From NCBI RefSeq assembly GCF_010731575.1, contig NZ_AP022617.1, positions 62,001 through 126,000 of the forward strand: a stretch of 64,000 bases of DNA, in the 5' to 3' direction. The DNA comes from Mycolicibacterium monacense (GTDB taxonomy: Bacteria > Actinomycetota > Actinomycetes > Mycobacteriales > Mycobacteriaceae). A program made the translations under genes and the position numbers. Under the pieces are notes generated by a model, which did not search any database, was not told the DNA's origin, and saw only the letters and a list, made by a program, of their open reading frames with translations. Shown one piece after another: positions 1 to 64,000 of the stretch (the stretch's first letter is position 1; the number at the start of each line of letters is the position of its first letter).

Positions 1-233
1 ACCCCGCGGTCGAGGGCGAGGCCGAGGCAGTCCTCGAGCTGGGTGAGGAACGTCTTGGCGTAGCCGCGGTCGGGGTTCTTCGCCCGGTCGCGGGCCAGGA
101 TGAGCATGGTCAGTTCGGCGAGGTAGTCGCCGGTGAGGAAGTCGAGCTCACCGCCGGTGAGCATCTCCCGCATCGCGGCCAGGCGGTCTCCGTAGAAGCC
201 CGAGCAGTTGCCGATGCGCACCGGATCAGCCAA
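1..233 (-). CDS. AtuA/DUF1446-family protein, N-terminal part only
   Basis: Partial gene running off the left edge; only about 77 N-terminal codons are present. The protein opens ADPVRIGNCSGFYGDR, followed by LTGGELDFLTGDYLAELTM, which is the characteristic start of the AtuA (acyclic terpene utilisation, DUF1446) family often found beside acyl-CoA carboxylase and enoyl-CoA hydratase genes. The best start is TTG at 233 with GGAG a few bases upstream; a GTG at 221 is an in-frame alternative. It is divergent from the membrane-protein gene at 371. The true substrate cannot be inferred from this fragment. Confidence 0.72.
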   Translation of the reverse strand, partial: MADPVRIGNCSGFYGDRLAAMREMLTGGELDFLTGDYLAELTMLILARDRAKNPDRGYAKTFLTQLEDCLGLALDRG

Positions 234-370
234 CCCGTGCTCCCATGCCGGCTCCAATCGTCGTCGACGGCCAACCAACCGGTAGGTTAGCCGGTACTGC
301 CGGTTCCACGTCAAGGATTCGCGCGCGATTGGTGCGCCGGCGCCGCCGGGGCCGCCCAGATACTTGACCG

Positions 371-790
371 GTGTCGTGGGTCACGCAGGCATTGTTCGGG
401 GCGGTGTGGGCGGTGGGCGGTGTCGTCATCGGGCTCAGCCCGCCGCTGAGCGAGACCGGCAGGGGAGCGTCGACGCCGGTGGCGGGTTGGTTCTTCGCGG
501 CTTTCGGCGTGTATCTGCTGATCAGCGGGTTCCGTCGGACCGCGGATCCGCCGAGGGACCCCACGCGGCGCCCTCGGCACGCCAGCGGCCGTGAACCGGA
601 CCGTCGGACCGCGGTCGTGGTCCCGCTGTCCATCGTCATCACTGCGCTGGCGGGATTCGGCAGCATCTGGTGGGGCTTCACCTCGGGTAACGTCGCATTG
701 CTGTGGTTGGGCGTCCTGGGGGCCAGCATCATCGTGTTCGGCGCCCCGATCATCGTCGGCATGGTGCGCGACCGGAGGTCGCGGCGGTGA
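371..790 (+). CDS. small four-helix membrane protein, unknown function
   Basis: A 139-residue protein starting at GTG 371. Hydrophobic stretches lie near residues 6-25, 36-54, 76-98 and 104-128, giving two helical hairpins separated by a charged loop rich in Arg and Pro (residues 55-75), and a basic C-terminus. No enzyme motif is visible. It sits between the divergent AtuA-like gene and rpmF. The coding assignment rests on length, hydrophobic pattern and GC-rich third positions; function is unknown. Confidence 0.6.
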   Translation: MSWVTQALFGAVWAVGGVVIGLSPPLSETGRGASTPVAGWFFAAFGVYLLISGFRRTADPPRDPTRRPRHASGREPDRRTAVVVPLSIVITALAGFGSIWWGFTSGNVALLWLGVLGASIIVFGAPIIVGMVRDRRSRR

Positions 791-907
791 GCGCCCGCGT
801 TTTGGAGGCGGCGCAGCTCACCGGCTATCCTGAAGAGCACTTGCCGGCGCCCCGCCCTTGATCGGGTTTCGCGTGGCACCCGTACCCGTCAGAGGAGAAG
901 CTCGATC

Positions 908-1081
908 ATGGCTGTGCCCAAGCGCAGAATGTCGCGTTCGAACACTCGTAGCCGTCGCGCGCAGTGGAAGGCCAAGCCCACCGAACTCGTCGGTGTGACC
1001 GTCGCCGGCCAGCAGCACAAGGTGCCTCGTCGCCTGCTCAAGGCCGCCCGTCTCGGGCTCATCGACCTCGATCGTCGCTAG
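908..1081 (+). CDS. rpmF: 50S ribosomal protein L32
   Basis: A 57-residue basic protein beginning [21 protein letters not shown], the standard actinobacterial L32 start, and ending LGLIDLDRR. It binds the large ribosomal subunit near the peptidyl-transferase region. There is no CxxC pair, so this is the cysteine-free (zinc-independent) form. GAGGAGAAG lies about 8 nt before ATG 908. It precedes mprA in the same orientation, as in M. tuberculosis. Confidence 0.95.
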
Positions 1082-1108
1082 ACGACTTCGGGACGTCAGC
1101 GGCGCGCC

Positions 1109-1125
1109 TCTCAGCGCTCTCTCAG
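1109..1125 (+). promoter_or_regulatory. candidate MprA box upstream of mprA
   Basis: TCTCAG occurs at 1109-1114 and again at 1120-1125, 11 bp apart, so both face the same side of the helix, 17 bp before the mprA GTG. MprA is known to bind loosely conserved direct repeats upstream of its own gene; the match to that motif is from memory. This implies positive autoregulation. Confidence 0.6.
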
Positions 1126-1141
1126 GCGTTGAGGTGAAACT

Positions 1142-1834
1142 GTGCCTGTGCGCATACTTGTCGTCGACGACGATCGCGCGGTGCGAGAATCCCTGCGCCG
1201 GTCCCTGTCCTTCAACGGATATTCGGTCGAGTTGGCCCAGGACGGTGTCGAAGCTCTCGACCTGATCGCCAACAACCGGCCCGACGCCGTGGTGCTGGAC
1301 GTGATGATGCCCCGGCTCGACGGCCTCGAGGTGTGCCGGCAGCTTCGCAGCACCGGCGACGACCTGCCGATCCTGGTGCTGACGGCCCGTGACTCGGTGT
1401 CCGAGCGGGTCGCCGGACTCGATGCCGGCGCCGACGACTACCTGCCCAAACCGTTCGCGCTCGAGGAACTGCTCGCGCGGATGCGGGCCCTGCTGCGCCG
1501 CACCTCGCCCGACGAGGGCCCCGATTCCCCGGCGCTGACCTTTCTCGATCTGACCCTGGACCCGGTCACCCGCGAGGTGACCCGCGGGTCCCGGCAGATC
1601 AGCCTCACCCGCACCGAGTTCGCGTTGCTGGAGATGCTGATCGCCAATCCGCGCCGCGTGCTCACCCGCAGCCGCATCCTCGAGGAAGTGTGGGGCTTCG
1701 ACTTCCCGACCTCGGGGAACGCGCTCGAGGTGTACATCGGCTATTTGCGCCGGAAGACCGAAGCGTCCGGGGAGCCGCGACTGATCCACACCGTGCGCGG
1801 TGTGGGGTACGTGCTCCGCGAGACGCCCCCCTGA
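1142..1834 (+). CDS. mprA: envelope-stress response regulator MprA
   Basis: OmpR/PhoB-type regulator of 230 residues. The receiver domain (about 1-120) has the acidic pocket VVDDD at 7-11, phospho-acceptor Asp53 in VLDVMMP, and the KPF motif near residue 103; the C-terminal winged helix (about 135-228) ends RGVGYVLRE. The start is GTG 1142. The stop overlaps the mprB ATG (TGATG), so the pair is translationally coupled. In M. tuberculosis MprAB senses envelope and protein-folding stress and controls sigB, sigE and pepD; that role is inferred here from conservation and the pepD neighbour. Confidence 0.95.
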
Positions 1835-3381
1835 TGACCCTGCCACCTCAACCGTCGCGGCTGAAACCCCCGCGCAACACCAGTTCCCTGTCGTTGCGGT
1901 GGCGAGTGATGCTGCTGGCGATGTCGATGGTGGCGATGGTCGTGGTGCTGATGTCGGTCGCCGTGTACGCCGTCGTGTCCCGGGCGCTCTACGACGACAT
2001 CGACAACCAACTGCACAGCCGCGCGCGCCTGCTGATCGAGAGCGGCTCGTTGGCCGCCGACCCCGGTAAGGCGATCGAGGGCACCGCGTACTCGGACGTC
2101 AACGCGATGCTGGTGAACCCGGGCCGGTCGATCTACACCGCCAACCAGCAGGGGCAGACGCTTCCGCTCGGTGAGGCCGAGAAGGACGTCATCTCCGGTG
2201 AGCTGCTGCTGTCGCTGCGGACGGCGAACCATCAGCGCATCCTCGCCGTGCATCTCACCAACGGCAGTTCGCTCCTCATCTCCAAGAGCCTGGCGCCGAC
2301 GGGTCAGGTGCTCGGCCGCCTCGGCACGGTGCTGCTGATCGTCGGCGGGGTCGGGGTGGCGGTCGCGGCCATCGCGGGCGGGATGGTCGCCAGGGCGGGG
2401 CTGCGGCCGGTGGGCCGCTTGACCCAGGCGGCCGAACGGGTGGCCCGCACCGACGATCTGCGGCCGATCCCGGTCTTCGGCAGCGACGAACTCGCCCGTC
2501 TCACCGAGGCGTTCAACATGATGCTGCGGGCGCTGACGGAGTCGCGCGAACGGCAGGCGCGGTTGGTGTCCGACGCGGGCCACGAGCTGCGCACCCCGCT
2601 GACGTCTCTGCGCACCAACGTCGAACTGCTGATGGCCTCGCAGGCGCCGGGCGCGCCCCGGCTGCCCGAGGAGGAGATGGCCGGGCTGCGGGCCGATGTG
2701 ATCGCCCAGATCGAGGAACTGTCCACGCTGGTGGGCGATCTGGTCGACCTCACCCGCGACGAAGCGGGCGGGGTGGTCTACGAGACCGTCGACATGGCCG
2801 AGGTGGTCGACCGCAGCCTCGAGCGAGTTCGGCGGCGGCGCAACGACATCGAGTTCGACGTCAACGTCGTCGGCTGGCAGGTCTACGGCGACGCCGCGGG
2901 GCTGGCCCGGGCCGTGCTCAATCTCCTTGACAATGCGGCGAAGTGGAGCCCGCCCGGTGGTCGGGTCGGAGTCCGCTTGACCCAGACGGATCCGGTCCAC
3001 GCCGAACTCGTCGTATCCGACCGGGGCCCGGGGATACCGGAAGCCGAACGCAGGCTGGTGTTCGAGCGGTTCTACCGTTCGACGGCTGCGCGCGCGATGC
3101 CCGGCTCCGGACTCGGCTTGGCGATCGTCAAACAGGTCGTCCTCAAACACGGTGGCGCACTGCGGGTCGAGGACACGGTGCCGGGCGGCAACCCGCCGGG
3201 CACCTCGTTCTACGTGATGCTGCCGGGCCGTCCGCTGACCCCGGGCGGTAACGGAACCGCGCCGGTGCCGGCGGCGCAGTTCGACCCCGACATGCGTTCG
3301 GCCGGCTCGCGCGCGGACCGACGGGTGATCAAGAACACTGAGACGAACGGCAAGTCTCGGTCCGCTTCGAAGGAACTCTAA
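1834..3381 (+). CDS. mprB: sensor histidine kinase MprB
   Basis: Membrane kinase of 515 residues. TM1 lies near residues 27-49 and TM2 near 161-186, framing an extracytoplasmic sensor of about 110 residues; then a HAMP linker, the dimerisation H-box with His250 in DAGHELRTPLTSL, and a HATPase domain with N-box Asn363 (NLLDNAAKWSP), G1 DRGPGIP and G2 GSGLGLAIVKQ. ATG 1834 overlaps the mprA stop. The last residues (after about 480) are Ser/Arg/Lys-rich and probably disordered. Partner of MprA; pepD follows. Confidence 0.95.
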   Translation: MTLPPQPSRLKPPRNTSSLSLRWRVMLLAMSMVAMVVVLMSVAVYAVVSRALYDDIDNQLHSRARLLIESGSLAADPGKAIEGTAYSDVNAMLVNPGRSIYTANQQGQTLPLGEAEKDVISGELLLSLRTANHQRILAVHLTNGSSLLISKSLAPTGQVLGRLGTVLLIVGGVGVAVAAIAGGMVARAGLRPVGRLTQAAERVARTDDLRPIPVFGSDELARLTEAFNMMLRALTESRERQARLVSDAGHELRTPLTSLRTNVELLMASQAPGAPRLPEEEMAGLRADVIAQIEELSTLVGDLVDLTRDEAGGVVYETVDMAEVVDRSLERVRRRRNDIEFDVNVVGWQVYGDAAGLARAVLNLLDNAAKWSPPGGRVGVRLTQTDPVHAELVVSDRGPGIPEAERRLVFERFYRSTAARAMPGSGLGLAIVKQVVLKHGGALRVEDTVPGGNPPGTSFYVMLPGRPLTPGGNGTAPVPAAQFDPDMRSAGSRADRRVIKNTETNGKSRSASKEL

Positions 3382-3387
3382 GTGGAT

Positions 3388-3403
3388 TCTCAGTCCATCT
3401 GGG
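3388..3403 (+). promoter_or_regulatory. candidate MprA site upstream of pepD
   Basis: TCTCAG at 3388-3393 is followed by the degenerate TCTGGG at 3398-3403, just after the mprB stop and about 70 bp before the chosen pepD start. MprA is known to regulate pepD directly in M. tuberculosis. Weaker than the pair before mprA. Confidence 0.4.
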
Positions 3404-3470
3404 CACTGTGAGGACAAGTACTTCGTTAAACGAACTGTCGGACCACTCACCAGGAGAGCATCGAAGCGAC

Positions 3471-4793
3471 ATGACGAACCACCCGAGGTATTCGCCGCCG
3501 CCGCAACAACAGCCGGGTCACCGCCCGGTAGGCCCGGACACGGGGTATCAGGGCGCGGACCCCTACTCGCAGCAGCAGCCGTACGACTGGAGGTACGCGG
3601 CGCAACCGCAGCAGCAGTTCCGCGCGCCGTATGACCCCTACCGGGGCGCCGCCCAGCCGACCGCTGTGATGCCGCAGCCGCGCCCTACGCAAAAGCGTTC
3701 GCGCGCAGGCGCATTGACGGTCGGCGCATTGGCGGTGGCCGTGGTGTCGGCGGGTATCGGTGGCGGTGTGGCGACGATGGTCCAGCAGGACCGCCCGTCC
3801 TTCGGCAGCTCTATCACGGGTGCGGCGCCGAGCGTGCCCGCCGCCGCGCTGCCCGCGGGCTCGGTGGAGCAGGTGGCCGCCAAGGTGGTGCCGAGTGTGG
3901 TGAAGCTCGAGACGAACCTGGGCCGGGCGTCGGAGGAGGGTTCGGGCATCATCCTCACCTCCGACGGTCTGATCCTGACGAACAACCACGTCGTGGCCGC
4001 GGCCGCCGACGGTCCCGGGGCCCCCGGCGGCGCCCAGACCAAGGTGATCCTCTCCGACGGCCGCACCACGTCGTTCACCGTCGTCGGCACCGATCCCAGC
4101 AGCGACATCGCGGTGGTCCGCGCCGAGAAGGTCTCGGGCCTGACGCCGATCACGCTGGGTTCGTCGAGCGATCTGCGCGTCGGTCAGGACGTGGTCGCGA
4201 TCGGTTCGCCGCTCGGGCTCGAGGGGACGGTCACCACCGGCATCATCAGCGCGCTGAACCGGCCGGTCGCCGCCGGCGGCGATACGCGCAACCAGAACAC
4301 GGTTCTCGACGCCATCCAGACCGACGCCGCGATCAACCCCGGTAACTCGGGTGGTGCGCTGGTGAACATGAACGGTGAGCTGGTCGGCGTGAACTCGGCC
4401 ATCGCCACCATGGGCGGTGACTCGGCGCAGGCGCAGAGCGGTTCGATCGGTCTCGGCTTCGCGATCCCCGTGGATCAGGCCAAGCGCATCGCCGACGAGT
4501 TGATCCAGAACGGCAGCGCCTCACACGCGTCGCTCGGGGTGCAGGTCAGCAACGACGCCGCGACCGACGGCGCGAAGATCGTCGAGGTCAACCAGGGTGG
4601 CGCCGCGGCGGCGGCGGGTCTGCCCAGCGGCGTGGTGGTGACCAAGGTCGACGACCGGGTGATCAACAGCGCCGATGCGCTCGTGGCGGCGGTGCGGTCC
4701 AAGGCACCCGGCGACAAGGTCACGCTGACCTATCTCGATCCGTCGGGCAAGCCGCAGAGCGTGCAGGTGACTCTCGGGAAGATGCAGCAGTGA
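3471..4793 (+). CDS. pepD: HtrA-like serine protease PepD
   Basis: Membrane-anchored DegP/HtrA protease of 440 residues. A Pro/Gln-rich cytoplasmic N-terminus is followed by one TM helix (about 78-98), a trypsin-like domain with His173 (NNHVVAAA), Asp212 (SSDIAVVR) and Ser293 (NPGNSGGAL), and a C-terminal PDZ domain (about 345-438). ATG 3471 gives MTNHPRYSPPPQQQ, matching the remembered M. tuberculosis sequence; an upstream GTG at 3408 would add 21 residues. The AGGAGA sequence is 14 nt before 3471, rather far. It works in extracytoplasmic protein quality control and follows mprAB. Confidence 0.93.
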   Translation: MTNHPRYSPPPQQQPGHRPVGPDTGYQGADPYSQQQPYDWRYAAQPQQQFRAPYDPYRGAAQPTAVMPQPRPTQKRSRAGALTVGALAVAVVSAGIGGGVATMVQQDRPSFGSSITGAAPSVPAAALPAGSVEQVAAKVVPSVVKLETNLGRASEEGSGIILTSDGLILTNNHVVAAAADGPGAPGGAQTKVILSDGRTTSFTVVGTDPSSDIAVVRAEKVSGLTPITLGSSSDLRVGQDVVAIGSPLGLEGTVTTGIISALNRPVAAGGDTRNQNTVLDAIQTDAAINPGNSGGALVNMNGELVGVNSAIATMGGDSAQAQSGSIGLGFAIPVDQAKRIADELIQNGSASHASLGVQVSNDAATDGAKIVEVNQGGAAAAAGLPSGVVVTKVDDRVINSADALVAAVRSKAPGDKVTLTYLDPSGKPQSVQVTLGKMQQ

Positions 4794-4864
4794 CCACCGG
4801 GACCGGACCGGGAACACTGCGAGTGGCTGCGTCGCTGTCCGTGCCCACATATACGGTTGAGGTC

Positions 4865-5362
4865 ATGGAGCAGCCAGGGGAGTTGGTGGGCCGTGCGCTC
4901 GTCATCGTCGTCGATGACCGCACCGCCCACGGCGACGAAGAGGATCACAGCGGTCCGTTGGTCACCGAGCTTCTCGGTGAGGCGGGTTTCGTCGTCGACG
5001 GTGTCGTGGTGGTGTCCGCTGACGAGGTGGAGATCCGCAACGCGCTGAACACCGCCGTGATCGGCGGGGTGGACCTCGTCGTGTCGGTCGGCGGCACTGG
5101 CGTGACGCCGCGCGACGTGACGCCGGAGGCGACGCGGGACATCCTCGACCGTGAACTCCTCGGCATCTCGGAGGCGCTGCGCGCGTCCGGGCTGTCCGCA
5201 GGCATCGTCGACGCCGGGGTGTCGCGCGGGCTGGCCGGTATCTCGGGCAGCACCCTGGTGGTCAACATCGCCGGATCCCGCGCGGCGGTGCGCGACGGCA
5301 TGGCCACGCTGAGCCCGTTGGCCGTGCAAATCATCGGACAGCTATCAAGTCTGGAAATCTGA
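4865..5362 (+). CDS. moaB2: MoaB-like molybdopterin-binding protein MoaB2
   Basis: MoaB/Mog fold protein of 165 residues from ATG 4865; an in-frame GTG at 4790 overlapping the pepD stop would give 190. The MPT-binding signature SVGGTGVTPRDVTPEAT and the later GLAGISGSTLVVNIAGS loop are intact. It belongs to molybdenum-cofactor adenylation-type proteins. In mycobacteria it stays next to pepD, and an interaction with SigE has been reported in M. tuberculosis, which would link it to the MprAB stress circuit (from memory). Confidence 0.88.
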   Translation: MEQPGELVGRALVIVVDDRTAHGDEEDHSGPLVTELLGEAGFVVDGVVVVSADEVEIRNALNTAVIGGVDLVVSVGGTGVTPRDVTPEATRDILDRELLGISEALRASGLSAGIVDAGVSRGLAGISGSTLVVNIAGSRAAVRDGMATLSPLAVQIIGQLSSLEI

Positions 5363-5381
5363 CGTCGATTCGTCCTGGCAA

Positions 5382-5430
5382 GACGCCGCGGCGACGCCCT
5401 CACAGCGTCGCCTCGGCGTCTTCTTCGTTT
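5382..5430 (+). terminator. intrinsic terminator after moaB2
   Basis: GACGCCGCGGCGACG (5382-5396) pairs with CGTCGCCTCGGCGTC (5406-5420), one mismatch, 9-nt loop, followed by TTCTTCGTTT. It closes the mprAB-pepD-moaB2 transcription unit. Confidence 0.75.
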
Positions 5431-5520
5431 GCGCCCGTTACGGCGACTGTCTGCAGTGTTACGGGCATATGAACAGTAATCCCACACCATTTGTGATCTT
5501 GATCACAGGCAAGGAATCTC

Positions 5521-5679
5521 GTGACGAAGCAATCGAAGCCCGCACCCGATTCAGTTAACAAAATCTTCGGCGAGACCCTGCCTGAGACGTCGTCCGACGA
5601 ACGCGACGACCGGGCGTTCGAGGACGAGGCCCAGCATGATCGATGGCTGCGCGACAACATTCCGCCTCACCACGGTTGA
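5521..5679 (+). CDS. small acidic conserved protein (52 aa)
   Basis: GTG 5521 opens a 52-codon frame with AAGGA about 7 nt upstream. The product, beginning VTKQSKPAPDSVNKIFGE and ending RWLRDNIPPHHG, is highly charged, with an acidic middle (ETSSDERDDRAFEDEAQHD) and no hydrophobic segment. It looks like a short conserved actinobacterial protein of unknown function; the C-terminal pattern WLRDN..PHH is distinctive. It is too short for ordinary gene calling. Confidence 0.6.
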   Translation: MTKQSKPAPDSVNKIFGETLPETSSDERDDRAFEDEAQHDRWLRDNIPPHHG

Positions 5680-6064
5680 TATGGCGCTTCATCGCCAACT
5701 GCGGGTTTCTACCCCAGTCAAGTAACCTGACTTATGACGTTCGCGCGCCGCCGTCGATGTCCACTCCGTCGGCGGCCGCTGGCACCGTCGTCGCAATGCC
5801 ACCGCTTCGCCGATCGTCAGCGAATACTCAGCAAATCTTGATCTTCGCGTGACCTCGCCACTAGGGCCGCACCGTCTGCGTTGCCGCCCCGAAGGGTCCC
5901 CTATATGTTCCTCGTGTCAACGATGAGCTAGGCGTAAGAGCAATCTGTGGGGTTTCTAATTTGCCCCACATTTTGAACTTGCAAGGTGTGTGGTGGAGCG
6001 GTAAGGGCCAGGCACCCAACAACAACTCGGTGAGCAGTCACCGGCCATAACAGCTAGGGAGAAC
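5680..6064 (+). other. intergenic region carrying the porin-1 5' region
   Basis: No convincing gene. Locally AT-rich, with GGGGTTTCTAATTTGCCCC near 5950 forming an imperfect inverted repeat. The last 20 bases (ACAGCTAGGGAGA then ATG) are shared with porins 2 and 3, but the rest differs from them. The promoter was not located; in M. smegmatis the mspA promoter lies several hundred bases upstream. Confidence 0.5.
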
Positions 6065-6715
6065 ATGAAGGCAATCAGTCGGGTGCTGATCGCGTTGGTG
6101 GCGGCCATCGCGGCTCTGTTCACGAGCACGGGCACCTCCAACGCAGGTCTGGACAACGAGCTCAGCCTGGTCGACGGGCAGGGCCGGACGCTGACGATTC
6201 AGCAGTGGGACACGTTCCTCAACGGGGTGTTCCCGCTGGACCGCAACCGGCTCACCCGTGAGTGGTTCCACTCGGGTCGGGCGAAGTACATCGTGGCCGG
6301 TGAGGGTGCCGAGGACTTCGAGGGTTCACTCGAGCTGGGTTACCAGATCGGCTTCCCCTGGTCGTTGGGTGTGGGCATCAACTTCAGCTACACCACCCCC
6401 AACATCGCCTTCGACGGCCTGGAAGGCGCCAACTTCTTCGACGCCGGCATCGGTAACGAGTTCACCGGCATCGTGACCCCGCCGCTGTTCCCGGGTGTGT
6501 CGATCAGCGCCGACCTGGGCAACGGCCCGGGCATCCAGGAGGTGGCCACCTTCGCCGTCGACGTGGAGGGCGCCGAGGGTGCGGTCGCGGTCTCGAACGC
6601 TCACGGCACGGTGACCGGTGCGGCCGGTGGCGTGCTGCTGCGTCCCTACGCCCGGCTGATCGCCTCGACCGGTGACAGCGTCACCACCTACGGCGAACCC
6701 TGGAACATGAACTGA
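6065..6715 (+). CDS. mspA: MspA-family outer-membrane porin, copy 1
   Basis: Octameric mycomembrane porin for small hydrophilic solutes. 216 residues; signal peptide 1-27 (cleavage after TSNA) then mature GLDNELSLVDGQ, matching MspA. Conserved blocks include QQWDTFLNGVFPLDRN, FHSGRAKYIVAG, GYQIGFPWSLGVGINFSYT and the C-terminus TTYGEPWNMN. Residues 120-134 (EGANFFDAGIGNEFT) align with the MspA constriction loop but lack its paired-Asp sequence; acids are D117, E120, D126 and E132. RBS GGGAGA. First of three tandem copies. Confidence 0.95.
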   Translation: MKAISRVLIALVAAIAALFTSTGTSNAGLDNELSLVDGQGRTLTIQQWDTFLNGVFPLDRNRLTREWFHSGRAKYIVAGEGAEDFEGSLELGYQIGFPWSLGVGINFSYTTPNIAFDGLEGANFFDAGIGNEFTGIVTPPLFPGVSISADLGNGPGIQEVATFAVDVEGAEGAVAVSNAHGTVTGAAGGVLLRPYARLIASTGDSVTTYGEPWNMN

Positions 6716-6733
6716 GTTCCCGGTAGACCGAAG

Positions 6734-6768
6734 GAGCCCCGCGGGTCACGTACCCGCGGGGCTCTTTC
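6734..6768 (+). terminator. intrinsic terminator of porin copy 1
   Basis: GAGCCCCGCGGGT (6734-6746) pairs perfectly with ACCCGCGGGGCTC (6752-6764), 5-nt loop, then TTTCG. Perfect 13-bp stem. Confidence 0.9.
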
Positions 6769-7054
6769 GTGTCTGCCTCCGGTTTGCCGGCGCTGTTCTC
6801 CACCGGCGCGGGCGACGGCGTCGAAGTCCCGCCGGCAGCCGAACCGCCACCTCCCTCTCGTGCCGCCAGGCGTCGGATCAGGCCGACGAAACGTTTGCGA
6901 ATGGAAAAAGTCTGCGCAACGACCGCAAATTCAATTTGTTTCTGATCGCAAAAAGCCTCGCCAACTCGACACGGCTGGGCTGTTTTCTTTTTTAAATAGT
7001 TAATGGTTCGAAGGCCGTAAAAACCCAGGTCAGAGGCCCAAAAGAATGGCTTGT
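6769..7054 (+). other. AT-rich spacer between porins 1 and 2
   Basis: No gene seen. From about 6890 the sequence is unusually AT-rich for this genome, with T runs and a TTTTTTAAATAGTTAATGG segment near 6990. It may hold promoter elements for porin 2, but none is clear enough to call. Confidence 0.5.
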
Positions 7055-7231
7055 CGCTATCTGTTGTCGGTTCTTTTTCGCCCTGTTATGTTTTGCGCGT
7101 CACTGACGATGAGATACGCATGAGACAACTGGTGCGGATTCTCATCGCAGTCACATGTTGGGCTCATGGGTGTGTGGTCTCCAGGCGACCAGGCGCCCGA
7201 CGAAATATTCGGTGCGACAGCTAGGGAGATC
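7055..7231 (+). repeat. duplicated porin 5' region, unit A
   Basis: This 177-bp segment recurs at 8014-8190 before porin 3. The two differ by a few substitutions, a 1-nt deletion (GTTGGGCTCAT versus GTTGGCTCAT) and a compensating 1-nt insertion near the end. Together with the porin frames this shows that copies 2 and 3 arose by duplication of a promoter-plus-gene unit. Porin 1 has a different upstream region. Confidence 0.9.
7120..7224 (+). CDS. 34-codon leader ORF before porin 2
   Basis: ATG 7120 to TAG 7222-7224, beginning MRQLVRILIAVTCW. The stop is followed directly by the porin-2 GGGAGA and lies 7 nt before its ATG, so terminating ribosomes would sit on the porin Shine-Dalgarno. The partner at 8079 has the same length and end despite an internal frame change. 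It could be a coupling or leader peptide; a chance ORF cannot be excluded. The coding evidence is conservation of both ends only. Confidence 0.35.
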   Translation: MRQLVRILIAVTCWAHGCVVSRRPGARRNIRCDS

Positions 7232-7882
7232 ATGAAAGCAATCAGTCGGGTGCTGATCGCGTTGGTGGCGGCCATCGCGGCTCTGTTCACGAGCACGGGC
7301 ACCTCCAACGCAGGTCTGGACAACGAGCTCAGCCTGGTCGACGGGCAGGGCCGGACGCTGACGATTCAGCAGTGGGACACGTTCCTCAACGGGGTGTTCC
7401 CGCTGGACCGCAACCGGCTCACCCGTGAGTGGTTCCACTCGGGTCGGGCGAAGTACATCGTGGCCGGTGAGGGTGCCGAGGACTTCGAGGGTTCACTCGA
7501 GCTGGGTTACCAGATCGGCTTCCCCTGGTCGTTGGGTGTGGGCATCAACTTCAGCTACACCACCCCCAACATCGCCTTCGACGGCCTGGACACGGTGATC
7601 GTGGGTGAGGGTGGAGTTCTTTCACCGTTCGAGGGCATCGTGACGCCGCCGCTGTTCCCGGGTGTGTCGATCAGCGCCGACCTGGGCAACGGCCCGGGCA
7701 TCCAGGAAGTGGCCACCTTCGCCGTCGACGTCACGGGTGCCGACGGAGCGGTTGCGGTTTCGAACGCGCACGGCACGGTGACCGGCGCCGCCGGTGGCGT
7801 GCTGCTGCGTCCCTACGCCCGGCTGATCGCCTCCTCCGGTGACAGCGTCACCACCTACGGCGAACCCTGGAACATGAACTGA
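7232..7882 (+). CDS. MspA-family outer-membrane porin, copy 2
   Basis: 216 residues with the same 27-residue signal peptide and mature start as copy 1. Nearly identical to copies 1 and 3 up to residue 119, then residues 120-134 read DTVIVGEGGVLSPFE, entirely unlike the other two, with acids D117, D120, E126 and E134. After that it is again nearly identical apart from VDVTGADGAV. Because this segment aligns with the MspA eyelet, pore charge and selectivity should differ. RBS GGGAGATC. ATG 7232 is chosen over an in-frame ATG at 7166 because the signal peptide starts there. Confidence 0.95.
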   Translation: MKAISRVLIALVAAIAALFTSTGTSNAGLDNELSLVDGQGRTLTIQQWDTFLNGVFPLDRNRLTREWFHSGRAKYIVAGEGAEDFEGSLELGYQIGFPWSLGVGINFSYTTPNIAFDGLDTVIVGEGGVLSPFEGIVTPPLFPGVSISADLGNGPGIQEVATFAVDVTGADGAVAVSNAHGTVTGAAGGVLLRPYARLIASSGDSVTTYGEPWNMN

Positions 7883-7902
7883 GCCTGGTCCATCGCAGAA
7901 GG

Positions 7903-7936
7903 AGCCCGCGGGTCACTTAACCCGCGGGCTTCTTCT
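7903..7936 (+). terminator. intrinsic terminator of porin copy 2
   Basis: AGCCCGCGGGT (7903-7913) pairs with ACCCGCGGGCT (7920-7930), 6-nt loop, followed by TCTTCTCGTT. Same design as after copy 1, so each porin forms its own transcription unit. Confidence 0.85.
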
Positions 7937-8013
7937 CGTTAAGGACCCGGTAACCCGAGCCGGCCCGATAGGCCAGCGTTTCCGCAGATAGACGGCGTGA
8001 CCGGACGTTCGCG

Positions 8014-8190
8014 CGCTATCTGTTGTCGGTTCTTAGCCGCCCTGTTATGTTTTGCGCGTCACTGACGATGAGATACGCATGAGACAACTGGTGCGGATTC
8101 TCATCGCAGTCACATGTTGGCTCATGGGTGTGTGGTCTCCAGGCGACCAGGCGCCCGAAGACAATATTCGGCGCGACAGCTAGGGAGATC
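8014..8190 (+). repeat. duplicated porin 5' region, unit B
   Basis: Second copy of the 177-bp segment found at 7055-7231, ending at the porin-3 start codon. It carries the same CGCCCTGTTATGTTTTGCGC block, which may include a -10 element (TATGTT), though no start site can be fixed from sequence. Confidence 0.9.
8079..8183 (+). CDS. 34-codon leader ORF before porin 3
   Basis: ATG 8079 to TAG 8181-8183, again starting MRQLVRILIAVTCW and ending at the TAG that abuts the porin Shine-Dalgarno. Relative to the copy before porin 2, a 1-nt loss and a 1-nt gain change the middle residues (here WLMGVWSPGDQAP) but restore the same stop. Possible leader peptide. Confidence 0.35.
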   Translation: MRQLVRILIAVTCWLMGVWSPGDQAPEDNIRRDS

Positions 8191-8841
8191 ATGAAAGCAA
8201 TCAGTCGGGTGCTGATCGCGTTGGTGGCGGCCATCGCGGCTCTGTTCACGAGCACGGGCACCTCCAACGCAGGTCTGGACAACGAGCTCAGCCTGGTCGA
8301 CGGGCAGGGCCGGACGCTGACGATTCAGCAGTGGGACACGTTCCTCAACGGGGTGTTCCCGCTGGACCGCAACCGGCTCACCCGTGAGTGGTTCCACTCG
8401 GGTCGGGCGAAGTACATCGTGGCCGGTGAGGGTGCCGAGGACTTCGAGGGTTCACTCGAGCTGGGTTACCAGATCGGCTTCCCCTGGTCGTTGGGTGTGG
8501 GCATCAACTTCAGCTACACCACCCCCAACATCGCCTTCGACGGCCTGGAAGGCGCCGGCTTCTTCACGCCGGGCATTGGGGACGAGTTCACCGGCATCGT
8601 GACCCCGCCGCTGTTCCCGGGTGTGTCGATCAGCGCCGACCTGGGCAACGGCCCGGGCATCCAGGAGGTGGCCACCTTCGCCGTCGACGTGGAGGGTGCC
8701 GAGGGTGCGGTTGCGGTCTCGAACGCGCATGGCACGGTGACCGGTGCCGCCGGTGGCGTGCTGCTGCGTCCCTACGCCCGGCTGATCGCCTCGACCGGTG
8801 ACAGCGTCACCACCTACGGCGAACCCTGGAACATGAACTGA
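8191..8841 (+). CDS. MspA-family outer-membrane porin, copy 3
   Basis: 216 residues, signal peptide 1-27. Identical to copy 1 in most of the mature chain; the constriction segment 120-134 reads EGAGFFTPGIGDEFT, four changes from copy 1 (N123G, D126T, A127P, N131D). Acids here are D117, E120, D131 and E132. The natural terminator of this copy is split by the downstream IS30-family element, so read-through toward the IS is possible. RBS GGGAGATC. Confidence 0.95.
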   Translation: MKAISRVLIALVAAIAALFTSTGTSNAGLDNELSLVDGQGRTLTIQQWDTFLNGVFPLDRNRLTREWFHSGRAKYIVAGEGAEDFEGSLELGYQIGFPWSLGVGINFSYTTPNIAFDGLEGAGFFTPGIGDEFTGIVTPPLFPGVSISADLGNGPGIQEVATFAVDVEGAEGAVAVSNAHGTVTGAAGGVLLRPYARLIASTGDSVTTYGEPWNMN

Positions 8842-8885
8842 GTTCCATCACGACAGCGAACAGCCCCCGGAGAAAAGCGGGTTCA

Positions 8886-8930
8886 CACGGTCGTCGCAAC
8901 GCTCTCATTTGAGAGGTTGCGGCGACCGTG
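8886..8930 (+). promoter_or_regulatory. hairpin enclosing the IS30 transposase start
   Basis: The 5' arm CACGGTCGTCGCAAC (8886-8900) plus CTCTC (8902-8906) pairs with GAGAG (8911-8915) and TTGCGGCGACCGTG (8917-8930): about 20 bp with one G-U pair, one bulge and a 4-nt loop. The GTG start (8928-8930) and the nearest GAGG Shine-Dalgarno are inside the stem. Transcripts entering from outside would fold and hide the start, a known way of limiting transposase synthesis in other IS families. Confidence 0.6.
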
Positions 8931-10487
8931 TCGTTTTCGGAGGACTGTGTCCGGTTTGGGGATCGGCTAGCGCGGTTGGTTGATGCCGGGGTGCCGGTGA
9001 AGGAGGCGGCGGTCGCTACTGGGGTTTCGCGTGACCGGTGTTATGCGATTCTGCGGGCGATCGGCCGGCCTGTCGGGCAGGCCCGTGGTCGGGGTGAGCG
9101 CGCTGATCAGCGTGGGGTGGCCGACCTGGGTGTGGTCGTGGCCGTATTCAAGGACACCGGTTCGATCCTGCAGGCGGCCACAGCGTGTGGGGTGTCGCAT
9201 TCGACGGCACGCAAACTGTTGGTCGCCGAGGGGCTGGTGACCAGCGGGAAGATCCCGTGGGGCAAGCCCGAGGCGAAACGTCGGTGCTTGGAGCTGTTCG
9301 AGCAGGGTTGGTCCACCGGGGCAGCGGCGCGGGAGGTCGGTGTCAACGTGCGGACCGCGCGGGACTGGCGCAAGGGGATCCGGCACACCAACAACACGCG
9401 GGTTCACCCCGATGGTCGGGTCGTGGACTACACCGACCGGACCGTCTACAAACAGTCGGTGAGCAACCTGATCTGCGATGACACCGGACGGCCGGCCATC
9501 GATGACCGGTATCTGTCGGTCCAGGACCGAGTGGCGATCGCCGATGGCCTCCTCGGGAAGGAGTCGTTACGGACGATCGCCGGGCGGATCGGCAAAAACG
9601 TTTCCACGGTGTCGCGGGAGATTCGTGCGCGCAGCATTGATGGCCGCTATCTGCCGTATCACGCCGATCGGGCGGCTGCCTCGGCCCGGGCTCGGCCCAA
9701 GCAGTCCAAACTGGTGGTCAACGTGGTCCTGCGGGGAGCGGTTGAAGAAGGCCTGTCGCGCAAGCTGTCACCGGAGCAGATCTCCAATCGCCTCCGTCGG
9801 GATCATCCCGACGACGAGAGCATGCAGGTGAGCCACGAAACGATCTACCAAGCCCTCTACTTCCAGGCGCGCGGTGGCCTCAAAAAGGAAGTGCAGCAAG
9901 CACTTCGAACCGGGCGCACCCGACGCAAACCACACCGCAAAGAAGGCGAGCGCTATCAGCGCTTCACCGACCCGATGGTGATGATCAGCGACCGCCCAGC
10001 CGAGGTGGACGACCGTGCGGTTCCCGGGCATTGGGAAGGGGATTTGATCACCGGGGAGAAGAACCAGACCGCGATCGGCACTCTGGTCGAGCGATCGACG
10101 CGCTACACCATGCTGGTGCACCTGCCAGGCGGGCACGACGCCGAATCGGTACGGGATGCACTAATTGCGACTATCAGCACTCTTCCGGCGCATCTGCGTG
10201 GCTCACTGACTTGGGACCAAGGCTGCGAGATGGCAGGGCACAAGCAGTTCACGATGGCCACCGATATGGCCGTGTACTTCTGCGATCCGGCCAGTCCCTG
10301 GCAGCGCGGCAGCAACGAGAACACCAACGGCCTGCTGCGCCAGTACTTCCCCAAAGGCACCGACCTGAGCATCTACGGACCCGAGGACCTCGAACACGTC
10401 GCCCAAGAACTCAACGGCCGCCCACGCAAAACGCTCGGCTGGGATACCCCAGCCGAGCGCCTGCGTGATCTACTACTGACCAATTAA
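8928..10487 (+). CDS. IS30-family transposase
   Basis: Full-length 519-residue DDE transposase. The N-terminal half has several helix-turn-helix segments (VPVKEAAVATGVSRDR; GWSTGAAAREVGVN; LRTIAGRIGKNVSTVSREI). The catalytic core shows Asp372 in GHWEGDLITG, Asp430 in LTWDQGCEM and Glu464 in RGSNENTNGLLRQYFPKG, spacing D-57-D-33-E, typical of IS30. No frameshift, so probably active. GTG start within a hairpin. It catalyses cut/copy of the surrounding element. Confidence 0.93.
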   Translation: MSFSEDCVRFGDRLARLVDAGVPVKEAAVATGVSRDRCYAILRAIGRPVGQARGRGERADQRGVADLGVVVAVFKDTGSILQAATACGVSHSTARKLLVAEGLVTSGKIPWGKPEAKRRCLELFEQGWSTGAAAREVGVNVRTARDWRKGIRHTNNTRVHPDGRVVDYTDRTVYKQSVSNLICDDTGRPAIDDRYLSVQDRVAIADGLLGKESLRTIAGRIGKNVSTVSREIRARSIDGRYLPYHADRAAASARARPKQSKLVVNVVLRGAVEEGLSRKLSPEQISNRLRRDHPDDESMQVSHETIYQALYFQARGGLKKEVQQALRTGRTRRKPHRKEGERYQRFTDPMVMISDRPAEVDDRAVPGHWEGDLITGEKNQTAIGTLVERSTRYTMLVHLPGGHDAESVRDALIATISTLPAHLRGSLTWDQGCEMAGHKQFTMATDMAVYFCDPASPWQRGSNENTNGLLRQYFPKGTDLSIYGPEDLEHVAQELNGRPRKTLGWDTPAERLRDLLLTN

Positions 10488-10550
10488 CCAGCAGTGTTGC
10501 GACGACCCCTCGAAACCGCCGAGTTCCGGGGGCTGTCTCGTTTCCGCAGT

Positions 10551-11006
10551 TCAGCGTCTGTCCGCGCTGGTGGTCTCCGCGGTGTCCGGGCTGGGACCGG
10601 TACCCGGGCCGGTGACCTGCCTCGGCGTACCGCTGGTGTCGGCCAGGATGTTGCGGATCTCGGTGAGCAGGCTCAGCTCAGTGTCCTGGGCCTGTTCCAC
10701 CTTGCCCCGTTCGCGCAGTTTCTTGTACGGCATGAGGATCACGAAGTACACCACCGCGGCGATCAGGAGGAAGTTGATGATGGCCGACAGCACCAAGTTG
10801 AGATCTATGGTCTGACCGCCGCCGATGCCGATCCGCAGGATCCCGTACTCCGCTTCACCACCCGCTCCGATGCGGTTGATCAGCGGTTCGATGACGGCAT
10901 TGGTGAACGCCGTGACCAGCCCGGTGAACGCGGTGCCGATGACCACGGCGGTGGCCAGGTCGATGATGTTGCCGCGTGCGAGGAACTCTTTGAACCCTTT
11001 CAACAT
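10551..11006 (-). CDS. mscL: large-conductance mechanosensitive channel
   Basis: 151-residue pentameric channel subunit that opens under membrane tension in hypo-osmotic shock. It begins [27 protein letters not shown] (N-terminal amphipathic helix and TM1), has a periplasmic loop with [14 protein letters not shown]2 near residues 70-92 and a charged C-terminal helix ([12 protein letters not shown]). Residues after 125 are Pro/Thr-rich. In M. tuberculosis mscL follows moaB2 directly; here porins and an IS separate them. Confidence 0.95.
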
Positions 11007-11071
11007 GCGGGGCGCTCCTTATTCATTGCTGGACTCTGATAGTCGGCAACGTTAGACCTCGCTCGGGCTCC

Positions 11072-11728
11072 TCAGTGGAAGGTCAGCGTGACTGCCTGCG
11101 TCAAGGATGCGCCCGCAACTTCATTGGCCGCCTGCGCCGGCAGCGCCACCAGAACCGCGCGCTCACCGGCCGCGCCGGGTCCCTGTCGCTTCTCCGAAAC
11201 CAGCACGACCACCGCACGGGTGGCGATCACCCGGGGCCGCGCGTCCGCGCCGGTGTCCGACGTCGGTGCCGCCAGCACGTCCACCACATCGCCGGTGCGC
11301 ACCAGATCCACCAGTGCCCCGTCGGCCAACTGCAGTGACACGATGCGGGCGTCGGGCCCGGCGGCGGCCTCGGCGATCCGCGGACCGAGCAGTCGGAGAT
11401 CGGTGAGCACCTCGCCGCGCCGGGTGGGTCCGGCGACCGTCATGCCGATCACCGCGGTCGGGTCCGTCGCGGCGCCGTCGGGAACTGTCGTCAGCGGGCG
11501 ACGCTCGACCCGCACATCGGATTCGGCCAAATCCATGCCGGGCGTGAGGTCGGTCGCGGCCACGACGACGTCGACCTGGTCGCCGTCGGGATCGGACCGC
11601 ACCGCCGCCACCGCGGCGAGTATTACAAGCATCGCCGCGGCGATCCGGCGCGCGGTGACAGTGCGGCTCCAGTCCGGCCGCAAACCGGTCAGCCGCGCGA
11701 GCGGTGCCGGATCGAGGGATTCGCCCAC
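11072..11728 (-). CDS. SAF-domain membrane protein (CpaB/RcpC-like)
   Basis: 218 residues. A cytoplasmic N-terminus is followed by a TM helix (about 28-44) and a SAF domain, DVVVAATDLTPGMDLAESDV, then a second RcpC-like half with VRTGDVVDVLA and TRAVVVLV. SAF/CpaB proteins usually assemble Flp-type pili, but no pilus genes are nearby, so function is unknown. Same position and strand as Rv0990c of M. tuberculosis. It is upstream of mscL and co-directional. Confidence 0.75.
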   Translation of the reverse strand: MGESLDPAPLARLTGLRPDWSRTVTARRIAAAMLVILAAVAAVRSDPDGDQVDVVVAATDLTPGMDLAESDVRVERRPLTTVPDGAATDPTAVIGMTVAGPTRRGEVLTDLRLLGPRIAEAAAGPDARIVSLQLADGALVDLVRTGDVVDVLAAPTSDTGADARPRVIATRAVVVLVSEKRQGPGAAGERAVLVALPAQAANEVAGASLTQAVTLTFH

Positions 11729-11797
11729 ACCACCACGCTAGGCAGTAAGCGCCATCCCGCGCGCCTGGTCAACGCGGGCCTGTGGATAACTCCCGGA

Positions 11798-12139
11798 TCA
11801 GCTGGAGGCGGCCGCGGCCGGCGTGGAACTCGACGACGAACTCGACGAAGAACTCGACGAAGCACTCGACGAGGAATCGCTCGACGACGAGCTGGACTTC
11901 TCCGAGGAGCTCGTCGACTCCGAAGAGCTCTTGGCCGAGCCGTTGCTCGACGTCTTCGTGGACTCTCGGCTGTCGGTCCGGTAGAAGCCGCTGCCCTTGA
12001 ACACCACTCCGACCTTCCCGAAGAGCTTGCGGAGCCGTCCGCTGCACTGGGGGCATTCGGTCAGCGCATCGTCGCTGAACGCCTGCACGGCATCGAATCG
12101 ATTGGCGCATTCGGTGCACGCATAGGAATAGGTAGGCAC
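11798..12139 (-). CDS. ruc: FmdB-type zinc-ribbon chaperone Ruc
   Basis: 113 residues from GTG 12139, which has a strong GGAGGT 5 nt upstream; the longer frame to 12172 lacks this. The N-terminal zinc ribbon has CTEC and CPQC pairs (VPTYSYACTECANRF), then a Ser/Asp-rich tail that is surely disordered. The M. tuberculosis homologue Rv0991c was described as a redox-regulated chaperone with an unstructured C-terminus that delivers clients to Hsp70. A CIRCE-type element upstream supports heat-shock control. Confidence 0.88.
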   Translation of the reverse strand: MPTYSYACTECANRFDAVQAFSDDALTECPQCSGRLRKLFGKVGVVFKGSGFYRTDSRESTKTSSNGSAKSSSESTSSSEKSSSSSSDSSSSASSSSSSSSSSSSTPAAAASS

Positions 12140-12165
12140 GAAAACCTCCGAGGTCGTCAAACTTG

Positions 12166-12192
12166 TTAGCACTCTACCGGCTCAAGTGCTAG
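12166..12192 (-). promoter_or_regulatory. CIRCE (HrcA operator) upstream of ruc
   Basis: TTAGCACTC (12166-12174), nine bases, then AAGTGCTAG (12184-12192): a near-perfect match to the CIRCE consensus TTAGCACTC-N9-GAGTGCTAA. It lies 27 bp upstream of the ruc GTG. The M. tuberculosis homologue is reported in the HrcA regulon. Confidence 0.85.
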
Positions 12193-12205
12193 AACCGCTA
12201 CGCGG

Positions 12206-12799
12206 TCACTGTGATTCCCGCAGAGCGACCAGTCCACACCCCGGCGTCAGCGCATGCGTCATCCGCACGTCGTGGGCTTCCCCCGGTACCCGGTCGACGA
12301 CTTCCTCGTCGCGCACCACCGCCACCAGCAACGCCGCCGTATCCGCCCGCCCCAGCGAGCGGTCGTAGAACCCGGCGCCGCGTCCCAGCCGCACCCCGCA
12401 GCGGTCCACCGCCAACGCCGGGACGAGTACGACGTCGGCCTCGGCCACCGCATCGGCCGTCAGCCACGGTGCCGCCGGTTCGCGCAGTCCGAACTGCGCG
12501 TCGACGAGCCGCCCCGGACGATACTCACCCCACCGCAGCGGCGTCGGGACGCCGGCCCCGTCGTGCCGAGCCACCGGCAGCAGGACCCGCGCGCCGCGCG
12601 CCAGCAGTTCGTCCAGCATCGCGAGCGACCCCGGCTCGGAACCGATCGGCACGTAGGCGCACACGGTTCGACCGGGCGCGGCGATTCCAGCAAGGTGCGC
12701 GGCTAGCGCGGCGGCCTCACGCTCCTGCGCCTCCGGCGTCACTTTGCGGCGGGCCTGCAACACCTGCGCGCGCATCTCGGACTTCGTCGGCGACGTCAC
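12206..12799 (-). CDS. 5-formyltetrahydrofolate cyclo-ligase
   Basis: 197 residues, normal for the family. It converts 5-formyl-THF to 5,10-methenyl-THF with ATP. Key features: N-terminal KSEMRAQVLQARR, the substrate loop YVPIGSEPGS, and the signature VLVPALAVDRCGVRLGRGAGFYDRSL near residues 125-152, which carries the nucleotide-binding Arg/Gly residues. It is upstream of ruc on the minus strand and divergent from galU, the order seen for Rv0992c-Rv0993. Confidence 0.9.
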   Translation of the reverse strand: MTSPTKSEMRAQVLQARRKVTPEAQEREAAALAAHLAGIAAPGRTVCAYVPIGSEPGSLAMLDELLARGARVLLPVARHDGAGVPTPLRWGEYRPGRLVDAQFGLREPAAPWLTADAVAEADVVLVPALAVDRCGVRLGRGAGFYDRSLGRADTAALLVAVVRDEEVVDRVPGEAHDVRMTHALTPGCGLVALRESQ

Positions 12800-12882
12800 A
12801 CCTCCACGATGTCATCCCGTCCGCGACATCGAGGTGCCGCCATAACGGGTTTAACCTGCGCCCAACGGTTAATCTGTCTGCG

Positions 12883-13794
12883 ATGAGTCGGCCAGAAGTA
12901 CCCATTCCGTATACCGCTGTCGTGCCCGCCGCAGGCCTGGGCACGCGTTTCCTCCCCGCCACCAAGACGGTGCCCAAGGAATTGCTGCCGGTCGTGGACA
13001 CCCCCGGGATCGAATTGGTGGCCGCCGAGGCCGCCGAGGCGGGCGCCGAACGGCTCGTCATCATCACGTCCGAGGGCAAGGACGGCGTGGTCGCGCACTT
13101 CGTCGAGGACCTGGTGCTCGAGGGGACGCTCGAGGCCCGCGGTAAGAAGACCATGCTCGAGAAGGTGCGGCGCGCGCCCGCGCTGATCAAGGTGGAATCG
13201 GTGGTCCAGGCCGAACCGCTCGGCCTCGGTCACGCCGTCAGCTGCGTGGAGCCCACGCTGTCCGACGACGAGGATGCGATCGCGGTGCTGCTGCCCGACG
13301 ACCTCGTGCTGCCGACCGGTGTTCTCGAGACGATGTCGAAGGTGCGCGCGAAACGCGGCGGTTCGGTGTTGTGCGCTATCGAGGTGCCGCCCGAGAAGAT
13401 CAGCGCCTACGGCGTATTCGACGTCGAAGAGGTGCCCGACGCCACCAACCCCAACGTCCTGCGCGTCAAGGGGATGGTCGAGAAACCGAAGGCCGAGGAT
13501 GCCCCGTCGCCGTACGCCGCGGCCGGCCGCTACGTTTTGGACCGAGCGATCTTCGACGCGCTGCGACGGGTCAAGCGGGGTGCGGGCAACGAGATCCAGT
13601 TGACCGACGCGATCGCGCTGCTGATCGAGGAGGGCCATCCGGTGCACGTGGTGGTCCACCGCGGAACCCGACACGACCTGGGAAATCCCGGCGGCTACCT
13701 CAAGGCTGCGGTTGACTTTGCGTTGGAACGCGACGACTACGGCCCCGAGCTGCGGCAGTGGTTGGTCGAGCGATTGGGCCTGACCGAGAACTAG
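12883..13794 (+). CDS. galU: UTP-glucose-1-phosphate uridylyltransferase
   Basis: 303 residues; makes UDP-glucose for glycolipids, trehalose and arabinogalactan precursors. Nucleotidyltransferase signature VVPAAGLGTRFLPATKTVPKELLPV at residues 10-34, LPDDLVL metal site, and MVEKPKAEDAPS. ATG 12883 (MSRPEVPIPYT) is used; the open frame extends to 12211 but that part is antisense to the formyl-THF ligase gene. Divergent from that gene by about 80 bp. Confidence 0.95.
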   Translation: MSRPEVPIPYTAVVPAAGLGTRFLPATKTVPKELLPVVDTPGIELVAAEAAEAGAERLVIITSEGKDGVVAHFVEDLVLEGTLEARGKKTMLEKVRRAPALIKVESVVQAEPLGLGHAVSCVEPTLSDDEDAIAVLLPDDLVLPTGVLETMSKVRAKRGGSVLCAIEVPPEKISAYGVFDVEEVPDATNPNVLRVKGMVEKPKAEDAPSPYAAAGRYVLDRAIFDALRRVKRGAGNEIQLTDAIALLIEEGHPVHVVVHRGTRHDLGNPGGYLKAAVDFALERDDYGPELRQWLVERLGLTEN

Positions 13795-13835
13795 ATCTGC
13801 GCGACAGGCCCGACAGAGGTGGAGAAAGGCGTGTT

Positions 13836-15095
13836 GTGCGTTCGGTTGAGGAGCAGCAGGCTCGGATAGCGGCCGCCGCGGTGGCTCCGCGACCGGTACG
13901 GGTCGCCATCGCCGAATCCCAGGGCCTGATGTGCGCCGAAGAGGTGGTCACCGAGCGGCCGATGCCCGGATTCGATCAGGCCGCGATCGACGGTTACGCG
14001 GTGCGCAGTGTCGACGTCCTCGGCGTCGGCGGCGGTCCCGGGGCCGATGACCACGACGGTCGTGACGTCAGCCTTCCGGTGATGGCCATGATCGAGGCCG
14101 GTGCCCGGACCCCGAGCCGCTTACAACCCCGGCAGGCCGCCCGGGTGCAGACCGGTGCGCCGATGCCGACGTTGGCCGATGCGGTGCTGCCGCTGCGGTG
14201 GACCGATGGCGGCGCGAATCGCGTGCGCGTGCTGCGCGGGGTGCGCTCCGGTGCGTACGTTCGCCGCGCCGGTGACGATGTACAGCCCGGTGACGTGGCG
14301 GTGCGAGCGGGCACCATCATCGGCCCGGCGCAGGTGGGTCTGTTGGCGGCGGTCGGACGGGAGCGCGTGTTGGTGCACCCGCGGCCGCGGCTTTCGGTGA
14401 TGAGTGTCGGCGGTGAGCTGGTCGACATCTCACGCACCCCGGGCAACGGCCAGGTCTACGACGTGAACTCGTACGCCCTGGCCGCTGCGGGGCGCGACGC
14501 CGGTGCGGAGGTGAACCGGGTCGGCATCGTCGACACCGACCCCGCCCGGCTCCGGGAGATCGTCGAGGGACAGCTCAACCGGGCCGAGATCGTGGTGATC
14601 GCCGGCGCGGTCGGCGGCGCGGCGGCCGAGTCGGTCCGCACGGTCCTCGCGGAGTTGGGGGAGATGGAGGTCTCCCGGATCGCGATGCACCCCGGTTCGG
14701 TGCAGGGCTTCGGTCAGCTCGGCCGCGACCGGGTCCCGGTGTTCCTGTTGCCGGCCAATCCCGTCAGTGCGCTGGTGGTGTTCGAGGTGATGGTGCGGCC
14801 GCTGATCCGGTTGTCGCTGGGCAAGCGGGCACCTATGCGACGCATCGTCGAGGCCCGCGCCCTGTCGCCGATCACCTCGGTGGCCGGCCGCAAGGGGTAC
14901 CTCCGCGGTCAGCTGATGCGCGATCAGGACACCGGCGAATACCTCGTGCAGGCGCTCGGCGGCGCCCCGGGCGCCTCGTCGCATCTGCTCGCCACGCTGG
15001 CCGAGGCAAACTGTCTGGTGATCGTCCCCACGGACGTCGACGAGGTCCGTACCGGCGAGACCGTGGACGTCGCCTTCCTGGCCCAACGCGGCTGA
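13836..15095 (+). CDS. glp: gephyrin-like protein Glp (MoeA1)
   Basis: 419 residues from GTG 13836 (VRSVEEQQARI, matching remembered Rv0994). MoeA/gephyrin fold: GFDQAAIDGYAVR, the TGAPMPTLADAVLP loop, MPT-binding GQVYDVNSYALAAAGRDAG, and domain IV after residue 340. The usual GGVS motif of catalytic MoeA reads AGAVGGAAAE here, suggesting loss of molybdotransferase activity. In Corynebacterium this paralogue binds FtsZ and the membrane receptor GlpR; sepX/glpR lies two genes downstream, supporting a divisome role rather than cofactor synthesis. Confidence 0.88.
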   Translation: MRSVEEQQARIAAAAVAPRPVRVAIAESQGLMCAEEVVTERPMPGFDQAAIDGYAVRSVDVLGVGGGPGADDHDGRDVSLPVMAMIEAGARTPSRLQPRQAARVQTGAPMPTLADAVLPLRWTDGGANRVRVLRGVRSGAYVRRAGDDVQPGDVAVRAGTIIGPAQVGLLAAVGRERVLVHPRPRLSVMSVGGELVDISRTPGNGQVYDVNSYALAAAGRDAGAEVNRVGIVDTDPARLREIVEGQLNRAEIVVIAGAVGGAAAESVRTVLAELGEMEVSRIAMHPGSVQGFGQLGRDRVPVFLLPANPVSALVVFEVMVRPLIRLSLGKRAPMRRIVEARALSPITSVAGRKGYLRGQLMRDQDTGEYLVQALGGAPGASSHLLATLAEANCLVIVPTDVDEVRTGETVDVAFLAQRG

Positions 15096-15106
15096 CCCGA
15101 GTCGAG

Positions 15107-15760
15107 GTGAACCTGCTGCGGTCGAGTTCTCTCCACCCCGGATGGCCGATGCCGGCGGGCCCGCTGCGGGTGCCCGCCGGTGTGGTGCGACTACGCCCGG
15201 TTCGGCTGCGCGACGCCGCACAGTGGAGCCGCATCCGGTTGGCCGACCGTGCCCATCTGGAACCGTGGGAACCGGTCACCGGCGTGGATTGGCAACTGCG
15301 GCATGCCTTCTCGTCGTGGCCATCGGTCTGCTCGACGCTGCGGTCGGAGGCCCGCAAAGGGCGGATGCTGCCGTATGTGATCGAGGTCGACGGGCAGTTC
15401 GCGGGACAGTTGACCATCGGCAACGTCACCCACGGCGCCCTGCGCTCGGCGTGGATCGGCTACTGGGTGGCCAGTGAGCGCATCGGCGGGGGAGTGGCGA
15501 CCGCGGCGCTGGCGCTCGGGGTGGACCACTGCTTCGGGCCGGTGATGCTGCACCGAGTCGAGGCCACCGTACGACCGGAGAATGCACCGAGCCGGCGGGT
15601 GCTGGCAAAGGTCGGCTTCCGCGAGGAGGGTCTGCTCAAACGCTATCTCGACGTCGACGGCGCGTGGCGTGACCACCTGCTCGTGGCGATCACGGTCGAG
15701 GAACTCAGCGGGTCGGCGTCGTCGACGCTGGTGCGCTCGGGCCGCGCCGACTGGGCCTGA
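15107..15760 (+). CDS. rimJ: GNAT acetyltransferase RimJ-like
   Basis: 217 residues. RimJ/RimL-type N-terminal acetyltransferase, expected to acetylate a ribosomal protein or another N-terminus using acetyl-CoA. Visible motifs: VRLRPVRLRDAAQWSRIR, IGYWVASERIGGGVATAALAL (acetyl-CoA loop, with GGG in place of the canonical RGxG), and NAPSRRVLAKVGFREEG. GTG 15107 follows the glp stop by 11 bp, with GTCGAG as a weak RBS. Conserved between glp and sepX. Confidence 0.85.
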   Translation: MNLLRSSSLHPGWPMPAGPLRVPAGVVRLRPVRLRDAAQWSRIRLADRAHLEPWEPVTGVDWQLRHAFSSWPSVCSTLRSEARKGRMLPYVIEVDGQFAGQLTIGNVTHGALRSAWIGYWVASERIGGGVATAALALGVDHCFGPVMLHRVEATVRPENAPSRRVLAKVGFREEGLLKRYLDVDGAWRDHLLVAITVEELSGSASSTLVRSGRADWA

Positions 15761-15809
15761 TCGCTGTTACTGATGTGACACGTGTGACTAGTGGTGCTTG
15801 TCACAAGCG

Positions 15810-15827
15810 AATTACAGGTGTGTAATT
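15810..15827 (+). promoter_or_regulatory. inverted repeat in the sepX promoter region
   Basis: AATTAC-AGGTGT-GTAATT (15810-15827) is a perfect 6-bp inverted repeat in the 134-bp gap before sepX, just downstream of GCTTGTCACAAGC, another palindrome (15797-15809). Probable operator or sigma contact region; the regulator is unknown. Confidence 0.4.
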
Positions 15828-15894
15828 GTCTCGGCGCGTCGCCCCCAGGTGCGCTGGTCAACCGACCTAGCCTGTAGGGGAAAGGAGCAGGCGA

Positions 15895-16938
15895 ATGCCA
15901 AGCATCCCCCAATCTCTGCTGTGGATCTCGCTCGTGGTGCTCTGGCTCTTCGTGCTGGTGCCCATGCTGGTGAGCAAGCGCGAAGCTGTCCGGCGCACAA
16001 GCGATGTCGCGCTGGCCACCCGCGTGCTGAACTCAGGGCAGAGCGCTCGACTGCTCCGTCGGTCCGGTCCCGCGGCCGGCCACCACTCCGATCCGGATTG
16101 GCGCCCGTCCGCCGACGAGCTCGACGACGAACCCGTCGACGACCGCGACACCCGTGACGCGGAGCCCGAGGGAGCCGTGGTCCTGGCCGCCGCGCCGCAG
16201 CGTGACGCCGAGCCGGACTACCTCGACGTCGACATCGTCGAGGAGGACTCCGGTGCGCTGCCCATCGGCTCCGCCGCCGATCAGCCATTCGAAGACATCC
16301 TGCCGACAGCGGCCGGGGCGCCCGAGTTCGACGCCGAGCTCGAGGATGACGTCGACGACGAAACCGACGATGTCGCAGCGGAATCGGATGATGCCGAGTC
16401 CGTCGACGACGGCACCGAAGACGAATACGAGTACGTGCCGGACTCGTCGGGGATCGAGACCCCCGCCGACGACGAACGCGCCGAACCGGCCGGCGATGCG
16501 CTCGGTGCCGCGCGCCGACGCCGCTACGAGTCGAAGACCGCGGAGGCCGTCAGCGCCCGCAAGTACCTGTTCCGCAAGCGGATGGTGACGTCGATGGCGG
16601 TGGCGCTGCTGGCGTCGGCCGTCGCGGCGTACCTCGTCGCGCCGTGGGCGTGGTGGCTGTGCGGCGCAGTGGGCGCGGTGACCGTTCTCTACCTCGGCTA
16701 CCTCCGCAGGCAGACCCGTATCGAGGAGCAGGTACGGCGCAGGCGTGCGCAGCGCATCCGCCGTTCCCGGCTGGGCGTGGAGAACACCGAGGACCCCGAA
16801 CTCGACGTGGTGCCCGCCCGTCTGCGTCGACCAGGTGCGGCGGTGCTGGAGATCGACGACGAGGACCCGATTTTCGAGCACCTCGACGAGGTCGCGTTCG
16901 CCCGGCACTTCGATCTGCCCAAGGCTGCCGGGCAGTAG
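15895..16938 (+). CDS. sepX: divisome membrane protein SepX/GlpR
   Basis: 347 residues. TM1 at about 8-27 right after a short N-terminus (MPSIPQSLLWISL), a long acidic disordered middle (about 75-200, Asp/Glu-rich), a basic patch, TM2-TM3 near 228-266, and a C-terminal cytoplasmic tail with RRAQRIRRSRLG and the closing HFDLPKAAGQ. This layout matches SepX of Streptomyces and GlpR of Corynebacterium, a receptor for Glp at the septum. Strong RBS GGAAAGGAG before ATG 15895. Its clustering with glp and rimJ fits. Confidence 0.82.
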   Translation: MPSIPQSLLWISLVVLWLFVLVPMLVSKREAVRRTSDVALATRVLNSGQSARLLRRSGPAAGHHSDPDWRPSADELDDEPVDDRDTRDAEPEGAVVLAAAPQRDAEPDYLDVDIVEEDSGALPIGSAADQPFEDILPTAAGAPEFDAELEDDVDDETDDVAAESDDAESVDDGTEDEYEYVPDSSGIETPADDERAEPAGDALGAARRRRYESKTAEAVSARKYLFRKRMVTSMAVALLASAVAAYLVAPWAWWLCGAVGAVTVLYLGYLRRQTRIEEQVRRRRAQRIRRSRLGVENTEDPELDVVPARLRRPGAAVLEIDDEDPIFEHLDEVAFARHFDLPKAAGQ

Positions 16939-16988
16939 GTCGATTTCGACCGGTGCGTGACGGCTGGTAGCCTTTCGTACCGGTATCA

Positions 16989-17061
16989 GGGGCTATGGCG
17001 CAGTTGGTAGCGCGACTCGTTCGCATCGAGTAGGTCAGGGGTTCGATTCCCCTTAGCTCCA
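16989..17061 (+). tRNA. tRNA-Ala (anticodon CGC)
   Basis: 73 nt without CCA. Acceptor GGGGCTA pairs with TAGCTCC (one G-U); D arm GCGC/GCGC; anticodon stem ACTCG/CGAGT with loop TTCGCAT, giving CGC; T arm AGGGG-TTCGATT-CCCCT. Discriminator A. Its 3' half (from 17016) is the attachment core of the island that follows; the gene is intact. Confidence 0.95.
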
Positions 17062-17062
17062 C
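17016..17062 (+). repeat. attL, 47-bp direct repeat (tRNA 3' half)
   Basis: Starts CTCGTTCGCATCGAG (anticodon arm) and ends TAGCTCCAC. Identical to 26861-26907; sequences diverge immediately outside on both sides. Confidence 0.93.
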
Positions 17063-17063
17063 A

Positions 17064-17360
17064 CGAGAACGACCAGCTAGACTGCCGAACGCAGTTAGCT
17101 GCTCGAAGCCGTTCGAGCCAGTACGCAGCCGGTAAGCAGCAGATCGGATTGCTGTGTCCAAGTTCGTCGCGACGCTGTCGAGATCGTCGTCGAACAGGTC
17201 GGCGTAGAAGTCGAGCGTCATCGACGCTTCGCGTGGTCGAGCATCCGTTGCACTGCTTTGACATTCGCGCCTGCGCTGATCGCCAAACTGGCCGCGGTGT
17301 GCCGCAGATCATGGGGAGTGATCGACGGGGCTGGTCGGATCGAACCTCACCGTCTCGACG
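17064..17360 (-). pseudogene. tyrosine integrase, C-terminal fragment, frameshifted
   Basis: Read on the minus strand, one frame gives ITPHDLRHTAASLAISAGA and QRMLDHAKRR, the H-x-x-R box and following helix of a tyrosine recombinase; the next frame gives MTLDFYADLFDDDLDSVA, which holds the nucleophile Tyr. About one base is missing between them, at the AAGCGTCG near 17223. The N-terminal catalytic half is absent: the reading frame stops where capsid-like sequence begins near 17345. Its tail runs toward attL, as usual for an integrase next to its own att site. Confidence 0.8.
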
Positions 17361-18209
17361 ATGATGTGCGAGCCGGCCAGGATCACCGAGCGAATCGCCA
17401 ACCTCGCAGGCGAGCAGATGATCCTCGACAAGATCTTCCACACGCTCGGCCAGCCGCTCGTCGGCGGAGCGATGTTGTTCAATTCCGTTCGAGCCAGCGA
17501 CTTCTTACTGCGGGAAGACCGGACCATCAAGCAGCGCGGGCCCGGCGATGAGTACCCGGTGGCGAAGGGTGTGGGGTGTGGCCCCACGGCCCGAGCTCGC
17601 CTACCCCAAGGACTGGGGCGGCAAGTTCTCGCTGAGCGGTAAAGCCGTCCTGCGCAACGATCAGGAATACCTTTCGGATCAAAACCCTGCAACTCGCGAA
17701 CACGATCATAGAGCGGGTCAACTTGCGGGCGCTTGCCGTGCTCGACGCGAGGGCCGGCGGCATCGAAAACACAATCCCCGGAAACAACTGGCAGACGGCG
17801 GTTTCAGTCGGGCCGCCGGAGTCCATTACCCAGAACGCCGACATGCCAGCAGCCGACCTTGCCGCCGCGATTCTGGCTGGCGAGCAAGAGCGTCTGAAAC
17901 GTCCGATACGACACGCTGCTGGTCCATCCGCAGGAAAGGTTCAGCCTCACCGTCGTGTACGGCCAAGGCCTCAAGGGCATGCTCGACAGCCTCGGGGTCG
18001 CTATGTTCTCCTACGTCCATCTGACGCCCGGTACCGCTTGGGTCGTGCAGCGCGGACAGGTCGGCCTGTGCGGCTTTGAGCAGACTTTGCGGCCCGAGAC
18101 CTGGCGCGAGCCGAAGAACCGGACCAGCTGGGTCCAGTCGTACGCCGTACCCGCGTTCGCGGTGAACAAGCCGCACTGCGCCAAGAAGCTCACCGGCCTA
18201 GCCCGATGA
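17361..18209 (+). pseudogene. phage HK97-type major capsid protein, multiply frameshifted
   Basis: Successive frames join into a capsid-like sequence: ARITERIANLAGEQMILDKI and QPLVGGAMLFNSVRASDF and RGPGDEYPVAKG (frame from 17361); DWGGKFSLSGKAVLRNDQEY (frame open at 17548); LRALAVLDARAGGIENTIPG and GPPESITQNAD (frame from 17723); then YGQGLKGMLDSLGVAMFSYV, PGTAWVVQRGQVG and WVQSYAVPAFAVNKPH (17955-18209). At least three frameshifts. This resembles mycobacteriophage and prophage-like-element capsids. The 5' end is fused to the integrase remnant, pointing to a deletion between them. Confidence 0.75.
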
Positions 18210-18462
18210 TGAGCCAGCGAGCACCGAAGCCGAACCCCTATGGCCGCGCGAGCTACGCCGCTGTGCCTGCGGCACACGCTCATACACACCCGAAGATCAC
18301 GCGAACGGGTGCGTTCAAGGCCTCCAACCACCGGTCTAATCGGCAACGCCGCCGCGGCGACCGTGGTCACCGCGAGATCCGTTCTGAAGACTCGCGACGA
18401 TCGACAGGTCATCTCGTCGCGCAGCAGCGCAGTGTCCGTCGTCTTCGGTGGGGCGGATGCTG

Positions 18463-19934
18463 GAGCAATGATCAGAACCTGTGGATGACCCTCGGTGGGG
18501 CGGCATGAAAGTGGGCGCACCTTCCCGGGGATGATCTGAAGTCCAAGGTTCTCTGATCAAGACCGGCGTTGACGCGCTGGTTGGGAAGGTACGCCCATGC
18601 TCACCGTAGTTCACGACACCGATGAGGCCAACGCCAATGACGGCGGTGGTCGGTCGTTGTTGGATGAGATCGTGCGCGACGGCGCCCGGCAGATGCTGGC
18701 CGCGGCGCTGAAGGCTGAGGTGGCCGCCTACATCGATGCCCACGCCGGTGAGCTCGATGAGAGCGGTCGCCGGCTGGTGGTCCGCAACGGCTCCCACGCC
18801 GGGCGTGAGGTGTTGACCGCCGCGGGCGCGGTGGCGGTGACCGCGCCGCGGGTCAACGACAAGCGTATCGACGCCGATACCGGTGAGCGGCAGCGGTTTT
18901 CCTCGGCGATCCTGCCGGCGTGGGCGCGCAAGTCCCCGCAGATGACTGAGGTGCTGCCGCTGCTGTACCTGCACGGCCTGTCGACCAGTGACTTCGGGCC
19001 GGCCTTGGAGCAGTTCCTCGGGTCCAGTGCCGGGCTCTCGGCGACGACGATCACACGGCTGACCAGCCAGTGGCAGGAGGAGGCCAAGGCCTTCGGGGCC
19101 CGGGATCTGTCGGGCACTGACTTCGTCTACCTGTGGGTCGACGGCATTCACCTCAAGGTCCGCCTCGAGCAGGAGAAGCTGTGCCTGTTGGTGATGATCG
19201 GGGTCCGCTCCGATGGCCGCAAGGAACTCGTCGCCCTGGCCGACGGGTATCGAGAATCGACCGAGTCGTGGGCCGATCTGCTGCGGTCGTGTCGCCGCCG
19301 CGGGATGATCGCCCCGGTGTTGGCCGTCGGTGACGGTGCACTGGGCTTTTGGAAGGCGATGCGCGAGGTGTTCCCGGCTACCCGCGAGCAGCGCTGCTGG
19401 TTTCACAAACAGGCCAATGTCCTTTCCTGCCTGCCCAAATCGGCGCAACCCGGTGCGGTCGCGGCGATGCGGGAGATCTACAACGCCGAGGACCTCGACC
19501 ACGCGCAGGTCGCGATCAAGGCCTTCGAGATCGACTACGGCGCCAAGTACCCCAAGGCGGTCGCCAAGATCGTCGACGACGCCGACGTGCTGTTGGAGTT
19601 CTACAAATACCCAGCCGAACACTGGATCCACTTGCGCACCACGAATCCGATCGAATCAACCTTCGCCACCGTGCGATTGCGGACGAAGGTCACCAAGGGG
19701 CCGGGATCCCGCGCGGCCGGAATTGCCATGGCCTACAAGCTTATCGACGCCGCACAAGCCCGGTGGCGGGCAGTCAACGCACCCCACCTGGTCGCCCTCG
19801 TCCGTGCCGGCGCCGTCTTCCACAAAGGCAAGCTACTCGAACGCCCCGCCGACATCACACCGCCCGAGCCGGCCGAATCAACCGAAACGGAGGTCGCCTG
19901 AAACACCCCGATCCACAGGTATTGACAATTCCTC
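18463..19934 (+). mobile_element. IS256-family insertion sequence with 9-bp target duplication
   Basis: 1472 bp. Terminal repeats GAGCAATGATCAGAACCTGT.. (18463-18486) and the complement of 19911-19934 (GAGGAATTGTCAATACCTGT..) match at 19 of 24 positions, ending in ACCTGTGGAT. The 9-mer CGGATGCTG directly abuts both ends (18454-18462 and 19935-19943), the expected 8-9 bp duplication. One intact transposase gene is inside. Confidence 0.93.
18597..19901 (+). CDS. IS256-family (Mutator-type) transposase
   Basis: 434 residues, complete. N-terminal MLTVVHDTDEANAND then RSLLDEIVRDGARQMLAAAL, common to mycobacterial IS256 elements such as the IS1245 group (from memory). DDE residues: Asp182 in LWVDGIHLK, Asp246 in AVGDGALGFW and Glu353 in TTNPIESTFATVR. 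The C-H motif region CWFHKQANVLSCLPKS is intact. ATG 18597; no frameshift, likely functional. Confidence 0.95.
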   Translation: MLTVVHDTDEANANDGGGRSLLDEIVRDGARQMLAAALKAEVAAYIDAHAGELDESGRRLVVRNGSHAGREVLTAAGAVAVTAPRVNDKRIDADTGERQRFSSAILPAWARKSPQMTEVLPLLYLHGLSTSDFGPALEQFLGSSAGLSATTITRLTSQWQEEAKAFGARDLSGTDFVYLWVDGIHLKVRLEQEKLCLLVMIGVRSDGRKELVALADGYRESTESWADLLRSCRRRGMIAPVLAVGDGALGFWKAMREVFPATREQRCWFHKQANVLSCLPKSAQPGAVAAMREIYNAEDLDHAQVAIKAFEIDYGAKYPKAVAKIVDDADVLLEFYKYPAEHWIHLRTTNPIESTFATVRLRTKVTKGPGSRAAGIAMAYKLIDAAQARWRAVNAPHLVALVRAGAVFHKGKLLERPADITPPEPAESTETEVA

Positions 19935-20031
19935 CGGATGCTGCGCTGCCAACCACCTAACGGCAGAGGCAATGTCCGGTGCGCGATTATCCTGGCCGTG
20001 AGGAGATGCACCACACTCGAGGAGTCACAAG

Positions 20032-20334
20032 TTGAGGCCACCAAATCCGAGCGCCGTTACCTGGGACTGCCCAGAGTGCGGCCGTCGTACCCGGGCGAAC
20101 CGCCGGACCGGCTTGGCGTATGCCCACACAAGACCTGAGTCCACTGAATTGTGTCCAGCCTCGGCGAAGCCAGCGATCTCGCGCGACTCTCATGAAGATC
20201 CTCTCCAACTCGGAGGAGTGAAGCCGGAAGAGAAGCCGAAAAACTACACCTCGCCACCCATCGATGAAGCCCGTAGCACGAGTGTTAGAGCTTTCCGCGG
20301 CGGCTTGCCCGACACCAATCGCCGTCGACACTGA
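20032..20334 (+). CDS. small zinc-ribbon-like protein, unknown function
   Basis: 100 residues from TTG 20032, preceded by GAGGAG. It contains TWDCPECGRRTRANRRTG and then LCPAS, so at most three cysteines of a zinc ribbon, followed by a polar, Pro/Lys-rich tail. Island cargo with no recognised relative. The non-ATG start and odd composition make the coding call moderate. Confidence 0.45.
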   Translation: MRPPNPSAVTWDCPECGRRTRANRRTGLAYAHTRPESTELCPASAKPAISRDSHEDPLQLGGVKPEEKPKNYTSPPIDEARSTSVRAFRGGLPDTNRRRH

Positions 20335-20532
20335 TTCGTCCCTCGTCGTTGTCGGTCAGCGGTGCGGGTGCCATTTTTCTGGACCAGGGGTGGCAAGACT
20401 CCCCACGCGGTGAGTCTCAATTTTTATTTTTCGGCCACTCAAATTGCACTTTAGGCGATGTCAGACAGGCTCGAAGTTTAGCTGCCGTGCGCCGAGTTTG
20501 ACGCCTACGAGCGCGGCGAATTGGCTGCGCAG
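20335..20532 (+). other. no gene seen
   Basis: 198 bp of lower-GC sequence containing TTTTTATTTTTCGGCC near 20420. Lies between convergent genes; no perfect terminator stem was found. Confidence 0.5.
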
Positions 20533-21738
20533 CTAGTGTGATGGCGGTTTGAAGGGCTCCATCGGAATTGCTAGCTGGTTCGGATCGTCTTTATCTGTGG
20601 TTGGTCTGTCGAACAGGCCGAGAAATTCGATCGTGGTCGGAGCTTCGCCGGACGCCCAGGTCGATATGTCAGCGGTCGTCCCGATGCGCAACAGCAGAAT
20701 TAGGCCATCCCTGAAGAAGTCGGTATCTACGGCTTGCCGGTGAAGCACTGTCGCCAACCAGCGAGGCCTACGATGTCGGCTTTCAATCAGTACAAAGCCC
20801 CCAGTCCTATCTACGCGCACGATGTCGTCGTCTTCCAAAGGCGCCCACCACGGTTGTTGCCCCCGAACCGACACGAATAGGTCGCCGTCTTCGATTTGGC
20901 GTCCGGCGGACCACTTAAAGTCCAGCGACGTGAGCCGGTCGCCCTTTTCTAAGGTCGGACCGTCTGTCAAGAGGTCCCGTGGAAAGTGGATCTCCCATGC
21001 GGTCAGCAATTGTGCGAGGTCTGACCATCCGTGCTCAAATTCGCGGGTGATGATGATCGGACTTCCAGATGTCGAGCCTCGAATGAACTTAGAGAGTCCC
21101 GGATTGCTGATAGTCCAAGCGCCAGCCGGAGTAGGCGTCGAACGGACGTTGCCGATCGTGATTCCGCCCCCGATCGGAGCAATCTGCGTTTGGAAGGACT
21201 CCTCCCACTGACGCGCCGGACCGGCAGATTTGATAACGCGTATTGCGTCCGTGAGCTGATTGAGAGATGACGTGCTCTGCTCGATCGCGTCCGAAAGTTT
21301 CGTCATGTCCTGCAAGGACCGGGTAAGGGGAGCCATGGTCTCCGAGATAAGTTCCGCGATCCTCATTTGCATGGTCTCGGTTGTATAGGCCAAGCTTTTG
21401 CGAACACTGTCTCGGACGCTCTCATGAACTTGCCGCTCAGTCTCGGGGTCGAGTGGCGTGCTGCTCCGAACGGTCGTCGACCCTGGCGAGCCGCCACCAC
21501 GAGACGGATCGGAAGACAGTCCTTTCGAGGGCGAACTCCGACGCCGCATGCGTTCGGCCGCGATCTGCTCCACCGGGGCTTCAGCCAGATGACGAACGGC
21601 GGGCGATACATCAGTCCCCGCTTTCTCTGCTAACTCTTTCGCGAGAGTTGCAGCGCGCTTCGCCGCTCGGGCATACCTGAGCGGTTCGAGATCATCGATC
21701 TGTTGGCGAAGTGTGCTAGATCTCATCTTCACTACCAT
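20533..21738 (-). CDS. uncharacterised 401-aa protein, third gene of island operon
   Basis: From ATG 21738 (GGAGA about 7 nt upstream; ATG 21726 is an alternative), overlapping the preceding gene by 23 nt. Residues 1-60 are helical and Ala/Arg-rich, 65-95 Ser-rich linker, about 100-170 heptad-like coiled coil (ESVRDSVRKSLAYTTETMQM; LTRSLQDMTKLSDAIEQS). The C-terminal 230 residues form a globular domain with many Trp/Gly/Asp (WKSA-like FKWSAGRQIEDGDLFVSVRG; GGFVLIESRHRRPRWLATVL). No signal peptide, TM or known motif. Probably acts with the membrane partner encoded upstream. Confidence 0.7.
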   Translation of the reverse strand: MVVKMRSSTLRQQIDDLEPLRYARAAKRAATLAKELAEKAGTDVSPAVRHLAEAPVEQIAAERMRRRSSPSKGLSSDPSRGGGSPGSTTVRSSTPLDPETERQVHESVRDSVRKSLAYTTETMQMRIAELISETMAPLTRSLQDMTKLSDAIEQSTSSLNQLTDAIRVIKSAGPARQWEESFQTQIAPIGGGITIGNVRSTPTPAGAWTISNPGLSKFIRGSTSGSPIIITREFEHGWSDLAQLLTAWEIHFPRDLLTDGPTLEKGDRLTSLDFKWSAGRQIEDGDLFVSVRGQQPWWAPLEDDDIVRVDRTGGFVLIESRHRRPRWLATVLHRQAVDTDFFRDGLILLLRIGTTADISTWASGEAPTTIEFLGLFDRPTTDKDDPNQLAIPMEPFKPPSH

Positions 21739-22363
21739 TCTGCGTCTCCGCAGGTTCGGACGCTAGGTCGAGACTTGCCGCGAACTCCTCGGCAACTACT
21801 TTCTGATACTCCGTCAACGCCGCCACAAGGGTGCCGTCATCCAGCATCCTGGCTTCCTCGACCAAGGTGTGAACCACCTCACTTACTGATTCGGGCGGAA
21901 AGATCTCCGAACCCTGACCGTGACCGGACGTGTGCTCGACCACCCACGTGAACCTCTCCCAACAGCGATTCAACCGCTCGCTGCGTTCCTCACGATTTCG
22001 AGTCGCGAGATTCTCAGTCTCGATCTGTTCACGGGATGCGCGGTTGTCCTCTTCGATCCGCTCCCGTGATGCACGGTTGTCTTCTTCTATCCGCTCTCGG
22101 GAAAGTCTGTTGTCTTCTTCGATCCGTTCGCGAGAGAGGCGATTGTCCTCTTGGACTCGTCGGCTCGATTCCAAAACACCGAAGAGACCAGCTAAGCCGG
22201 CGAGAAGAGCTAGGAACCCTGCGCCCACCACCGCGACCGGTTGTGCGAGGTCCTTCCAAGAATCGGTCTCGCCCGGTACTTCCTGCCATCGACCGGTGAC
22301 GTAACCGATGTAGAAAAACAATAGAGCTACTCCGAGAGGGACCAGGAGATAGCGCAGCTTCAT
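21716..22363 (-). CDS. membrane protein with hendecad-repeat coiled coil
   Basis: 215 residues. Two TM helices (about 5-22 and 42-64) are followed by four near-perfect 11-residue repeats EDNRLSRERIE / EDNRASRERIE (about 72-116), then EERSERLNRCWERFTWVVEH and an acidic end. Eleven-residue periodicity predicts a right-handed coiled-coil stalk on the cytoplasmic side. ATG 22363 overlaps the stop of the small upstream gene (ATGA), and its end overlaps the next gene: a tightly coupled trio. Function unknown; the layout recalls membrane-anchored defence or signalling scaffolds. Confidence 0.75.
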   Translation of the reverse strand: MKLRYLLVPLGVALLFFYIGYVTGRWQEVPGETDSWKDLAQPVAVVGAGFLALLAGLAGLFGVLESSRRVQEDNRLSRERIEEDNRLSRERIEEDNRASRERIEEDNRASREQIETENLATRNREERSERLNRCWERFTWVVEHTSGHGQGSEIFPPESVSEVVHTLVEEARMLDDGTLVAALTEYQKVVAEEFAASLDLASEPAETQNGSEDEI

Positions 22364-22503
22364 CGGCTGGCCTCGTTCACCGCCTGCGCCAAGTCATAGG
22401 GCAATCGTTCGTCGAGCAGCTCGTCTGCGCGAATGGTGGGCGCACGTCCTCCGCCTTCGACAACCGCTCGACGGATCGGTGCCACTAACCGCAGCTCTGC
22501 ATC
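22360..22503 (-). CDS. small 47-aa protein leading the island operon
   Basis: ATG 22503 to TGA 22362-22360, the stop overlapping the ATG of the membrane gene by 4 nt. The product MAELRLVAPIRRAVVEGG..., ending LPYDLAQAVNEASR, is soluble and partly helical. No upstream in-frame start and no clear Shine-Dalgarno, so translation may be leaderless. The ATGA overlap is the main support; it was not in a longer ORF. Confidence 0.5.
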   Translation of the reverse strand, partial: DAELRLVAPIRRAVVEGGGRAPTIRADELLDERLPYDLAQAVNEASR

Positions 22504-22607
22504 AGTAGTGTCGCGACCCCGCATGCCCTGAGACTAAGCGGAGCGACACGACTCACGAAGCACCGTTGCCGTCCGTTAGAGGTCAAACTTTTGAAGCGGG
22601 GTCAGCA

Positions 22608-22658
22608 ATGGCGTACAACGCAGATACTGTGCGGACGAACTTTGAGGAGGGGCAGTGA
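22608..22658 (+). CDS. possible 16-codon ORF coupled to the next gene
   Basis: ATG 22608 reads MAYNADTVRTNFEEGQ and its TGA overlaps the GTG of the following gene (GTGA). GCGGGG is just upstream. The end of this ORF also supplies the GAGGAGGGG Shine-Dalgarno of the next gene. It could be a remnant N-terminus or a coupling peptide. Confidence 0.25.
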   Translation: MAYNADTVRTNFEEGQ

Positions 22659-22843
22659 CGAAGGAAGAGTTCCTCGAGGCCGTCGGCCGAACGCGCGCTG
22701 CTTGGCAACGGAGCAAGTCTGCGGTCGAACAGACTGCAGATTTCGGCGCGAAGGGCGGTTCAGGACGGAATAAGCACGAAGGCGCGGTCGCGCTCCACGG
22801 GGAAAATATCGCGAAGCTCCGTGAGCTGCTAGTTCAGGGCTAA
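22655..22843 (+). CDS. small helical protein (62 aa), unknown function
   Basis: GTG 22655 with a very strong GAGGAGGGG 3-11 nt upstream. MTKEEFLEAVGRTRAAWQRS starts a charged, probably all-helical protein with a glycine-rich turn (DFGAKGGSGRNKHEG). No TM, signal or metal site. The RBS and length argue for a real gene in island cargo. Confidence 0.55.
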   Translation: MTKEEFLEAVGRTRAAWQRSKSAVEQTADFGAKGGSGRNKHEGAVALHGENIAKLRELLVQG

Positions 22844-23334
22844 CGTCCGCAATGACGTCACGGAGGTAGAACTAGGCAAGGCCGCTGGGTTGTTGCCGCA
22901 CGAACTACGGGAGATCTTCGACGAGATCGGTTGAGACGCGACTCTGCCGCCGCCGGGCGAGTGCCGCATCGCGCAACCCCTCAGCTGGGCGCTCCGAATT
23001 TGGAAGCAATCGCCGATCACCGCGACGTGTTCAAGTTCAACCGAGTCCGGCGATCGTCGCTGCTGCGCAGTTATTCGCACAAGAGTGAACTGGACGATGC
23101 CAGCGGCGGGCCGTGGCGGCATCGCCGAAAGGGCTGGATCAGTCTGACGAGGACACAGCCGCAGGCCAGAGCACGTCGCGGACTCGCATCTCCGCAGTTC
23201 AGGGCACCTTGCATCGGTTGTCGGTCCGTTCCGGAGAATGAACTTATGACAGGCGCAAGGGATGTGCGATCTGCACGAGTCGCCGAGTGTCACACTGATG
23301 GCATCGAGTCCTGGCTGAGGGGTGGAGAGGTCAG
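22844..23334 (+). other. no intact gene; possible short remnant
   Basis: A short frame near 22850-22935 reads DVTEVELGKAAGLLPHELRE and ends IFDEIG, which looks coding but has no start. A 135-codon frame at 22931-23338 is Arg/Ser-rich with no plausible composition and is not accepted. The rest appears degraded. Confidence 0.4.
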
Positions 23335-23523
23335 ATGACGAAGATTGCGGCCCTATCCGACGATCAACTGCGAGCGCGCCGTACGGCGATCCTCGAGAAG
23401 CTCGGCATGTCTCTCGAGGAACTTCGCGACCGCGCCAGAAGCTATGCTCTCGCGGGGGAGGAGCACGAGGCGTGGGAGCAGCTCGAATCGATCGCATTCC
23501 TATTAGGAGAGACCCGCGCCTGA
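23335..23523 (+). CDS. small helical protein, first gene of a two-gene unit
   Basis: 62 residues from ATG 23335 with GGAGAGGTC before it. Reads MTKIAALSDDQLRARRTAIL, then KLGMSLEELRDRARSYALAG; highly charged and helical, ending IAFLLGETRA. The 232-residue gene follows after 11 bp. Size and arrangement resemble an antitoxin before a larger partner, but no family was recognised. Confidence 0.65.
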   Translation: MTKIAALSDDQLRARRTAILEKLGMSLEELRDRARSYALAGEEHEAWEQLESIAFLLGETRA

Positions 23524-23534
23524 CCTAGCTGCTA

Positions 23535-24233
23535 ATGGCGCTGACGCACGACGAGTTCAACGGTGAGGTGAATGCGTTTGTCGAGGACGTAGCGAAAGCC
23601 GCGACCTGTCTCGTAAGCACTGAATGGGTTCTCGACGCGACGATGGCCGAGGCTGATCGCCTGCGGTCGGTCGTTGATCTGAGGCTGGGCCTACGCGGGT
23701 CGAACGACCATCCGGAGGAGGTACTGGCCGAACTGGCGGCCAACTACAAGCTTTGTGTCGACTCGTACTCGACGCACATCGCGGTTGAGCACTCGTCGTT
23801 CACGCTGAAGGCAAAGCTGGACCGCGCGCCGATCATGCGCTGGGACTACGACCGCAAGCCCAACAACAAGCCGCGCTCGCACGTACAGATCACCGCACAT
23901 CGAGGCGCGTTGTCGCACATTCTGTCTCGGCTCGAACACAAGACACCGCACAGCATCGAGTCGCTGCACGTGCCCCTGGGCGGTGAGCGCTTCCGGCCGT
24001 GCCTGGAGGACGTCGTCGAGTTCCTCATCCGCGACTGCGGGTTCCAGGGCACCGCGAACTGGAAGCAAACCATCCGCGATGGCCGAGCCCGCTGGCGACG
24101 CATTCAGACGCGCGCAGTCGTCCGTGATTCACCAGAGTGCGCTATCGCGGAGCTTGAGGCGCTCGGATACACCGTCAACCCGCCTGCCGAAGGTAAGCGG
24201 GCAGAGCGACTCGAGCGCCTCACTGCTTGGTAA
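23535..24233 (+). CDS. uncharacterised 232-aa protein, second gene of a two-gene unit
   Basis: ATG 23535. Soluble, mixed composition: helical N-terminus (MALTHDEFNGEVNAFVEDVA), a middle with MRWDYDRKPNNKPRSHVQIT and HRGALSHILSRLEH, and a basic end (WKQTIRDGRARWRRIQTR) closing with ALGYTVNPPAE. The pattern of conserved-looking polar residues (RWDYDRK, H-x-Q, SLHVPLGGERFRP) suggests an enzyme or nucleic-acid-binding domain, but none is recognised. Likely co-transcribed with the 62-residue gene. Confidence 0.7.
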   Translation: MALTHDEFNGEVNAFVEDVAKAATCLVSTEWVLDATMAEADRLRSVVDLRLGLRGSNDHPEEVLAELAANYKLCVDSYSTHIAVEHSSFTLKAKLDRAPIMRWDYDRKPNNKPRSHVQITAHRGALSHILSRLEHKTPHSIESLHVPLGGERFRPCLEDVVEFLIRDCGFQGTANWKQTIRDGRARWRRIQTRAVVRDSPECAIAELEALGYTVNPPAEGKRAERLERLTAW

Positions 24234-24400
24234 GCCGCAGTTCGGATGTCTCAGCCGAGCGACCTTGCCTTTCGACAATGGTGTCGAATTTCGAGCAACG
24301 CGCGCCGCAGACGTCTGCGCGAGTTTGTCGGGATGCCGCCTTAAAGTTTGCAGGCGTGCCGTAAGTTAATCGGCACAGCTAACGATCTGGGGGGATCTCG

Positions 24401-25003
24401 ATGCGCGGATTCGCAGTCGTCGACAGGCAAGCAGCAGCGGATCAAACCGTCATCTGGTTGACGGGCCACCTCGAAGGTGTGCGCGTAGGGCACACGAACG
24501 CTGTCGTCATTCCCGGCGACGACGACCGGCACGGCGCAACAGTCTGGAACCTCACCGCGGACCGAGCCATTGTCCTAACCCATGGGTCGGCTCCGCCATG
24601 GTCTTTCAGGCAGACGCTCACTCCAGACGCGTTCGAAGACCTCATCGACGAGACGGCTGCTTTCCAGCGGCGCATAGCCGATGCGGTTACGCGATATGCC
24701 TCCGAAGCCAGAAATCGGAACCTCGTGACGCCTGAGTTCTCTAGCCACCCCCCGCCTGGATGCTGACGAGCGAGACGAACCTGCATACCGGGCACTATCT
24801 GTCGCCACTACGCGAGGGATGCTTGGTCGGCGTGGCTCGTCACTGACGAGCAGCGTGTGCGCCGAACGATCAACCCTCGCACGGGTACAACTCCATGGAT
24901 CCTGCCTGACGAGCGGGGAAGCCCAACTCTTGCAGAGTTCCCTCCGGAATTCTCGCGACTTGTAAAGCCGGAGCCGCTGGTCAAGCCCGAATGGGTGGCG
25001 TGA
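24401..25003 (+). pseudogene. island gene interrupted by frameshifts
   Basis: ATG 24401 (GGGGGGATC upstream) gives 121 residues (MRGFAVVDRQAAADQTVIWL...) ending shortly after a C6 run at 24748-24753. Skipping one C continues as RLDADERDEPAYRALSVATT; a second shift near 24800 returns to RDAWSAWLVTDEQRVRRTIN and PWILPDERGSPTLAEFPPEF, stopping at TGA 25001-25003, which overlaps the ATG of the exonuclease gene. Together about 200 codons of coupled coding sequence. Function unknown. The truncated 121-residue product could still be made. Confidence 0.55.
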
Positions 25004-26124
25004 TGCTGGACTATGTTGCGCTCGACTTCGAGACGGCGAACTCTTATCGAGGCTCGCCCTGCGCGGTCGGTCTAGTCTGCGTCCGGAACGGTGTTCCCGT
25101 AGCCGAACGCCGCTGGCTGATGCGTCCGCCCGAAGGCGCTGATCACTTCGATGCGTTCAACACCATTGTTCACGGGATCTCTGCGGACATGGTGGCTAAT
25201 GAACCACGTTGGAAGGACCTTCTGCCGACGATCACCGACTTTATCGGTGATGATGTCATGGTCGCCCACAATGCTGGCTTCGATATTGGCGTCATCCGCT
25301 ACGCGTGCGCGGTTGACAATATTGAATGGCCGGAGCTGCGATTCCTTTGCACTATGGTTCTTGCGCGCCGCGCGCTCTCTTTGCCGTCCTACGGCTTGCC
25401 ATTTGTCGTTGATGCGTTCGGCTCGACTTTCGCCGATCATCATGACGCGCTCGCGGATGCTGGGGGCGTAACAGATGTCATCCGCGGCCTCGCCTGCGCG
25501 AACCAGATCGACGACCTCGACGCGCTCGCCCGGTCGGTCGGTGTCTGCATCGGTCAAATGCGTGCCGGCACTTACAGGGGCAGCCTTGCAACCCTGAGCG
25601 GCGGCGGTTCGCGGCTCATTCAATGCGAGCTGAACTCCGACGCTGACTCGGAGGGCTACTTGTACGGGCGTGTTGTGGTGTTCACGGGAACGTTGCTGTC
25701 GATGACTCGACAGATTGCCTGGGACGAGTGGTCTCGCGTTGGAGCAATTGCCGAGAGGTCAACAACCAAGCGCACGAATGTACTAGTGGTGAGCGACGTC
25801 AACCCAGCAGTGCTACGCCCCGGATCGAACCTGACCGAGAAGGCTCGCAGAGCCTTCGAACTGCAAGACCTCGGACAAGACATCGAAGTCATGACGGAAG
25901 ACGACTTTCTACGGTGTCTCGAGGGCAAGCCGCTGGTCAGCGCCGATGCGGTCGTGCAGCCGGTTGCGGAGGGTCAGCAGGAAGGCGGCACGGGAAACGT
26001 TATCCCGGGTCGCCTCCGCAAGGTGGCCCTAGCTGAGCGCCCGGTGCCAGAACCCCCCGAAGCCGCCTACGCCTCCTCGACCGCTACGGCGAGAGCGCGT
26101 CGTCACGACAGACCAGCTCTGTAG
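25003..26124 (+). CDS. DEDDh 3'-5' exonuclease with BRCT domain
   Basis: 373 residues from ATG 25003 (an in-frame ATG at 24991 adds four). Exonuclease domain (about 1-165): Asp/Glu in YVALDFETAN, Asp in VAHNAGFDIGV, His and Asp in HHDALADAGG, the DEDDh set of the DnaQ family. BRCT domain (about 218-305): GRVVVFTGTLLSMTRQIAWD through GSNLTEKARRAFELQ. Likely trims DNA at repair or replication intermediates. The last 25 residues are poor in character because the frame probably shifts at a C6 run (26053-26058); see the next entry. Confidence 0.85.
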   Translation: MLDYVALDFETANSYRGSPCAVGLVCVRNGVPVAERRWLMRPPEGADHFDAFNTIVHGISADMVANEPRWKDLLPTITDFIGDDVMVAHNAGFDIGVIRYACAVDNIEWPELRFLCTMVLARRALSLPSYGLPFVVDAFGSTFADHHDALADAGGVTDVIRGLACANQIDDLDALARSVGVCIGQMRAGTYRGSLATLSGGGSRLIQCELNSDADSEGYLYGRVVVFTGTLLSMTRQIAWDEWSRVGAIAERSTTKRTNVLVVSDVNPAVLRPGSNLTEKARRAFELQDLGQDIEVMTEDDFLRCLEGKPLVSADAVVQPVAEGQQEGGTGNVIPGRLRKVALAERPVPEPPEAAYASSTATARARRHDRPAL

Positions 26125-26584
26125 CTTCACGGGATGTTCAAGCATCGCAGCCTTCAGAACGCGATCGAAGCCGACCTGGTGCGACGAACACATAGCGGAG
26201 CTGCAGTGGCAAGGTGGAGTCAAACCGCTCGAAGCCTTCAGCCATCCGAATGACTGGCAGCTGACAGAATGTCTAATCTGCACTGTTCAGGCGCACTATC
26301 GGTTCGCATACACGCTCGAAAAGAATCGCTACGGTGAGCCGACCTGTCGAGCGTGTTTCTGGCGCAACTGGGCGGCCGAAGCGAGATAGCATCAAGGTGA
26401 GTGGGCTCGGCTGGACCCCGTGCAGTTCGAGGAAGCAGAGGCATTCGCTAAGGAACGCGGGCCGGACTATCTCGGGCCGTTGACTGCCCCGTCGCTACCT
26501 GACGCTCCGCACCACATTCGATGTCGCCGATGCGGAAAGGTCAGCGCGGCGCGGTTAGGTGACTTTGTATGCAGCTGCAATTGA
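26053..26584 (+). pseudogene. detached zinc-binding tail of the exonuclease-BRCT gene
   Basis: If one C of the run at 26053-26058 is skipped, the exonuclease frame continues through its present stop as TTDQLCSFTGCSSIAAF, KPTWCDEHIAELQWQGG, CLICTVQAHYRFAY and TCRACFWRNWAAEAR to TAG 26387-26389; beyond that stop the same frame gives DPVQFEEAEAFAKERGPDY and IRCRRCGKVSAAR, ending TGA 26582-26584. Repeated Cys pairs indicate two or three zinc ribbons. No start codon opens this part by itself, apart from GTG 26420 for the last 54 codons. Read as the original C-terminus of one protein of about 525 residues. Confidence 0.55.
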
Positions 26585-26737
26585 CGGCTGCTGCATTGGC
26601 GATTCCGCGGTCAGCCGAGTCGGATTTTACCTTTGTGGCGTCGAGCAACTCCGTGGCTCAGTTTAGAGTCGGCGCGATCCGACCATAGCCCTCTGATCTC
26701 CAGTGAACGAGTTGCTGGCGTTGGGGCAACGCGCTGT

Positions 26738-26759
26738 CCAGTACGCAGCCAGTACGCAG
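26738..26759 (+). repeat. tandem 11-bp repeat near attR
   Basis: CCAGTACGCAG occurs twice in tandem (26738-26748, 26749-26759) and once near the other end of the island (17118-17128), in the same orientation. Possible integrase arm-type binding sites; the left copy overlaps the integrase remnant. Confidence 0.45.
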
Positions 26760-26860
26760 CAGGATTAGCGACGGCTTTTCGGCGTCAACGAAACCAACCC
26801 TCTGAGCAGGCAGTTGTTGACGCCTTCAACACAGCTTGACGTCGCAAACGCCGAGATAGC

Positions 26861-26907
26861 CTCGTTCGCATCGAGTAGGTCAGGGGTTCGATTCCCCTTA
26901 GCTCCAC
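26861..26907 (+). repeat. attR, 47-bp direct repeat
   Basis: Perfect copy of 17016-17062. It lacks the tRNA 5' half (no acceptor or D arm upstream), so it is not a second functional tRNA. It marks the right end of the island. Confidence 0.93.
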
Positions 26908-27101
26908 TTCACAGGCGCTTCGGCGACCGTTCATCGGCCCCGTCACATCGACTTCATCTCGATGCCGGAATCCGACCCCTGAAATTCACAGAATCTGCTA
27001 CGTCCGTGCAGGTGCGGGGTACTCCCTTCCCTGATAATCTTCGTCAGCGCGCTTGACGTCAACAGGTCCGGGAGCTGATCCCGCAGAGAAAGGGGTGGCA
27101 G

Positions 27102-27479
27102 ATGGCCGAACACGCCGAAGCCCTCGTCCGCAAAACGAAGAAGCTGGGCATCATGGGATTCGGTGCGGTCGCCGTCACCGGAGCCTTCTTGGCGTTCGGA
27201 GCCGGAACCGCAGGCGCCGACGTCGAGGACGTCGAGGGTGATCCCGCGGCGCCGTCCGCGTTCCCCGTCGCCGAAGACGGCATCCGCGTCGCCGATCCCG
27301 GCGTCGTGAACGCCGGTGCCTCCGAGGTGCGCGCGGCCGACATCGGCGCACCGCTGCCGCCGGCCGGCGGTGAGTCGAAGGACTCGCTGCGCGCCGTGCC
27401 GTCCATCACCGGCGGAATCGGTCAGTACATCGACTTCGGTCCGTTCGGCGGTGCCGGCGCACCGATCTGGGACTGGTAA
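27102..27479 (+). CDS. small secreted protein, unknown function
   Basis: 125 residues with RBS AAAGGGG 9 nt before ATG 27102. After a basic start (MAEHAEALVRKTKKLG) comes a signal peptide (IMGFGAVAVTGAFLAFGAGT) with likely cleavage after AGA near residue 39. The exported part is acidic, then Gly/Pro-rich, ending GGIGQYIDFGPFGGAGAPIW. No cysteine. First host gene after the island; a strong terminator follows. Confidence 0.7.
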   Translation: MAEHAEALVRKTKKLGIMGFGAVAVTGAFLAFGAGTAGADVEDVEGDPAAPSAFPVAEDGIRVADPGVVNAGASEVRAADIGAPLPPAGGESKDSLRAVPSITGGIGQYIDFGPFGGAGAPIWDW

Positions 27480-27510
27480 CCCCGGCCCAGCCGCTCTGCA
27501 TCAACGAACA

Positions 27511-27548
27511 GCGCCCGGTTCCGTTTCGACGGACACCGGGCGCTTTTC
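27511..27548 (+). terminator. intrinsic terminator after the secreted protein
   Basis: GCGCCCGGT (27511-27519) pairs with ACCGGGCGC (27535-27543), with a further CCG/CGG inside the loop, followed by TTTTC. Confidence 0.8.
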
Positions 27549-27615
27549 GTTGTCCGCAAGACGTCACCGGACCTTTCCTTGTCGGGCTCGGCGGATTCGC
27601 CGTAGCCTCGGAGCC

Positions 27616-28614
27616 ATGGCCGGTGTGACTGCCGCCCGCGCGGATGAGCTCGCGGCGCTGGACTTCTTCGCCGGAAGCTCCACCGAGAACCTGGAGCCGT
27701 TGGCGGCTCAGCTGCGGCCGCTGAGCGCGGCGCCCGGGGAGATCCTGATGCGCCAGGGCGAACAGGCGGTGTCGTTCCTGCTGATCGGCGCGGGCCGGGT
27801 CCAGGTGAGCCATACCGGTGCCGAAGGTCTGCACGCGGTCGTCGACGTCCACCACGGCATGATCGTCGGCGAGATCGCCCTGATGCGCGATGCCCCGCGC
27901 ACCGCGACGGTCATCGCGCTCGACCAGGTGACCGGCTGGGTCGGTACCGACGACGCGTTCGCCACCATGCTCGAAGTCCCGGGCATGATGGACAAGCTCG
28001 TCCGCCTCGCCCGCCAACGCCTCGCGGCGTTCGTCGCGCCGATTCCGCTCACGGTGCGTGACGGCACCGAACTGTTCATCCGGCCCGTCCTGCCCGGCGA
28101 CAACGAACGGACGATCAACGGTCCGGTCGAATTCTCCAGCGAAACGCTCTACCGGCGGTTCCAATCCGCCCGCAAGCCCACACCGCGGCTGATGGCCTAC
28201 CTGTTCGAGGTCGACTACGCCGATCACTTCGTCTGGGTGATGACCGACGGCGCCCATGGACCGGTCGTCGCCGATGCGCGGTTCGTCCGCGACGAGGGCG
28301 ACCCCACCACCGCGGAGGTGGCGTTCACCGTGGGCGACGACTATCAGGGCCGCGGTATCGGCACGGTCCTGATGTACGCGCTCGTCGTCGCGGCGAGCTA
28401 TGACGGTGTCCGCCGGTTCACCGCCCGCGTGCTGACCGACAATTACGCGATGCGCAGGATCCTGGACAAGTTCGGGGCGCACTGGGAGCGCGACGATCTC
28501 GGCGTGGTGACCACCACCGTCGATGTGCCCGACCCGGCCACGCTGCCGTTCCCGCCGGAACTCACCGGCCGGATCCGCGACGTCACCCGCCAGGTCATCC
28601 GGGCCGTCGGCTGA
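27616..28614 (+). CDS. cAMP-dependent protein lysine acetyltransferase
   Basis: 332 residues. An N-terminal cyclic-nucleotide domain (about 20-135) with GEILMRQGEQAVSFLLIGAG and phosphate-binding GEIALMRDAPRTATV, fused to a GNAT domain (about 150-325) with acetyl-CoA loop GDDYQGRGIGTVLMY. This is the mycobacterial KATmt/Rv0998 type, in which cAMP relieves autoinhibition and targets such as acetyl-CoA synthetase are acetylated. ATG 27616 gives the family length. Its stop overlaps the start of the next gene. Confidence 0.93.
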   Translation: MAGVTAARADELAALDFFAGSSTENLEPLAAQLRPLSAAPGEILMRQGEQAVSFLLIGAGRVQVSHTGAEGLHAVVDVHHGMIVGEIALMRDAPRTATVIALDQVTGWVGTDDAFATMLEVPGMMDKLVRLARQRLAAFVAPIPLTVRDGTELFIRPVLPGDNERTINGPVEFSSETLYRRFQSARKPTPRLMAYLFEVDYADHFVWVMTDGAHGPVVADARFVRDEGDPTTAEVAFTVGDDYQGRGIGTVLMYALVVAASYDGVRRFTARVLTDNYAMRRILDKFGAHWERDDLGVVTTTVDVPDPATLPFPPELTGRIRDVTRQVIRAVG

Positions 28615-29438
28615 TGGGGCGGCCGCCGCTGAACAAGGACACCCGGCTGTGCATCTCGCTGGCCGGGCGACCCAGCAACATCGGCACCCGGTTCCACAAC
28701 CACCTCTACGAGGTCCTCGGGCTGGACTTCCTCTACAAGGCGTTCACCACCACCGACATCGGCGCGGCCATCGGCGGCGTACGGGCGCTGGGCATCCGCG
28801 GGTGTTCGGTGTCGATGCCGTTCAAACAGGACGTACTCGACCTCGTCGACGAGGTCGAGCCGTCCGCGCGAATCATCAACGCCGTCAACACGATTGTGAA
28901 CGACGACGGGCATCTCACCGCGTCGAACACCGATTACCTGGCCGTGCAACGCCTCATCGACCAGTACGGCCTGGAACCCGATCGCTCGGTGATGGTCCTG
29001 GGCAGCGGAGGCATGGCGTCCGCGGTCGGCGCGGCCTTCCGCGACCGCGGCTTCGCGACGGGGACGGTGGTGGCACGCAACGAAACCACCGGGCGTGCCC
29101 TGGCCGAGCGCCTCGGCTACGACTACGCCGCCGAGGTCGGATCGCGGTCCGCCGAGGTGATCGTCAACGTCACGCCCATCGGGATGGCCGGCGGTCCCGA
29201 AGAGCGGCAGCAGGCGTTCGACGCCGACACGATCGCGCAGGCGCACACCGTATTCGACGTCGTCGCGACGCCCGCCGAGACGCCGCTGATCACCGCCGCG
29301 CGCCAGGCAGGGGTCGCGGTGATCACCGGTGCGGAGGTGGTGGCACTGCAGGCCGCGGAGCAGTTCGAGCGCTACACCGGGGTGCGGCCGACGCCGGAGC
29401 AGGTCGCCGAGGCGTCGGCGATATCCCGCCGGGACTGA
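28614..29438 (+). CDS. shikimate dehydrogenase-like protein
   Basis: 274 residues. AroE fold: substrate domain with RLCISLAGRPSNIGT, catalytic Lys in SVSMPFKQDV, Asp in NTDYLAVQ; NADP domain with VLGSGGMASAV and VNVTPIGMAGG. The usual SxS substrate motif is replaced (SLAGRPSN), so quinate or another substrate is possible and this need not be the main AroE. ATG 28614 overlaps the acetyltransferase stop (TGATG), implying one operon and perhaps metabolic control by cAMP-dependent acetylation. Confidence 0.85.
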   Translation: MGRPPLNKDTRLCISLAGRPSNIGTRFHNHLYEVLGLDFLYKAFTTTDIGAAIGGVRALGIRGCSVSMPFKQDVLDLVDEVEPSARIINAVNTIVNDDGHLTASNTDYLAVQRLIDQYGLEPDRSVMVLGSGGMASAVGAAFRDRGFATGTVVARNETTGRALAERLGYDYAAEVGSRSAEVIVNVTPIGMAGGPEERQQAFDADTIAQAHTVFDVVATPAETPLITAARQAGVAVITGAEVVALQAAEQFERYTGVRPTPEQVAEASAISRRD

Positions 29439-29444
29439 CCGGTC

Positions 29445-30149
29445 TCAGGGCGTGATCTTCGCCTGTTCGTCGATCGCCGCCGTGGCGTCCATCAGCGGCC
29501 CGATCTGATCCTCGCGACCGTCGGCGTTGATCTGCAGCACGTACAGGCCACCGTCGCCCGGAATCACGACGGTCTTCTGCGCGATCATGCGCTTGGCGCC
29601 GTCGCGGGTGTAGGCGCCGCCGATCTGATATGCGGCGAAGCCGCTGAGTTCGCTCTCGCTCCCGTCGCCGAGGTTCTCGTAGCCGGGCAGGTTCTTGATC
29701 TCGTTCGGGGCGAACTCCAGGATCTTCGCCGGGTCGGCGGGACCGGTGAGCTTCGACATCAGGGCGATGATCGTCGGCGGGTCCTCGGCCATCGCTGGGT
29801 CCGCGAAAATCATTGCGCTGTAAGACCATTCGGGCGCGCGGTCACCGGCGTCCTGCCATCCGGGTGGCAGCGGCAGGTCGACCGTCGGCGCGCCGGGAGC
29901 ACCGCGCTTGACCGGCGCCTCCTCGATCTTGTTGTCGCGGATGTAGTCCACGATCGTGTAGGCGGGCCCCGGGGGCTGCTCCGGTGCGGTGGACTCTGCG
30001 GCGGCCGGCGTCTGCGGGGCGCTGGTCGAGGTCTGCTCGCTTGTGCCCGTCTCCTCGGAGGATGACGAATCGGAACCGCATCCGGCGAGCGTGATGCCGA
30101 GCGTGACGGCGAGGGCTGTGACGCCGCCTACCCGCAGTGACGTTGCCAT
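29445..30149 (-). CDS. LpqN/LpqT-family lipoprotein
   Basis: 234 residues from ATG 30149 (GGGAGAGAC upstream; the open frame extends 7 codons further). Lipobox ITLAGC with Cys near residue 24, a Ser/Thr/Pro-rich spacer, then a globular domain beginning YTIVDYIRDNKIEEAPV and a PPGWQ block shared with lpqT at the right end of this window. Cell-envelope protein of unknown function. Convergent with the shikimate-dehydrogenase-like gene. Confidence 0.85.
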   Translation of the reverse strand: MATSLRVGGVTALAVTLGITLAGCGSDSSSSEETGTSEQTSTSAPQTPAAAESTAPEQPPGPAYTIVDYIRDNKIEEAPVKRGAPGAPTVDLPLPPGWQDAGDRAPEWSYSAMIFADPAMAEDPPTIIALMSKLTGPADPAKILEFAPNEIKNLPGYENLGDGSESELSGFAAYQIGGAYTRDGAKRMIAQKTVVIPGDGGLYVLQINADGREDQIGPLMDATAAIDEQAKITP

Positions 30150-30583
30150 GGCGGTCTCTCCCTCGATCAAGAAAAGTCGGATCGAGCCTACGGCCCGGAC
30201 GCATCTGGCACTAGACGCAACGCCGCCATTTCAGATGGTGCGGCATCGGATTGCTGCTTGTCCCCGCAGCGCATTTCCTACGGGTTTGCGCAGCGTGAAC
30301 GGCTTCGCGTCGAGTGTACTGCTTGTTCCCGCAATCAGATTGGTTGCATGAACAATTAGATTCTAAGGTTTGCTGAGACGTAAAAACGTTGATAGGGCAA
30401 CGGTCGATGATTGACTGAGGAATTACTCGAAAATTCGCGCTCGGAGAACCTCGACTGGTTCGCCTCGCACCGGCAAAATTCCTGTGAGCTGCTGATAAGA
30501 GATTGCAGACGATTGTCTGTCGGCGCGACAGCTATCGGAAATGTCATCTCGGCAGATCTGGGGATATCGGAGGGGTTCTTTTC
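30150..30583 (+). other. 434-bp intergenic region, AT-rich for this genome
   Basis: No gene accepted. Two near-identical 14-mers, TGCTTGTCCCCGCA (30255-30268) and TGCTTGTTCCCGCA (30320-30333), lie 65 bp apart and may be regulator sites. The right half up to the PE-PPE gene is unusually AT-rich and ends in GGAGGGG, the Shine-Dalgarno of that gene. Confidence 0.5.
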
Positions 30584-32137
30584 ATGCGTGGTCCTGTCGG
30601 TTCGCTGCTAGCCGTGTTCACCGCAATAGCCGGTGTGGTGTTGTTGGCATTCTCAGGAATGCTCACAGGAATTGTTCAGCTTCTGGCGACGACGGCGTTG
30701 ATCATGGGCGGCACAGACCACCCGTTGTCGACGCCGCCGGACACCATCTCCTTCGTCGACGGCTACATGGCCGATGCGGTGGACAACTACATCGATCCCG
30801 GGCTGGACACAGGCCCATCCGTCAACAAAGTCGCGGTCATCACGCCCGAGCAGTTCTTCCCCACGTTCGGGTCGATGACGTTCGACGACTCGGTGCAAGA
30901 GGGACGGGACAATCTCAACGAGTGCGTGGCTGGAACCCCGTCGTGCGAGTACAACGAGAGTGAGGCGCTCGGATCCGATGCGCCCATGCCAGACGACAGC
31001 TTCATCGTCTTCGGCTACTCGCAGAGCGCCGTCATCGCCTCGCTCGTCAAACGTGACCTGATGCAGACGCCTCCCTCGGAGGCCGACGGTGTTTCTTTCG
31101 TGCTCCTCTCCAACGCGATGCGGCCCAACGGCGGCATCCTGGCGCGCGGCTTCGAAGGCATGACCATTCCCATTCTCGGCGTCACCTTCCACGGCCCGAC
31201 GCCGACCGACTCGTGTGAGGAAGGCGGGCCCTGCTACCGCACGGTCGACGTCGCCCAGCAGTACGACTTCATGGGGGGCGACGCCCCTGTCGCGCCGCTC
31301 AACGTCGTGGCGATGGCGAACTCGCTGGCGGCGTACTACTACCTGCACGGTGCGGTTCCGGCCAAGTCCCTCGACGACCCGAACGTCATCTACCAGGGCG
31401 AGTGGGGCGATACCGACTACTACCTGATCCCGGCCGAGCGGTTACCGCTGCTCATGCCGTTCGAGCAGGCGGGTGTCCCCGCACCCATCCTGGCCGTCCT
31501 CGATGCGCCGCTGCGGGTCATCGTCGAGGCCGGTTACGACCGCGAGAGCAGCCCTGGTGAGCACGTGCAGTTCAGGCTGCTACCCATCGGCGACCCGTTC
31601 CGCTTCCTGGTGAACCTCGCCAAGTCGGTTCCCGTCGGCATCGACGACGGCCTGCAAGAGGCCGGACTCGGCCGGGCGCTCGGAACGGAAGACGTCTTCC
31701 GGCCGTACGGCGTGGGCGGTGAAGACCTGCCCCAGCCGGGTGACTCCGTCACCGAGGACAACCTCCGTACTGCCGCCGTGCCGACAGAGACGACCGCGTC
31801 GGAGCCGGCTGCCGAACCGCTGACCGATGGACCGGTGGTCAGCGGTCAACCGAGCGAACGGCAAGGCGACAAGACAGGCCAGCTGAGCAACGCGACTCCC
31901 GTCCCACCGGCCCCCGAACAGGTCAAGGAACGCCGTCTCTCGCCCTTGCTCCGTGGGCTGAGTGACCGCGAGGAGGCCGATGCGCCCAAGCTGCCGTCGA
32001 TTCGTCCGCCGGGCGAACGCCTGGTGCGGCGTGTGGTCGAGAGCGTGACCGGCCACCGAGCCGAGCGGCCCGACGACTCGGGCGACGATGAGTCCGGCGG
32101 CACTCCGGCGGCCGAAAGCGACCCGGACGCAGCCTGA
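30584..32137 (+). CDS. PE-PPE-domain serine hydrolase
   Basis: 517 residues from ATG 30584 (GGAGGGG 7 nt upstream). N-terminal TM or signal anchor (about 7-35), then a PE-PPE (PF08237) alpha/beta-hydrolase domain with nucleophile Ser146 in FGYSQSAVIA, and blocks SFVLLSNAMRPNGGILARG and TVDVAQQYDFMGGDAPVAP. The C-terminal 140 residues are Pro/Ser/Glu-rich and disordered. Such domains act as esterases on envelope lipids; here there is no PE or PPE module, only the hydrolase. Confidence 0.85.
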   Translation: MRGPVGSLLAVFTAIAGVVLLAFSGMLTGIVQLLATTALIMGGTDHPLSTPPDTISFVDGYMADAVDNYIDPGLDTGPSVNKVAVITPEQFFPTFGSMTFDDSVQEGRDNLNECVAGTPSCEYNESEALGSDAPMPDDSFIVFGYSQSAVIASLVKRDLMQTPPSEADGVSFVLLSNAMRPNGGILARGFEGMTIPILGVTFHGPTPTDSCEEGGPCYRTVDVAQQYDFMGGDAPVAPLNVVAMANSLAAYYYLHGAVPAKSLDDPNVIYQGEWGDTDYYLIPAERLPLLMPFEQAGVPAPILAVLDAPLRVIVEAGYDRESSPGEHVQFRLLPIGDPFRFLVNLAKSVPVGIDDGLQEAGLGRALGTEDVFRPYGVGGEDLPQPGDSVTEDNLRTAAVPTETTASEPAAEPLTDGPVVSGQPSERQGDKTGQLSNATPVPPAPEQVKERRLSPLLRGLSDREEADAPKLPSIRPPGERLVRRVVESVTGHRAERPDDSGDDESGGTPAAESDPDAA

Positions 32138-32172
32138 CCGACGCGGGGCGCACGTTGTGATATCAACGCGAC

Positions 32173-32826
32173 GTGCGCCGCTTCGCGGTCATCATGGCCG
32201 CCGCCGTCTGTGTCTGCTCCTGCGGTCAACCGTCGCCGCAATCTCCCGCGACGTTGACCACCGAAGCGGCCGGACCCATCGACCCGTCGCGGATGAACCG
32301 GGCCCGTTACGAACTGCCGCCGGGCTATGAGGTGGCCGAATTGCAGGGTCGGGTCACACCGCTGGCCCAATGGGGATACGGCGAGAACTGGTCGGCGCAG
32401 CCACCACAGTGCGGCGTGCTCGCCGAGCCTGCGGTCGATTCGTCGACGGTGCGCGGATTCTCGGCCTCGGGGGAAGGCGGCATCGTGTACGCGGTGGCGG
32501 CCGGCGGCGCCGTGCCCGCAGACCCCGCGCTGCTCGAGGAGTGCGGCCGGTGGACCATGACGGCCGGGCCGACGACCGGCGCGGTGCGCCTCGCCGACCC
32601 ACCGCCGGTGACCGGGGCCGTCGGCCTGGGGTTGGTCGCCGACACCGTCACGGTCGTCGAGGGTGGGACGGAAACCCGTTCGCACGCACAGACCTTCGTC
32701 GCCCATGAGGACGCACGCCTGGTGTACGTCACCGTCGTCACCGACCCCGGCTCACCGCATCCCGCACTCGGCGACGATTTCGCCGCCGATCTGTTGACGC
32801 GGACCGTGGCGGCGTTGCGGAGCTGA
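32173..32826 (+). CDS. putative lipoprotein (DUF5642-like), first of pair
   Basis: 217 residues from GTG 32173. Lipobox VCSC with Cys near residue 17 in AAAVCVCSCGQPSPQ. Exported domain with YELPPGYEVAELQGRVTPLA, two Cys (PPQCGVL, LEECGRW) that could pair, and an ETRSHAQTFVAHEDARLVYV block. Family name from memory. The next gene, 28 bp on, encodes a related lipoprotein. Confidence 0.75.
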   Translation: MRRFAVIMAAAVCVCSCGQPSPQSPATLTTEAAGPIDPSRMNRARYELPPGYEVAELQGRVTPLAQWGYGENWSAQPPQCGVLAEPAVDSSTVRGFSASGEGGIVYAVAAGGAVPADPALLEECGRWTMTAGPTTGAVRLADPPPVTGAVGLGLVADTVTVVEGGTETRSHAQTFVAHEDARLVYVTVVTDPGSPHPALGDDFAADLLTRTVAALRS

Positions 32827-32854
32827 GCGCCGGTCGCCCGGTACATTGGCGGCG

Positions 32855-33502
32855 ATGTCCACCCCGAAGAAGATCGCGGCCGTCGCGGGCGTCGGACTGC
32901 TCGCCGCCTGCGGCTCCCCTGAAGACGCCGACATCGCCCGGGTCTCCGAGGTCAAGGCCACGTTCGGCGAGCAGTACCAATACCGCGACATCGCGCCGAC
33001 CGGAATCGACCCGAAACTCCTGCAACCGCAGAAGATGCCCGCCGGCATGACGTTTCAGCCTCCGGAGTGCGCGAAGTTCGCTGAGGGCCGGCTCCCCGAG
33101 GCCGATCTGAAGGGCAACATGGCCGCGGCCACCGCCGAGGGTGAGGGCAACCGGTTCATCGCGCTCGCGGTCGAGACCAACGCCCCGGTGCCGGTGACCG
33201 AACCGGGAGACAGCTGCAAGAAGGTCGAGTTCAGCGGGCCGGGACTACGCGGTGCCGTCGAGGTGGTGGAGGCGCCGCACATCGACGGTGTGCAGACCAG
33301 CGCCACCCATCGCGTGCTGCAGACCGTGGTGGCCGGCGCGCCCCGGACCGGGGAGTTGTACAACTACACCGCCCGGTTCGGCACGTACATGGTGATCGTG
33401 ACGGCGAACCCACTCGTGATCCCGGACAAGCCGGTGGCGCCGGTGAACACCGAACGGGCCCGCCGGCTGCTCGTCGACGCCGTCGCCGCAGTGCAGGGCT
33501 GA
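32855..33502 (+). CDS. putative lipoprotein (DUF5642-like), second of pair
   Basis: 215 residues from ATG 32855. Lipobox LLAAC with Cys near 19 (GVGLLAACGSPED). Contains TFQPPECAKFAEGRLPE and GDSCKKVEFSGPGLRG, giving two further Cys as in the preceding protein, and the same overall length, so the two look like an ancient duplication. Envelope location inferred; function unknown. Confidence 0.75.
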   Translation: MSTPKKIAAVAGVGLLAACGSPEDADIARVSEVKATFGEQYQYRDIAPTGIDPKLLQPQKMPAGMTFQPPECAKFAEGRLPEADLKGNMAAATAEGEGNRFIALAVETNAPVPVTEPGDSCKKVEFSGPGLRGAVEVVEAPHIDGVQTSATHRVLQTVVAGAPRTGELYNYTARFGTYMVIVTANPLVIPDKPVAPVNTERARRLLVDAVAAVQG

Positions 33503-33539
33503 CGCTGTCGCACCTCGGATGCGCGTGACGCGAAACTGC

Positions 33540-34136
33540 TCAGCGCACGTCGTGCGGCCGGAACTGGATGCTGATCCGCGGACCCGTCGGCCGGGTGGTC
33601 TTCGGAATCGCGTGTTCCCATGTGCGCTGGCAGGATCCACCCATCACCAGCAGGTCGCCGTGGTGGTGCTGGATGCGCAGCGACGGGCCGCCGCCGCGCG
33701 GCCGCAGCGCGAAGACCCGGGTGGCGCCGAGGCCGACGATCGCGACCATCGTGTCCTCGCGGCTGCTGCGGCCGATGTTGTCGCCGTGCCAGGCCACGCT
33801 GTCGTTGCCGTCGCGGTAGAGGCAGAGGCCGGCGGTGGTGAAGGGTTCGCCGAGTTCTCCGCCGTAGGTGTCGTTGAGCCGTCGGCGCATCTGTTTGAGG
33901 CGTGGATGCGGCGCCTCGTCCTCGACGAGGTTGTGGAAGCTGAGCAGCCGCGGCACGTCGAGCACCCGGTCGTACATCTGTCGGCGCTCGGCGCGCCACG
34001 GGATGCGCTCACGCAGTTCGTCGAAGAGGGTGTCGGCATCGGTCAGCCAGCCCGACCGGACGTCGAGCCATGCGCCGTTGCCGAGTGTGCGGCGCTCTGC
34101 GTGCTCGAAAAGCGAGCCCTGTAGAGCCAGCTCCAT
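33540..34136 (-). CDS. AlkB-like 2-oxoglutarate/Fe(II) dioxygenase
   Basis: 198 residues from ATG 34136 (MELALQGSLFEH). Iron ligands: His and Asp in VAWHGDNIG and His in CQRTWEHAIPK; 2-oxoglutarate Arg in RPTGPRISIQFRP. The nucleotide-recognition lid region includes YDRVLDVPRLLSFHNL. Likely repairs alkylated DNA bases oxidatively, or modifies RNA. Equivalent to Rv1000c by position, immediately before soxR/arcA. Confidence 0.88.
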   Translation of the reverse strand: MELALQGSLFEHAERRTLGNGAWLDVRSGWLTDADTLFDELRERIPWRAERRQMYDRVLDVPRLLSFHNLVEDEAPHPRLKQMRRRLNDTYGGELGEPFTTAGLCLYRDGNDSVAWHGDNIGRSSREDTMVAIVGLGATRVFALRPRGGGPSLRIQHHHGDLLVMGGSCQRTWEHAIPKTTRPTGPRISIQFRPHDVR

Positions 34137-34169
34137 GGCCGCGAGTGTATCGCACACGCGTTCGACTTC

Positions 34170-34601
34170 TCAGAGGCGAACCGGTCCCGGACCGCTTCCG
34201 GCGAGAACGTCGCCGGGGTTGGCCAGCGCGCAGGTCTTGAGGCTCAGACAGCCGCAGCCGATGCACCCGGCCAGGTTGTCGCGCAGACGCTGCAGGTGCA
34301 GGATCCGTTCGTCGAGGTCCTCGCGCCAACTCGCGGACAGCTTCGCCCAGTCCTTGCTCGTCGGCACGCGGTCGGTCGGCAGGGTGGCCAGCGCCGCGCG
34401 GATACGGGCCAGCGGGATGCCCAGCCGTTGGGACATCCGGATGAACGCCACACGCCGCAACGTCTCGCGCGCATAGCGGCGCTGGTTGCCCGCGGTGCGC
34501 CGGCTGGTGATGAGCCCTTCGCGCTCGTAGAAGTGCAGCGCCGAGACTGCGACACCGCTGCGGGCCGACATCTCACTCGGGGTCAGCTCATGGCCGTCCA
34601 T
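34170..34601 (-). CDS. soxR: redox-sensing regulator SoxR
   Basis: 143-residue MerR-family activator. N-terminal HTH (LTPSEMSARSGVAVSALHFY), dimerisation helix, and the [2Fe-2S] cluster set Cys113, Cys116, Cys118, Cys124 in CIGCGCLSLKTC, spaced exactly as in E. coli SoxR. In actinobacteria SoxR responds to redox-active compounds. The start codon ATG 34601 is 1 bp from a perfect palindrome, implying autoregulation and a leaderless or near-leaderless transcript. Confidence 0.93.
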   Translation of the reverse strand: MDGHELTPSEMSARSGVAVSALHFYEREGLITSRRTAGNQRRYARETLRRVAFIRMSQRLGIPLARIRAALATLPTDRVPTSKDWAKLSASWREDLDERILHLQRLRDNLAGCIGCGCLSLKTCALANPGDVLAGSGPGPVRL

Positions 34602-34602
34602 G

Positions 34603-34622
34603 ACCTGAACAATACTTCAGGT
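34603..34622. promoter_or_regulatory. SoxR-type operator between soxR and arcA
   Basis: ACCTGAA-CAATAC-TTCAGGT is a perfect 7-bp inverted repeat with a 6-bp spacer (20 bp), resembling SoxR boxes (CCTCAA...TTGAGG type). It occupies most of the 47-bp soxR-arcA gap, so one site may serve both genes. Confidence 0.75.
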
Positions 34623-34648
34623 CTCGACGCGGAGGCGTTGGCGCTACG

Positions 34649-35857
34649 GTGCTAGATGTGACACTGGGCTGCGATTCCGAGGTCGGCACGCTGCGTGTGG
34701 TCATCCTGCACCGCCCCGGCGCGGAACTGCAGCGACTGACCCCGCGAAACAACGACGCCCTGCTGTTCGACGGGTTGCCGTGGGTGTCCCGCGCGCAGGA
34801 CGAACACGATGCGTTCGCCGAACTGCTGCGGTCGCGCGGCGTCGAGGTGCTGCTGCTGGCGGATCTGCTGACCGAGGCGCTGACCAGCGGGGCGGCGCGG
34901 ATGCACGGTATCGCCGCGGCCGTCGACCCGCGGCGTTTGGGTTTGCCCCTCGCGCAAGAACTATCGGCGTATCTGCGGACGCTGGCGGCCGCCCCGCTGG
35001 CGCATGTGCTCGTCGCCGGCATGACGTTCAACGAGTTGCCGTTCGCGGCGAGTGACGTGTCGCTGGTGCGTCGGATGCACCACGGCGGGGACTTCGTGAT
35101 CGACCCCCTGCCGAATCTGCTGTTCACGCGGGACTCGTCGTTCTGGATCGGTCCGCGGGTGGCGATCACGTCGCTGGCGCTGCCCGCCCGGTCGCGGGAG
35201 ACGTCGTTGACCGACCTGATCTACGCCCACCACCCGCGGTTCCTCGGTGTGCGGCGGGCTTACGAATCGCGGTCGGCCCCCGTCGAGGGTGGTGACGTGT
35301 TGCTGCTCGCACCGGGAGTGGTGGCGGTCGGAGTGGGGGAGCGGACGACGCCTGCGGGTGCGGAGGCGTTGGCGCGCAGCCTGTTCGACGATGATCTCGC
35401 GCACACCGTGCTGGCCGTGCCGATCGCCCAGGAGCGGGCGCAGATGCACCTCGACACGGTGTGCACGATGGTCGACGTCGACGCCGTGGTGATGTACCCG
35501 AACGTGGTGGACACGTTGTCGGCGTTCACGATTCGCCGCAATGGCGACGGCGGTGTGCGGATCGACGATGCCGCGCCGTTCGTGACCGCCGCCGCCGAGG
35601 CGATGGGGATCGACAGGTTGCGGGTGATCGACACCGGGCTCGACCCGGTCACCGCCGAACGCGAACAGTGGGACGACGGGAACAACACGCTCGCCCTCGC
35701 CCCGGGTGTGGTGGCGGCCTACGAACGCAACACGGAAACGAATGCCCGGCTGGCGGATTCGGGTATCGAGGTGCTGCCGATCGCCGCCTCGGAGCTGGGT
35801 ACGGGCCGCGGCGGGCCGCGGTGTATGTCCTGCCCGGCCGCCCGCGACCCGCTGTAG
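34649..35857 (+). CDS. arcA: arginine deiminase
   Basis: 402 residues, the same as M. tuberculosis ArcA. It hydrolyses arginine to citrulline and ammonia. Guanidino-group-modifying fold: [24 protein letters not shown] (catalytic His and Asp), EGGDVLLL, and nucleophile Cys392 in [13 protein letters not shown] 34649 with GGAGG 13 nt upstream is used; GTG 34658 is an alternative. No arcB/arcC neighbours, so it stands alone. Divergent from soxR. Confidence 0.93.
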
Positions 35858-35887
35858 CCTGCGGGCCTGCGGGGCCGTCGCGTCAGC

Positions 35888-35932
35888 GCGAAACAGCATT
35901 CCCGGTCGTCAAGCCGAACGGTTGACGACCCT
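35888..35932 (+). repeat. 45-bp inverted repeat, left copy (DUF559 gene)
   Basis: Begins GCGAAACAGCATTCCC and contains its own palindrome GGTCGTCAA-N9-TTGACGACC. The reverse complement of 36825-36869 matches closely: the first 26 bases differ at one position, and the TTGAC(G/A)ACCCT end is shared. It overlaps the last codons and stop of the DUF559 gene and may also act as the arcA terminator. Confidence 0.8.
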
Positions 35933-36778
35933 CTGTGCTGTCTCGCGTTGGGTCCACGCCTCGCGCACCCGCCGCAGAATCTCGTAGGGGCGATCCTCGT
36001 TGATCACCCGAATGTGCAACCAGCCGCGGCGTCGAAGCATGGTCAACCGCTTGTGGTCCCACACATACCGTGATCGGTCGTTCTGGTGCTCCTTGCCGTC
36101 GTATTCCACGGCGATCATGAGCCTCTCCCAGCCCATGTCGAGGTGGGCGAACGGGTCGCCGTAATCGTCCAGGACCGGGATCTGCGTGGTCGGCCGCGGG
36201 AATCCGGCGTCGATCAGCAACAGCCGCAGCCACGTCTCCTTGGGAGACTGGGCGCCGGCGTCCATCAGTCGGAGTGCCTCTCGGCAGCGTTGAACCCCGC
36301 GCGCGCCCCGGTACTGTTCGACCAAGGGGAGCACGTGTTCGACCGCAAGACCAGTCGCCCGTGCGAGCGCATCGAGATGCGCGACGGCCTCGCCGCGGGG
36401 AAGGAATCGCCCGAGGTCGAATGCGGTGCGCTGGATCGACGCGACCGCCAGGCCGTAGATCTCGACGACTTCCTCACAGGTGAATCGGTCGTTGCGCGTC
36501 ACGATTCCGTGCGGTGGACGGTTGTTTTGCCATATCAACTCGACCGGGGAGTCGTCGTCGACCCACTCAGCGCCGTGCAGTGCCGCTGCAGCCTTACCGG
36601 TGATCACGGCGCGACGCTTCGACCACAGCCACGCGCCGACGGTGTTGGCGTACAGCGACGGCTCCGCGACTTTCGGCATGTACACATCCGGGAAAATGGC
36701 CCGGTAGGCCGACCGCAGACCTTGGCGCGAGACCTCGCCGCGATCGATTGCTTCACTGCCCAGAATTATCGTTCCCAT
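35909..36778 (-). CDS. DUF559 endonuclease-like protein with AbiEi-type N-terminus
   Basis: 289 residues from ATG 36778. N-terminal half (about 1-150) resembles AbiEi-type antitoxin/regulator folds: SRQGLRSAYRAIFPDVYMPK, AVITGKAAAALHGAEWVDDD. C-terminal half is DUF559, a Vsr-like PD-(D/E)xK nuclease fold with HLDMGWERLMIAVEYDGKEH and RLTMLRRRGWLHIRVINED. Many copies at differing loci are typical of mycobacteria. The gene is enclosed by 45-bp inverted repeats, which suggests it moved as a unit. Confidence 0.82.
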   Translation of the reverse strand: MGTIILGSEAIDRGEVSRQGLRSAYRAIFPDVYMPKVAEPSLYANTVGAWLWSKRRAVITGKAAAALHGAEWVDDDSPVELIWQNNRPPHGIVTRNDRFTCEEVVEIYGLAVASIQRTAFDLGRFLPRGEAVAHLDALARATGLAVEHVLPLVEQYRGARGVQRCREALRLMDAGAQSPKETWLRLLLIDAGFPRPTTQIPVLDDYGDPFAHLDMGWERLMIAVEYDGKEHQNDRSRYVWDHKRLTMLRRRGWLHIRVINEDRPYEILRRVREAWTQRETAQRVVNRSA

Positions 36779-36824
36779 GCGCCGATGATGCTCAGCCCCG
36801 CCGACAGACCGCGAGGCAGTAACC

Positions 36825-36869
36825 AGGGTTGTCAACAGGCGCGCTTGACGACAGGGAATGCTGTTTCGC
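36825..36869 (-). repeat. 45-bp inverted repeat, right copy (DUF559 gene)
   Basis: Reverse complement begins GCGAAACAGCATTCCC then TGTCGTCAAGC, pairing with the left copy at 35888-35932. Internal palindrome GGTTGTCAA-N9-TTGACGACA. Lies 47-91 bp upstream of the DUF559 start, so it may contain its promoter. Confidence 0.8.
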
Positions 36870-36894
36870 CGCCGAAGGCGACAACGCCAGCGAC

Positions 36895-38436
36895 TCAGCG
36901 CCAGCTGGGCAGCCAGATCTGCATGTTCCACGTCGACTGGCTGATCGGGATGCCCGTCAGGATCGGGAACAGCCATGCGAAGTTCGTGATCACCAGCGCC
37001 ACATAGCCCGCGACGACGATCAGTCCGAGCGTGCGCCGCTCGGCGTTCTGCCGTGGCGCGTGCAGGATGTCGCCGAGGATCAGCGCGATCGCCATCACCA
37101 GGAACGGCGCCATCACCGCGGCGTAGAAGAAGTACATCTGCCGGTCGATGTCGACGAACCACGGCAGGAAGCCCGCCGAATAGCCGACCAGCACAACGGC
37201 GTAGCGCCAGTCGCGCTTGACGAACGCCCGCCACACCGCCCACCCGAGCACCGGCACCGCGATGAACCACATGGCGGGCGTGCCGACGAGCATCACCGCC
37301 TTCACGCACGACTGCGCCCCGCAGCCCGGCACGTCCTGGTTGTCGATCGCGTACAACACCGGTCGCAGCGACATCGGCCACGTCCACGGTTTCGACTCCC
37401 ACGGGTGGTGGTTGCCGTCGGAGTTGGTCAGCCCGGAATGGAACCGGTAGGCGGCGTAGGTGTAATGCCACAGCGAGCGCACCGCATCGGGGATCGGCCA
37501 CGCGCTGTCCTCGCCGATCGACTGCCCGGCCTCGTGCCGGTTCACCCCGGTCTCGGAGGCGAACCACGGCGTGTACGACGCCAGGTACACCGCGAACGGG
37601 ATCAGCACCATCGCATACAGCGACGGCCCGAGATCCCGCCGGAACGCGCCGACGAACGGCCGAGGCACCCGGTACTGCCGCCGCGCCGCGATGTCGAGCG
37701 CCAGCGTCAGGACACCGAAGAACGCCACGAAGTACAGCCCCGACCACTTCGTCGCGCACGCCAGGCCGAGCAGCACACCCGCCCCGAACCGCCACCACCG
37801 CACCCCGAGCCGCGGCCCCCACGGCGTCTCGGCGATCCGGCCCTCGAGCAGCGCCACGTGCATCCGCTCGCGGACCTGATCGCGGTCGACCATCAGGGCG
37901 CCGAACGCCGCGACGACGAAGAAGGTGAGGAACCCGTCGAGCAGGGCGGTGCGGGAGGTGACGAAGGTGACGCCGTCGGCGATCAGCAGCAGCCCGGCGA
38001 TACCGCCGACGGCCGTCGACCGGCTGATCCGCCGCGCGATCCGCGCCACGAGCAGGATCAGCACCACACCGCACACCGCGCCGGAGAACCGCCAGCCCAG
38101 CCCGTTGTAGCCGAACAGCGCCTCACCGATCGCGATCAACTGCTTGCCGACGGGCGGGTGCACCACCAGCCCGTAACCGGGGTTGTCCTCGACGCCGTGG
38201 TTGTGCAGGACCTGCCAGGCCTGCGGGGCGTAGTGCTTCTCGTCGAAGATCGGCGTGCCGGCATCGGTGGGGGAACCGAGGTTGAGGAAGCGGGTGATCG
38301 CGGCGAGCGCGGTGATCACCGCCGTCATCGCCCAGCCCTGCAGCCGGTCGACGGGTCCGAAGTCGGCCACCGGCACCAGAGGGGCGGGGCTGATGACCGG
38401 AACCGCGCGCGGAGCTTCGGTGGCGGGGGCGGTCAC
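36895..38436 (-). CDS. pmt: protein O-mannosyltransferase
   Basis: 513 residues from GTG 38436. GT39-family membrane enzyme using polyprenyl-phosphomannose to mannosylate exported proteins. About ten TM helices; catalytic loop 1 has GTPIFDEKHYAPQAW with the Asp-Glu pair, and loop 4 carries HPWESKPWTWPMSLRP. C-terminus SQSTWNMQIWLPSW. The frame stays open to 38889 but that part is antisense to rsmI. Divergent from rsmI with a gap of 24 bp. Confidence 0.93.
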   Translation of the reverse strand: MTAPATEAPRAVPVISPAPLVPVADFGPVDRLQGWAMTAVITALAAITRFLNLGSPTDAGTPIFDEKHYAPQAWQVLHNHGVEDNPGYGLVVHPPVGKQLIAIGEALFGYNGLGWRFSGAVCGVVLILLVARIARRISRSTAVGGIAGLLLIADGVTFVTSRTALLDGFLTFFVVAAFGALMVDRDQVRERMHVALLEGRIAETPWGPRLGVRWWRFGAGVLLGLACATKWSGLYFVAFFGVLTLALDIAARRQYRVPRPFVGAFRRDLGPSLYAMVLIPFAVYLASYTPWFASETGVNRHEAGQSIGEDSAWPIPDAVRSLWHYTYAAYRFHSGLTNSDGNHHPWESKPWTWPMSLRPVLYAIDNQDVPGCGAQSCVKAVMLVGTPAMWFIAVPVLGWAVWRAFVKRDWRYAVVLVGYSAGFLPWFVDIDRQMYFFYAAVMAPFLVMAIALILGDILHAPRQNAERRTLGLIVVAGYVALVITNFAWLFPILTGIPISQSTWNMQIWLPSWR

Positions 38437-38460
38437 GTCTTCAGATCGTAGGCTGTGGGC

Positions 38461-39297
38461 ATGACCGCCGGTCGTCTGCTGCTCGGCGCCACCCCCCTCG
38501 GCCAACCCGGCGATGCCTCCGAGCGGCTCGTGAACGCACTCGCCCGCGCCGACATCGTGGCCGCCGAGGACACCCGTCGCGTCCGCCAGCTCGCCCAGTC
38601 GCTGGGCGTGCGGCCCGTGGGCCGGGTGCAGAGCTTCTTCGACCAGAACGAGGCGTCGCGGGTTCCGGCGCTGGTCGAGGCGATCAAGTCGGGGGCGACG
38701 GTGCTGGTGGTCAGCGACGCCGGGATGCCGCTGATCAACGATCCCGGCTACCGCCTGGTCAGCGCATGTGTGGAGGCCGAGCTGACGGTCAGCTGTCTGC
38801 CGGGCCCCTCCGCGGTGACGACGGCGCTGGCAGTCTCCGGGTTGCCGTCCGACCGGTTCTGCTTCGAGGGTTTCCCACCCCGTAAGCACGCCGCCCGGCT
38901 GGCCTGGTTCCAGGCACTGGCCGCCGAGCAGCGCACCTGCGTGTTCTTCGAATCACCCCGCCGCCTGCCCGACACCCTGCGCGACGCCGCCGATGCGCTC
39001 GGCGGCGACCGCCGGGTTGTGGTGTGCCGCGAGCTGACGAAGACCCACGAGGAGGTCAAACGCGGCACGCTGGCCGAACTGGCCGACTGGGCCGCCGACG
39101 GTGTGCTGGGGGAGATCACCGTCGTGCTCGCGGGTGCGGTGCCGTCGGCCGACCTGGACACCCTGGTGGCCGACGTCAACGACCGCGTCGCGGCCGGCGC
39201 CCGGGTGAAGGATGCGTGCGCCGAGGTGATCGCCGCCCATCCGGGGGCCCCGTCGCGGCGCGAACTCTACGACGCGGTGGTGCGCTCGCGCGGTTAG
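38461..39297 (+). CDS. rsmI: 16S rRNA 2'-O-ribose C1402 methyltransferase
   Basis: 278 residues from ATG 38461 (MTAGRLLLGATPLG). Tetrapyrrole-methylase fold with family motifs ADIVAAEDTRRVRQL, VLVVSDAGMPLINDPGYRLV, LPGPSAVTTALAVSGLP and FEGFPPRK; SAM binds at the AGMP loop. No Shine-Dalgarno, and only 24 bp separate it from the divergent pmt start, so a leaderless transcript is likely. Its stop overlaps the pabB stop by 3 bases. Confidence 0.93.
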   Translation: MTAGRLLLGATPLGQPGDASERLVNALARADIVAAEDTRRVRQLAQSLGVRPVGRVQSFFDQNEASRVPALVEAIKSGATVLVVSDAGMPLINDPGYRLVSACVEAELTVSCLPGPSAVTTALAVSGLPSDRFCFEGFPPRKHAARLAWFQALAAEQRTCVFFESPRRLPDTLRDAADALGGDRRVVVCRELTKTHEEVKRGTLAELADWAADGVLGEITVVLAGAVPSADLDTLVADVNDRVAAGARVKDACAEVIAAHPGAPSRRELYDAVVRSRG

Positions 39298-40568
39298 GGC
39301 TCTTCGGCGGTGGCCGACCAGTGCGTCGTCGCGATCAGTTCGGCGCTCGGCGCCGGCGAACAGGGGCCGACGATGGATGCGGCCTTGTGCAGGCATTCGT
39401 CCCATTCGCGGTCGGGATCGGAGTCGGCGGTGATGCCGCCGCCGACGCCGAGCACGGCCGACCCGTCGGCGCCGAACTCCACCGTCCGGATCGCCACGTT
39501 CAATTCGCACCCCGCCGCTGGAGAGGCGAGCCCGATTGTGCCGCAATAGATTCCGCGTCGCTTCGGTTCCCAGTGCCGCAGCAGGCTGCGCGCTCTGCCC
39601 TTCGGGGTGCCGGTGACCGACGCCGGCGGGAACGTCGCGTCGAGCACGTCGGACATCGGGAGGTCGACGGGGACCTCCGCGGTGACCGTCGACACCAGAT
39701 GCCAGACCCCGGGTGCGGGGCGGACGGCCAGCAGTTCGGGCACCGTCACCGTCCCCGTTCGCGCGATCCGGCCGAGGTCGTTGCGGACCAGGTCGACGAT
39801 CATGATGTTCTCCGCCACGTCCTTGACCGAGGCCCGCAGCTCGAGCGGATCCGCCGAGGACGGCAGCGTGCCCTTGATCGGGCTGGACGTCACCGCCGTG
39901 CCGCGGCGGCGCAGGAACAGTTCCGGGGACAGCGACGCCACCGAACCCCAGTCGCCGGCCAGGTATGCGGCGCGGGCCGGGGTGGTGCGCCGGGCGGTGT
40001 CGACGAAGAAGTCCAGCGGCGATCCGCGCAGCCGTCCGGTGAACTGTGTGCAGACGCAGGCCTGATACACCTCGCCGGCCGCGATCGCGGCCAGGCAGTC
40101 GGTCACCCCCCGGCGGTGGGTGTCGCGATCCGGTGGCGTCCAGCCGATCTCGTGGGCCGACGGCGCCCCGGGGGACCTGATGGCGTCGAGCGCCCAGGCG
40201 GGAGCCGTTGTGCCGCTCAGGCTTTCATACCACCAGCAGCCCTCGCGGTCGCGGCGCAGCACACGGTCCGACCACCCGCCCGCCGCCGCCGGGATGCGCG
40301 GGCCGGCGCCGTCGGCGCCGGGATCCGGGTAGGACAGGTATCCGAACCACCCTCCGCCGACGGCGTTCCCGGCGCCGGGCGGCACGTCGAACACGTCGAT
40401 CTGCGCGACGGGTGCGATCGTCACCGACGGGGCGATGACGGCCGTGGACCCGAACCAGTCCCCGAGCAGTGCGGCGGGCGGCGGGAGTCCCTGCGCGGCA
40501 CCGGCCGAGGCGACCGCGGCGAGCACCGTGGGCGCATCGCCGAGGTCGCCGAGCCGCTCGATCCGCAC
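39294..40568 (-). CDS. pabB: aminodeoxychorismate synthase component I
   Basis: 424 residues from GTG 40568. Chorismate-binding enzyme of folate synthesis: forms 4-amino-4-deoxychorismate with a PabA glutaminase. Motifs: IAAGEVYQACVCTQFTG, SSPIKGTLP (active-site Lys), ENIMIVDLVRNDLGRI, and PPASVTGTPKGRARSLL then RRGIYCGTIGLAS. Convergent with rsmI, sharing stop bases. Confidence 0.93.
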   Translation of the reverse strand: MRIERLGDLGDAPTVLAAVASAGAAQGLPPPAALLGDWFGSTAVIAPSVTIAPVAQIDVFDVPPGAGNAVGGGWFGYLSYPDPGADGAGPRIPAAAGGWSDRVLRRDREGCWWYESLSGTTAPAWALDAIRSPGAPSAHEIGWTPPDRDTHRRGVTDCLAAIAAGEVYQACVCTQFTGRLRGSPLDFFVDTARRTTPARAAYLAGDWGSVASLSPELFLRRRGTAVTSSPIKGTLPSSADPLELRASVKDVAENIMIVDLVRNDLGRIARTGTVTVPELLAVRPAPGVWHLVSTVTAEVPVDLPMSDVLDATFPPASVTGTPKGRARSLLRHWEPKRRGIYCGTIGLASPAAGCELNVAIRTVEFGADGSAVLGVGGGITADSDPDREWDECLHKAASIVGPCSPAPSAELIATTHWSATAEEP

Positions 40569-40580
40569 CGCCTCAGCTTC

Positions 40581-41480
40581 TCAGACCGTGCGGGTGATCT
40601 CCCGCGGGACGTCCACGCCGACCAGCTTGTCGGGGTTGCGCATCGCGTAGAAGTGGCTGATCCGGCCGTCCACGATCTCGACGGTCACGATGCCCTCGAA
40701 GCTGTCCCCGAGGAAGAGCTTGAGTGCGGGCGCGTTGTTGTACACGGCCGGTTCGATCCGCCCGGCTTCGCCCGCGGCCCGCAGCAGGCCCAGGACCAGC
40801 CTGCCGACCCGTTCGGCGCCGGTGACGGGCCGGCGCGCCGCGCTGCGCTTGCCCGCGCTGTCGGCGGTCCACACCACATCGGGTGCCAGCAGTTCCATCA
40901 GCCCGTCGAGGTCACCGGTCGACGCCGCGGCGAAGAACCGCATGGTGATCTCCGTCGACGTCTTCGGATCGACCGGTTCGAACCGTTTGCGGCGTGACTG
41001 GACGTGTTCGCGGGCGCGGTGGGCCATCTGCCGCACCGCCGTCGTCGACTTGCCGACCGCGGCGGCGATCTCGTCATGGCTGAAGCCGAACACCTCGCGC
41101 AGCACGAACACCGCCCGCTCGTCGGGGGTGAGGGTCTCGAGGACCACGAGCATGGCCATCGACACCGATTCGGCCAGGACCACATCGGCCTCGGCGTCCT
41201 TCGATTGCACCAGCAGCGGTTCGGGCAGCCACGGCCCGATGTAGTCCTCCCGCCGCCGGGACTGCGCCCGCAGCGCGTTGAGGGCCTGCCGGGTGACGAG
41301 CTGGGCGAGGTAGGCCTTGGTGTCGTGCACCGTATCGAGGTCCACCTCGGCCCAGCGCAGGTAGCTCTCCTGCAGCACGTCGTCGGATTCGGTTGCGCTG
41401 CCGAGGATCTCGTAGGCGATCGTGAACAGCAGCGGCCGCAGCATTGTGAACCGCTCGGCGTGCTCGGTCGTGGTGCTCAT
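40581..41480 (-). CDS. ECF41-type sigma factor (SigJ-like), cassette 1
   Basis: 299 residues. Sigma2 (about 15-75) with ESDDVLQESYLRW, sigma4 (about 115-165) with EVFGFSHDEIAAAVGKSTTA, and a C-terminal SnoaL-like extension (about 175-295) closing with YAMRNPDKLVG. The NPDKL motif and the extension define ECF41 factors, whose activity is set by that domain instead of an anti-sigma factor. Also WLPEPL in the linker. ATG 41480 overlaps the oxidoreductase stop (ATGA). Closely similar to the sigma gene at 42778-43677. Confidence 0.9.
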   Translation of the reverse strand: MSTTTEHAERFTMLRPLLFTIAYEILGSATESDDVLQESYLRWAEVDLDTVHDTKAYLAQLVTRQALNALRAQSRRREDYIGPWLPEPLLVQSKDAEADVVLAESVSMAMLVVLETLTPDERAVFVLREVFGFSHDEIAAAVGKSTTAVRQMAHRAREHVQSRRKRFEPVDPKTSTEITMRFFAAASTGDLDGLMELLAPDVVWTADSAGKRSAARRPVTGAERVGRLVLGLLRAAGEAGRIEPAVYNNAPALKLFLGDSFEGIVTVEIVDGRISHFYAMRNPDKLVGVDVPREITRTV

Positions 41481-42679
41481 CGGACCGGGAGGGCCTCGGC
41501 CAGGCGCTGCCTGCGCTTACCGCCCTTGAGCCAGAAGTAGCTTCCCGGTTTGCGCGCCTCGCGGGACAGGAACGAGATCGTGCCCCTGCAGACTTGCTCC
41601 TTGATCGACGCGGCGAGGCGTCCGCCGATGTGCAGCCGCATGGCCCGGTCGTCGAGGTGGGCGATCTGGATGAGCCCCGCGTCGCGGCCGAGGCTGATGC
41701 ACTGGCCGGTGAAGGCCTGGTTGATGGCCTTCGGCTCGGTGCCGGCGATCCGGCTCAGCACCGTGTTGGCGGCCTGGGCGCCCAGCGGGATCGCGGCCTG
41801 GCAGCTCATGCGCAGCGGCAGGTCCGACGGCGCCGAGGCGTCACCGGCCGCGACGATGCGGTCGTCGTCGACGCTGGTCAGGGTCTCGTCCGTGAGCAAC
41901 CGGCCGATGCGGTCGGTGGTCAGGCCACTGCGGGCGGCGAGGTCGGGGACGCCGAAGCCGGCCGTCCAGACGGTGACGGCGCTGGGCACGCGGCGCCCGT
42001 CGGCCAGCGTGACCGCATCCGGGTGCACGGCGGCGACCACGGCGTCGGGCCCGTCGAGCACCGTCACGCCGAGTCGGGCGAACCGCTTGGCGGCCGTCCG
42101 GCGTCCCGCGGTGCTCAGGTAGGGGCCCAGCACGCTGCCGCACACCAGCGTCACCCGGCGGCCGCCTTCGGCGAGTTCGGCGGCCACCTCCATGCCCGTC
42201 GGCCCCGCGCCCACGACGACGATCGGCGCATCGCCGGCGGCCGCCGCGAGCGCGGCGCGCAGTGGTTCGCCGTGTTCGTACTCGGAGATGGGGTGGGCGA
42301 ACTCCGCGGCACCCGGAACGGTGAGGGCGGCGCCCGTGCTGCCGACCGCGTAGATCAGGTAGTCGTAGTCGAGCGTCGTCCCGGAGGCCAGTTCGACCCG
42401 CCGGGCCGCCGCGTCGATGTGATCGGCGGCGTCCACGACCAGCGTGATGCCGTCACCGAGCACGGTGTCGTAGTCGACGACCGAGTCATCGGACCCGGTG
42501 ACCAACTGGTGCAGGCGGATTCGCTCGACGAACTGTGGTCGCGGGTTGATGAGCGTGACGGCGACATCGTCGTCGAGGCGCAGATGGTTGGCGGCCATCA
42601 CACCGGCGTAGCCGCCGCCGATCACGACGACGTGGGTTTTCTGTCCTCGTCGCGTGCGGTGGGTCCTGGCTTCGGTCAT
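41477..42679 (-). CDS. NDH-2-like FAD oxidoreductase, cassette 1
   Basis: 400 residues. FAD site VVVIGGGYAGVMAANHL (residues 17-33), NAD site IVVVGAGPTGMEVAAEL, and the C-terminal FAD motif VAAGDASAPSD. Similar to type II NADH dehydrogenases but with a shortened C-terminus lacking an obvious membrane helix. It is the usual COE-type partner of an ECF41 sigma factor and is coupled to it. A TGTCACA-type promoter precedes it. Confidence 0.88.
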   Translation of the reverse strand: MTEARTHRTRRGQKTHVVVIGGGYAGVMAANHLRLDDDVAVTLINPRPQFVERIRLHQLVTGSDDSVVDYDTVLGDGITLVVDAADHIDAAARRVELASGTTLDYDYLIYAVGSTGAALTVPGAAEFAHPISEYEHGEPLRAALAAAAGDAPIVVVGAGPTGMEVAAELAEGGRRVTLVCGSVLGPYLSTAGRRTAAKRFARLGVTVLDGPDAVVAAVHPDAVTLADGRRVPSAVTVWTAGFGVPDLAARSGLTTDRIGRLLTDETLTSVDDDRIVAAGDASAPSDLPLRMSCQAAIPLGAQAANTVLSRIAGTEPKAINQAFTGQCISLGRDAGLIQIAHLDDRAMRLHIGGRLAASIKEQVCRGTISFLSREARKPGSYFWLKGGKRRQRLAEALPVR

Positions 42680-42720
42680 TCTCGTCTCCTTCGGTCATCC
42701 GGCTCCGTTCGCCGGTCTGT

Positions 42721-42753
42721 CCTCGAGACACCACGCACACCGGAAGTGTGACA
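42721..42753 (-). promoter_or_regulatory. candidate ECF41 promoter, cassette 1
   Basis: Read on the minus strand: TGTCACA (42753-42747), 16 bp, then TGTC inside GGTGTCTCGAGG (42732-42721), 42 bp before the oxidoreductase ATG. The published ECF41 target is TGTCACA-N16-CGTC (from memory). The second cassette keeps GGTGTCTTGAGG at the same place. Confidence 0.65.
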
Positions 42754-42777
42754 CTCCGGCGCGATATGTGCTGCAGG

Positions 42778-43677
42778 TCACTGACGGCGGATCGTCCGGG
42801 CGACGCCGATCCCGGTCAGTTTGTCCGGGTTGGCCATCGCGTAGAAGTTCGCGATCCGGCCGTCGACGACGTCGATCAGGATCATCCCCTCCACGCGGTC
42901 GCCGCTGCGCACCAGGACCGCGGGGGTGTTGTTGTAGGTCGCCGTCTCCAGTCGGAGGTCCGGCACCTGCTTCGGTGCCGCCCGGAAGAACCCTGCGATG
43001 AGGGCCGCCACCTTCTTCGCGCCCAGCACCGGCCGCCGGATCGCCTTGGCGCGTCCGCCGCTGTCGGTGATCCACACCGCGTCCGGGGCGAGCAGCGCCA
43101 GCAGACCCTCCACGTCGCCGGTGGCGGCGGCCGTCATGAACTGCTCGGTGACCTTCGCCGCGTCGGCGGCGTCGGCGGGCCCGAACCGCGTGCGCCGCGC
43201 GTGCACGTGTTCGCGGGCGCGGTACGCCATCTGGCGCACCGCACCCACGGACTTGCCGACGGCTTCGGCGATCTCGGCGTGGTCGAACCCGAACACCTCG
43301 CGCAGGACGAACACCGCCCGCTCGTCGGGGGTGAGCGTCTCCAGCACCACCAGCATCGCCATCGACACCGACTCGGCGAGCACCACGTCCGACGCGGCGT
43401 CACCGTCGTCGACCAGCAGGGGCTCGGGCAGCCAGGGTCCGACGTAGTCCTCGCGGCGGCGGGCGTTCGTGCGCACCGCGTTGAGGGCCTGCCGTGTCAC
43501 CAACTGCGCCAGGTAGGACCGGGTGTCGTGGACCGTCGCGAGGTCCACGTCGGCCCAGCGCAGGAAGCTGTCCTGCAGTACGTCGTCGGATTCGGTTGCG
43601 CTGCCGAGGATTTCGTAGGCGATCGTGAACAGCAGCGGTCGCAGTGACGTGAATCGCTCGGCATGCTCGGTGGTCAC
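42778..43677 (-). CDS. ECF41-type sigma factor (SigJ-like), cassette 2
   Basis: 299 residues from GTG 43677, which overlaps the upstream oxidoreductase stop (GTGA); longer frames to 44001 are out of place. Same domains as the cassette-1 sigma: ESDDVLQDSFLRW, EVFGFDHAEIAEAVGKSVGA, WLPEPL and YAMANPDKLTG. Long identical blocks with the other (LETLTPDERAVFVLREVFGF) show a recent paralogue pair; differences concentrate in the C-terminal domain. Confidence 0.9.
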   Translation of the reverse strand: MTTEHAERFTSLRPLLFTIAYEILGSATESDDVLQDSFLRWADVDLATVHDTRSYLAQLVTRQALNAVRTNARRREDYVGPWLPEPLLVDDGDAASDVVLAESVSMAMLVVLETLTPDERAVFVLREVFGFDHAEIAEAVGKSVGAVRQMAYRAREHVHARRTRFGPADAADAAKVTEQFMTAAATGDVEGLLALLAPDAVWITDSGGRAKAIRRPVLGAKKVAALIAGFFRAAPKQVPDLRLETATYNNTPAVLVRSGDRVEGMILIDVVDGRIANFYAMANPDKLTGIGVARTIRRQ

Positions 43678-44843
43678 GGTTCTGCGACCAACTCGGCCAC
43701 CCGGGGCCGCGGCCCACCCTTGAGCCAGAACGCCGAACCGGGTTTGCGGGCCTCGCGGCGCAGACTCCAGACCGTCCCCCTGCAGATGAGCTCCTTGAGC
43801 GGCGCGGCGAGTCGGCCGGCCAGGTAGGCGTCGAGCGGGGTGTCGTCCCTGCGGCCGAACTGCACGATGGCCGCGCGGCGGCCCAGGCTCGTGCAGGTGC
43901 CCGCGAAGCCGTACTCGAACACGGCGGGCTGTTCGTCGGCGATGCGGCTCAGCACGGTGTTGGCGGCCTGAGGGCCGAGCTGGGATGCGGACGCGCAGCA
44001 CATCCGCAGCGGCTCACCCGACGGCGCCGCGCAGTCACCGGCGGCGATGATGCGGGGGTCGTCCACGCTGGTCAGTGTCTCGTCGGTGAGCAACCGGCCC
44101 ATCCCGTCGGTGCTGAGCCCGCTCTGCGCCGCCAGGCCGGGCACCCCGAACCCACCGGTCCAGATGGTCAGGGCGCTCGGGCGTACGGCGCCGTCGGCGA
44201 AGACCACCGCGCCGGGGCGCACCTCGGTCACCACATCTGTTTCCAGCACGGCGATGTGCAGTTTCGCCAGCGTCTTGGCGATCGACCGCCGGCCCGGATC
44301 CGACAGCGACGGGCCGAGCCGGCCGCCGCATACGAGCGTCACCCTGCGGTTCTGCTCGGCGAGTTCGGTGGCCACCTCGATCCCGGTCAGCCCGCCGCCG
44401 ACCACCGTCACCGGCGCGTCCGGGTGCAGTTCGTCGAGGATCGCGCGCAGGCGCTGGGCCTGCTCGAGTTCGGCGACGGGATGAGCGAATTCGGCCGCGC
44501 CGGGAACCGACTCCGGCACCGCGCCGGTGCTGCCGACGGCGTAGATCACGTAGTCGTAGCCGAGCGCGCCGCCCGATGCCAGTTCGATCGATCGGGCGCC
44601 GGTGTCGATGCGGGTCGCGGTGTCGACGACGAGCCGGATGCCCTCACCGAGCAGATCGCCGTAGTCGACGGTGGCTTCGCCGGTGCCCGCCACCAGCTGG
44701 TGCAGCCGGATCCGTTCGACGAATCTCGGCCGCGGATTGACCAGCGTGACGTCGACGTCGGCGCGCATCCGCAGATGGTTGGCCGCCAGTGTCCCGCTGT
44801 ATCCGCCGCCGATGACGACGACGTGCGGACGGTGGATGCTCAT
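43674..44843 (-). CDS. NDH-2-like FAD oxidoreductase, cassette 2
   Basis: 389 residues. VVVIGGGYSGTLAANHL near the N-terminus, VTVVGGGLTGIEVATEL as the NAD site, and IIAAGDCAAPSGEPLRMCC. Shares TDETLTSVDD, RLHQLV and the WLKGG end with its cassette-1 paralogue. Expected to be the output or signal-modifying enzyme of its coupled ECF41 sigma factor. Strong RBS AAGGAGG before ATG 44843. Confidence 0.88.
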   Translation of the reverse strand: MSIHRPHVVVIGGGYSGTLAANHLRMRADVDVTLVNPRPRFVERIRLHQLVAGTGEATVDYGDLLGEGIRLVVDTATRIDTGARSIELASGGALGYDYVIYAVGSTGAVPESVPGAAEFAHPVAELEQAQRLRAILDELHPDAPVTVVGGGLTGIEVATELAEQNRRVTLVCGGRLGPSLSDPGRRSIAKTLAKLHIAVLETDVVTEVRPGAVVFADGAVRPSALTIWTGGFGVPGLAAQSGLSTDGMGRLLTDETLTSVDDPRIIAAGDCAAPSGEPLRMCCASASQLGPQAANTVLSRIADEQPAVFEYGFAGTCTSLGRRAAIVQFGRRDDTPLDAYLAGRLAAPLKELICRGTVWSLRREARKPGSAFWLKGGPRPRVAELVAEP

Positions 44844-44875
44844 GGTGCCTCCTTGTGTCTCGGGGATGTGATGCC

Positions 44876-44908
44876 CCTCAAGACACCGCCCGCGACGGAA
44901 ACGTCACG
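44876..44908 (-). promoter_or_regulatory. candidate ECF41 promoter, cassette 2
   Basis: Minus-strand CGTGACGTTTCCG (from 44908) then GGTGTCTTGAGG (44887-44876), 32 bp before the oxidoreductase ATG. The -10 block is nearly identical to cassette 1, but the -35 block (GTGACGT versus TGTCACA) has changed, so the two sigma factors may no longer recognise each other's promoter. Confidence 0.5.
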
Positions 44909-44937
44909 CCGCAGGCCGCGAATGTGAGCTAGGTCAC

Positions 44938-47851
<2,914 letters not shown>

Positions 47852-47864
47852 TTGGGTTCACCTT

Positions 47865-48716
47865 ATGGTGTGGGACGTGAGTCGATCGAACCGTCCGGCA
47901 CCGCCGGCTCCCGAGCCGTTGACGCCGCTGATCGATGCGCACACCCACCTCGACGCCTGCGGTGCGCGCGACGGTGACGACGTGCGGGCGGTGCTGGACC
48001 GGGCGGGCGCGGTCGGCGTGGGCGCGGTCGTGACGATCGCCGACGATCTGGCCTCGGCGCACTGGGCCACCCGGGCCGCCGACTGGGATGACCGGGTCTA
48101 CGCGGCCGTGGCCCTGCACCCCACCCGCGCCGATGCGCTGACCGACGAGGCGAAGGTCGAGATCGAACGGCTCGTCGCCCACCCGCGGGTGGTGGCGGTC
48201 GGGGAGACCGGGCTGGATCTGTACTGGCCCGGCAAGCTCGACGGCTGCGCCGAGCCGGAGGTGCAGCGGGAGGCGTTCGCCTGGCACATCGACCTCGCCA
48301 AGCGCACCGGCAAGCCGCTGATGATCCACAACCGCGATGCCGACGCGGCCGTCCTCGACGTACTCGCCGCCGAGGGCGCGCCGGAGACGGTGATCTTCCA
48401 CTGCTTCTCCTCGGATGCGCAGATGGCCCGCACCTGTGTGGACGCCGGCTGGCTGCTGAGCCTTTCGGGCACGGTGAGCTTCCGGAACGCGCATGCCCTG
48501 CGGGAGGCGGCGCAGCTGATCCCCGGCGAGCAGCTCCTCGTCGAAACGGATGCACCATTTCTCACCCCGCACCCGTACCGCGGCGCCCCCAACGAGCCGT
48601 ACTGCCTGCCGTACACCGTCCGCGCCCTGGCCGAGGTCCGCGGCGAGCCGGCCGAGGAGCTGGCTCAGCAAACCGCCGACAACGCGATCCGCGCGTACGC
48701 ACTCCGTACGGGTTGA
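47865..48716 (+). CDS. tatD: TatD-family metal-dependent deoxyribonuclease
   Basis: 283 residues from ATG 47865; GTG 47877 is an alternative. TIM-barrel amidohydrolase fold: IDAHTHLDAC metal motif, AVGETGLDLYW (bridging Glu), MIHNRDAD, FHCFSSDAQ and VETDAPFLTPHP. Likely a 3'-5' DNA/RNA exonuclease in repair or turnover. No Shine-Dalgarno; the short gap to metG points to overlapping divergent promoters. Confidence 0.92.
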   Translation: MVWDVSRSNRPAPPAPEPLTPLIDAHTHLDACGARDGDDVRAVLDRAGAVGVGAVVTIADDLASAHWATRAADWDDRVYAAVALHPTRADALTDEAKVEIERLVAHPRVVAVGETGLDLYWPGKLDGCAEPEVQREAFAWHIDLAKRTGKPLMIHNRDADAAVLDVLAAEGAPETVIFHCFSSDAQMARTCVDAGWLLSLSGTVSFRNAHALREAAQLIPGEQLLVETDAPFLTPHPYRGAPNEPYCLPYTVRALAEVRGEPAEELAQQTADNAIRAYALRTG

Positions 48717-48753
48717 TCTCAGTAAAGGAGTTCGTTACCGTCTTGTGATCGTA

Positions 48754-48777
48754 AGCGGACTTAGCTCCGCTTTTTTT
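48754..48777 (+). terminator. intrinsic terminator, end of tatD or rpfB attenuator
   Basis: AGCGGA-CTTAGC-TCCGCT (48754-48771) followed by six more T (48772-48777): a textbook intrinsic terminator in the 95-bp tatD-rpfB gap. It is 34 bp upstream of the rpfB TTG. Premature termination in the rpfB leader has been reported in M. tuberculosis (from memory), so it may act as an attenuator. Confidence 0.85.
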
Positions 48778-48796
48778 GAAACGTTTGTACCAATAA

Positions 48797-50820
<2,024 letters not shown>

Positions 50821-50879
50821 TGCCGGTCTGGCCTGCCGCTGGAGTTTGCACCGTCCACATGCGGCGATAGTGTCGAGCG

Positions 50880-51848
50880 GTGCGCAACGGCAACACCGCC
50901 TCCGAGTGGGTTCCCACCGGGTCGGTCACCGTGCGGGTGCCCGGCAAGGTCAACCTGTTCCTGGGCGTCGGTGATCTGCGCGACGACGGCTACCACGATC
51001 TGACGACGGTCTTCCACGCCGTATCCCTGCTCGACGAGGTCACCGTCTCGACCGCCGACACGCTGTCGCTGGATCTGGCCGGCGAGGGCGCCGAGTCGCT
51101 GCCCGCCGATCGTCGCAACCTCGCCTGGAAAGCGGCCGAACTGATGGCCGAGCACGTCGGGAGATCACCCGATGTGGCGATCTCGATCGAGAAGTCGATT
51201 CCGGTGGCCGGCGGCATGGCCGGGGGCAGCGCCGACGCCGCGGGGGTGCTGGTCGCGATGAATCACCTCTGGGAGATCGGCGTACCGCGACGCGATCTGC
51301 ACGCGATGGCCGCCGAACTGGGCAGTGACGTCCCGTTCGCGCTGCACGGCGGTACCGCATTGGGCACCGGTCGCGGCGAGGAGCTCGCGACCGTACTGGC
51401 CCGCAGCACGTTCCACTGGGTGCTCGCCTTCGCGTACAAGGGCCTCTCGACGCCGAAGGTGTTTCGTGAGCTCGACCGGTTGCGTGCCACGGCTGGTGGC
51501 GCCAGGGCCGAACCCGCCCGGCTGGGCGATCCGGAGCCGATGCTGGCCGCGCTGGCGTCCGGGGATGCCCGGCAACTGGCGCCGCTGCTCGGCAACGACC
51601 TGCAGGCGGCCGCGCTGAGCCTGAGCCCGGACCTGCGGCGGACGCTGCGGGCCGGACTGGACGCGGGTGCGCTGGCCGCGATCGTGTCCGGGTCGGGGCC
51701 GACGTGCGCGTTCCTGTGCGCCTCGTCGCCGCAGGCGATCGATGTCGGCGCCCGCCTGGCCGGTGCCGGGGTGTGCCGGACCGTGCGGGTGGCCAGTGGA
51801 CCCGTGCAGGGTGCGCGGGTGGTCCCCGCACCCTCGCCGTCGGTGTGA
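50880..51848 (+). CDS. ispE: 4-diphosphocytidyl-2-C-methylerythritol kinase
   Basis: 322 residues from GTG 50880. GHMP kinase of the non-mevalonate isoprenoid pathway. Substrate region [20 protein letters not shown] with Lys for proton transfer, ATP loop [20 protein letters not shown] (residues 107-126), and motif 3 [16 protein letters not shown]. Third gene of the rpfB operon, 59 bp after ksgA. Confidence 0.95.
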
Positions 51849-52176
51849 GGATGAGGTCATTGCGTCCGGAAAGTGTGACGCACGCCTCAATCGGCCCGAG
51901 AGTTTGGCAGTTACTTAAGGGTCTCTTAAGATGGTCGGCGGTGAAAGCTAGCGGTCGAGAAGTTGACGCGTGTCCTTTCCCGCCGGCGCCGTCGGCGGGC
52001 GCCGATGTAAACCCGCAGGACCCGGTCCGACCGCAGCGGAGCGCAGGGCCGGCCGCCTCATCACCGTTTCGATACCCAACTGCTCCTGAATCGTGTGCGC
52101 GTGCCTACTCGGCAACGCTCGTGGACAGGCGGAGCATAAAAAGCCGGGCAGTGGCGCCGGTCCACAGGAGGATGTC
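51849..52176 (+). other. 328-bp intergenic region before the fatty-acyl-AMP ligase
   Basis: No gene accepted; the fadD frame stays open to 52093 but the RBS marks 52177. CTTAAG occurs twice (ACTTAAGGGTCTCTTAAGAT near 51915), forming paired palindromes that include a possible -10 (TTAAGAT). A GC-rich inverted repeat CGCCGGCGCC...GGCGCCG lies near 51980-52005. Confidence 0.5.
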
Positions 52177-53811
52177 GTGAGCAGGTTCACCGAGAAGATG
52201 TACCGCAACGCGCGAACCGTGAGCACCGGCATGGTGACCGGCGAGCCGCACGAACCCATCCGCCACACCTGGGGTGAGGTGCACGAGCGGGCCCGCCGCA
52301 TCGCCGGCGGACTCGCGGCAGCCGGTGTCGGCCACGGCGACGCCGTGGGTGTGCTGGCCGGCTTCCCGGTCGAGATCGCCCCGACCGCGCAGGGCCTGTG
52401 GATGCGCGGCGCGAGCCTGACCATGCTGCACCAGCCGACGCCGCGCACCGACCTCGCGATGTGGGCCGAAGACACGATGAACGTCATCGGCATGATCGAG
52501 GCGAAGGCCGTCATCGTCTCCGAGCCGTTCGTGGTCGCCATCCCGGTGCTCGAGGAGAAGGGGATCAAGGTCCTCACCGTCAGTGACCTACTGGCGGCCG
52601 AGCCGATCGACCCCATCGAGGTGGGCGAGGACGATCTCGCGCTGATGCAGCTGACGTCGGGATCGACCGGATCCCCGAAGGCCGTGCAGGTTACGCACCG
52701 CAACATCCACTCCAACGCCGAGGCGATGTTCATCGGCGCGGAGTACGACGTCGAGAACGACGTCATGGTCAGCTGGCTGCCCTGTTTCCACGACATGGGC
52801 ATGGTCGGCTTCCTCACCATCCCGATGTACTTCGGCGCCGAGCTCGTCAAGGTCACGCCGATGGACTTCCTGCGCGACACCCTGCTCTGGGCCAAGCTCA
52901 TCGACAAGTACAAGGGCACGATGACGGCGGCGCCGAACTTCGCCTACGCGCTGCTGGCCAAGCGGCTGCGCCGCCAGGCCAAACCGGGCGACTTCGACCT
53001 GTCCACGCTGCGATTCGCGCTCTCGGGGGCCGAGCCGGTCGAACCCGCCGACGTCGAGGACCTGATCGACGCCGGAAAGCCGTTCGGCCTCAAGCCGGAG
53101 GCCATCCTGCCCGCCTACGGCATGGCCGAGACCACGCTCGCCGTGTCGTTCTCGCCGTGCGGCGCCGGTCTCGTCGTCGACGAGGTCGACGCCGACCTAC
53201 TGGCTGCGCTGCGCCGCGCCGTGCCCGCCACCAAGGGCAACACCAAGCGGCTGGCCGATCTGGGCCCGCTGCTCACCGATCTCGAAGCCCGCGTCATCGA
53301 CGAGAACGGCAATGTCATGCCGCCTCGCGGAGTGGGCGTCATCGAACTGCGCGGCGAATGCGTCACGCCCGGGTACATGACCATGGGTGGATTCATCCCG
53401 GCCCAGGACGACCACGGCTGGTACGACACCGGCGACCTCGGCTACATCACCGAGGAGGGTCACGTCGTGGTCTGCGGCCGCGTCAAGGACGTGATCATCA
53501 TGGCCGGGCGCAACATCTACCCCACCGACATCGAACGCGCGGCGGGCCGCGTCGAGGGTGTCCGGCCGGGTTGTGCCGTCGCGGTGCGACTCGATGCCGG
53601 ACACTCGCGTGAGACGTTCGCCGTGGCGGTGGAGTCCAACAACTGGCAGGATCCCGCCGAGGTGCGCCGAATCGAGCATCAGGTCGCCCACGAGGTCGTC
53701 GCGGAGGTCGAGATGCGTCCGCGCAATGTCGTGGTTCTCGGACCGGGCAGCATCCCGAAGACCTCGTCGGGCAAGCTGCGCCGCGCCAACTCGGTCTCGC
53801 TGGTCACCTAA
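52177..53811 (+). CDS. fatty-acyl-AMP ligase (Pks16-like FadD)
   Basis: 544 residues from GTG 52177 with AGGAGG 5 nt upstream, the same length as Rv1013 (called pks16 but an acyl-activating enzyme). ANL fold: P-loop [21 protein letters not shown]5 [15 protein letters not shown]7 [15 protein letters not shown]8 [20 protein letters not shown], and A10 Lys in [11 protein letters not shown]. Activates fatty acids as acyl-adenylates; CoA or carrier-protein transfer not determined by motif. Confidence 0.9.
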
Positions 53812-53818
53812 TCCTGCC

Positions 53819-53877
53819 GAGCAGACGCAAAAGTCCCCGAAACGTCGGCGTGTTGCGGACATTTGTGTCTGCTCGCG
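53819..53877. repeat. dispersed palindromic repeat, copy A
   Basis: GAGCAGACGCAAA (53819-53831) pairs with TTTGTGTCTGCTC (53862-53874), one mismatch, 30-base loop. The right arm TGTGTCTGCTCGCGC is shared with the element at 60068-60124. Sits between fadD and the ABC exporter; may stop transcription from either side. Confidence 0.6.
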
Positions 53878-53926
53878 CACCGAAACTCGTTCGCCCGCTG
53901 TCGGTCGGCGCGGTTACCGTCGTGGC

Positions 53927-54880
53927 ATGACACCGGCCATCGAAGCGATCGACCTGGTGAAGCGGTTCGGCGAACAGACCGCCGTCGACGGCGTGAGTTT
54001 CGCCGTGCCCGCGGGTACGGTCCTCGGGCTGCTCGGCCCCAACGGCGCGGGTAAGACCACCACGGTGCGGATGATGACGACGCTGACCGAACCCACCAGC
54101 GGTACGGCCCGGGTGGCCGGGTTCGATGTCGTCCGCCAGCCCGACGAGGTGCGCCGCAACATGGGCCTGACCGGTCAGGTCGCCACGGTCGACGAACTGC
54201 TCACCGGCCGGGAGAACATCCGGATGATCGGCGGGCTCTACGGCATCCGGCGCAGGGAACTGGCCCGGGTGGGTGACGAACTGCTCGAACGGTTCTCGAT
54301 CGGCCACGCCGCCGACCGGGTGGTGAAGTCCTACTCCGGTGGCATGCGCCGCCGGCTCGACCTCGCGGTCAGCCTGCTCGCCGCGCCGCCGGTGCTGTTC
54401 CTCGACGAACCGACCACCGGCCTCGACCCGCGCAGCCGCAGCGAGCTGTGGGACGTGCTGCGCGGCCTCGTCGAGGGCGGCACCACGCTGCTGCTGACCA
54501 CCCAGTACCTCGAGGAGGCCGACCAGCTGGCCGACGACATCGTGGTGATCGACAAGGGCCGCATCATCGCCGAGGGTTCGCCGCTGGAGCTGAAACGGCA
54601 GGCCGGTAACGCCAGCCTGGTGGTGACGGTGGCCGACGGCGACGATCTCCCGGCGGCCCAGGCGCTGCTGGCGAAGACGGGCGCGGAGGTGTTCGTCGAC
54701 CGCGGCGCCCGCCGGCTGACCGCGGCCGCCGACGGGCTGGCCGACATGGTCCGCGTCGCAGGCTGGCTGCGGGACAGTGACATCGAGGTCGACGACATCG
54801 GACTGTCGCGGCCCAGCCTCGATGACGTGTTCCTGTCGCTGACCGGCCATCGCACCGAGGACGAGGAGGCCACCGCATGA
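53927..54880 (+). CDS. DrrA-like ABC exporter, ATP-binding subunit
   Basis: 317 residues from ATG 53927. Walker A GLLGPNGAGKTTTV, Q-loop near VATVDELLTG, signature SYSGGMRRRLDLA, Walker B VLFLDEPTTGLDP, H-loop TTQYLEEADQ, plus the C-terminal DrrA domain ending in SLDDVFLSLTG. Same family as daunorubicin-resistance ATPases; substrate could be an antibiotic or a lipid. The stop overlaps the permease ATG (ATGA). Confidence 0.92.
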   Translation: MTPAIEAIDLVKRFGEQTAVDGVSFAVPAGTVLGLLGPNGAGKTTTVRMMTTLTEPTSGTARVAGFDVVRQPDEVRRNMGLTGQVATVDELLTGRENIRMIGGLYGIRRRELARVGDELLERFSIGHAADRVVKSYSGGMRRRLDLAVSLLAAPPVLFLDEPTTGLDPRSRSELWDVLRGLVEGGTTLLLTTQYLEEADQLADDIVVIDKGRIIAEGSPLELKRQAGNASLVVTVADGDDLPAAQALLAKTGAEVFVDRGARRLTAAADGLADMVRVAGWLRDSDIEVDDIGLSRPSLDDVFLSLTGHRTEDEEATA

Positions 54881-55725
54881 CCGCCGTCGAATCACGGCAG
54901 TCCGACCAGGCCCGCCGGCCGCTCACACACCGCACCAACCTGGTGCAGCAGTCATGGATCATGGTCAAGCGCAACATGATCCACACCAAGCGGATGCCGG
55001 AGATGCTCAGCGACGTGACCGCGCAGCCGATCATGTTCGTGCTGCTGTTCGCGTTCGTGTTCGGGGCGTCGATCACCAATACCGGCGGCGCGTCCTACCG
55101 GGAGTTCCTGCTGCCCGGCATCCAGGCGCAGACCATCGTGTTCTCGGCGTTCGTGGTGGCCTCCGGCATCACCGCCGACGTCGAGAAGGGCATCATCGAC
55201 CGGTTCCGGTCGCTGCCGATCTCGCGGTCCTCGGTGCTCATCGGACGCAGCATCGCCAGCGTGATCCACTCGTCGCTCGGGGTGTTCGTGATGGCGCTGA
55301 CCGGTCTGGCGATCGGGTGGCGGATCCGGGGCAGCGTGGGCGAGGCGGTGCTGGCGTTCGCGCTGCTGCTGCTGTTCGGGTTCGGGATGATCTGGTTCGG
55401 CATCCTCATCGGCTCGCTGATGCGCACCGTCGAGGCGGTCAACGGCGTCATGTTCACCGCACTGTTCCCGATGACGTTCCTGGCCAACACCTTCGTGCCG
55501 ACCGAGCCGATGCCGCACTGGCTCCGGGTGATCGCCGAGTGGAATCCGGTCTCCTCGCTGGCGCAGGCGATGCGGGAACTGTGGGGCAACGGCAGCCCGG
55601 CGGCACCGGATGCGCAGTTGCCGCTGCACCATCCGGTGCTGGCGACGGTGCTGTGGTCCCTGGTGCTGACGGCGGTGTTCGCCCCGTTCGCCCTGCGCGC
55701 TTACGCGAGGCGCACGGGGGGTTAG
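54877..55725 (+). CDS. DrrB-like ABC-2 permease
   Basis: 282 residues with six TM helices (about 45-67, 80-98, 128-147, 157-180, 188-207, 251-270). Family block NMIHTKRMPEMLSDVTAQPI before TM1 and EWNPVSSLAQAMRELWG near the end, typical of ABC2_membrane DrrB proteins. Partner of the preceding ATPase. Stop bases overlap those of the convergent acyltransferase. Confidence 0.9.
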   Translation: MTAVESRQSDQARRPLTHRTNLVQQSWIMVKRNMIHTKRMPEMLSDVTAQPIMFVLLFAFVFGASITNTGGASYREFLLPGIQAQTIVFSAFVVASGITADVEKGIIDRFRSLPISRSSVLIGRSIASVIHSSLGVFVMALTGLAIGWRIRGSVGEAVLAFALLLLFGFGMIWFGILIGSLMRTVEAVNGVMFTALFPMTFLANTFVPTEPMPHWLRVIAEWNPVSSLAQAMRELWGNGSPAAPDAQLPLHHPVLATVLWSLVLTAVFAPFALRAYARRTGG

Positions 55726-57122
55726 CCGCGCGCGCCAACCGCTGCTTCCAGTTCGGCCAGTGACCGCTCGGTACGTTCTGTCACCGTGGCGATGTCGGGC
55801 ATCACCTCGGCCCCGGCCACCCAGCCGAAGCAGACCCGGTCCGCGTAGGAGCACACCGTGACGTTGAGCGCCTGCCCGCCGTACACCGCCGACACCGGGT
55901 AGATCTCTTCGACATGGGCTCCGTTCCAATACATTTCGGTGCGCGGCCCCGGGACGTTGGAGATCGGCAGGTTGTACCCGGTACGCAGCCGCGGCACGAG
56001 CGGCAGCAGCGGCGTCAGCAGGGTCGGTGCGATGCTCAGCGCCAGCAGGAGCATGGAGGTGCCGGCGCCCCGCTTCCCGACCTGACGTTTACCCTCGGCC
56101 ATCGACCGGTGGATCAGATCCAGTCGGGCGGCGGGATCGTCCATGTCGGTGCCCAGCGGACACAGCCATCCGCCGAACGCGTTGCCGCTCTCGGGGGTTC
56201 CGTGTTCGCGGCCCCGCACGGTGATCGGGCAGAGCGCCACGAGTGAGCGGCCTGGCAGCTCATCGTGATCCATCAGCCAGCCTCTCAAGACCCCGGCTAC
56301 AACGGCGGTGACGACGTCATTGCCGGTCGCTCCCGCCCGGGACTGGACGGCCTTGATGCGGGTCTTGGCTACGGTGGCCGCCGCGACGGCGCGTTCGTCA
56401 CCGAGCCGGTGGTTGAGCCGCGTGTAGGGAGCAGTCAACGGCGCCACGGTGGTGTCGCCGGTGACGTAGTGCATCAGATCGGAGAGCTCGCCACCGACGA
56501 GACGTCCCGTCAGTTCGACGCTTGACGCGCTGGCGCCGACGATCGACCGCAGCTGCCCCAAGGGGCCGGGGGAACGAACAGGGTTCGACCGGCCGGCCGC
56601 CGCGCCGGAGGCGGCGTAGAACGGCGGCATGTCGCGGCGCTCCGGGTCAGCGCTCAAACCGTCGATGATCAGCTGAAGGCCCGCGACCCCGTCCATGACG
56701 GTGTGGTGCACCTTCACGAACCAGGCGAAGCGCCCGTCGTCGAGGCCGTCGATCAGACACCCGGACCACATCGGGCCGGATCGGTCGAGGCGTTCGGCGT
56801 GCAGCCGGCCCACCAGGTGCCACAGTGCGCTTCGGCCTGAACCGGCGGGCAGTGTCCGGCGCGTGACATGCCGGCCCAGGTCAACGGTGTCGGTCTCGCG
56901 CCAGGTCCACAATCCACCGGTGTCGGTGCCGACGTGGGGATAGCGACGAAGCCGCCGGTCCACGGCGACCGAGGGAGTGCGCGCCCGCTGGTAGATGTCG
57001 TCGAGGTATCCCGGCCCGGCATCGGCGGGCGGTTCCAGGATCAGCACCGCGGAGACGTGCAGGGGGCTGGCGATCACCTCTCCGGTCATCATCGCCGCGT
57101 CGAGCGGATCCAGAAGGTCCAT
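55722..57122 (-). CDS. wax ester synthase / diacylglycerol acyltransferase
   Basis: 466 residues. Active-site HHxxxDG at His139-His140-Asp144-Gly145 in VHHTVMDGVAG; C-terminal NVPGPRTEMYWNGA block and VCFGWVAGAEVMPD typical of mycobacterial Tgs enzymes. Esterifies acyl-CoA onto diacylglycerol or alcohols for storage lipid. The hydrolase gene upstream ends 1 bp before its ATG region, so the two form an operon. Confidence 0.92.
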   Translation of the reverse strand: MDLLDPLDAAMMTGEVIASPLHVSAVLILEPPADAGPGYLDDIYQRARTPSVAVDRRLRRYPHVGTDTGGLWTWRETDTVDLGRHVTRRTLPAGSGRSALWHLVGRLHAERLDRSGPMWSGCLIDGLDDGRFAWFVKVHHTVMDGVAGLQLIIDGLSADPERRDMPPFYAASGAAAGRSNPVRSPGPLGQLRSIVGASASSVELTGRLVGGELSDLMHYVTGDTTVAPLTAPYTRLNHRLGDERAVAAATVAKTRIKAVQSRAGATGNDVVTAVVAGVLRGWLMDHDELPGRSLVALCPITVRGREHGTPESGNAFGGWLCPLGTDMDDPAARLDLIHRSMAEGKRQVGKRGAGTSMLLLALSIAPTLLTPLLPLVPRLRTGYNLPISNVPGPRTEMYWNGAHVEEIYPVSAVYGGQALNVTVCSYADRVCFGWVAGAEVMPDIATVTERTERSLAELEAAVGARG

Positions 57123-57123
57123 G

Positions 57124-58374
57124 TCACCTCTCCCGAGACCGTGCAGCTCCGTCCACGAGGCCCGACTGGACGAGGGCGGCCTCGACGAACCGCTGCACGG
57201 GCCGCGCCTGGAAGAACCCGGTGTGGCCGCCGCGGTACCAGACGATCTCGGGCCGACCCCAGTGCTCCCATAGGCGCACCACCTGTTCCCTTGGATGGAC
57301 CAGCTGGTCGGCCAGCCCGGCGTAGATGAACCGCCCTTGCATCGGCACGCGGGGGTTCAGGCTGAGTGGCGAGGTCATCCGGCCGAGCGGTTCGGCCAGT
57401 TTGATGGTGGCCCGGCGCGGGTCATCGCGTCCGAATCCGGCGTGACGGCCCAGAAGCTCGACGAGGTCGGCGACGGGGACACCGAGCACGGCGCAGGTCA
57501 GGCCGTCCTCCAGGCTTGCGACCAGCGATGCGACGTAGCCGCCGAGCGAGATGCTGTTGAGGCCGATCGGCGCGTCGGGGTCCTGGCTACGGATCCACGA
57601 CAACAGCCGTCGGACATCCCAGACCGCCTGGGCCGCGGCGTGCACGTCGTCGAGGACGTCCTCGCCGGGGAACACGGCCCCCTTCGGCAGGCCGCGCGCA
57701 CGAGGACCGTGCATCGGCAGTACCGGCAGAACGACGTTCAAGCCGAGGTCGTGGTGAAGCCAGCGCGTCCGGAAAAGGGTGAGGTCGAGCGCGGCGCGGC
57801 CCATCTCCGCGCCGTGAATGCACACCAGCCAGGGCCGGGGCTCCCGGTGGCGCAGCATCAACCCGTAGCAGCGCCGGTTGGCGGTATAGGTCTGCCAGCG
57901 TTCGGCGCCCGGCTCCCCGGGATGCGGTGCGTATCCGCTGTCGAACACCAGGCGCTGGTGAGTGTGTCTGGCGGATTTCACCCGCTGAATCGAGATGTCG
58001 GTCAACGGAGGCGGCGGTGCGAAGAACCGCGTCGGATCGTCGAGCCAGCCCCTCTCCCCGTAGAAGTCGACCGCCGCCTCCACTTCACGGGTGATGCGCG
58101 AGAACGTGCCCGGGTCGCTGAGCGGGCGGCGCGCCCGCAATCCGAGGAGCACGATCTCATCCCGCAGCGCGTGGCTGGCCAGCGAGAGCGTCGGCCGCGC
58201 GACCGGAACCGTCCGGTCGGACCGATCGAGGTAGTCGCGCCACGATTCCGCGTAGAACCGGCCGGTGCGCTCGAGTGGGCCGAACACAGTGCCCAGTGCG
58301 CCACCGGACGGGATGGACCGCACGGGAGGTGGTGGCTGGGTGTTGTCGGTGTCGTGGTGTTCGGGTGCCGCCAT
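57124..58374 (-). CDS. alpha/beta hydrolase, partner of the WS/DGAT gene
   Basis: 416 residues. N-terminal 100 residues are polar (HHDTDNTQPPPPVRS...). Hydrolase core: oxyanion stretch WLVCIHGAEMGRA, nucleophile Ser in GLNSISLGGYVASL, acid in YAGLADQLVHP, and His in YRGGHTGFF. No signal peptide. Coupling to the acyltransferase suggests a lipase or acyl-exchange role in lipid storage; substrate unknown. Confidence 0.82.
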   Translation of the reverse strand: MAAPEHHDTDNTQPPPPVRSIPSGGALGTVFGPLERTGRFYAESWRDYLDRSDRTVPVARPTLSLASHALRDEIVLLGLRARRPLSDPGTFSRITREVEAAVDFYGERGWLDDPTRFFAPPPPLTDISIQRVKSARHTHQRLVFDSGYAPHPGEPGAERWQTYTANRRCYGLMLRHREPRPWLVCIHGAEMGRAALDLTLFRTRWLHHDLGLNVVLPVLPMHGPRARGLPKGAVFPGEDVLDDVHAAAQAVWDVRRLLSWIRSQDPDAPIGLNSISLGGYVASLVASLEDGLTCAVLGVPVADLVELLGRHAGFGRDDPRRATIKLAEPLGRMTSPLSLNPRVPMQGRFIYAGLADQLVHPREQVVRLWEHWGRPEIVWYRGGHTGFFQARPVQRFVEAALVQSGLVDGAARSRER

Positions 58375-58470
58375 GCTTTCACGCTAGGGCTGTGCCCACC
58401 TGGCTGATAGGGCCGTTGGTCTGGTCCGGCGGGTTTCGAACGTCCCGTGCCATCGACTCTGGGTATTGTG

Positions 58471-58484
58471 TACTATACCTAGCA
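58471..58484 (+). promoter_or_regulatory. candidate leaderless promoter of the Fe-S protein gene
   Basis: TACTAT (58471-58476) with the overlapping TATACCT lies 7-8 bp before ATG 58484; a -10 here would start transcription at or next to the ATG. No Shine-Dalgarno is present, consistent with a leaderless mRNA. Confidence 0.5.
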
Positions 58485-59515
58485 TGCAGCAGCTCCCCGC
58501 ACGCCTCGCCGAGCACCCCACTGTGCGGGCGGTGGCCGGGCGACCGAAGGTGACGCCCGGGATCGTCGACGCCGCCTGGCTACGCACACTGTGCCTCGAC
58601 TCCGGCGCCGACGACGTGGCGTTCGCGTCGGTCGACAACCCGGACCTCGCCTCCGAACGCGAGCACGTCGAGGCGGCGCTTCCCGGCGCGCGGAGTTACA
58701 TCTCGCTCGTGGTGCGGATGAACCGCGACAACGTGCGCTCCACCGCGCGCAGTGTCGCCAACCAGGAGTTCCACCGCAGCGGCGAGATCATCAACGAGGC
58801 CGCCCACCGCATCACCCGCGCGTTGCAGGACGCCGGTCACCGCGCGCTCAACCCGTCGGCGACGTTCCCGATGGAGATGGACCGCTATCCCGGGCGCATC
58901 TGGGTGGTGGCCCACAAACCCGTCGCGGTGGCCGCCGGCCTGGGCGTGATGGGTATCCACCGCAACGTCATCCACCCGAGGTTCGGCAACTTCATCCTGC
59001 TGGCCACCGTGCTCGTCGACGCCGAGATCAGCGAATACGGTGCACCGCTGGACTATTCACCGTGTCTGGAGTGCAAGCTGTGCGTCGCGGCGTGTCCGGT
59101 GGGGGCGATCGGCAAGAACGGCGACTTCGACTTCGTCGCGTGTTCGGTGCACAACTACCGCGAGTTCATGGGCGGCTTCACCGACTGGGCGCAGACCGTC
59201 GCCGACAGTGCCGACGCCGACGACTTCCGCTCACGTGTCAGCGATTCGGAGAACGCCTCGATGTGGCAGAGCCTGTCGTTCAAGGCGAACTACAAGGCGG
59301 CGTACTGCCTGGCGGTGTGCCCGGCCGGTGAGGACGTGATCGAGCCCTACCTCGAAGACCGCAGGGGCTTCATGGATCTGGTGCTCAAACCGTTGCAGGA
59401 CAAGAAGGAGACGCTCTACGTGCTGCCGAACTCCGCGGCGAAGGCACACGCCGAACGGCGGTATCCGCACAAGCCGGTCAAGGTCGTCGACAGCGGCATC
59501 CGCGGGCTCACTTAA
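58484..59515 (+). CDS. QueG/reductive-dehalogenase-like 4Fe-4S protein
   Basis: 343 residues from ATG 58484. Ferredoxin motif Cys194, Cys197, Cys200, Cys204 in CLECKLCVAACPVGAIG; further cysteines 220, 275 and 279 (ACSVHNY, YCLAVCPAG) could complete a second cluster. The N-terminal half (VRMNRDNVRSTARSVANQEF; HKPVAVAAGLGVMGIHRN) matches the corrinoid-type fold of epoxyqueuosine reductase relatives, but the protein lacks the C-terminal HEAT repeats of QueG. Reaction unknown. Confidence 0.78.
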   Translation: MQQLPARLAEHPTVRAVAGRPKVTPGIVDAAWLRTLCLDSGADDVAFASVDNPDLASEREHVEAALPGARSYISLVVRMNRDNVRSTARSVANQEFHRSGEIINEAAHRITRALQDAGHRALNPSATFPMEMDRYPGRIWVVAHKPVAVAAGLGVMGIHRNVIHPRFGNFILLATVLVDAEISEYGAPLDYSPCLECKLCVAACPVGAIGKNGDFDFVACSVHNYREFMGGFTDWAQTVADSADADDFRSRVSDSENASMWQSLSFKANYKAAYCLAVCPAGEDVIEPYLEDRRGFMDLVLKPLQDKKETLYVLPNSAAKAHAERRYPHKPVKVVDSGIRGLT

Positions 59516-60048
59516 CCGTCTTGGACCGCGCCGTCCCAGACCACGAAGCCGTCGTCGCGCAGGCGCGCGCCGGCCGCGACCGGATGGGGTGTCAACCTGC
59601 CGTCGTGCATGAGATGGCTGACCGCCGCGCTGAAGCGCAGCACCGCGACATCGGCCACCAGCCGCCGGTGGCACCGCCACCAGACACTCTCACTGCACAT
59701 GACGAGCACTGTGCGGCAGCCGCTTTCGTCGAGCACCTCGGTGAGTGCGGCATCGAACTCGGCGGTCCTGGTGTGCGCGGCATAGGCGGCGAACTGTTCG
59801 ACCTGCCACCACGGGTCATCGCGGGGCTCGTCGGCGGTGAGCCTTCGCCGGCCGCCGAGGCGTGCCTCCCACCGGTAGCCGATCCCGGCCGCAGGCAGCC
59901 AGGACGCCATGGCATCGCGCGACATGTCGGGGTTGGTGCGACTGCCCGGGAAGCGCCGAATGTCGATCAGCGAGGTCACTCCGGCACCGCGCAGGAGGTC
60001 GGTCAGCTCGGCTCCCGAGAGCCGTCCGTGTCCGGCGGTCAACAGCAT
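59512..60048 (-). CDS. DUF488 family protein
   Basis: 178 residues from ATG 60048 (AGGTGGTGGGC upstream); ATG 60057 adds three. LLTAGHGRLSGAELTDLLRG, SLIDIRRFPGSRTNPDMSRD, and the family signature VMCSESVWWRCHRRLVAD, with two Cys and a His suggestive of metal or redox chemistry. Function unknown. Convergent with the Fe-S gene, sharing its stop bases. Confidence 0.85.
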   Translation of the reverse strand: MLLTAGHGRLSGAELTDLLRGAGVTSLIDIRRFPGSRTNPDMSRDAMASWLPAAGIGYRWEARLGGRRRLTADEPRDDPWWQVEQFAAYAAHTRTAEFDAALTEVLDESGCRTVLVMCSESVWWRCHRRLVADVAVLRFSAAVSHLMHDGRLTPHPVAAGARLRDDGFVVWDGAVQDG

Positions 60049-60067
60049 GCCCACCACCTTTCGCCAC

Positions 60068-60124
60068 CAGACACAGAATCGCCCGAATCCACCAGGATTT
60101 GGGCGATTCTGTGTCTGCTCGCGC
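60068..60124. repeat. dispersed palindromic repeat, copy B
   Basis: CAGACACAGAATCGCCC (60068-60084) pairs perfectly with GGGCGATTCTGTGTCTG (60101-60117); inside, AATCC-ACCA-GGATT extends the stem. Followed by CTCGCGC, so it shares TGTGTCTGCTCGCGC with the element at 53819-53877. Lies between pth and the DUF488 gene and could terminate transcription. Confidence 0.75.
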
Positions 60125-60139
60125 GGGGAAGCGGGGGAG

Positions 60140-60718
60140 TCACGCCCAGGCGTGAACGAGATTCTGAGCCGGCTCCAAACCCTGGGCGATCAGCAGTTCG
60201 GTGGCGTCGGCGGCCTGTTCACAGATGGTCGGCACCTCGGGGCGTTCAACGGACGTGAACGGTTCCAGCACGTACGTCGCCGCGTCCTTACGCCCGGGCG
60301 GGCGACCGACCCCGACCCGGACGCGCTGGAAATCCTTGGTGCCCAACGCCGCCGCCACCGACTTGAGGCCGTTGTGGCCCGCGACGCCGCCGCCGAACTT
60401 CAGACGGATGCGGCCGAAGTCGATGTCGAGTTCGTCGTGGATGACGATCACGTCGGCGGGCGCCACGGAGTAGAACTTCGCCAGCGGCCCGACGTTGCGG
60501 CCCGACTCGTTCATGTACGTGCGTGGCTTGGCCAGCACGACGGCTCTGCCCGCCAGGCGACCGGTCGCGATGTCGGCGCCGGACTTCCGGTGCGCCTTGA
60601 ATCCCGAACCGATCCGCCCGGCCAGCAGATCCGCGACGACGAAGCCGACGTTGTGGCGGGTTTTGGCGTAGTTGGGCCCGGGGTTGCCCAGGCCCACCAC
60701 CAGCAACGGCTCGGCCAT
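60140..60718 (-). CDS. pth: peptidyl-tRNA hydrolase
   Basis: 192 residues. Recycles peptidyl-tRNA by ester hydrolysis. Catalytic His22 in [13 protein letters not shown], Asn12 in VGLGNPG, the [13 protein letters not shown] loop, and [19 protein letters not shown]. Six bp after rplY; the rplY-pth order is standard in mycobacteria. Confidence 0.95.
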
Positions 60719-60724
60719 GTCGAC

Positions 60725-61393
60725 TTACTCGGCCGATTCCTCGCCGGCCTCGGCAGCCTCCTCCGAGGCCTCGGCTTCGGCGACCTCGGCGGCCTGCTCC
60801 TCGAGCGACGCGCCGCCGCCCTCGGATTCGAGTTCCTCGGCGCTCGGCGCGCTGACGATGTTGACGACCAGCGTCTCGGGATCGGAGATCAGCGTGACGC
60901 CCGAGGGCAGCTCGACCTGGGCGGCGGTGATCTGGGTGCCTTCCTCGGCGCCCTCGACCGACACGGTCAGCTGCTCGGGGATCGACTGCACGTCGGCCTC
61001 GATCTCGATGGCGTTTGCCTCCTGGGTGACCAGCGCACCGGGCGTGGCGTCACCCTCGACGACGACGTTGACCTCGACGGTGACCTTCTCGCCGCGGCGC
61101 ACCACCAGCAGGTCGGCGTGCTGGATGTTGCGGCGGATCGGGTGGATCTCGAGCGACTTGGTCAGCGCGAGCTGCTCGGTGCCGTCGATGTCGAGGGTCA
61201 GCACGGCGTTGGTGCCGGCGTGGCGCAGCACCGCGGCGAAGTCGCGGGCGTTGACCTCGAGGTGCTGGGGATCGGTGCCGTGGCCGTAGAGGACCGCGGG
61301 CACCTTGCCCTCGCGGCGGGCGCGGCGGGAGGCGCCCTTACCGGTCTCGGTGCGGACCGCGGCGGTCAGCTTGTTCGGCGCATTCTTGGCCAT
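60725..61393 (-). CDS. rplY: 50S ribosomal protein L25 (CTC form)
   Basis: 222 residues from ATG 61393 with CAGGAG upstream; the frame is open to 61630 but lacks support. L25 5S-rRNA-binding domain ([20 protein letters not shown]) and the CTC-type C-terminal beta domain (about 95-190), then an acidic Ala/Glu tail. Long form usual in actinobacteria. Confidence 0.95.
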
Positions 61394-61539
61394 GATGTGT
61401 TGCTCCTGTATGCCGGTGGTGGACACGGCAGGGGAGGACAACAGCGTGAACAGTGTGTTCCCGTCGATAACGGTGGCCTGGCCACCCTCGCCGTGATGCG
61501 GCGTCGAGGTTACCGCACCCGGACGGTCCGGCGGAAATC

Positions 61540-62409
61540 CTAGAGCGGGAACCGGGTGCCGGTGAGCTGCTCGGACAGCTCCCACAGCGCCGCGGCGGTC
61601 TTCATGTCGCGGGCCAGCGGCGTGCGCCACACCGGACCGGTCGGCCCGCGCATCGCGAACTTCGGGCCGACGAAGGTGTCCCCGGGCAGGTCCTGGGCCA
61701 CCGCGTACAGCGTCTGGCGGGCGCCGAAGTCGGCGTCGGTCGCGAAGTACTCACCGCCGAAGGCCATCAACGCGTCGCCGAGCTTGCGGCCGGACTGACC
61801 CTGCAGGTTGGTGTGCGAATACCCGGGGTGGGCCGCCAGAGCACGCACCGGGGAACCGGCGCGACGCAACCGGTTCTGCAGTTCGCTGGTGAACAGGAGG
61901 TTGGCCAGTTTCGACTGGCCGTAGGCCAGCCACGCCGAGTACGGCCGCGCCTTCCAGTTGAGGTCGTCGAGGTTGATGCGCCCGAGGACGTGCATGAACG
62001 ACGACACCGTGACCACGCGGTCGGTGATCTTGGGCAGCAGCAGATTGGTCAGCGCGAAGTGGCCGAGGTGGTTGGTGCCGATCTGGCTCTCGAACCCGTC
62101 GACGGTCCGTGCGTAGGGCACCGCCATGATCCCGGCGTTGTTGACCAGCACGTCCACCCTGTCGGTGCCCGCGGCGAACTCGCGCACCGACGCGAGGTCC
62201 TGCAGATCGAGTTTGCGGACGGTGACGTTGCCGGTCATGGTGGCCGCGGCCTCGTCGCCCTTGGCGGTGTTGCGCACCGCGAGGACGACGTCGGCGCCGA
62301 CGCGGGCCAGTTCGCGGGCGGTGACGAGGCCGAGGCCGCTGTTGGCTCCGGTGACGATCACCGAGCGGCCGGCGAAGGAGGGGAGGTCGGCGGCGGTCCA
62401 GTCACTCAT
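61540..62409 (-). CDS. short-chain dehydrogenase/reductase
   Basis: 289 residues from ATG 62409. Cofactor loop [21 protein letters not shown], Ser in VTVSSFMHV, and YGQSK (Y-x3-K) catalytic pair; LNNA-type lysine spacing normal. Resembles retinol-dehydrogenase-like oxidoreductases common in mycobacteria. Substrate unknown. Between rplY and lpqT. Confidence 0.88.
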
Positions 62410-62435
62410 GGTTGCCACTGTATCGGCGGGTGCGG

Positions 62436-63095
62436 CTACTTCTTCGGGGCGACGGTGAAGCCGGTGAGGATCGCCTCGATGTCCTTGCCGTACTTCTCGG
62501 CCTCGTTGGCGAAGCTGGTGACGGTCAGCTGGACGAGGTAGCGCTGGTTGGCCGGCGGTGACCCGGTTGCGATGACGATCCGGTTGTAGGTCTGCATGCG
62601 CTGGCCGTTGAGGTCGTAGGTGCCCTCGACCATCGCCGACGGCAGCCCGCGCCAGTTCTCCTGCGAGGCGTTGAGTTCCTTGAAGTTCTCCGACAGCCGC
62701 GCGTCGTCGTCGCCGTGTTTGATCGCCTCGGCGGGGTCGAACTGACCGGTCAGCTCGAACACCAGGAGCATCGCGATCGGGTACGTGTCACCCTTGGCGA
62801 TCACCCGGGTGCCCGGTTCGAACTGCGTGCCGGGATACGGCTGCCAGCCCGGCGGTGTCGGGATGCTGACGGTGAGGTCGGGCAGCTTCTCCGGCGCGAC
62901 GGTCCGGCCGGTGACGCCGGCCTCCTCCAGGTACTGCGCGACGGGCACCGGCGTCTCGGTGGGTGTCTCCGGCGACGGCGCAGCGCTGCTCGACGTGCTC
63001 CAGACCGATTGGTAGTCAGGGGTTTCCGCGCCGCATCCGCCGATGGCGAGGACCAGCAGCGCGGCCGCGGCCGCGGTGACGCGGCGGGCTGTCAC
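62436..63095 (-). CDS. lpqT: lipoprotein LpqT
   Basis: 219 residues from GTG 63095. Lipobox AIGGC with Cys near 21, a Ser/Thr/Pro linker, then an LpqN/LpqT domain with PPGWQPYPGTQFEPGTRVIA. Equivalent to Rv1016c by neighbourhood. Its start overlaps the stop of the arsC-like gene. Same family as the lipoprotein at 29445-30149. Confidence 0.92.
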   Translation of the reverse strand: MTARRVTAAAAALLVLAIGGCGAETPDYQSVWSTSSSAAPSPETPTETPVPVAQYLEEAGVTGRTVAPEKLPDLTVSIPTPPGWQPYPGTQFEPGTRVIAKGDTYPIAMLLVFELTGQFDPAEAIKHGDDDARLSENFKELNASQENWRGLPSAMVEGTYDLNGQRMQTYNRIVIATGSPPANQRYLVQLTVTSFANEAEKYGKDIEAILTGFTVAPKK

Positions 63096-63454
63096 AGGAT
63101 CTCGCGCACCGCGTCGATCGGCCGGGCCAGCCGGGTGCCCTTGTCGGTCACCACGAACGGCCGCTCGATGAGGATCGGGTGCTCGGCGAGCGCGTCGAGC
63201 AACTCGTCGTCGGTCGCGTCGGCCAGATTCAGTTCGTTGTACAGCGCTTCGCGTTTGCGGACCGCGGTGCGCACGTCGATCCCGGCGGCCTCGATCATCG
63301 CGGCGAGTTCGGCGCGTGACGGCGGTGTCTTGAGGTACTGCACCACGTCGGGCTCGATACCGTTCTCGCGCAACAGATCCAGGGTCTTACGCGACGTCGA
63401 GCACTTCGGGTTGTGGTAGATCACGGCGGCGGGCCGCCCGTCAGTCGATGCCAC
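63092..63454 (-). CDS. ArsC-family thioredoxin-fold protein
   Basis: 120 residues from GTG 63454. Begins AAVIYHNPKCSTSRKTLDLL, with the single catalytic Cys of glutaredoxin-dependent arsenate reductases, and has the RPFVVTDKGTRLARP substrate loop containing the conserved Arg residues. Could be ArsC or a related YffB/Spx-like protein. Between prs and lpqT; the prs stop directly precedes the GTG. Confidence 0.85.
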   Translation of the reverse strand: MASTDGRPAAVIYHNPKCSTSRKTLDLLRENGIEPDVVQYLKTPPSRAELAAMIEAAGIDVRTAVRKREALYNELNLADATDDELLDALAEHPILIERPFVVTDKGTRLARPIDAVREIL

Positions 63455-64000
63455 TTACGCCGACCCGTCGAAAAGGCTTGTCACCGAACCGTTGTCGAAC
63501 ACCGCGCGGATCGTGTTGGCCAGCAGCGGGGCGATGGACAGCACGGTCAGTTGCGGGAACTGCTTGTCCTCGCCGATGGGCAGGGTGTTGGTGACGATGA
63601 CCTCGCGGGCGCCGCATTCGGCGAGGCGTTCGCGCGCCGGATGCGACAGCACCCCGTGGGTCGCGGCGATGATCACATCGCCCGCACCCTCCTGCTTGAG
63701 CAGCTTCACCGCTCCGGCGATGGTGCCGCCGGTGTCGATCATGTCGTCGGTCAGCACGCAGGTCTTACCGCGCACGTCGCCGACCACGCGGTTGGACACC
63801 ACCTGGTTCGGCACCAGCGGATCGCGGGTCTTGTGGATGAAGGCCAGCGGCGTACCACCGAGCGAGTCGGCCCACTTCTCCGCCACGCGCACCCGGCCCG
63901 AGTCGGGGGAGACCACGACCATGTCCTCGGAGGGATAGTGCTCGGCGATGTAGCCGGTCAGCAGCTTCTGCGCCCGCATGTGGTCGACGGGTCCGTCGAA
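63455..64000 (-). CDS. prs: ribose-phosphate pyrophosphokinase, C-terminal part
   Basis: Partial, 181 C-terminal residues; runs off the right edge. Makes PRPP from ribose-5-phosphate and ATP. PRPP loop VLTDDMIDTGGTIAGAV, PDSGRVRVAEKWADSL, THGVLSHPARERL and NTLPIGEDKQFPQLTVLS are all intact. Corresponds to prsA (Rv1017c). First gene of the prs-arsC-lpqT minus-strand cluster. Confidence 0.95.
   Translation of the reverse strand, partial: FDGPVDHMRAQKLLTGYIAEHYPSEDMVVVSPDSGRVRVAEKWADSLGGTPLAFIHKTRDPLVPNQVVSNRVVGDVRGKTCVLTDDMIDTGGTIAGAVKLLKQEGAGDVIIAATHGVLSHPARERLAECGAREVIVTNTLPIGEDKQFPQLTVLSIAPLLANTIRAVFDNGSVTSLFDGSA

Follow-up and report, generated by a model that had tools for sequence, protein, structure and literature searches.

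Introduction

Among mycobacterial porins MspA serves as the model, and it has found wide use as a nanopore. In a 2009 study by Huff of what the MspA periplasmic loop does, loop L6 reportedly affected the passage of neutral solutes and pore stability. Tandem gene families in general can undergo concerted evolution that leaves one variable segment exempt, with a uniform body carrying a divergent island; we found no description of this for mycobacterial porins in the literature searched.

Two described sets of porin genes are closest to the locus examined here. The tandem Msp porins of the M. abscessus complex recombine often, with an mmpA/mmpB fusion in 312 of 1,382 isolates, and the outcomes given in the available text of PMC8317493 are fusion, deletion and indels, whereas the copies described below are intact and differ in their loops. 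M. fortuitum PorM1 has the same mog-porin-mscL setting as our locus, but PorM1 and PorM2 differ at one mature-chain residue that lies outside the loop, according to the available part of PMC2651896, unlike the porins presented here.

Three tandem porins between mog and mscL

The DNA analysed was a 64,000-nucleotide stretch of Mycolicibacterium monacense (the window), which lies within one 6.04 Mb contig with a listed completeness of 100%. It contains three tandem MspA-type porin genes, each of 216 codons and all on the + strand:

6065..6715, + strand, porin A, 216 aa, MspA family, loop EGANFFDAGIGNEFT
7232..7882, + strand, porin B, 216 aa, MspA family, loop DTVIVGEGGVLSPFE
8191..8841, + strand, porin C, 216 aa, MspA family, loop EGAGFFTPGIGDEFT
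7055..7203, + strand, upstream region of B, common with that of C in two blocks (97% and 98%)
8014..8161, + strand, upstream region of C, counterpart of that of B

The mechanical open reading frames of B and C start further upstream, at 7166 and at a GTG at 8128, than the gene starts at 7232 and 8191. All three porins matched Pfam MspA (PF09203) with 135.7-138.5 bits (gathering cut-off 22.9). The PDB comparison covered one of the three, porin A, of which residues 28-216 aligned with residues 1-184 of PDB 1UUN, the whole mature chain (E 1.4e-100). The likeness to MspA of Mycolicibacterium smegmatis (1UUN) thus comprises the family, the whole-length match and a conserved D90, while the differences are loops 5 residues longer, a Gly for D91, and three tandem copies with different loops. 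No further MspA-type genes were found in the genome besides A, B and C.

The setting between mog and mscL is kept in many relatives, and at least two porins were observed at 30 of 52 other mog-mscL loci, making multi-copy arrays common there. An IS element as the cause of the duplication was unsupported, the element lying downstream of C and the 52 other loci giving 0 transposase matches. The contigs of two relatives (L039, L116) break off inside a porin, so such near-identical repeats are hard to assemble, but an assembly artefact is very improbable here given the one complete contig, the intact frames and intergenic DNA that is distinct between copies.

Divergence is concentrated in one segment

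The sequence-only reading had described near-identical porins that differ at residues 120-134. Its quoted loop strings were exact, and we found the nucleotide differences concentrated in codons 120-134, between flanks of unequal divergence:

6071..6421, + strand, A codons 3-119, homogenised 5' tract, identical in nucleotides to B and C
7238..7588, + strand, B codons 3-119, homogenised 5' tract
8197..8547, + strand, C codons 3-119, homogenised 5' tract
6422..6466, + strand, A variable part of L6, codons 120-134
7589..7633, + strand, B variable part of L6, codons 120-134, first 21 nt 18/21 against a loop of Mycolicibacterium sp. S2-37
8548..8592, + strand, C variable part of L6, codons 120-134
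6460..6716, + strand, A 3' tract, less recently homogenised, 93% identity to B
7627..7883, + strand, B 3' tract, less recently homogenised (reference)
8586..8842, + strand, C 3' tract, less recently homogenised, 94% identity to B

The 45 nt of codons 120-134 held 28 of the 44 differences between A and B (hypergeometric p 3e-26), 10 of 16 between A and C (p 6e-9) and 31 of 43 between B and C (p 2e-32). A single difference, silent and in codon 2 of A, was observed 5' of the loop among the three genes, and those 3' of it were mostly silent. Outside the loop the A and C proteins were identical, with B differing at residues 168, 171 and 202.

Silent divergence across the three pairs was 0-0.011 5' of the loop, 0.35-0.71 within it and 0.07-0.16 3' of it. 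Even synonymous divergence would have spoken against homogenisation, and the silent sites were uneven. The two flanks therefore differ in age, which also points to recombination, with Fisher p-values for 5' versus 3' of 0.0005 (A/B), 0.001 (B/C) and 0.086 (A/C). The same imbalance, with zero 5' silent divergence between B and C beside an older 3' side, would also fit young tandem duplicates in which the loop of B (with part of its 3' end), and perhaps that of A or C, was replaced through recombination with a divergent porin. We regard this as possible but doubtful. The upstream DNA common to B and C fits a B-type unit copied with different 3' ends, and the start of the B loop has a relative, as its first seven codons resemble a loop of Mycolicibacterium sp. 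S2-37, whereas none of the other distinct loops matches more than 13 of the 21 positions. Aligned over the whole loop, the nearest to B was the loop of L005 and not that of S2-37. The A/C-type loop resembles the loops of several relatives. Against replacement, 396 genomes of the genus yielded no donor for the complete B loop, the sole full-length match to a 66-nt query being the window itself in a coarse search that missed the S2-37 loop too; about 45 bp is a short tract; loop-concentrated differences recur in other genomes (see below); and multi-copy arrays are frequent between mog and mscL.

The earlier proposal had joined gene conversion to a loop that is replaced or selected. Recombinational homogenisation was upheld by the uneven silent sites and by the rate control described below, but positive selection was not. 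The loop pN/pS was 0.53 for A/C, 0.84 for A/B and 1.04 for B/C (the latter two near saturation), clearly above 1 in none of these pairs. Point mutation favouring new loop residues in recent copies would account for the concentration of amino acid changes in the loop, and for its having the highest entropy among the porins examined, but loop silent sites are strongly diverged as well and the net loop charge is constant, so that we give this explanation a small probability. Adenine-directed diversification was also considered; the A/C codon changes are not limited to A.

Position and charge of the variable segment

The constriction Asp of MspA, D90, corresponds to D117 in all three porins:

6413..6415, + strand, codon of D117 in A
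7580..7582, + strand, codon of D117 in B
8539..8541, + strand, codon of D117 in C

D117 was invariant across 41 aligned proteins, and the constriction Asp was kept in 148 of 149 unique genes, the exception being a divergent third copy in L042. The residue after D117 is Gly in A, B and C, where MspA has D91; MspD has the same Gly according to the available text of PMC13098993. The variable segment begins three residues past D117, and on this ground it is assigned to the periplasmic loop L6 that adjoins the constriction, distinct from the ring itself. The assignment is predicted from the alignment to 1UUN and from the available part of PMC2651896, which locates L6 where the variable segment falls and reports a charge-changing exchange, N129E, there. 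A monomer model of porin A was poor at the loop (residues 110-154 below pLDDT 50, mean 59.5). Residues 120-134 had been equated with the MspA eyelet; they do lie beside the constriction on this alignment, but an altered ring is ruled out by the D90 and Gly91 equivalents common to all three.

The sequence-only reading had also noted acidic residues at differing positions and had proposed a link to pore selectivity. A changed net charge was not borne out, as the net loop charge is -3 in each of A, B and C, ruling out a net difference between them. We observed 114 distinct loops among relatives, which were chosen as best matches to porin A and therefore lean towards the porin A type. The loop was the most variable stretch, with the highest entropy, in a survey of 149 genes (8 did not fit the initial loop pattern, and a broader one, covering 148 genes, served for the later counts). 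Lys and Arg made up 4 of 2051 loop residues compared with 947 of 19587 elsewhere in the porins, and none of the 114 loops was net positive. The loop is thus free to change in sequence and length, yet without becoming net positive.

Tandem pairs in other genomes

A loop that is fast-evolving and weakly constrained, with recombination not involved, would agree with its hypervariability in the porins examined and with a loop silent divergence 1.1-2.0 times that of the flanks in pairs from different genomes. The 90th-percentile ratio of 40 such pairs, which are not independent of each other, was used as a control, predicting 7.0 loop changes for A/B, 3.2 for A/C and 5.1 for B/C, against 28, 10 and 31 seen (p 2e-9, 2e-3 and 8e-15). 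Because the control was exceeded, a fast loop alone is insufficient, and with the uneven 5' and 3' silent divergence pointing to recombination we consider this explanation quite improbable. The control was also exceeded in M. bacteremicum (5e-8), strain CR10 (2e-6) and M. chlorophenolicum (2e-5), and was not exceeded by the M. porcinum and DL99 pairs (p 0.21 and 0.42).

We examined 93 tandem pairs (88 parsed and non-identical, 3 identical, 2 unparsed). In 25 genomes, tandem pairs differed by at most 3% outside the loop. Nine of these contained a pair with loop-clustered differences (seven, p < 2e-4) or a loop length change (two, with no p-value), while loops were identical in 12 of the 25 when the least diverged pair was taken. 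The pooled loop/flank silent ratio, from one pair per genome and 23 equal-length pairs, was only 2.9, compared with the 1.1-2.0 of different genomes. Silent-site and quartet counts cover loops of equal length, and a frame-disturbed copy in L038 inflates some tandem-pair 5' values and same-genome flank values (mainly the row 0.2-0.3).

Grouping of loops across genomes was mixed, with genomes grouped by shared sequences and record titles. In the comparison of M. porcinum with DL99, the genes grouped by species at 17 informative mature-chain sites lying outside the loop, and by locus at all three informative loop sites. We also scanned 82 genome pairs whose flanks were concerted and whose loops were equally long. 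With the quartet that most favoured a locus-type loop taken from every pair, this gave 68 species-type loops, 12 mixed, 1 uninformative and 1 clean locus-type, with no clean case beyond M. porcinum/DL99. All four informative loop sites between A/C and the first two L111 porins grouped by species. Near-identical flanks went together with different loops in 13 genomes. Six of them had at least one gene whose loop, but not its flanks, was nearer another genome's loop than its own paralogue's; this signal was absent in the other seven and in the pair A/C.

Discussion

We favour, with some reservation, a reading in which the barrel is under concerted evolution and the loop is partly exempt and charge-limited. 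The porin slot between mog and mscL would have expanded here to three tandem MspA-type genes, and the copies would have exchanged sequence by unequal crossing-over and by gene conversion, the latter being the probable agent of the observed pattern, so that signal peptide, rim and barrel stayed uniform. L6, right after the constriction Asp, may partly escape this homogenisation, such that older divergent versions persist. The likely outcome would be three pores with one barrel type and one D90 ring but differing periplasmic exits, which may tune pore stability and how neutral or bulky solutes pass, and not charge selectivity.

It is conceivable, if rather unlikely, that A, B and C subunits co-assemble thanks to their identical rim and barrel, giving mixed octamers whose periplasmic mouths combine the three loops in different ways. 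Concerted evolution would then keep the subunits interchangeable, the exempt charge-limited loop would give a combinatorial pore repertoire, and 834 distinct rings would be available in principle (counted by hand).

The 114 natural loop versions beside the constriction, in which positive charge is nearly absent and which sit on a near-constant barrel, offer a natural series for studying loop function. They also raise the question of why a single short stretch is so often spared, or swapped, by recombination.

Porin locus and its surroundings

Three porin genes of 216 codons each, A, B and C, were observed head to tail beside an insertion element:

6065-6715, + strand: porin A, MspA-type
7232-7882, + strand: porin B, MspA-type, middle gene of the array
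8191-8841, + strand: porin C, MspA-type, last gene of the array
8860-10536: IS element, separating porin C from mscL
8928-10487: transposase ORF of the IS element, with HTH and rve domains
8860-8903 and 10493-10536: inverted repeats of the IS element, 44 nt, imperfect

All three porins scored far over the cut-off of the Pfam MspA profile, the alignment with porin A covered the full chain of MspA (PDB 1UUN), and they are ordinary members of the MspA family. No further MspA-type genes were found in the 6.04 Mb single-contig genome. The gene order (mprA-mprB-pepD-mog-porins-mscL) was shared by many of the fetched relatives, which were best matches to porin A and thus lean towards its type, and a porin A match was present in 223 of 297 genomes of the genus sample. 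Counting one locus per genome group with both mog and mscL in view, 52 other loci were compared: single porins and porin pairs were found at 22 loci each, and arrays of three and of four porins at 4 loci each. None of these 52 mog-mscL loci had a match to the transposase; the IS element, which we take to be IS30-like, was observed in the genome as one full copy and a partial relative (57%).

Some relatives carried irregular copies. The M. chlorophenolicum locus (L038) had approximately 10 tandem porin matches, one of which contained a residue that could not be read and an irregular reading frame; this copy is presumably an assembly or adapter artefact, leaving the copy number uncertain. An in-frame stop codon was observed in one porin copy of L046 and L019 (same strain), and contig ends interrupted a porin gene in L039/L130 and L116, possibly from near-identical tandem copies breaking short-read assemblies.

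Divergence among A, B and C

The sequence-only reading, that the three porins differ sharply and almost only within one short segment, held: codons 3-119 contained no nucleotide differences, while codons 120-134 (the loop) contained 28 of 44 differences for A/B, 10 of 16 for A/C and 31 of 43 for B/C (hypergeometric p 3e-26, 6e-9 and 2e-32, respectively). Silent divergence was 0-0.011 on the 5' side, 0.35-0.71 in the loop and 0.07-0.16 on the 3' side, with the two sides unequal for A/B (p 0.0005) and B/C (p 0.001) and no clear difference for A/C (p 0.086). Beyond the loop A and C differed by only 5 changes, all silent, while B differed at three amino acids and had more silent changes than A/C; upstream DNA was common to B and C. 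All three genes resemble mosaics, with segments of unequal age. The loop gave no clear sign of positive selection, with pN/pS of 0.53 (A/C), 0.84 (A/B) and 1.04 (B/C); the A/B and B/C values are close to saturation.

The same reading had placed the variable segment at the pore constriction itself, which was not borne out. MspA has its constriction at D90/D91, and MspD has Gly at position 91, according to PMC13098993; in the 1UUN alignment these positions correspond to D117 and Gly118, both unchanged across A, B and C. From the alignment and the position given for periplasmic loop L6 in PMC2651896, the variable segment is taken as part of this loop, which follows the constriction immediately. 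A monomer model from AlphaFold gave no help in placing it, as mean pLDDT was 59.5, with residues 110-154 under 50.

Loop variability and charge in relatives

The fetched loci yielded 149 unique full-length porin genes, in which mean entropy in six-residue blocks was 2.84 bits at 121-126 and 2.55 bits at 127-132, compared to at most 1.11 bits for blocks outside 115-138. By our reading of the alignment, the constriction Asp (D90 position) was present in 148 of the 149. A third, divergent porin-like copy (L042 5669) has Gly in its place.

A wider loop pattern gave 114 distinct loops among 148 genes, with net charges from -5 to 0 and no positive loop (A, B and C are each -3). Lys/Arg accounted for 4 of 2051 loop residues versus 947 of 19587 elsewhere in the mature proteins (Fisher 9e-36), while the other two frames of the loop DNA would encode 16-27% Lys/Arg. 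Because Lys/Arg are scarce and net charge is never positive, the loop is not free of constraint: its sequence and length vary, and net positive charge is absent.

Fast loop or recombination

A loop that simply evolves fast should diverge in proportion to its flanks, as in comparisons between genomes. Our expectation was the 90th percentile of the loop/flank ratio in 40 pairs of equal loop length, out of 47 different-genome control pairs with flank silent divergence <=0.2. The control was applied to eleven pairs, picked as cases of interest after the clustering survey of tandem pairs. Observed loop changes exceeded those predicted for A/B (28 vs 7.0, p 2e-9), A/C (10 vs 3.2, p 2e-3) and B/C (31 vs 5.1, p 8e-15). 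The excess was also strong in M. bacteremicum (L078, p 5e-8), strain CR10 (L016, p 2e-6) and M. chlorophenolicum (p 2e-5), weak in genome groups G206 and G085 and M. tusciae (p 0.014-0.046), and absent from the pairs of M. porcinum and DL99, whose two genes are at separate loci (p 0.21, 0.42).

In that survey, 37 genome groups had at least two parsed tandem porins, and 25 of these had a pair differing by <=3% outside the loop. Judged by the most significant pair, 7 of the 25 showed loop clustering (p < 2e-4), two more were nominal, and two had unequal loop lengths with no p computed. The least diverged pair had identical loops in 12, unequal lengths in 2 and clustering at p < 0.001 in 6; the pooled loop/flank silent ratio was 2.9 for the 23 equal-length least diverged pairs (Fisher p 3e-5). 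Loop-concentrated divergence recurs, but is not universal.

Loop origin across species

M. porcinum and DL99 each have a porin at mog-mscL and a second one at another locus. Outside the loop all 17 informative mature sites grouped by species and none by locus, while 3 of 3 loop sites, and likewise signal-peptide sites, grouped by locus; the unconverted island has bounds no tighter than nt 277-431. For M. chlorophenolicum and M. chubuense, one of four gene choices agreed with this (two loop and two mature flank sites), one was mixed, and in two, locus sites outnumbered species sites in the flanks too. We also scanned 82 genome pairs whose flanks were concerted and whose loops were of equal length, judging each on the quartet that most favoured grouping by locus; 68 were species-type, 12 mixed, 1 uninformative and 1 cleanly locus-type.

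The nearest-loop search covered 18 same-genome pairs from 13 genomes, in which the flanks were almost identical and the loops differed. At least one gene in 6 of the 13 genomes had a loop, and not flanks, nearer to another genome's than to its paralogue's; the signal was missing in the other 7. In the window it appeared in comparisons with B and not in A/C. The loops at L111, L130 and L115 resemble those of A and C; against the first two L111 porins, 4 of 4 loop sites grouped A/C by species, and with the third L111 porin a single loop site was informative, which was locus-type in one ordering.

A recent duplication followed by replacement of the loop, for B above all, is a serious rival explanation. 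The first 21 nt of the B loop matched Mycolicibacterium sp. S2-37 at 18 positions, compared to at most 13 for other distinct loops, and this likeness was lost over the whole loop. The nearest equal-length loop was L007 (28/60 differences), and the nearest by gapped alignment was L005. No full-length B loop match was found in 396 genomes by a coarse search, which also left the S2-37 loop unreported.

Discussion

Our preferred explanation is that the tandem barrels evolve in concert, and that the loop is in part exempt from homogenisation and limited by charge. Tandem Msp porins are known to recombine often: PMC8317493 describes a fused Msp porin gene in 312 of 1,382 M. abscessus complex isolates, and PMC10243398 a fusion that arose inside one patient. 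The literature searched, which covered few subscription papers, contained no description of a charge-limited loop exempt from homogenisation. The loop differences may affect function. Mixed pores of different subunits would be feasible in principle: MspA variants produced together form hetero-octamers (PMC10915164), and a Nocardia farcinica porin of similar structure combines two different subunits (PMC7824896).
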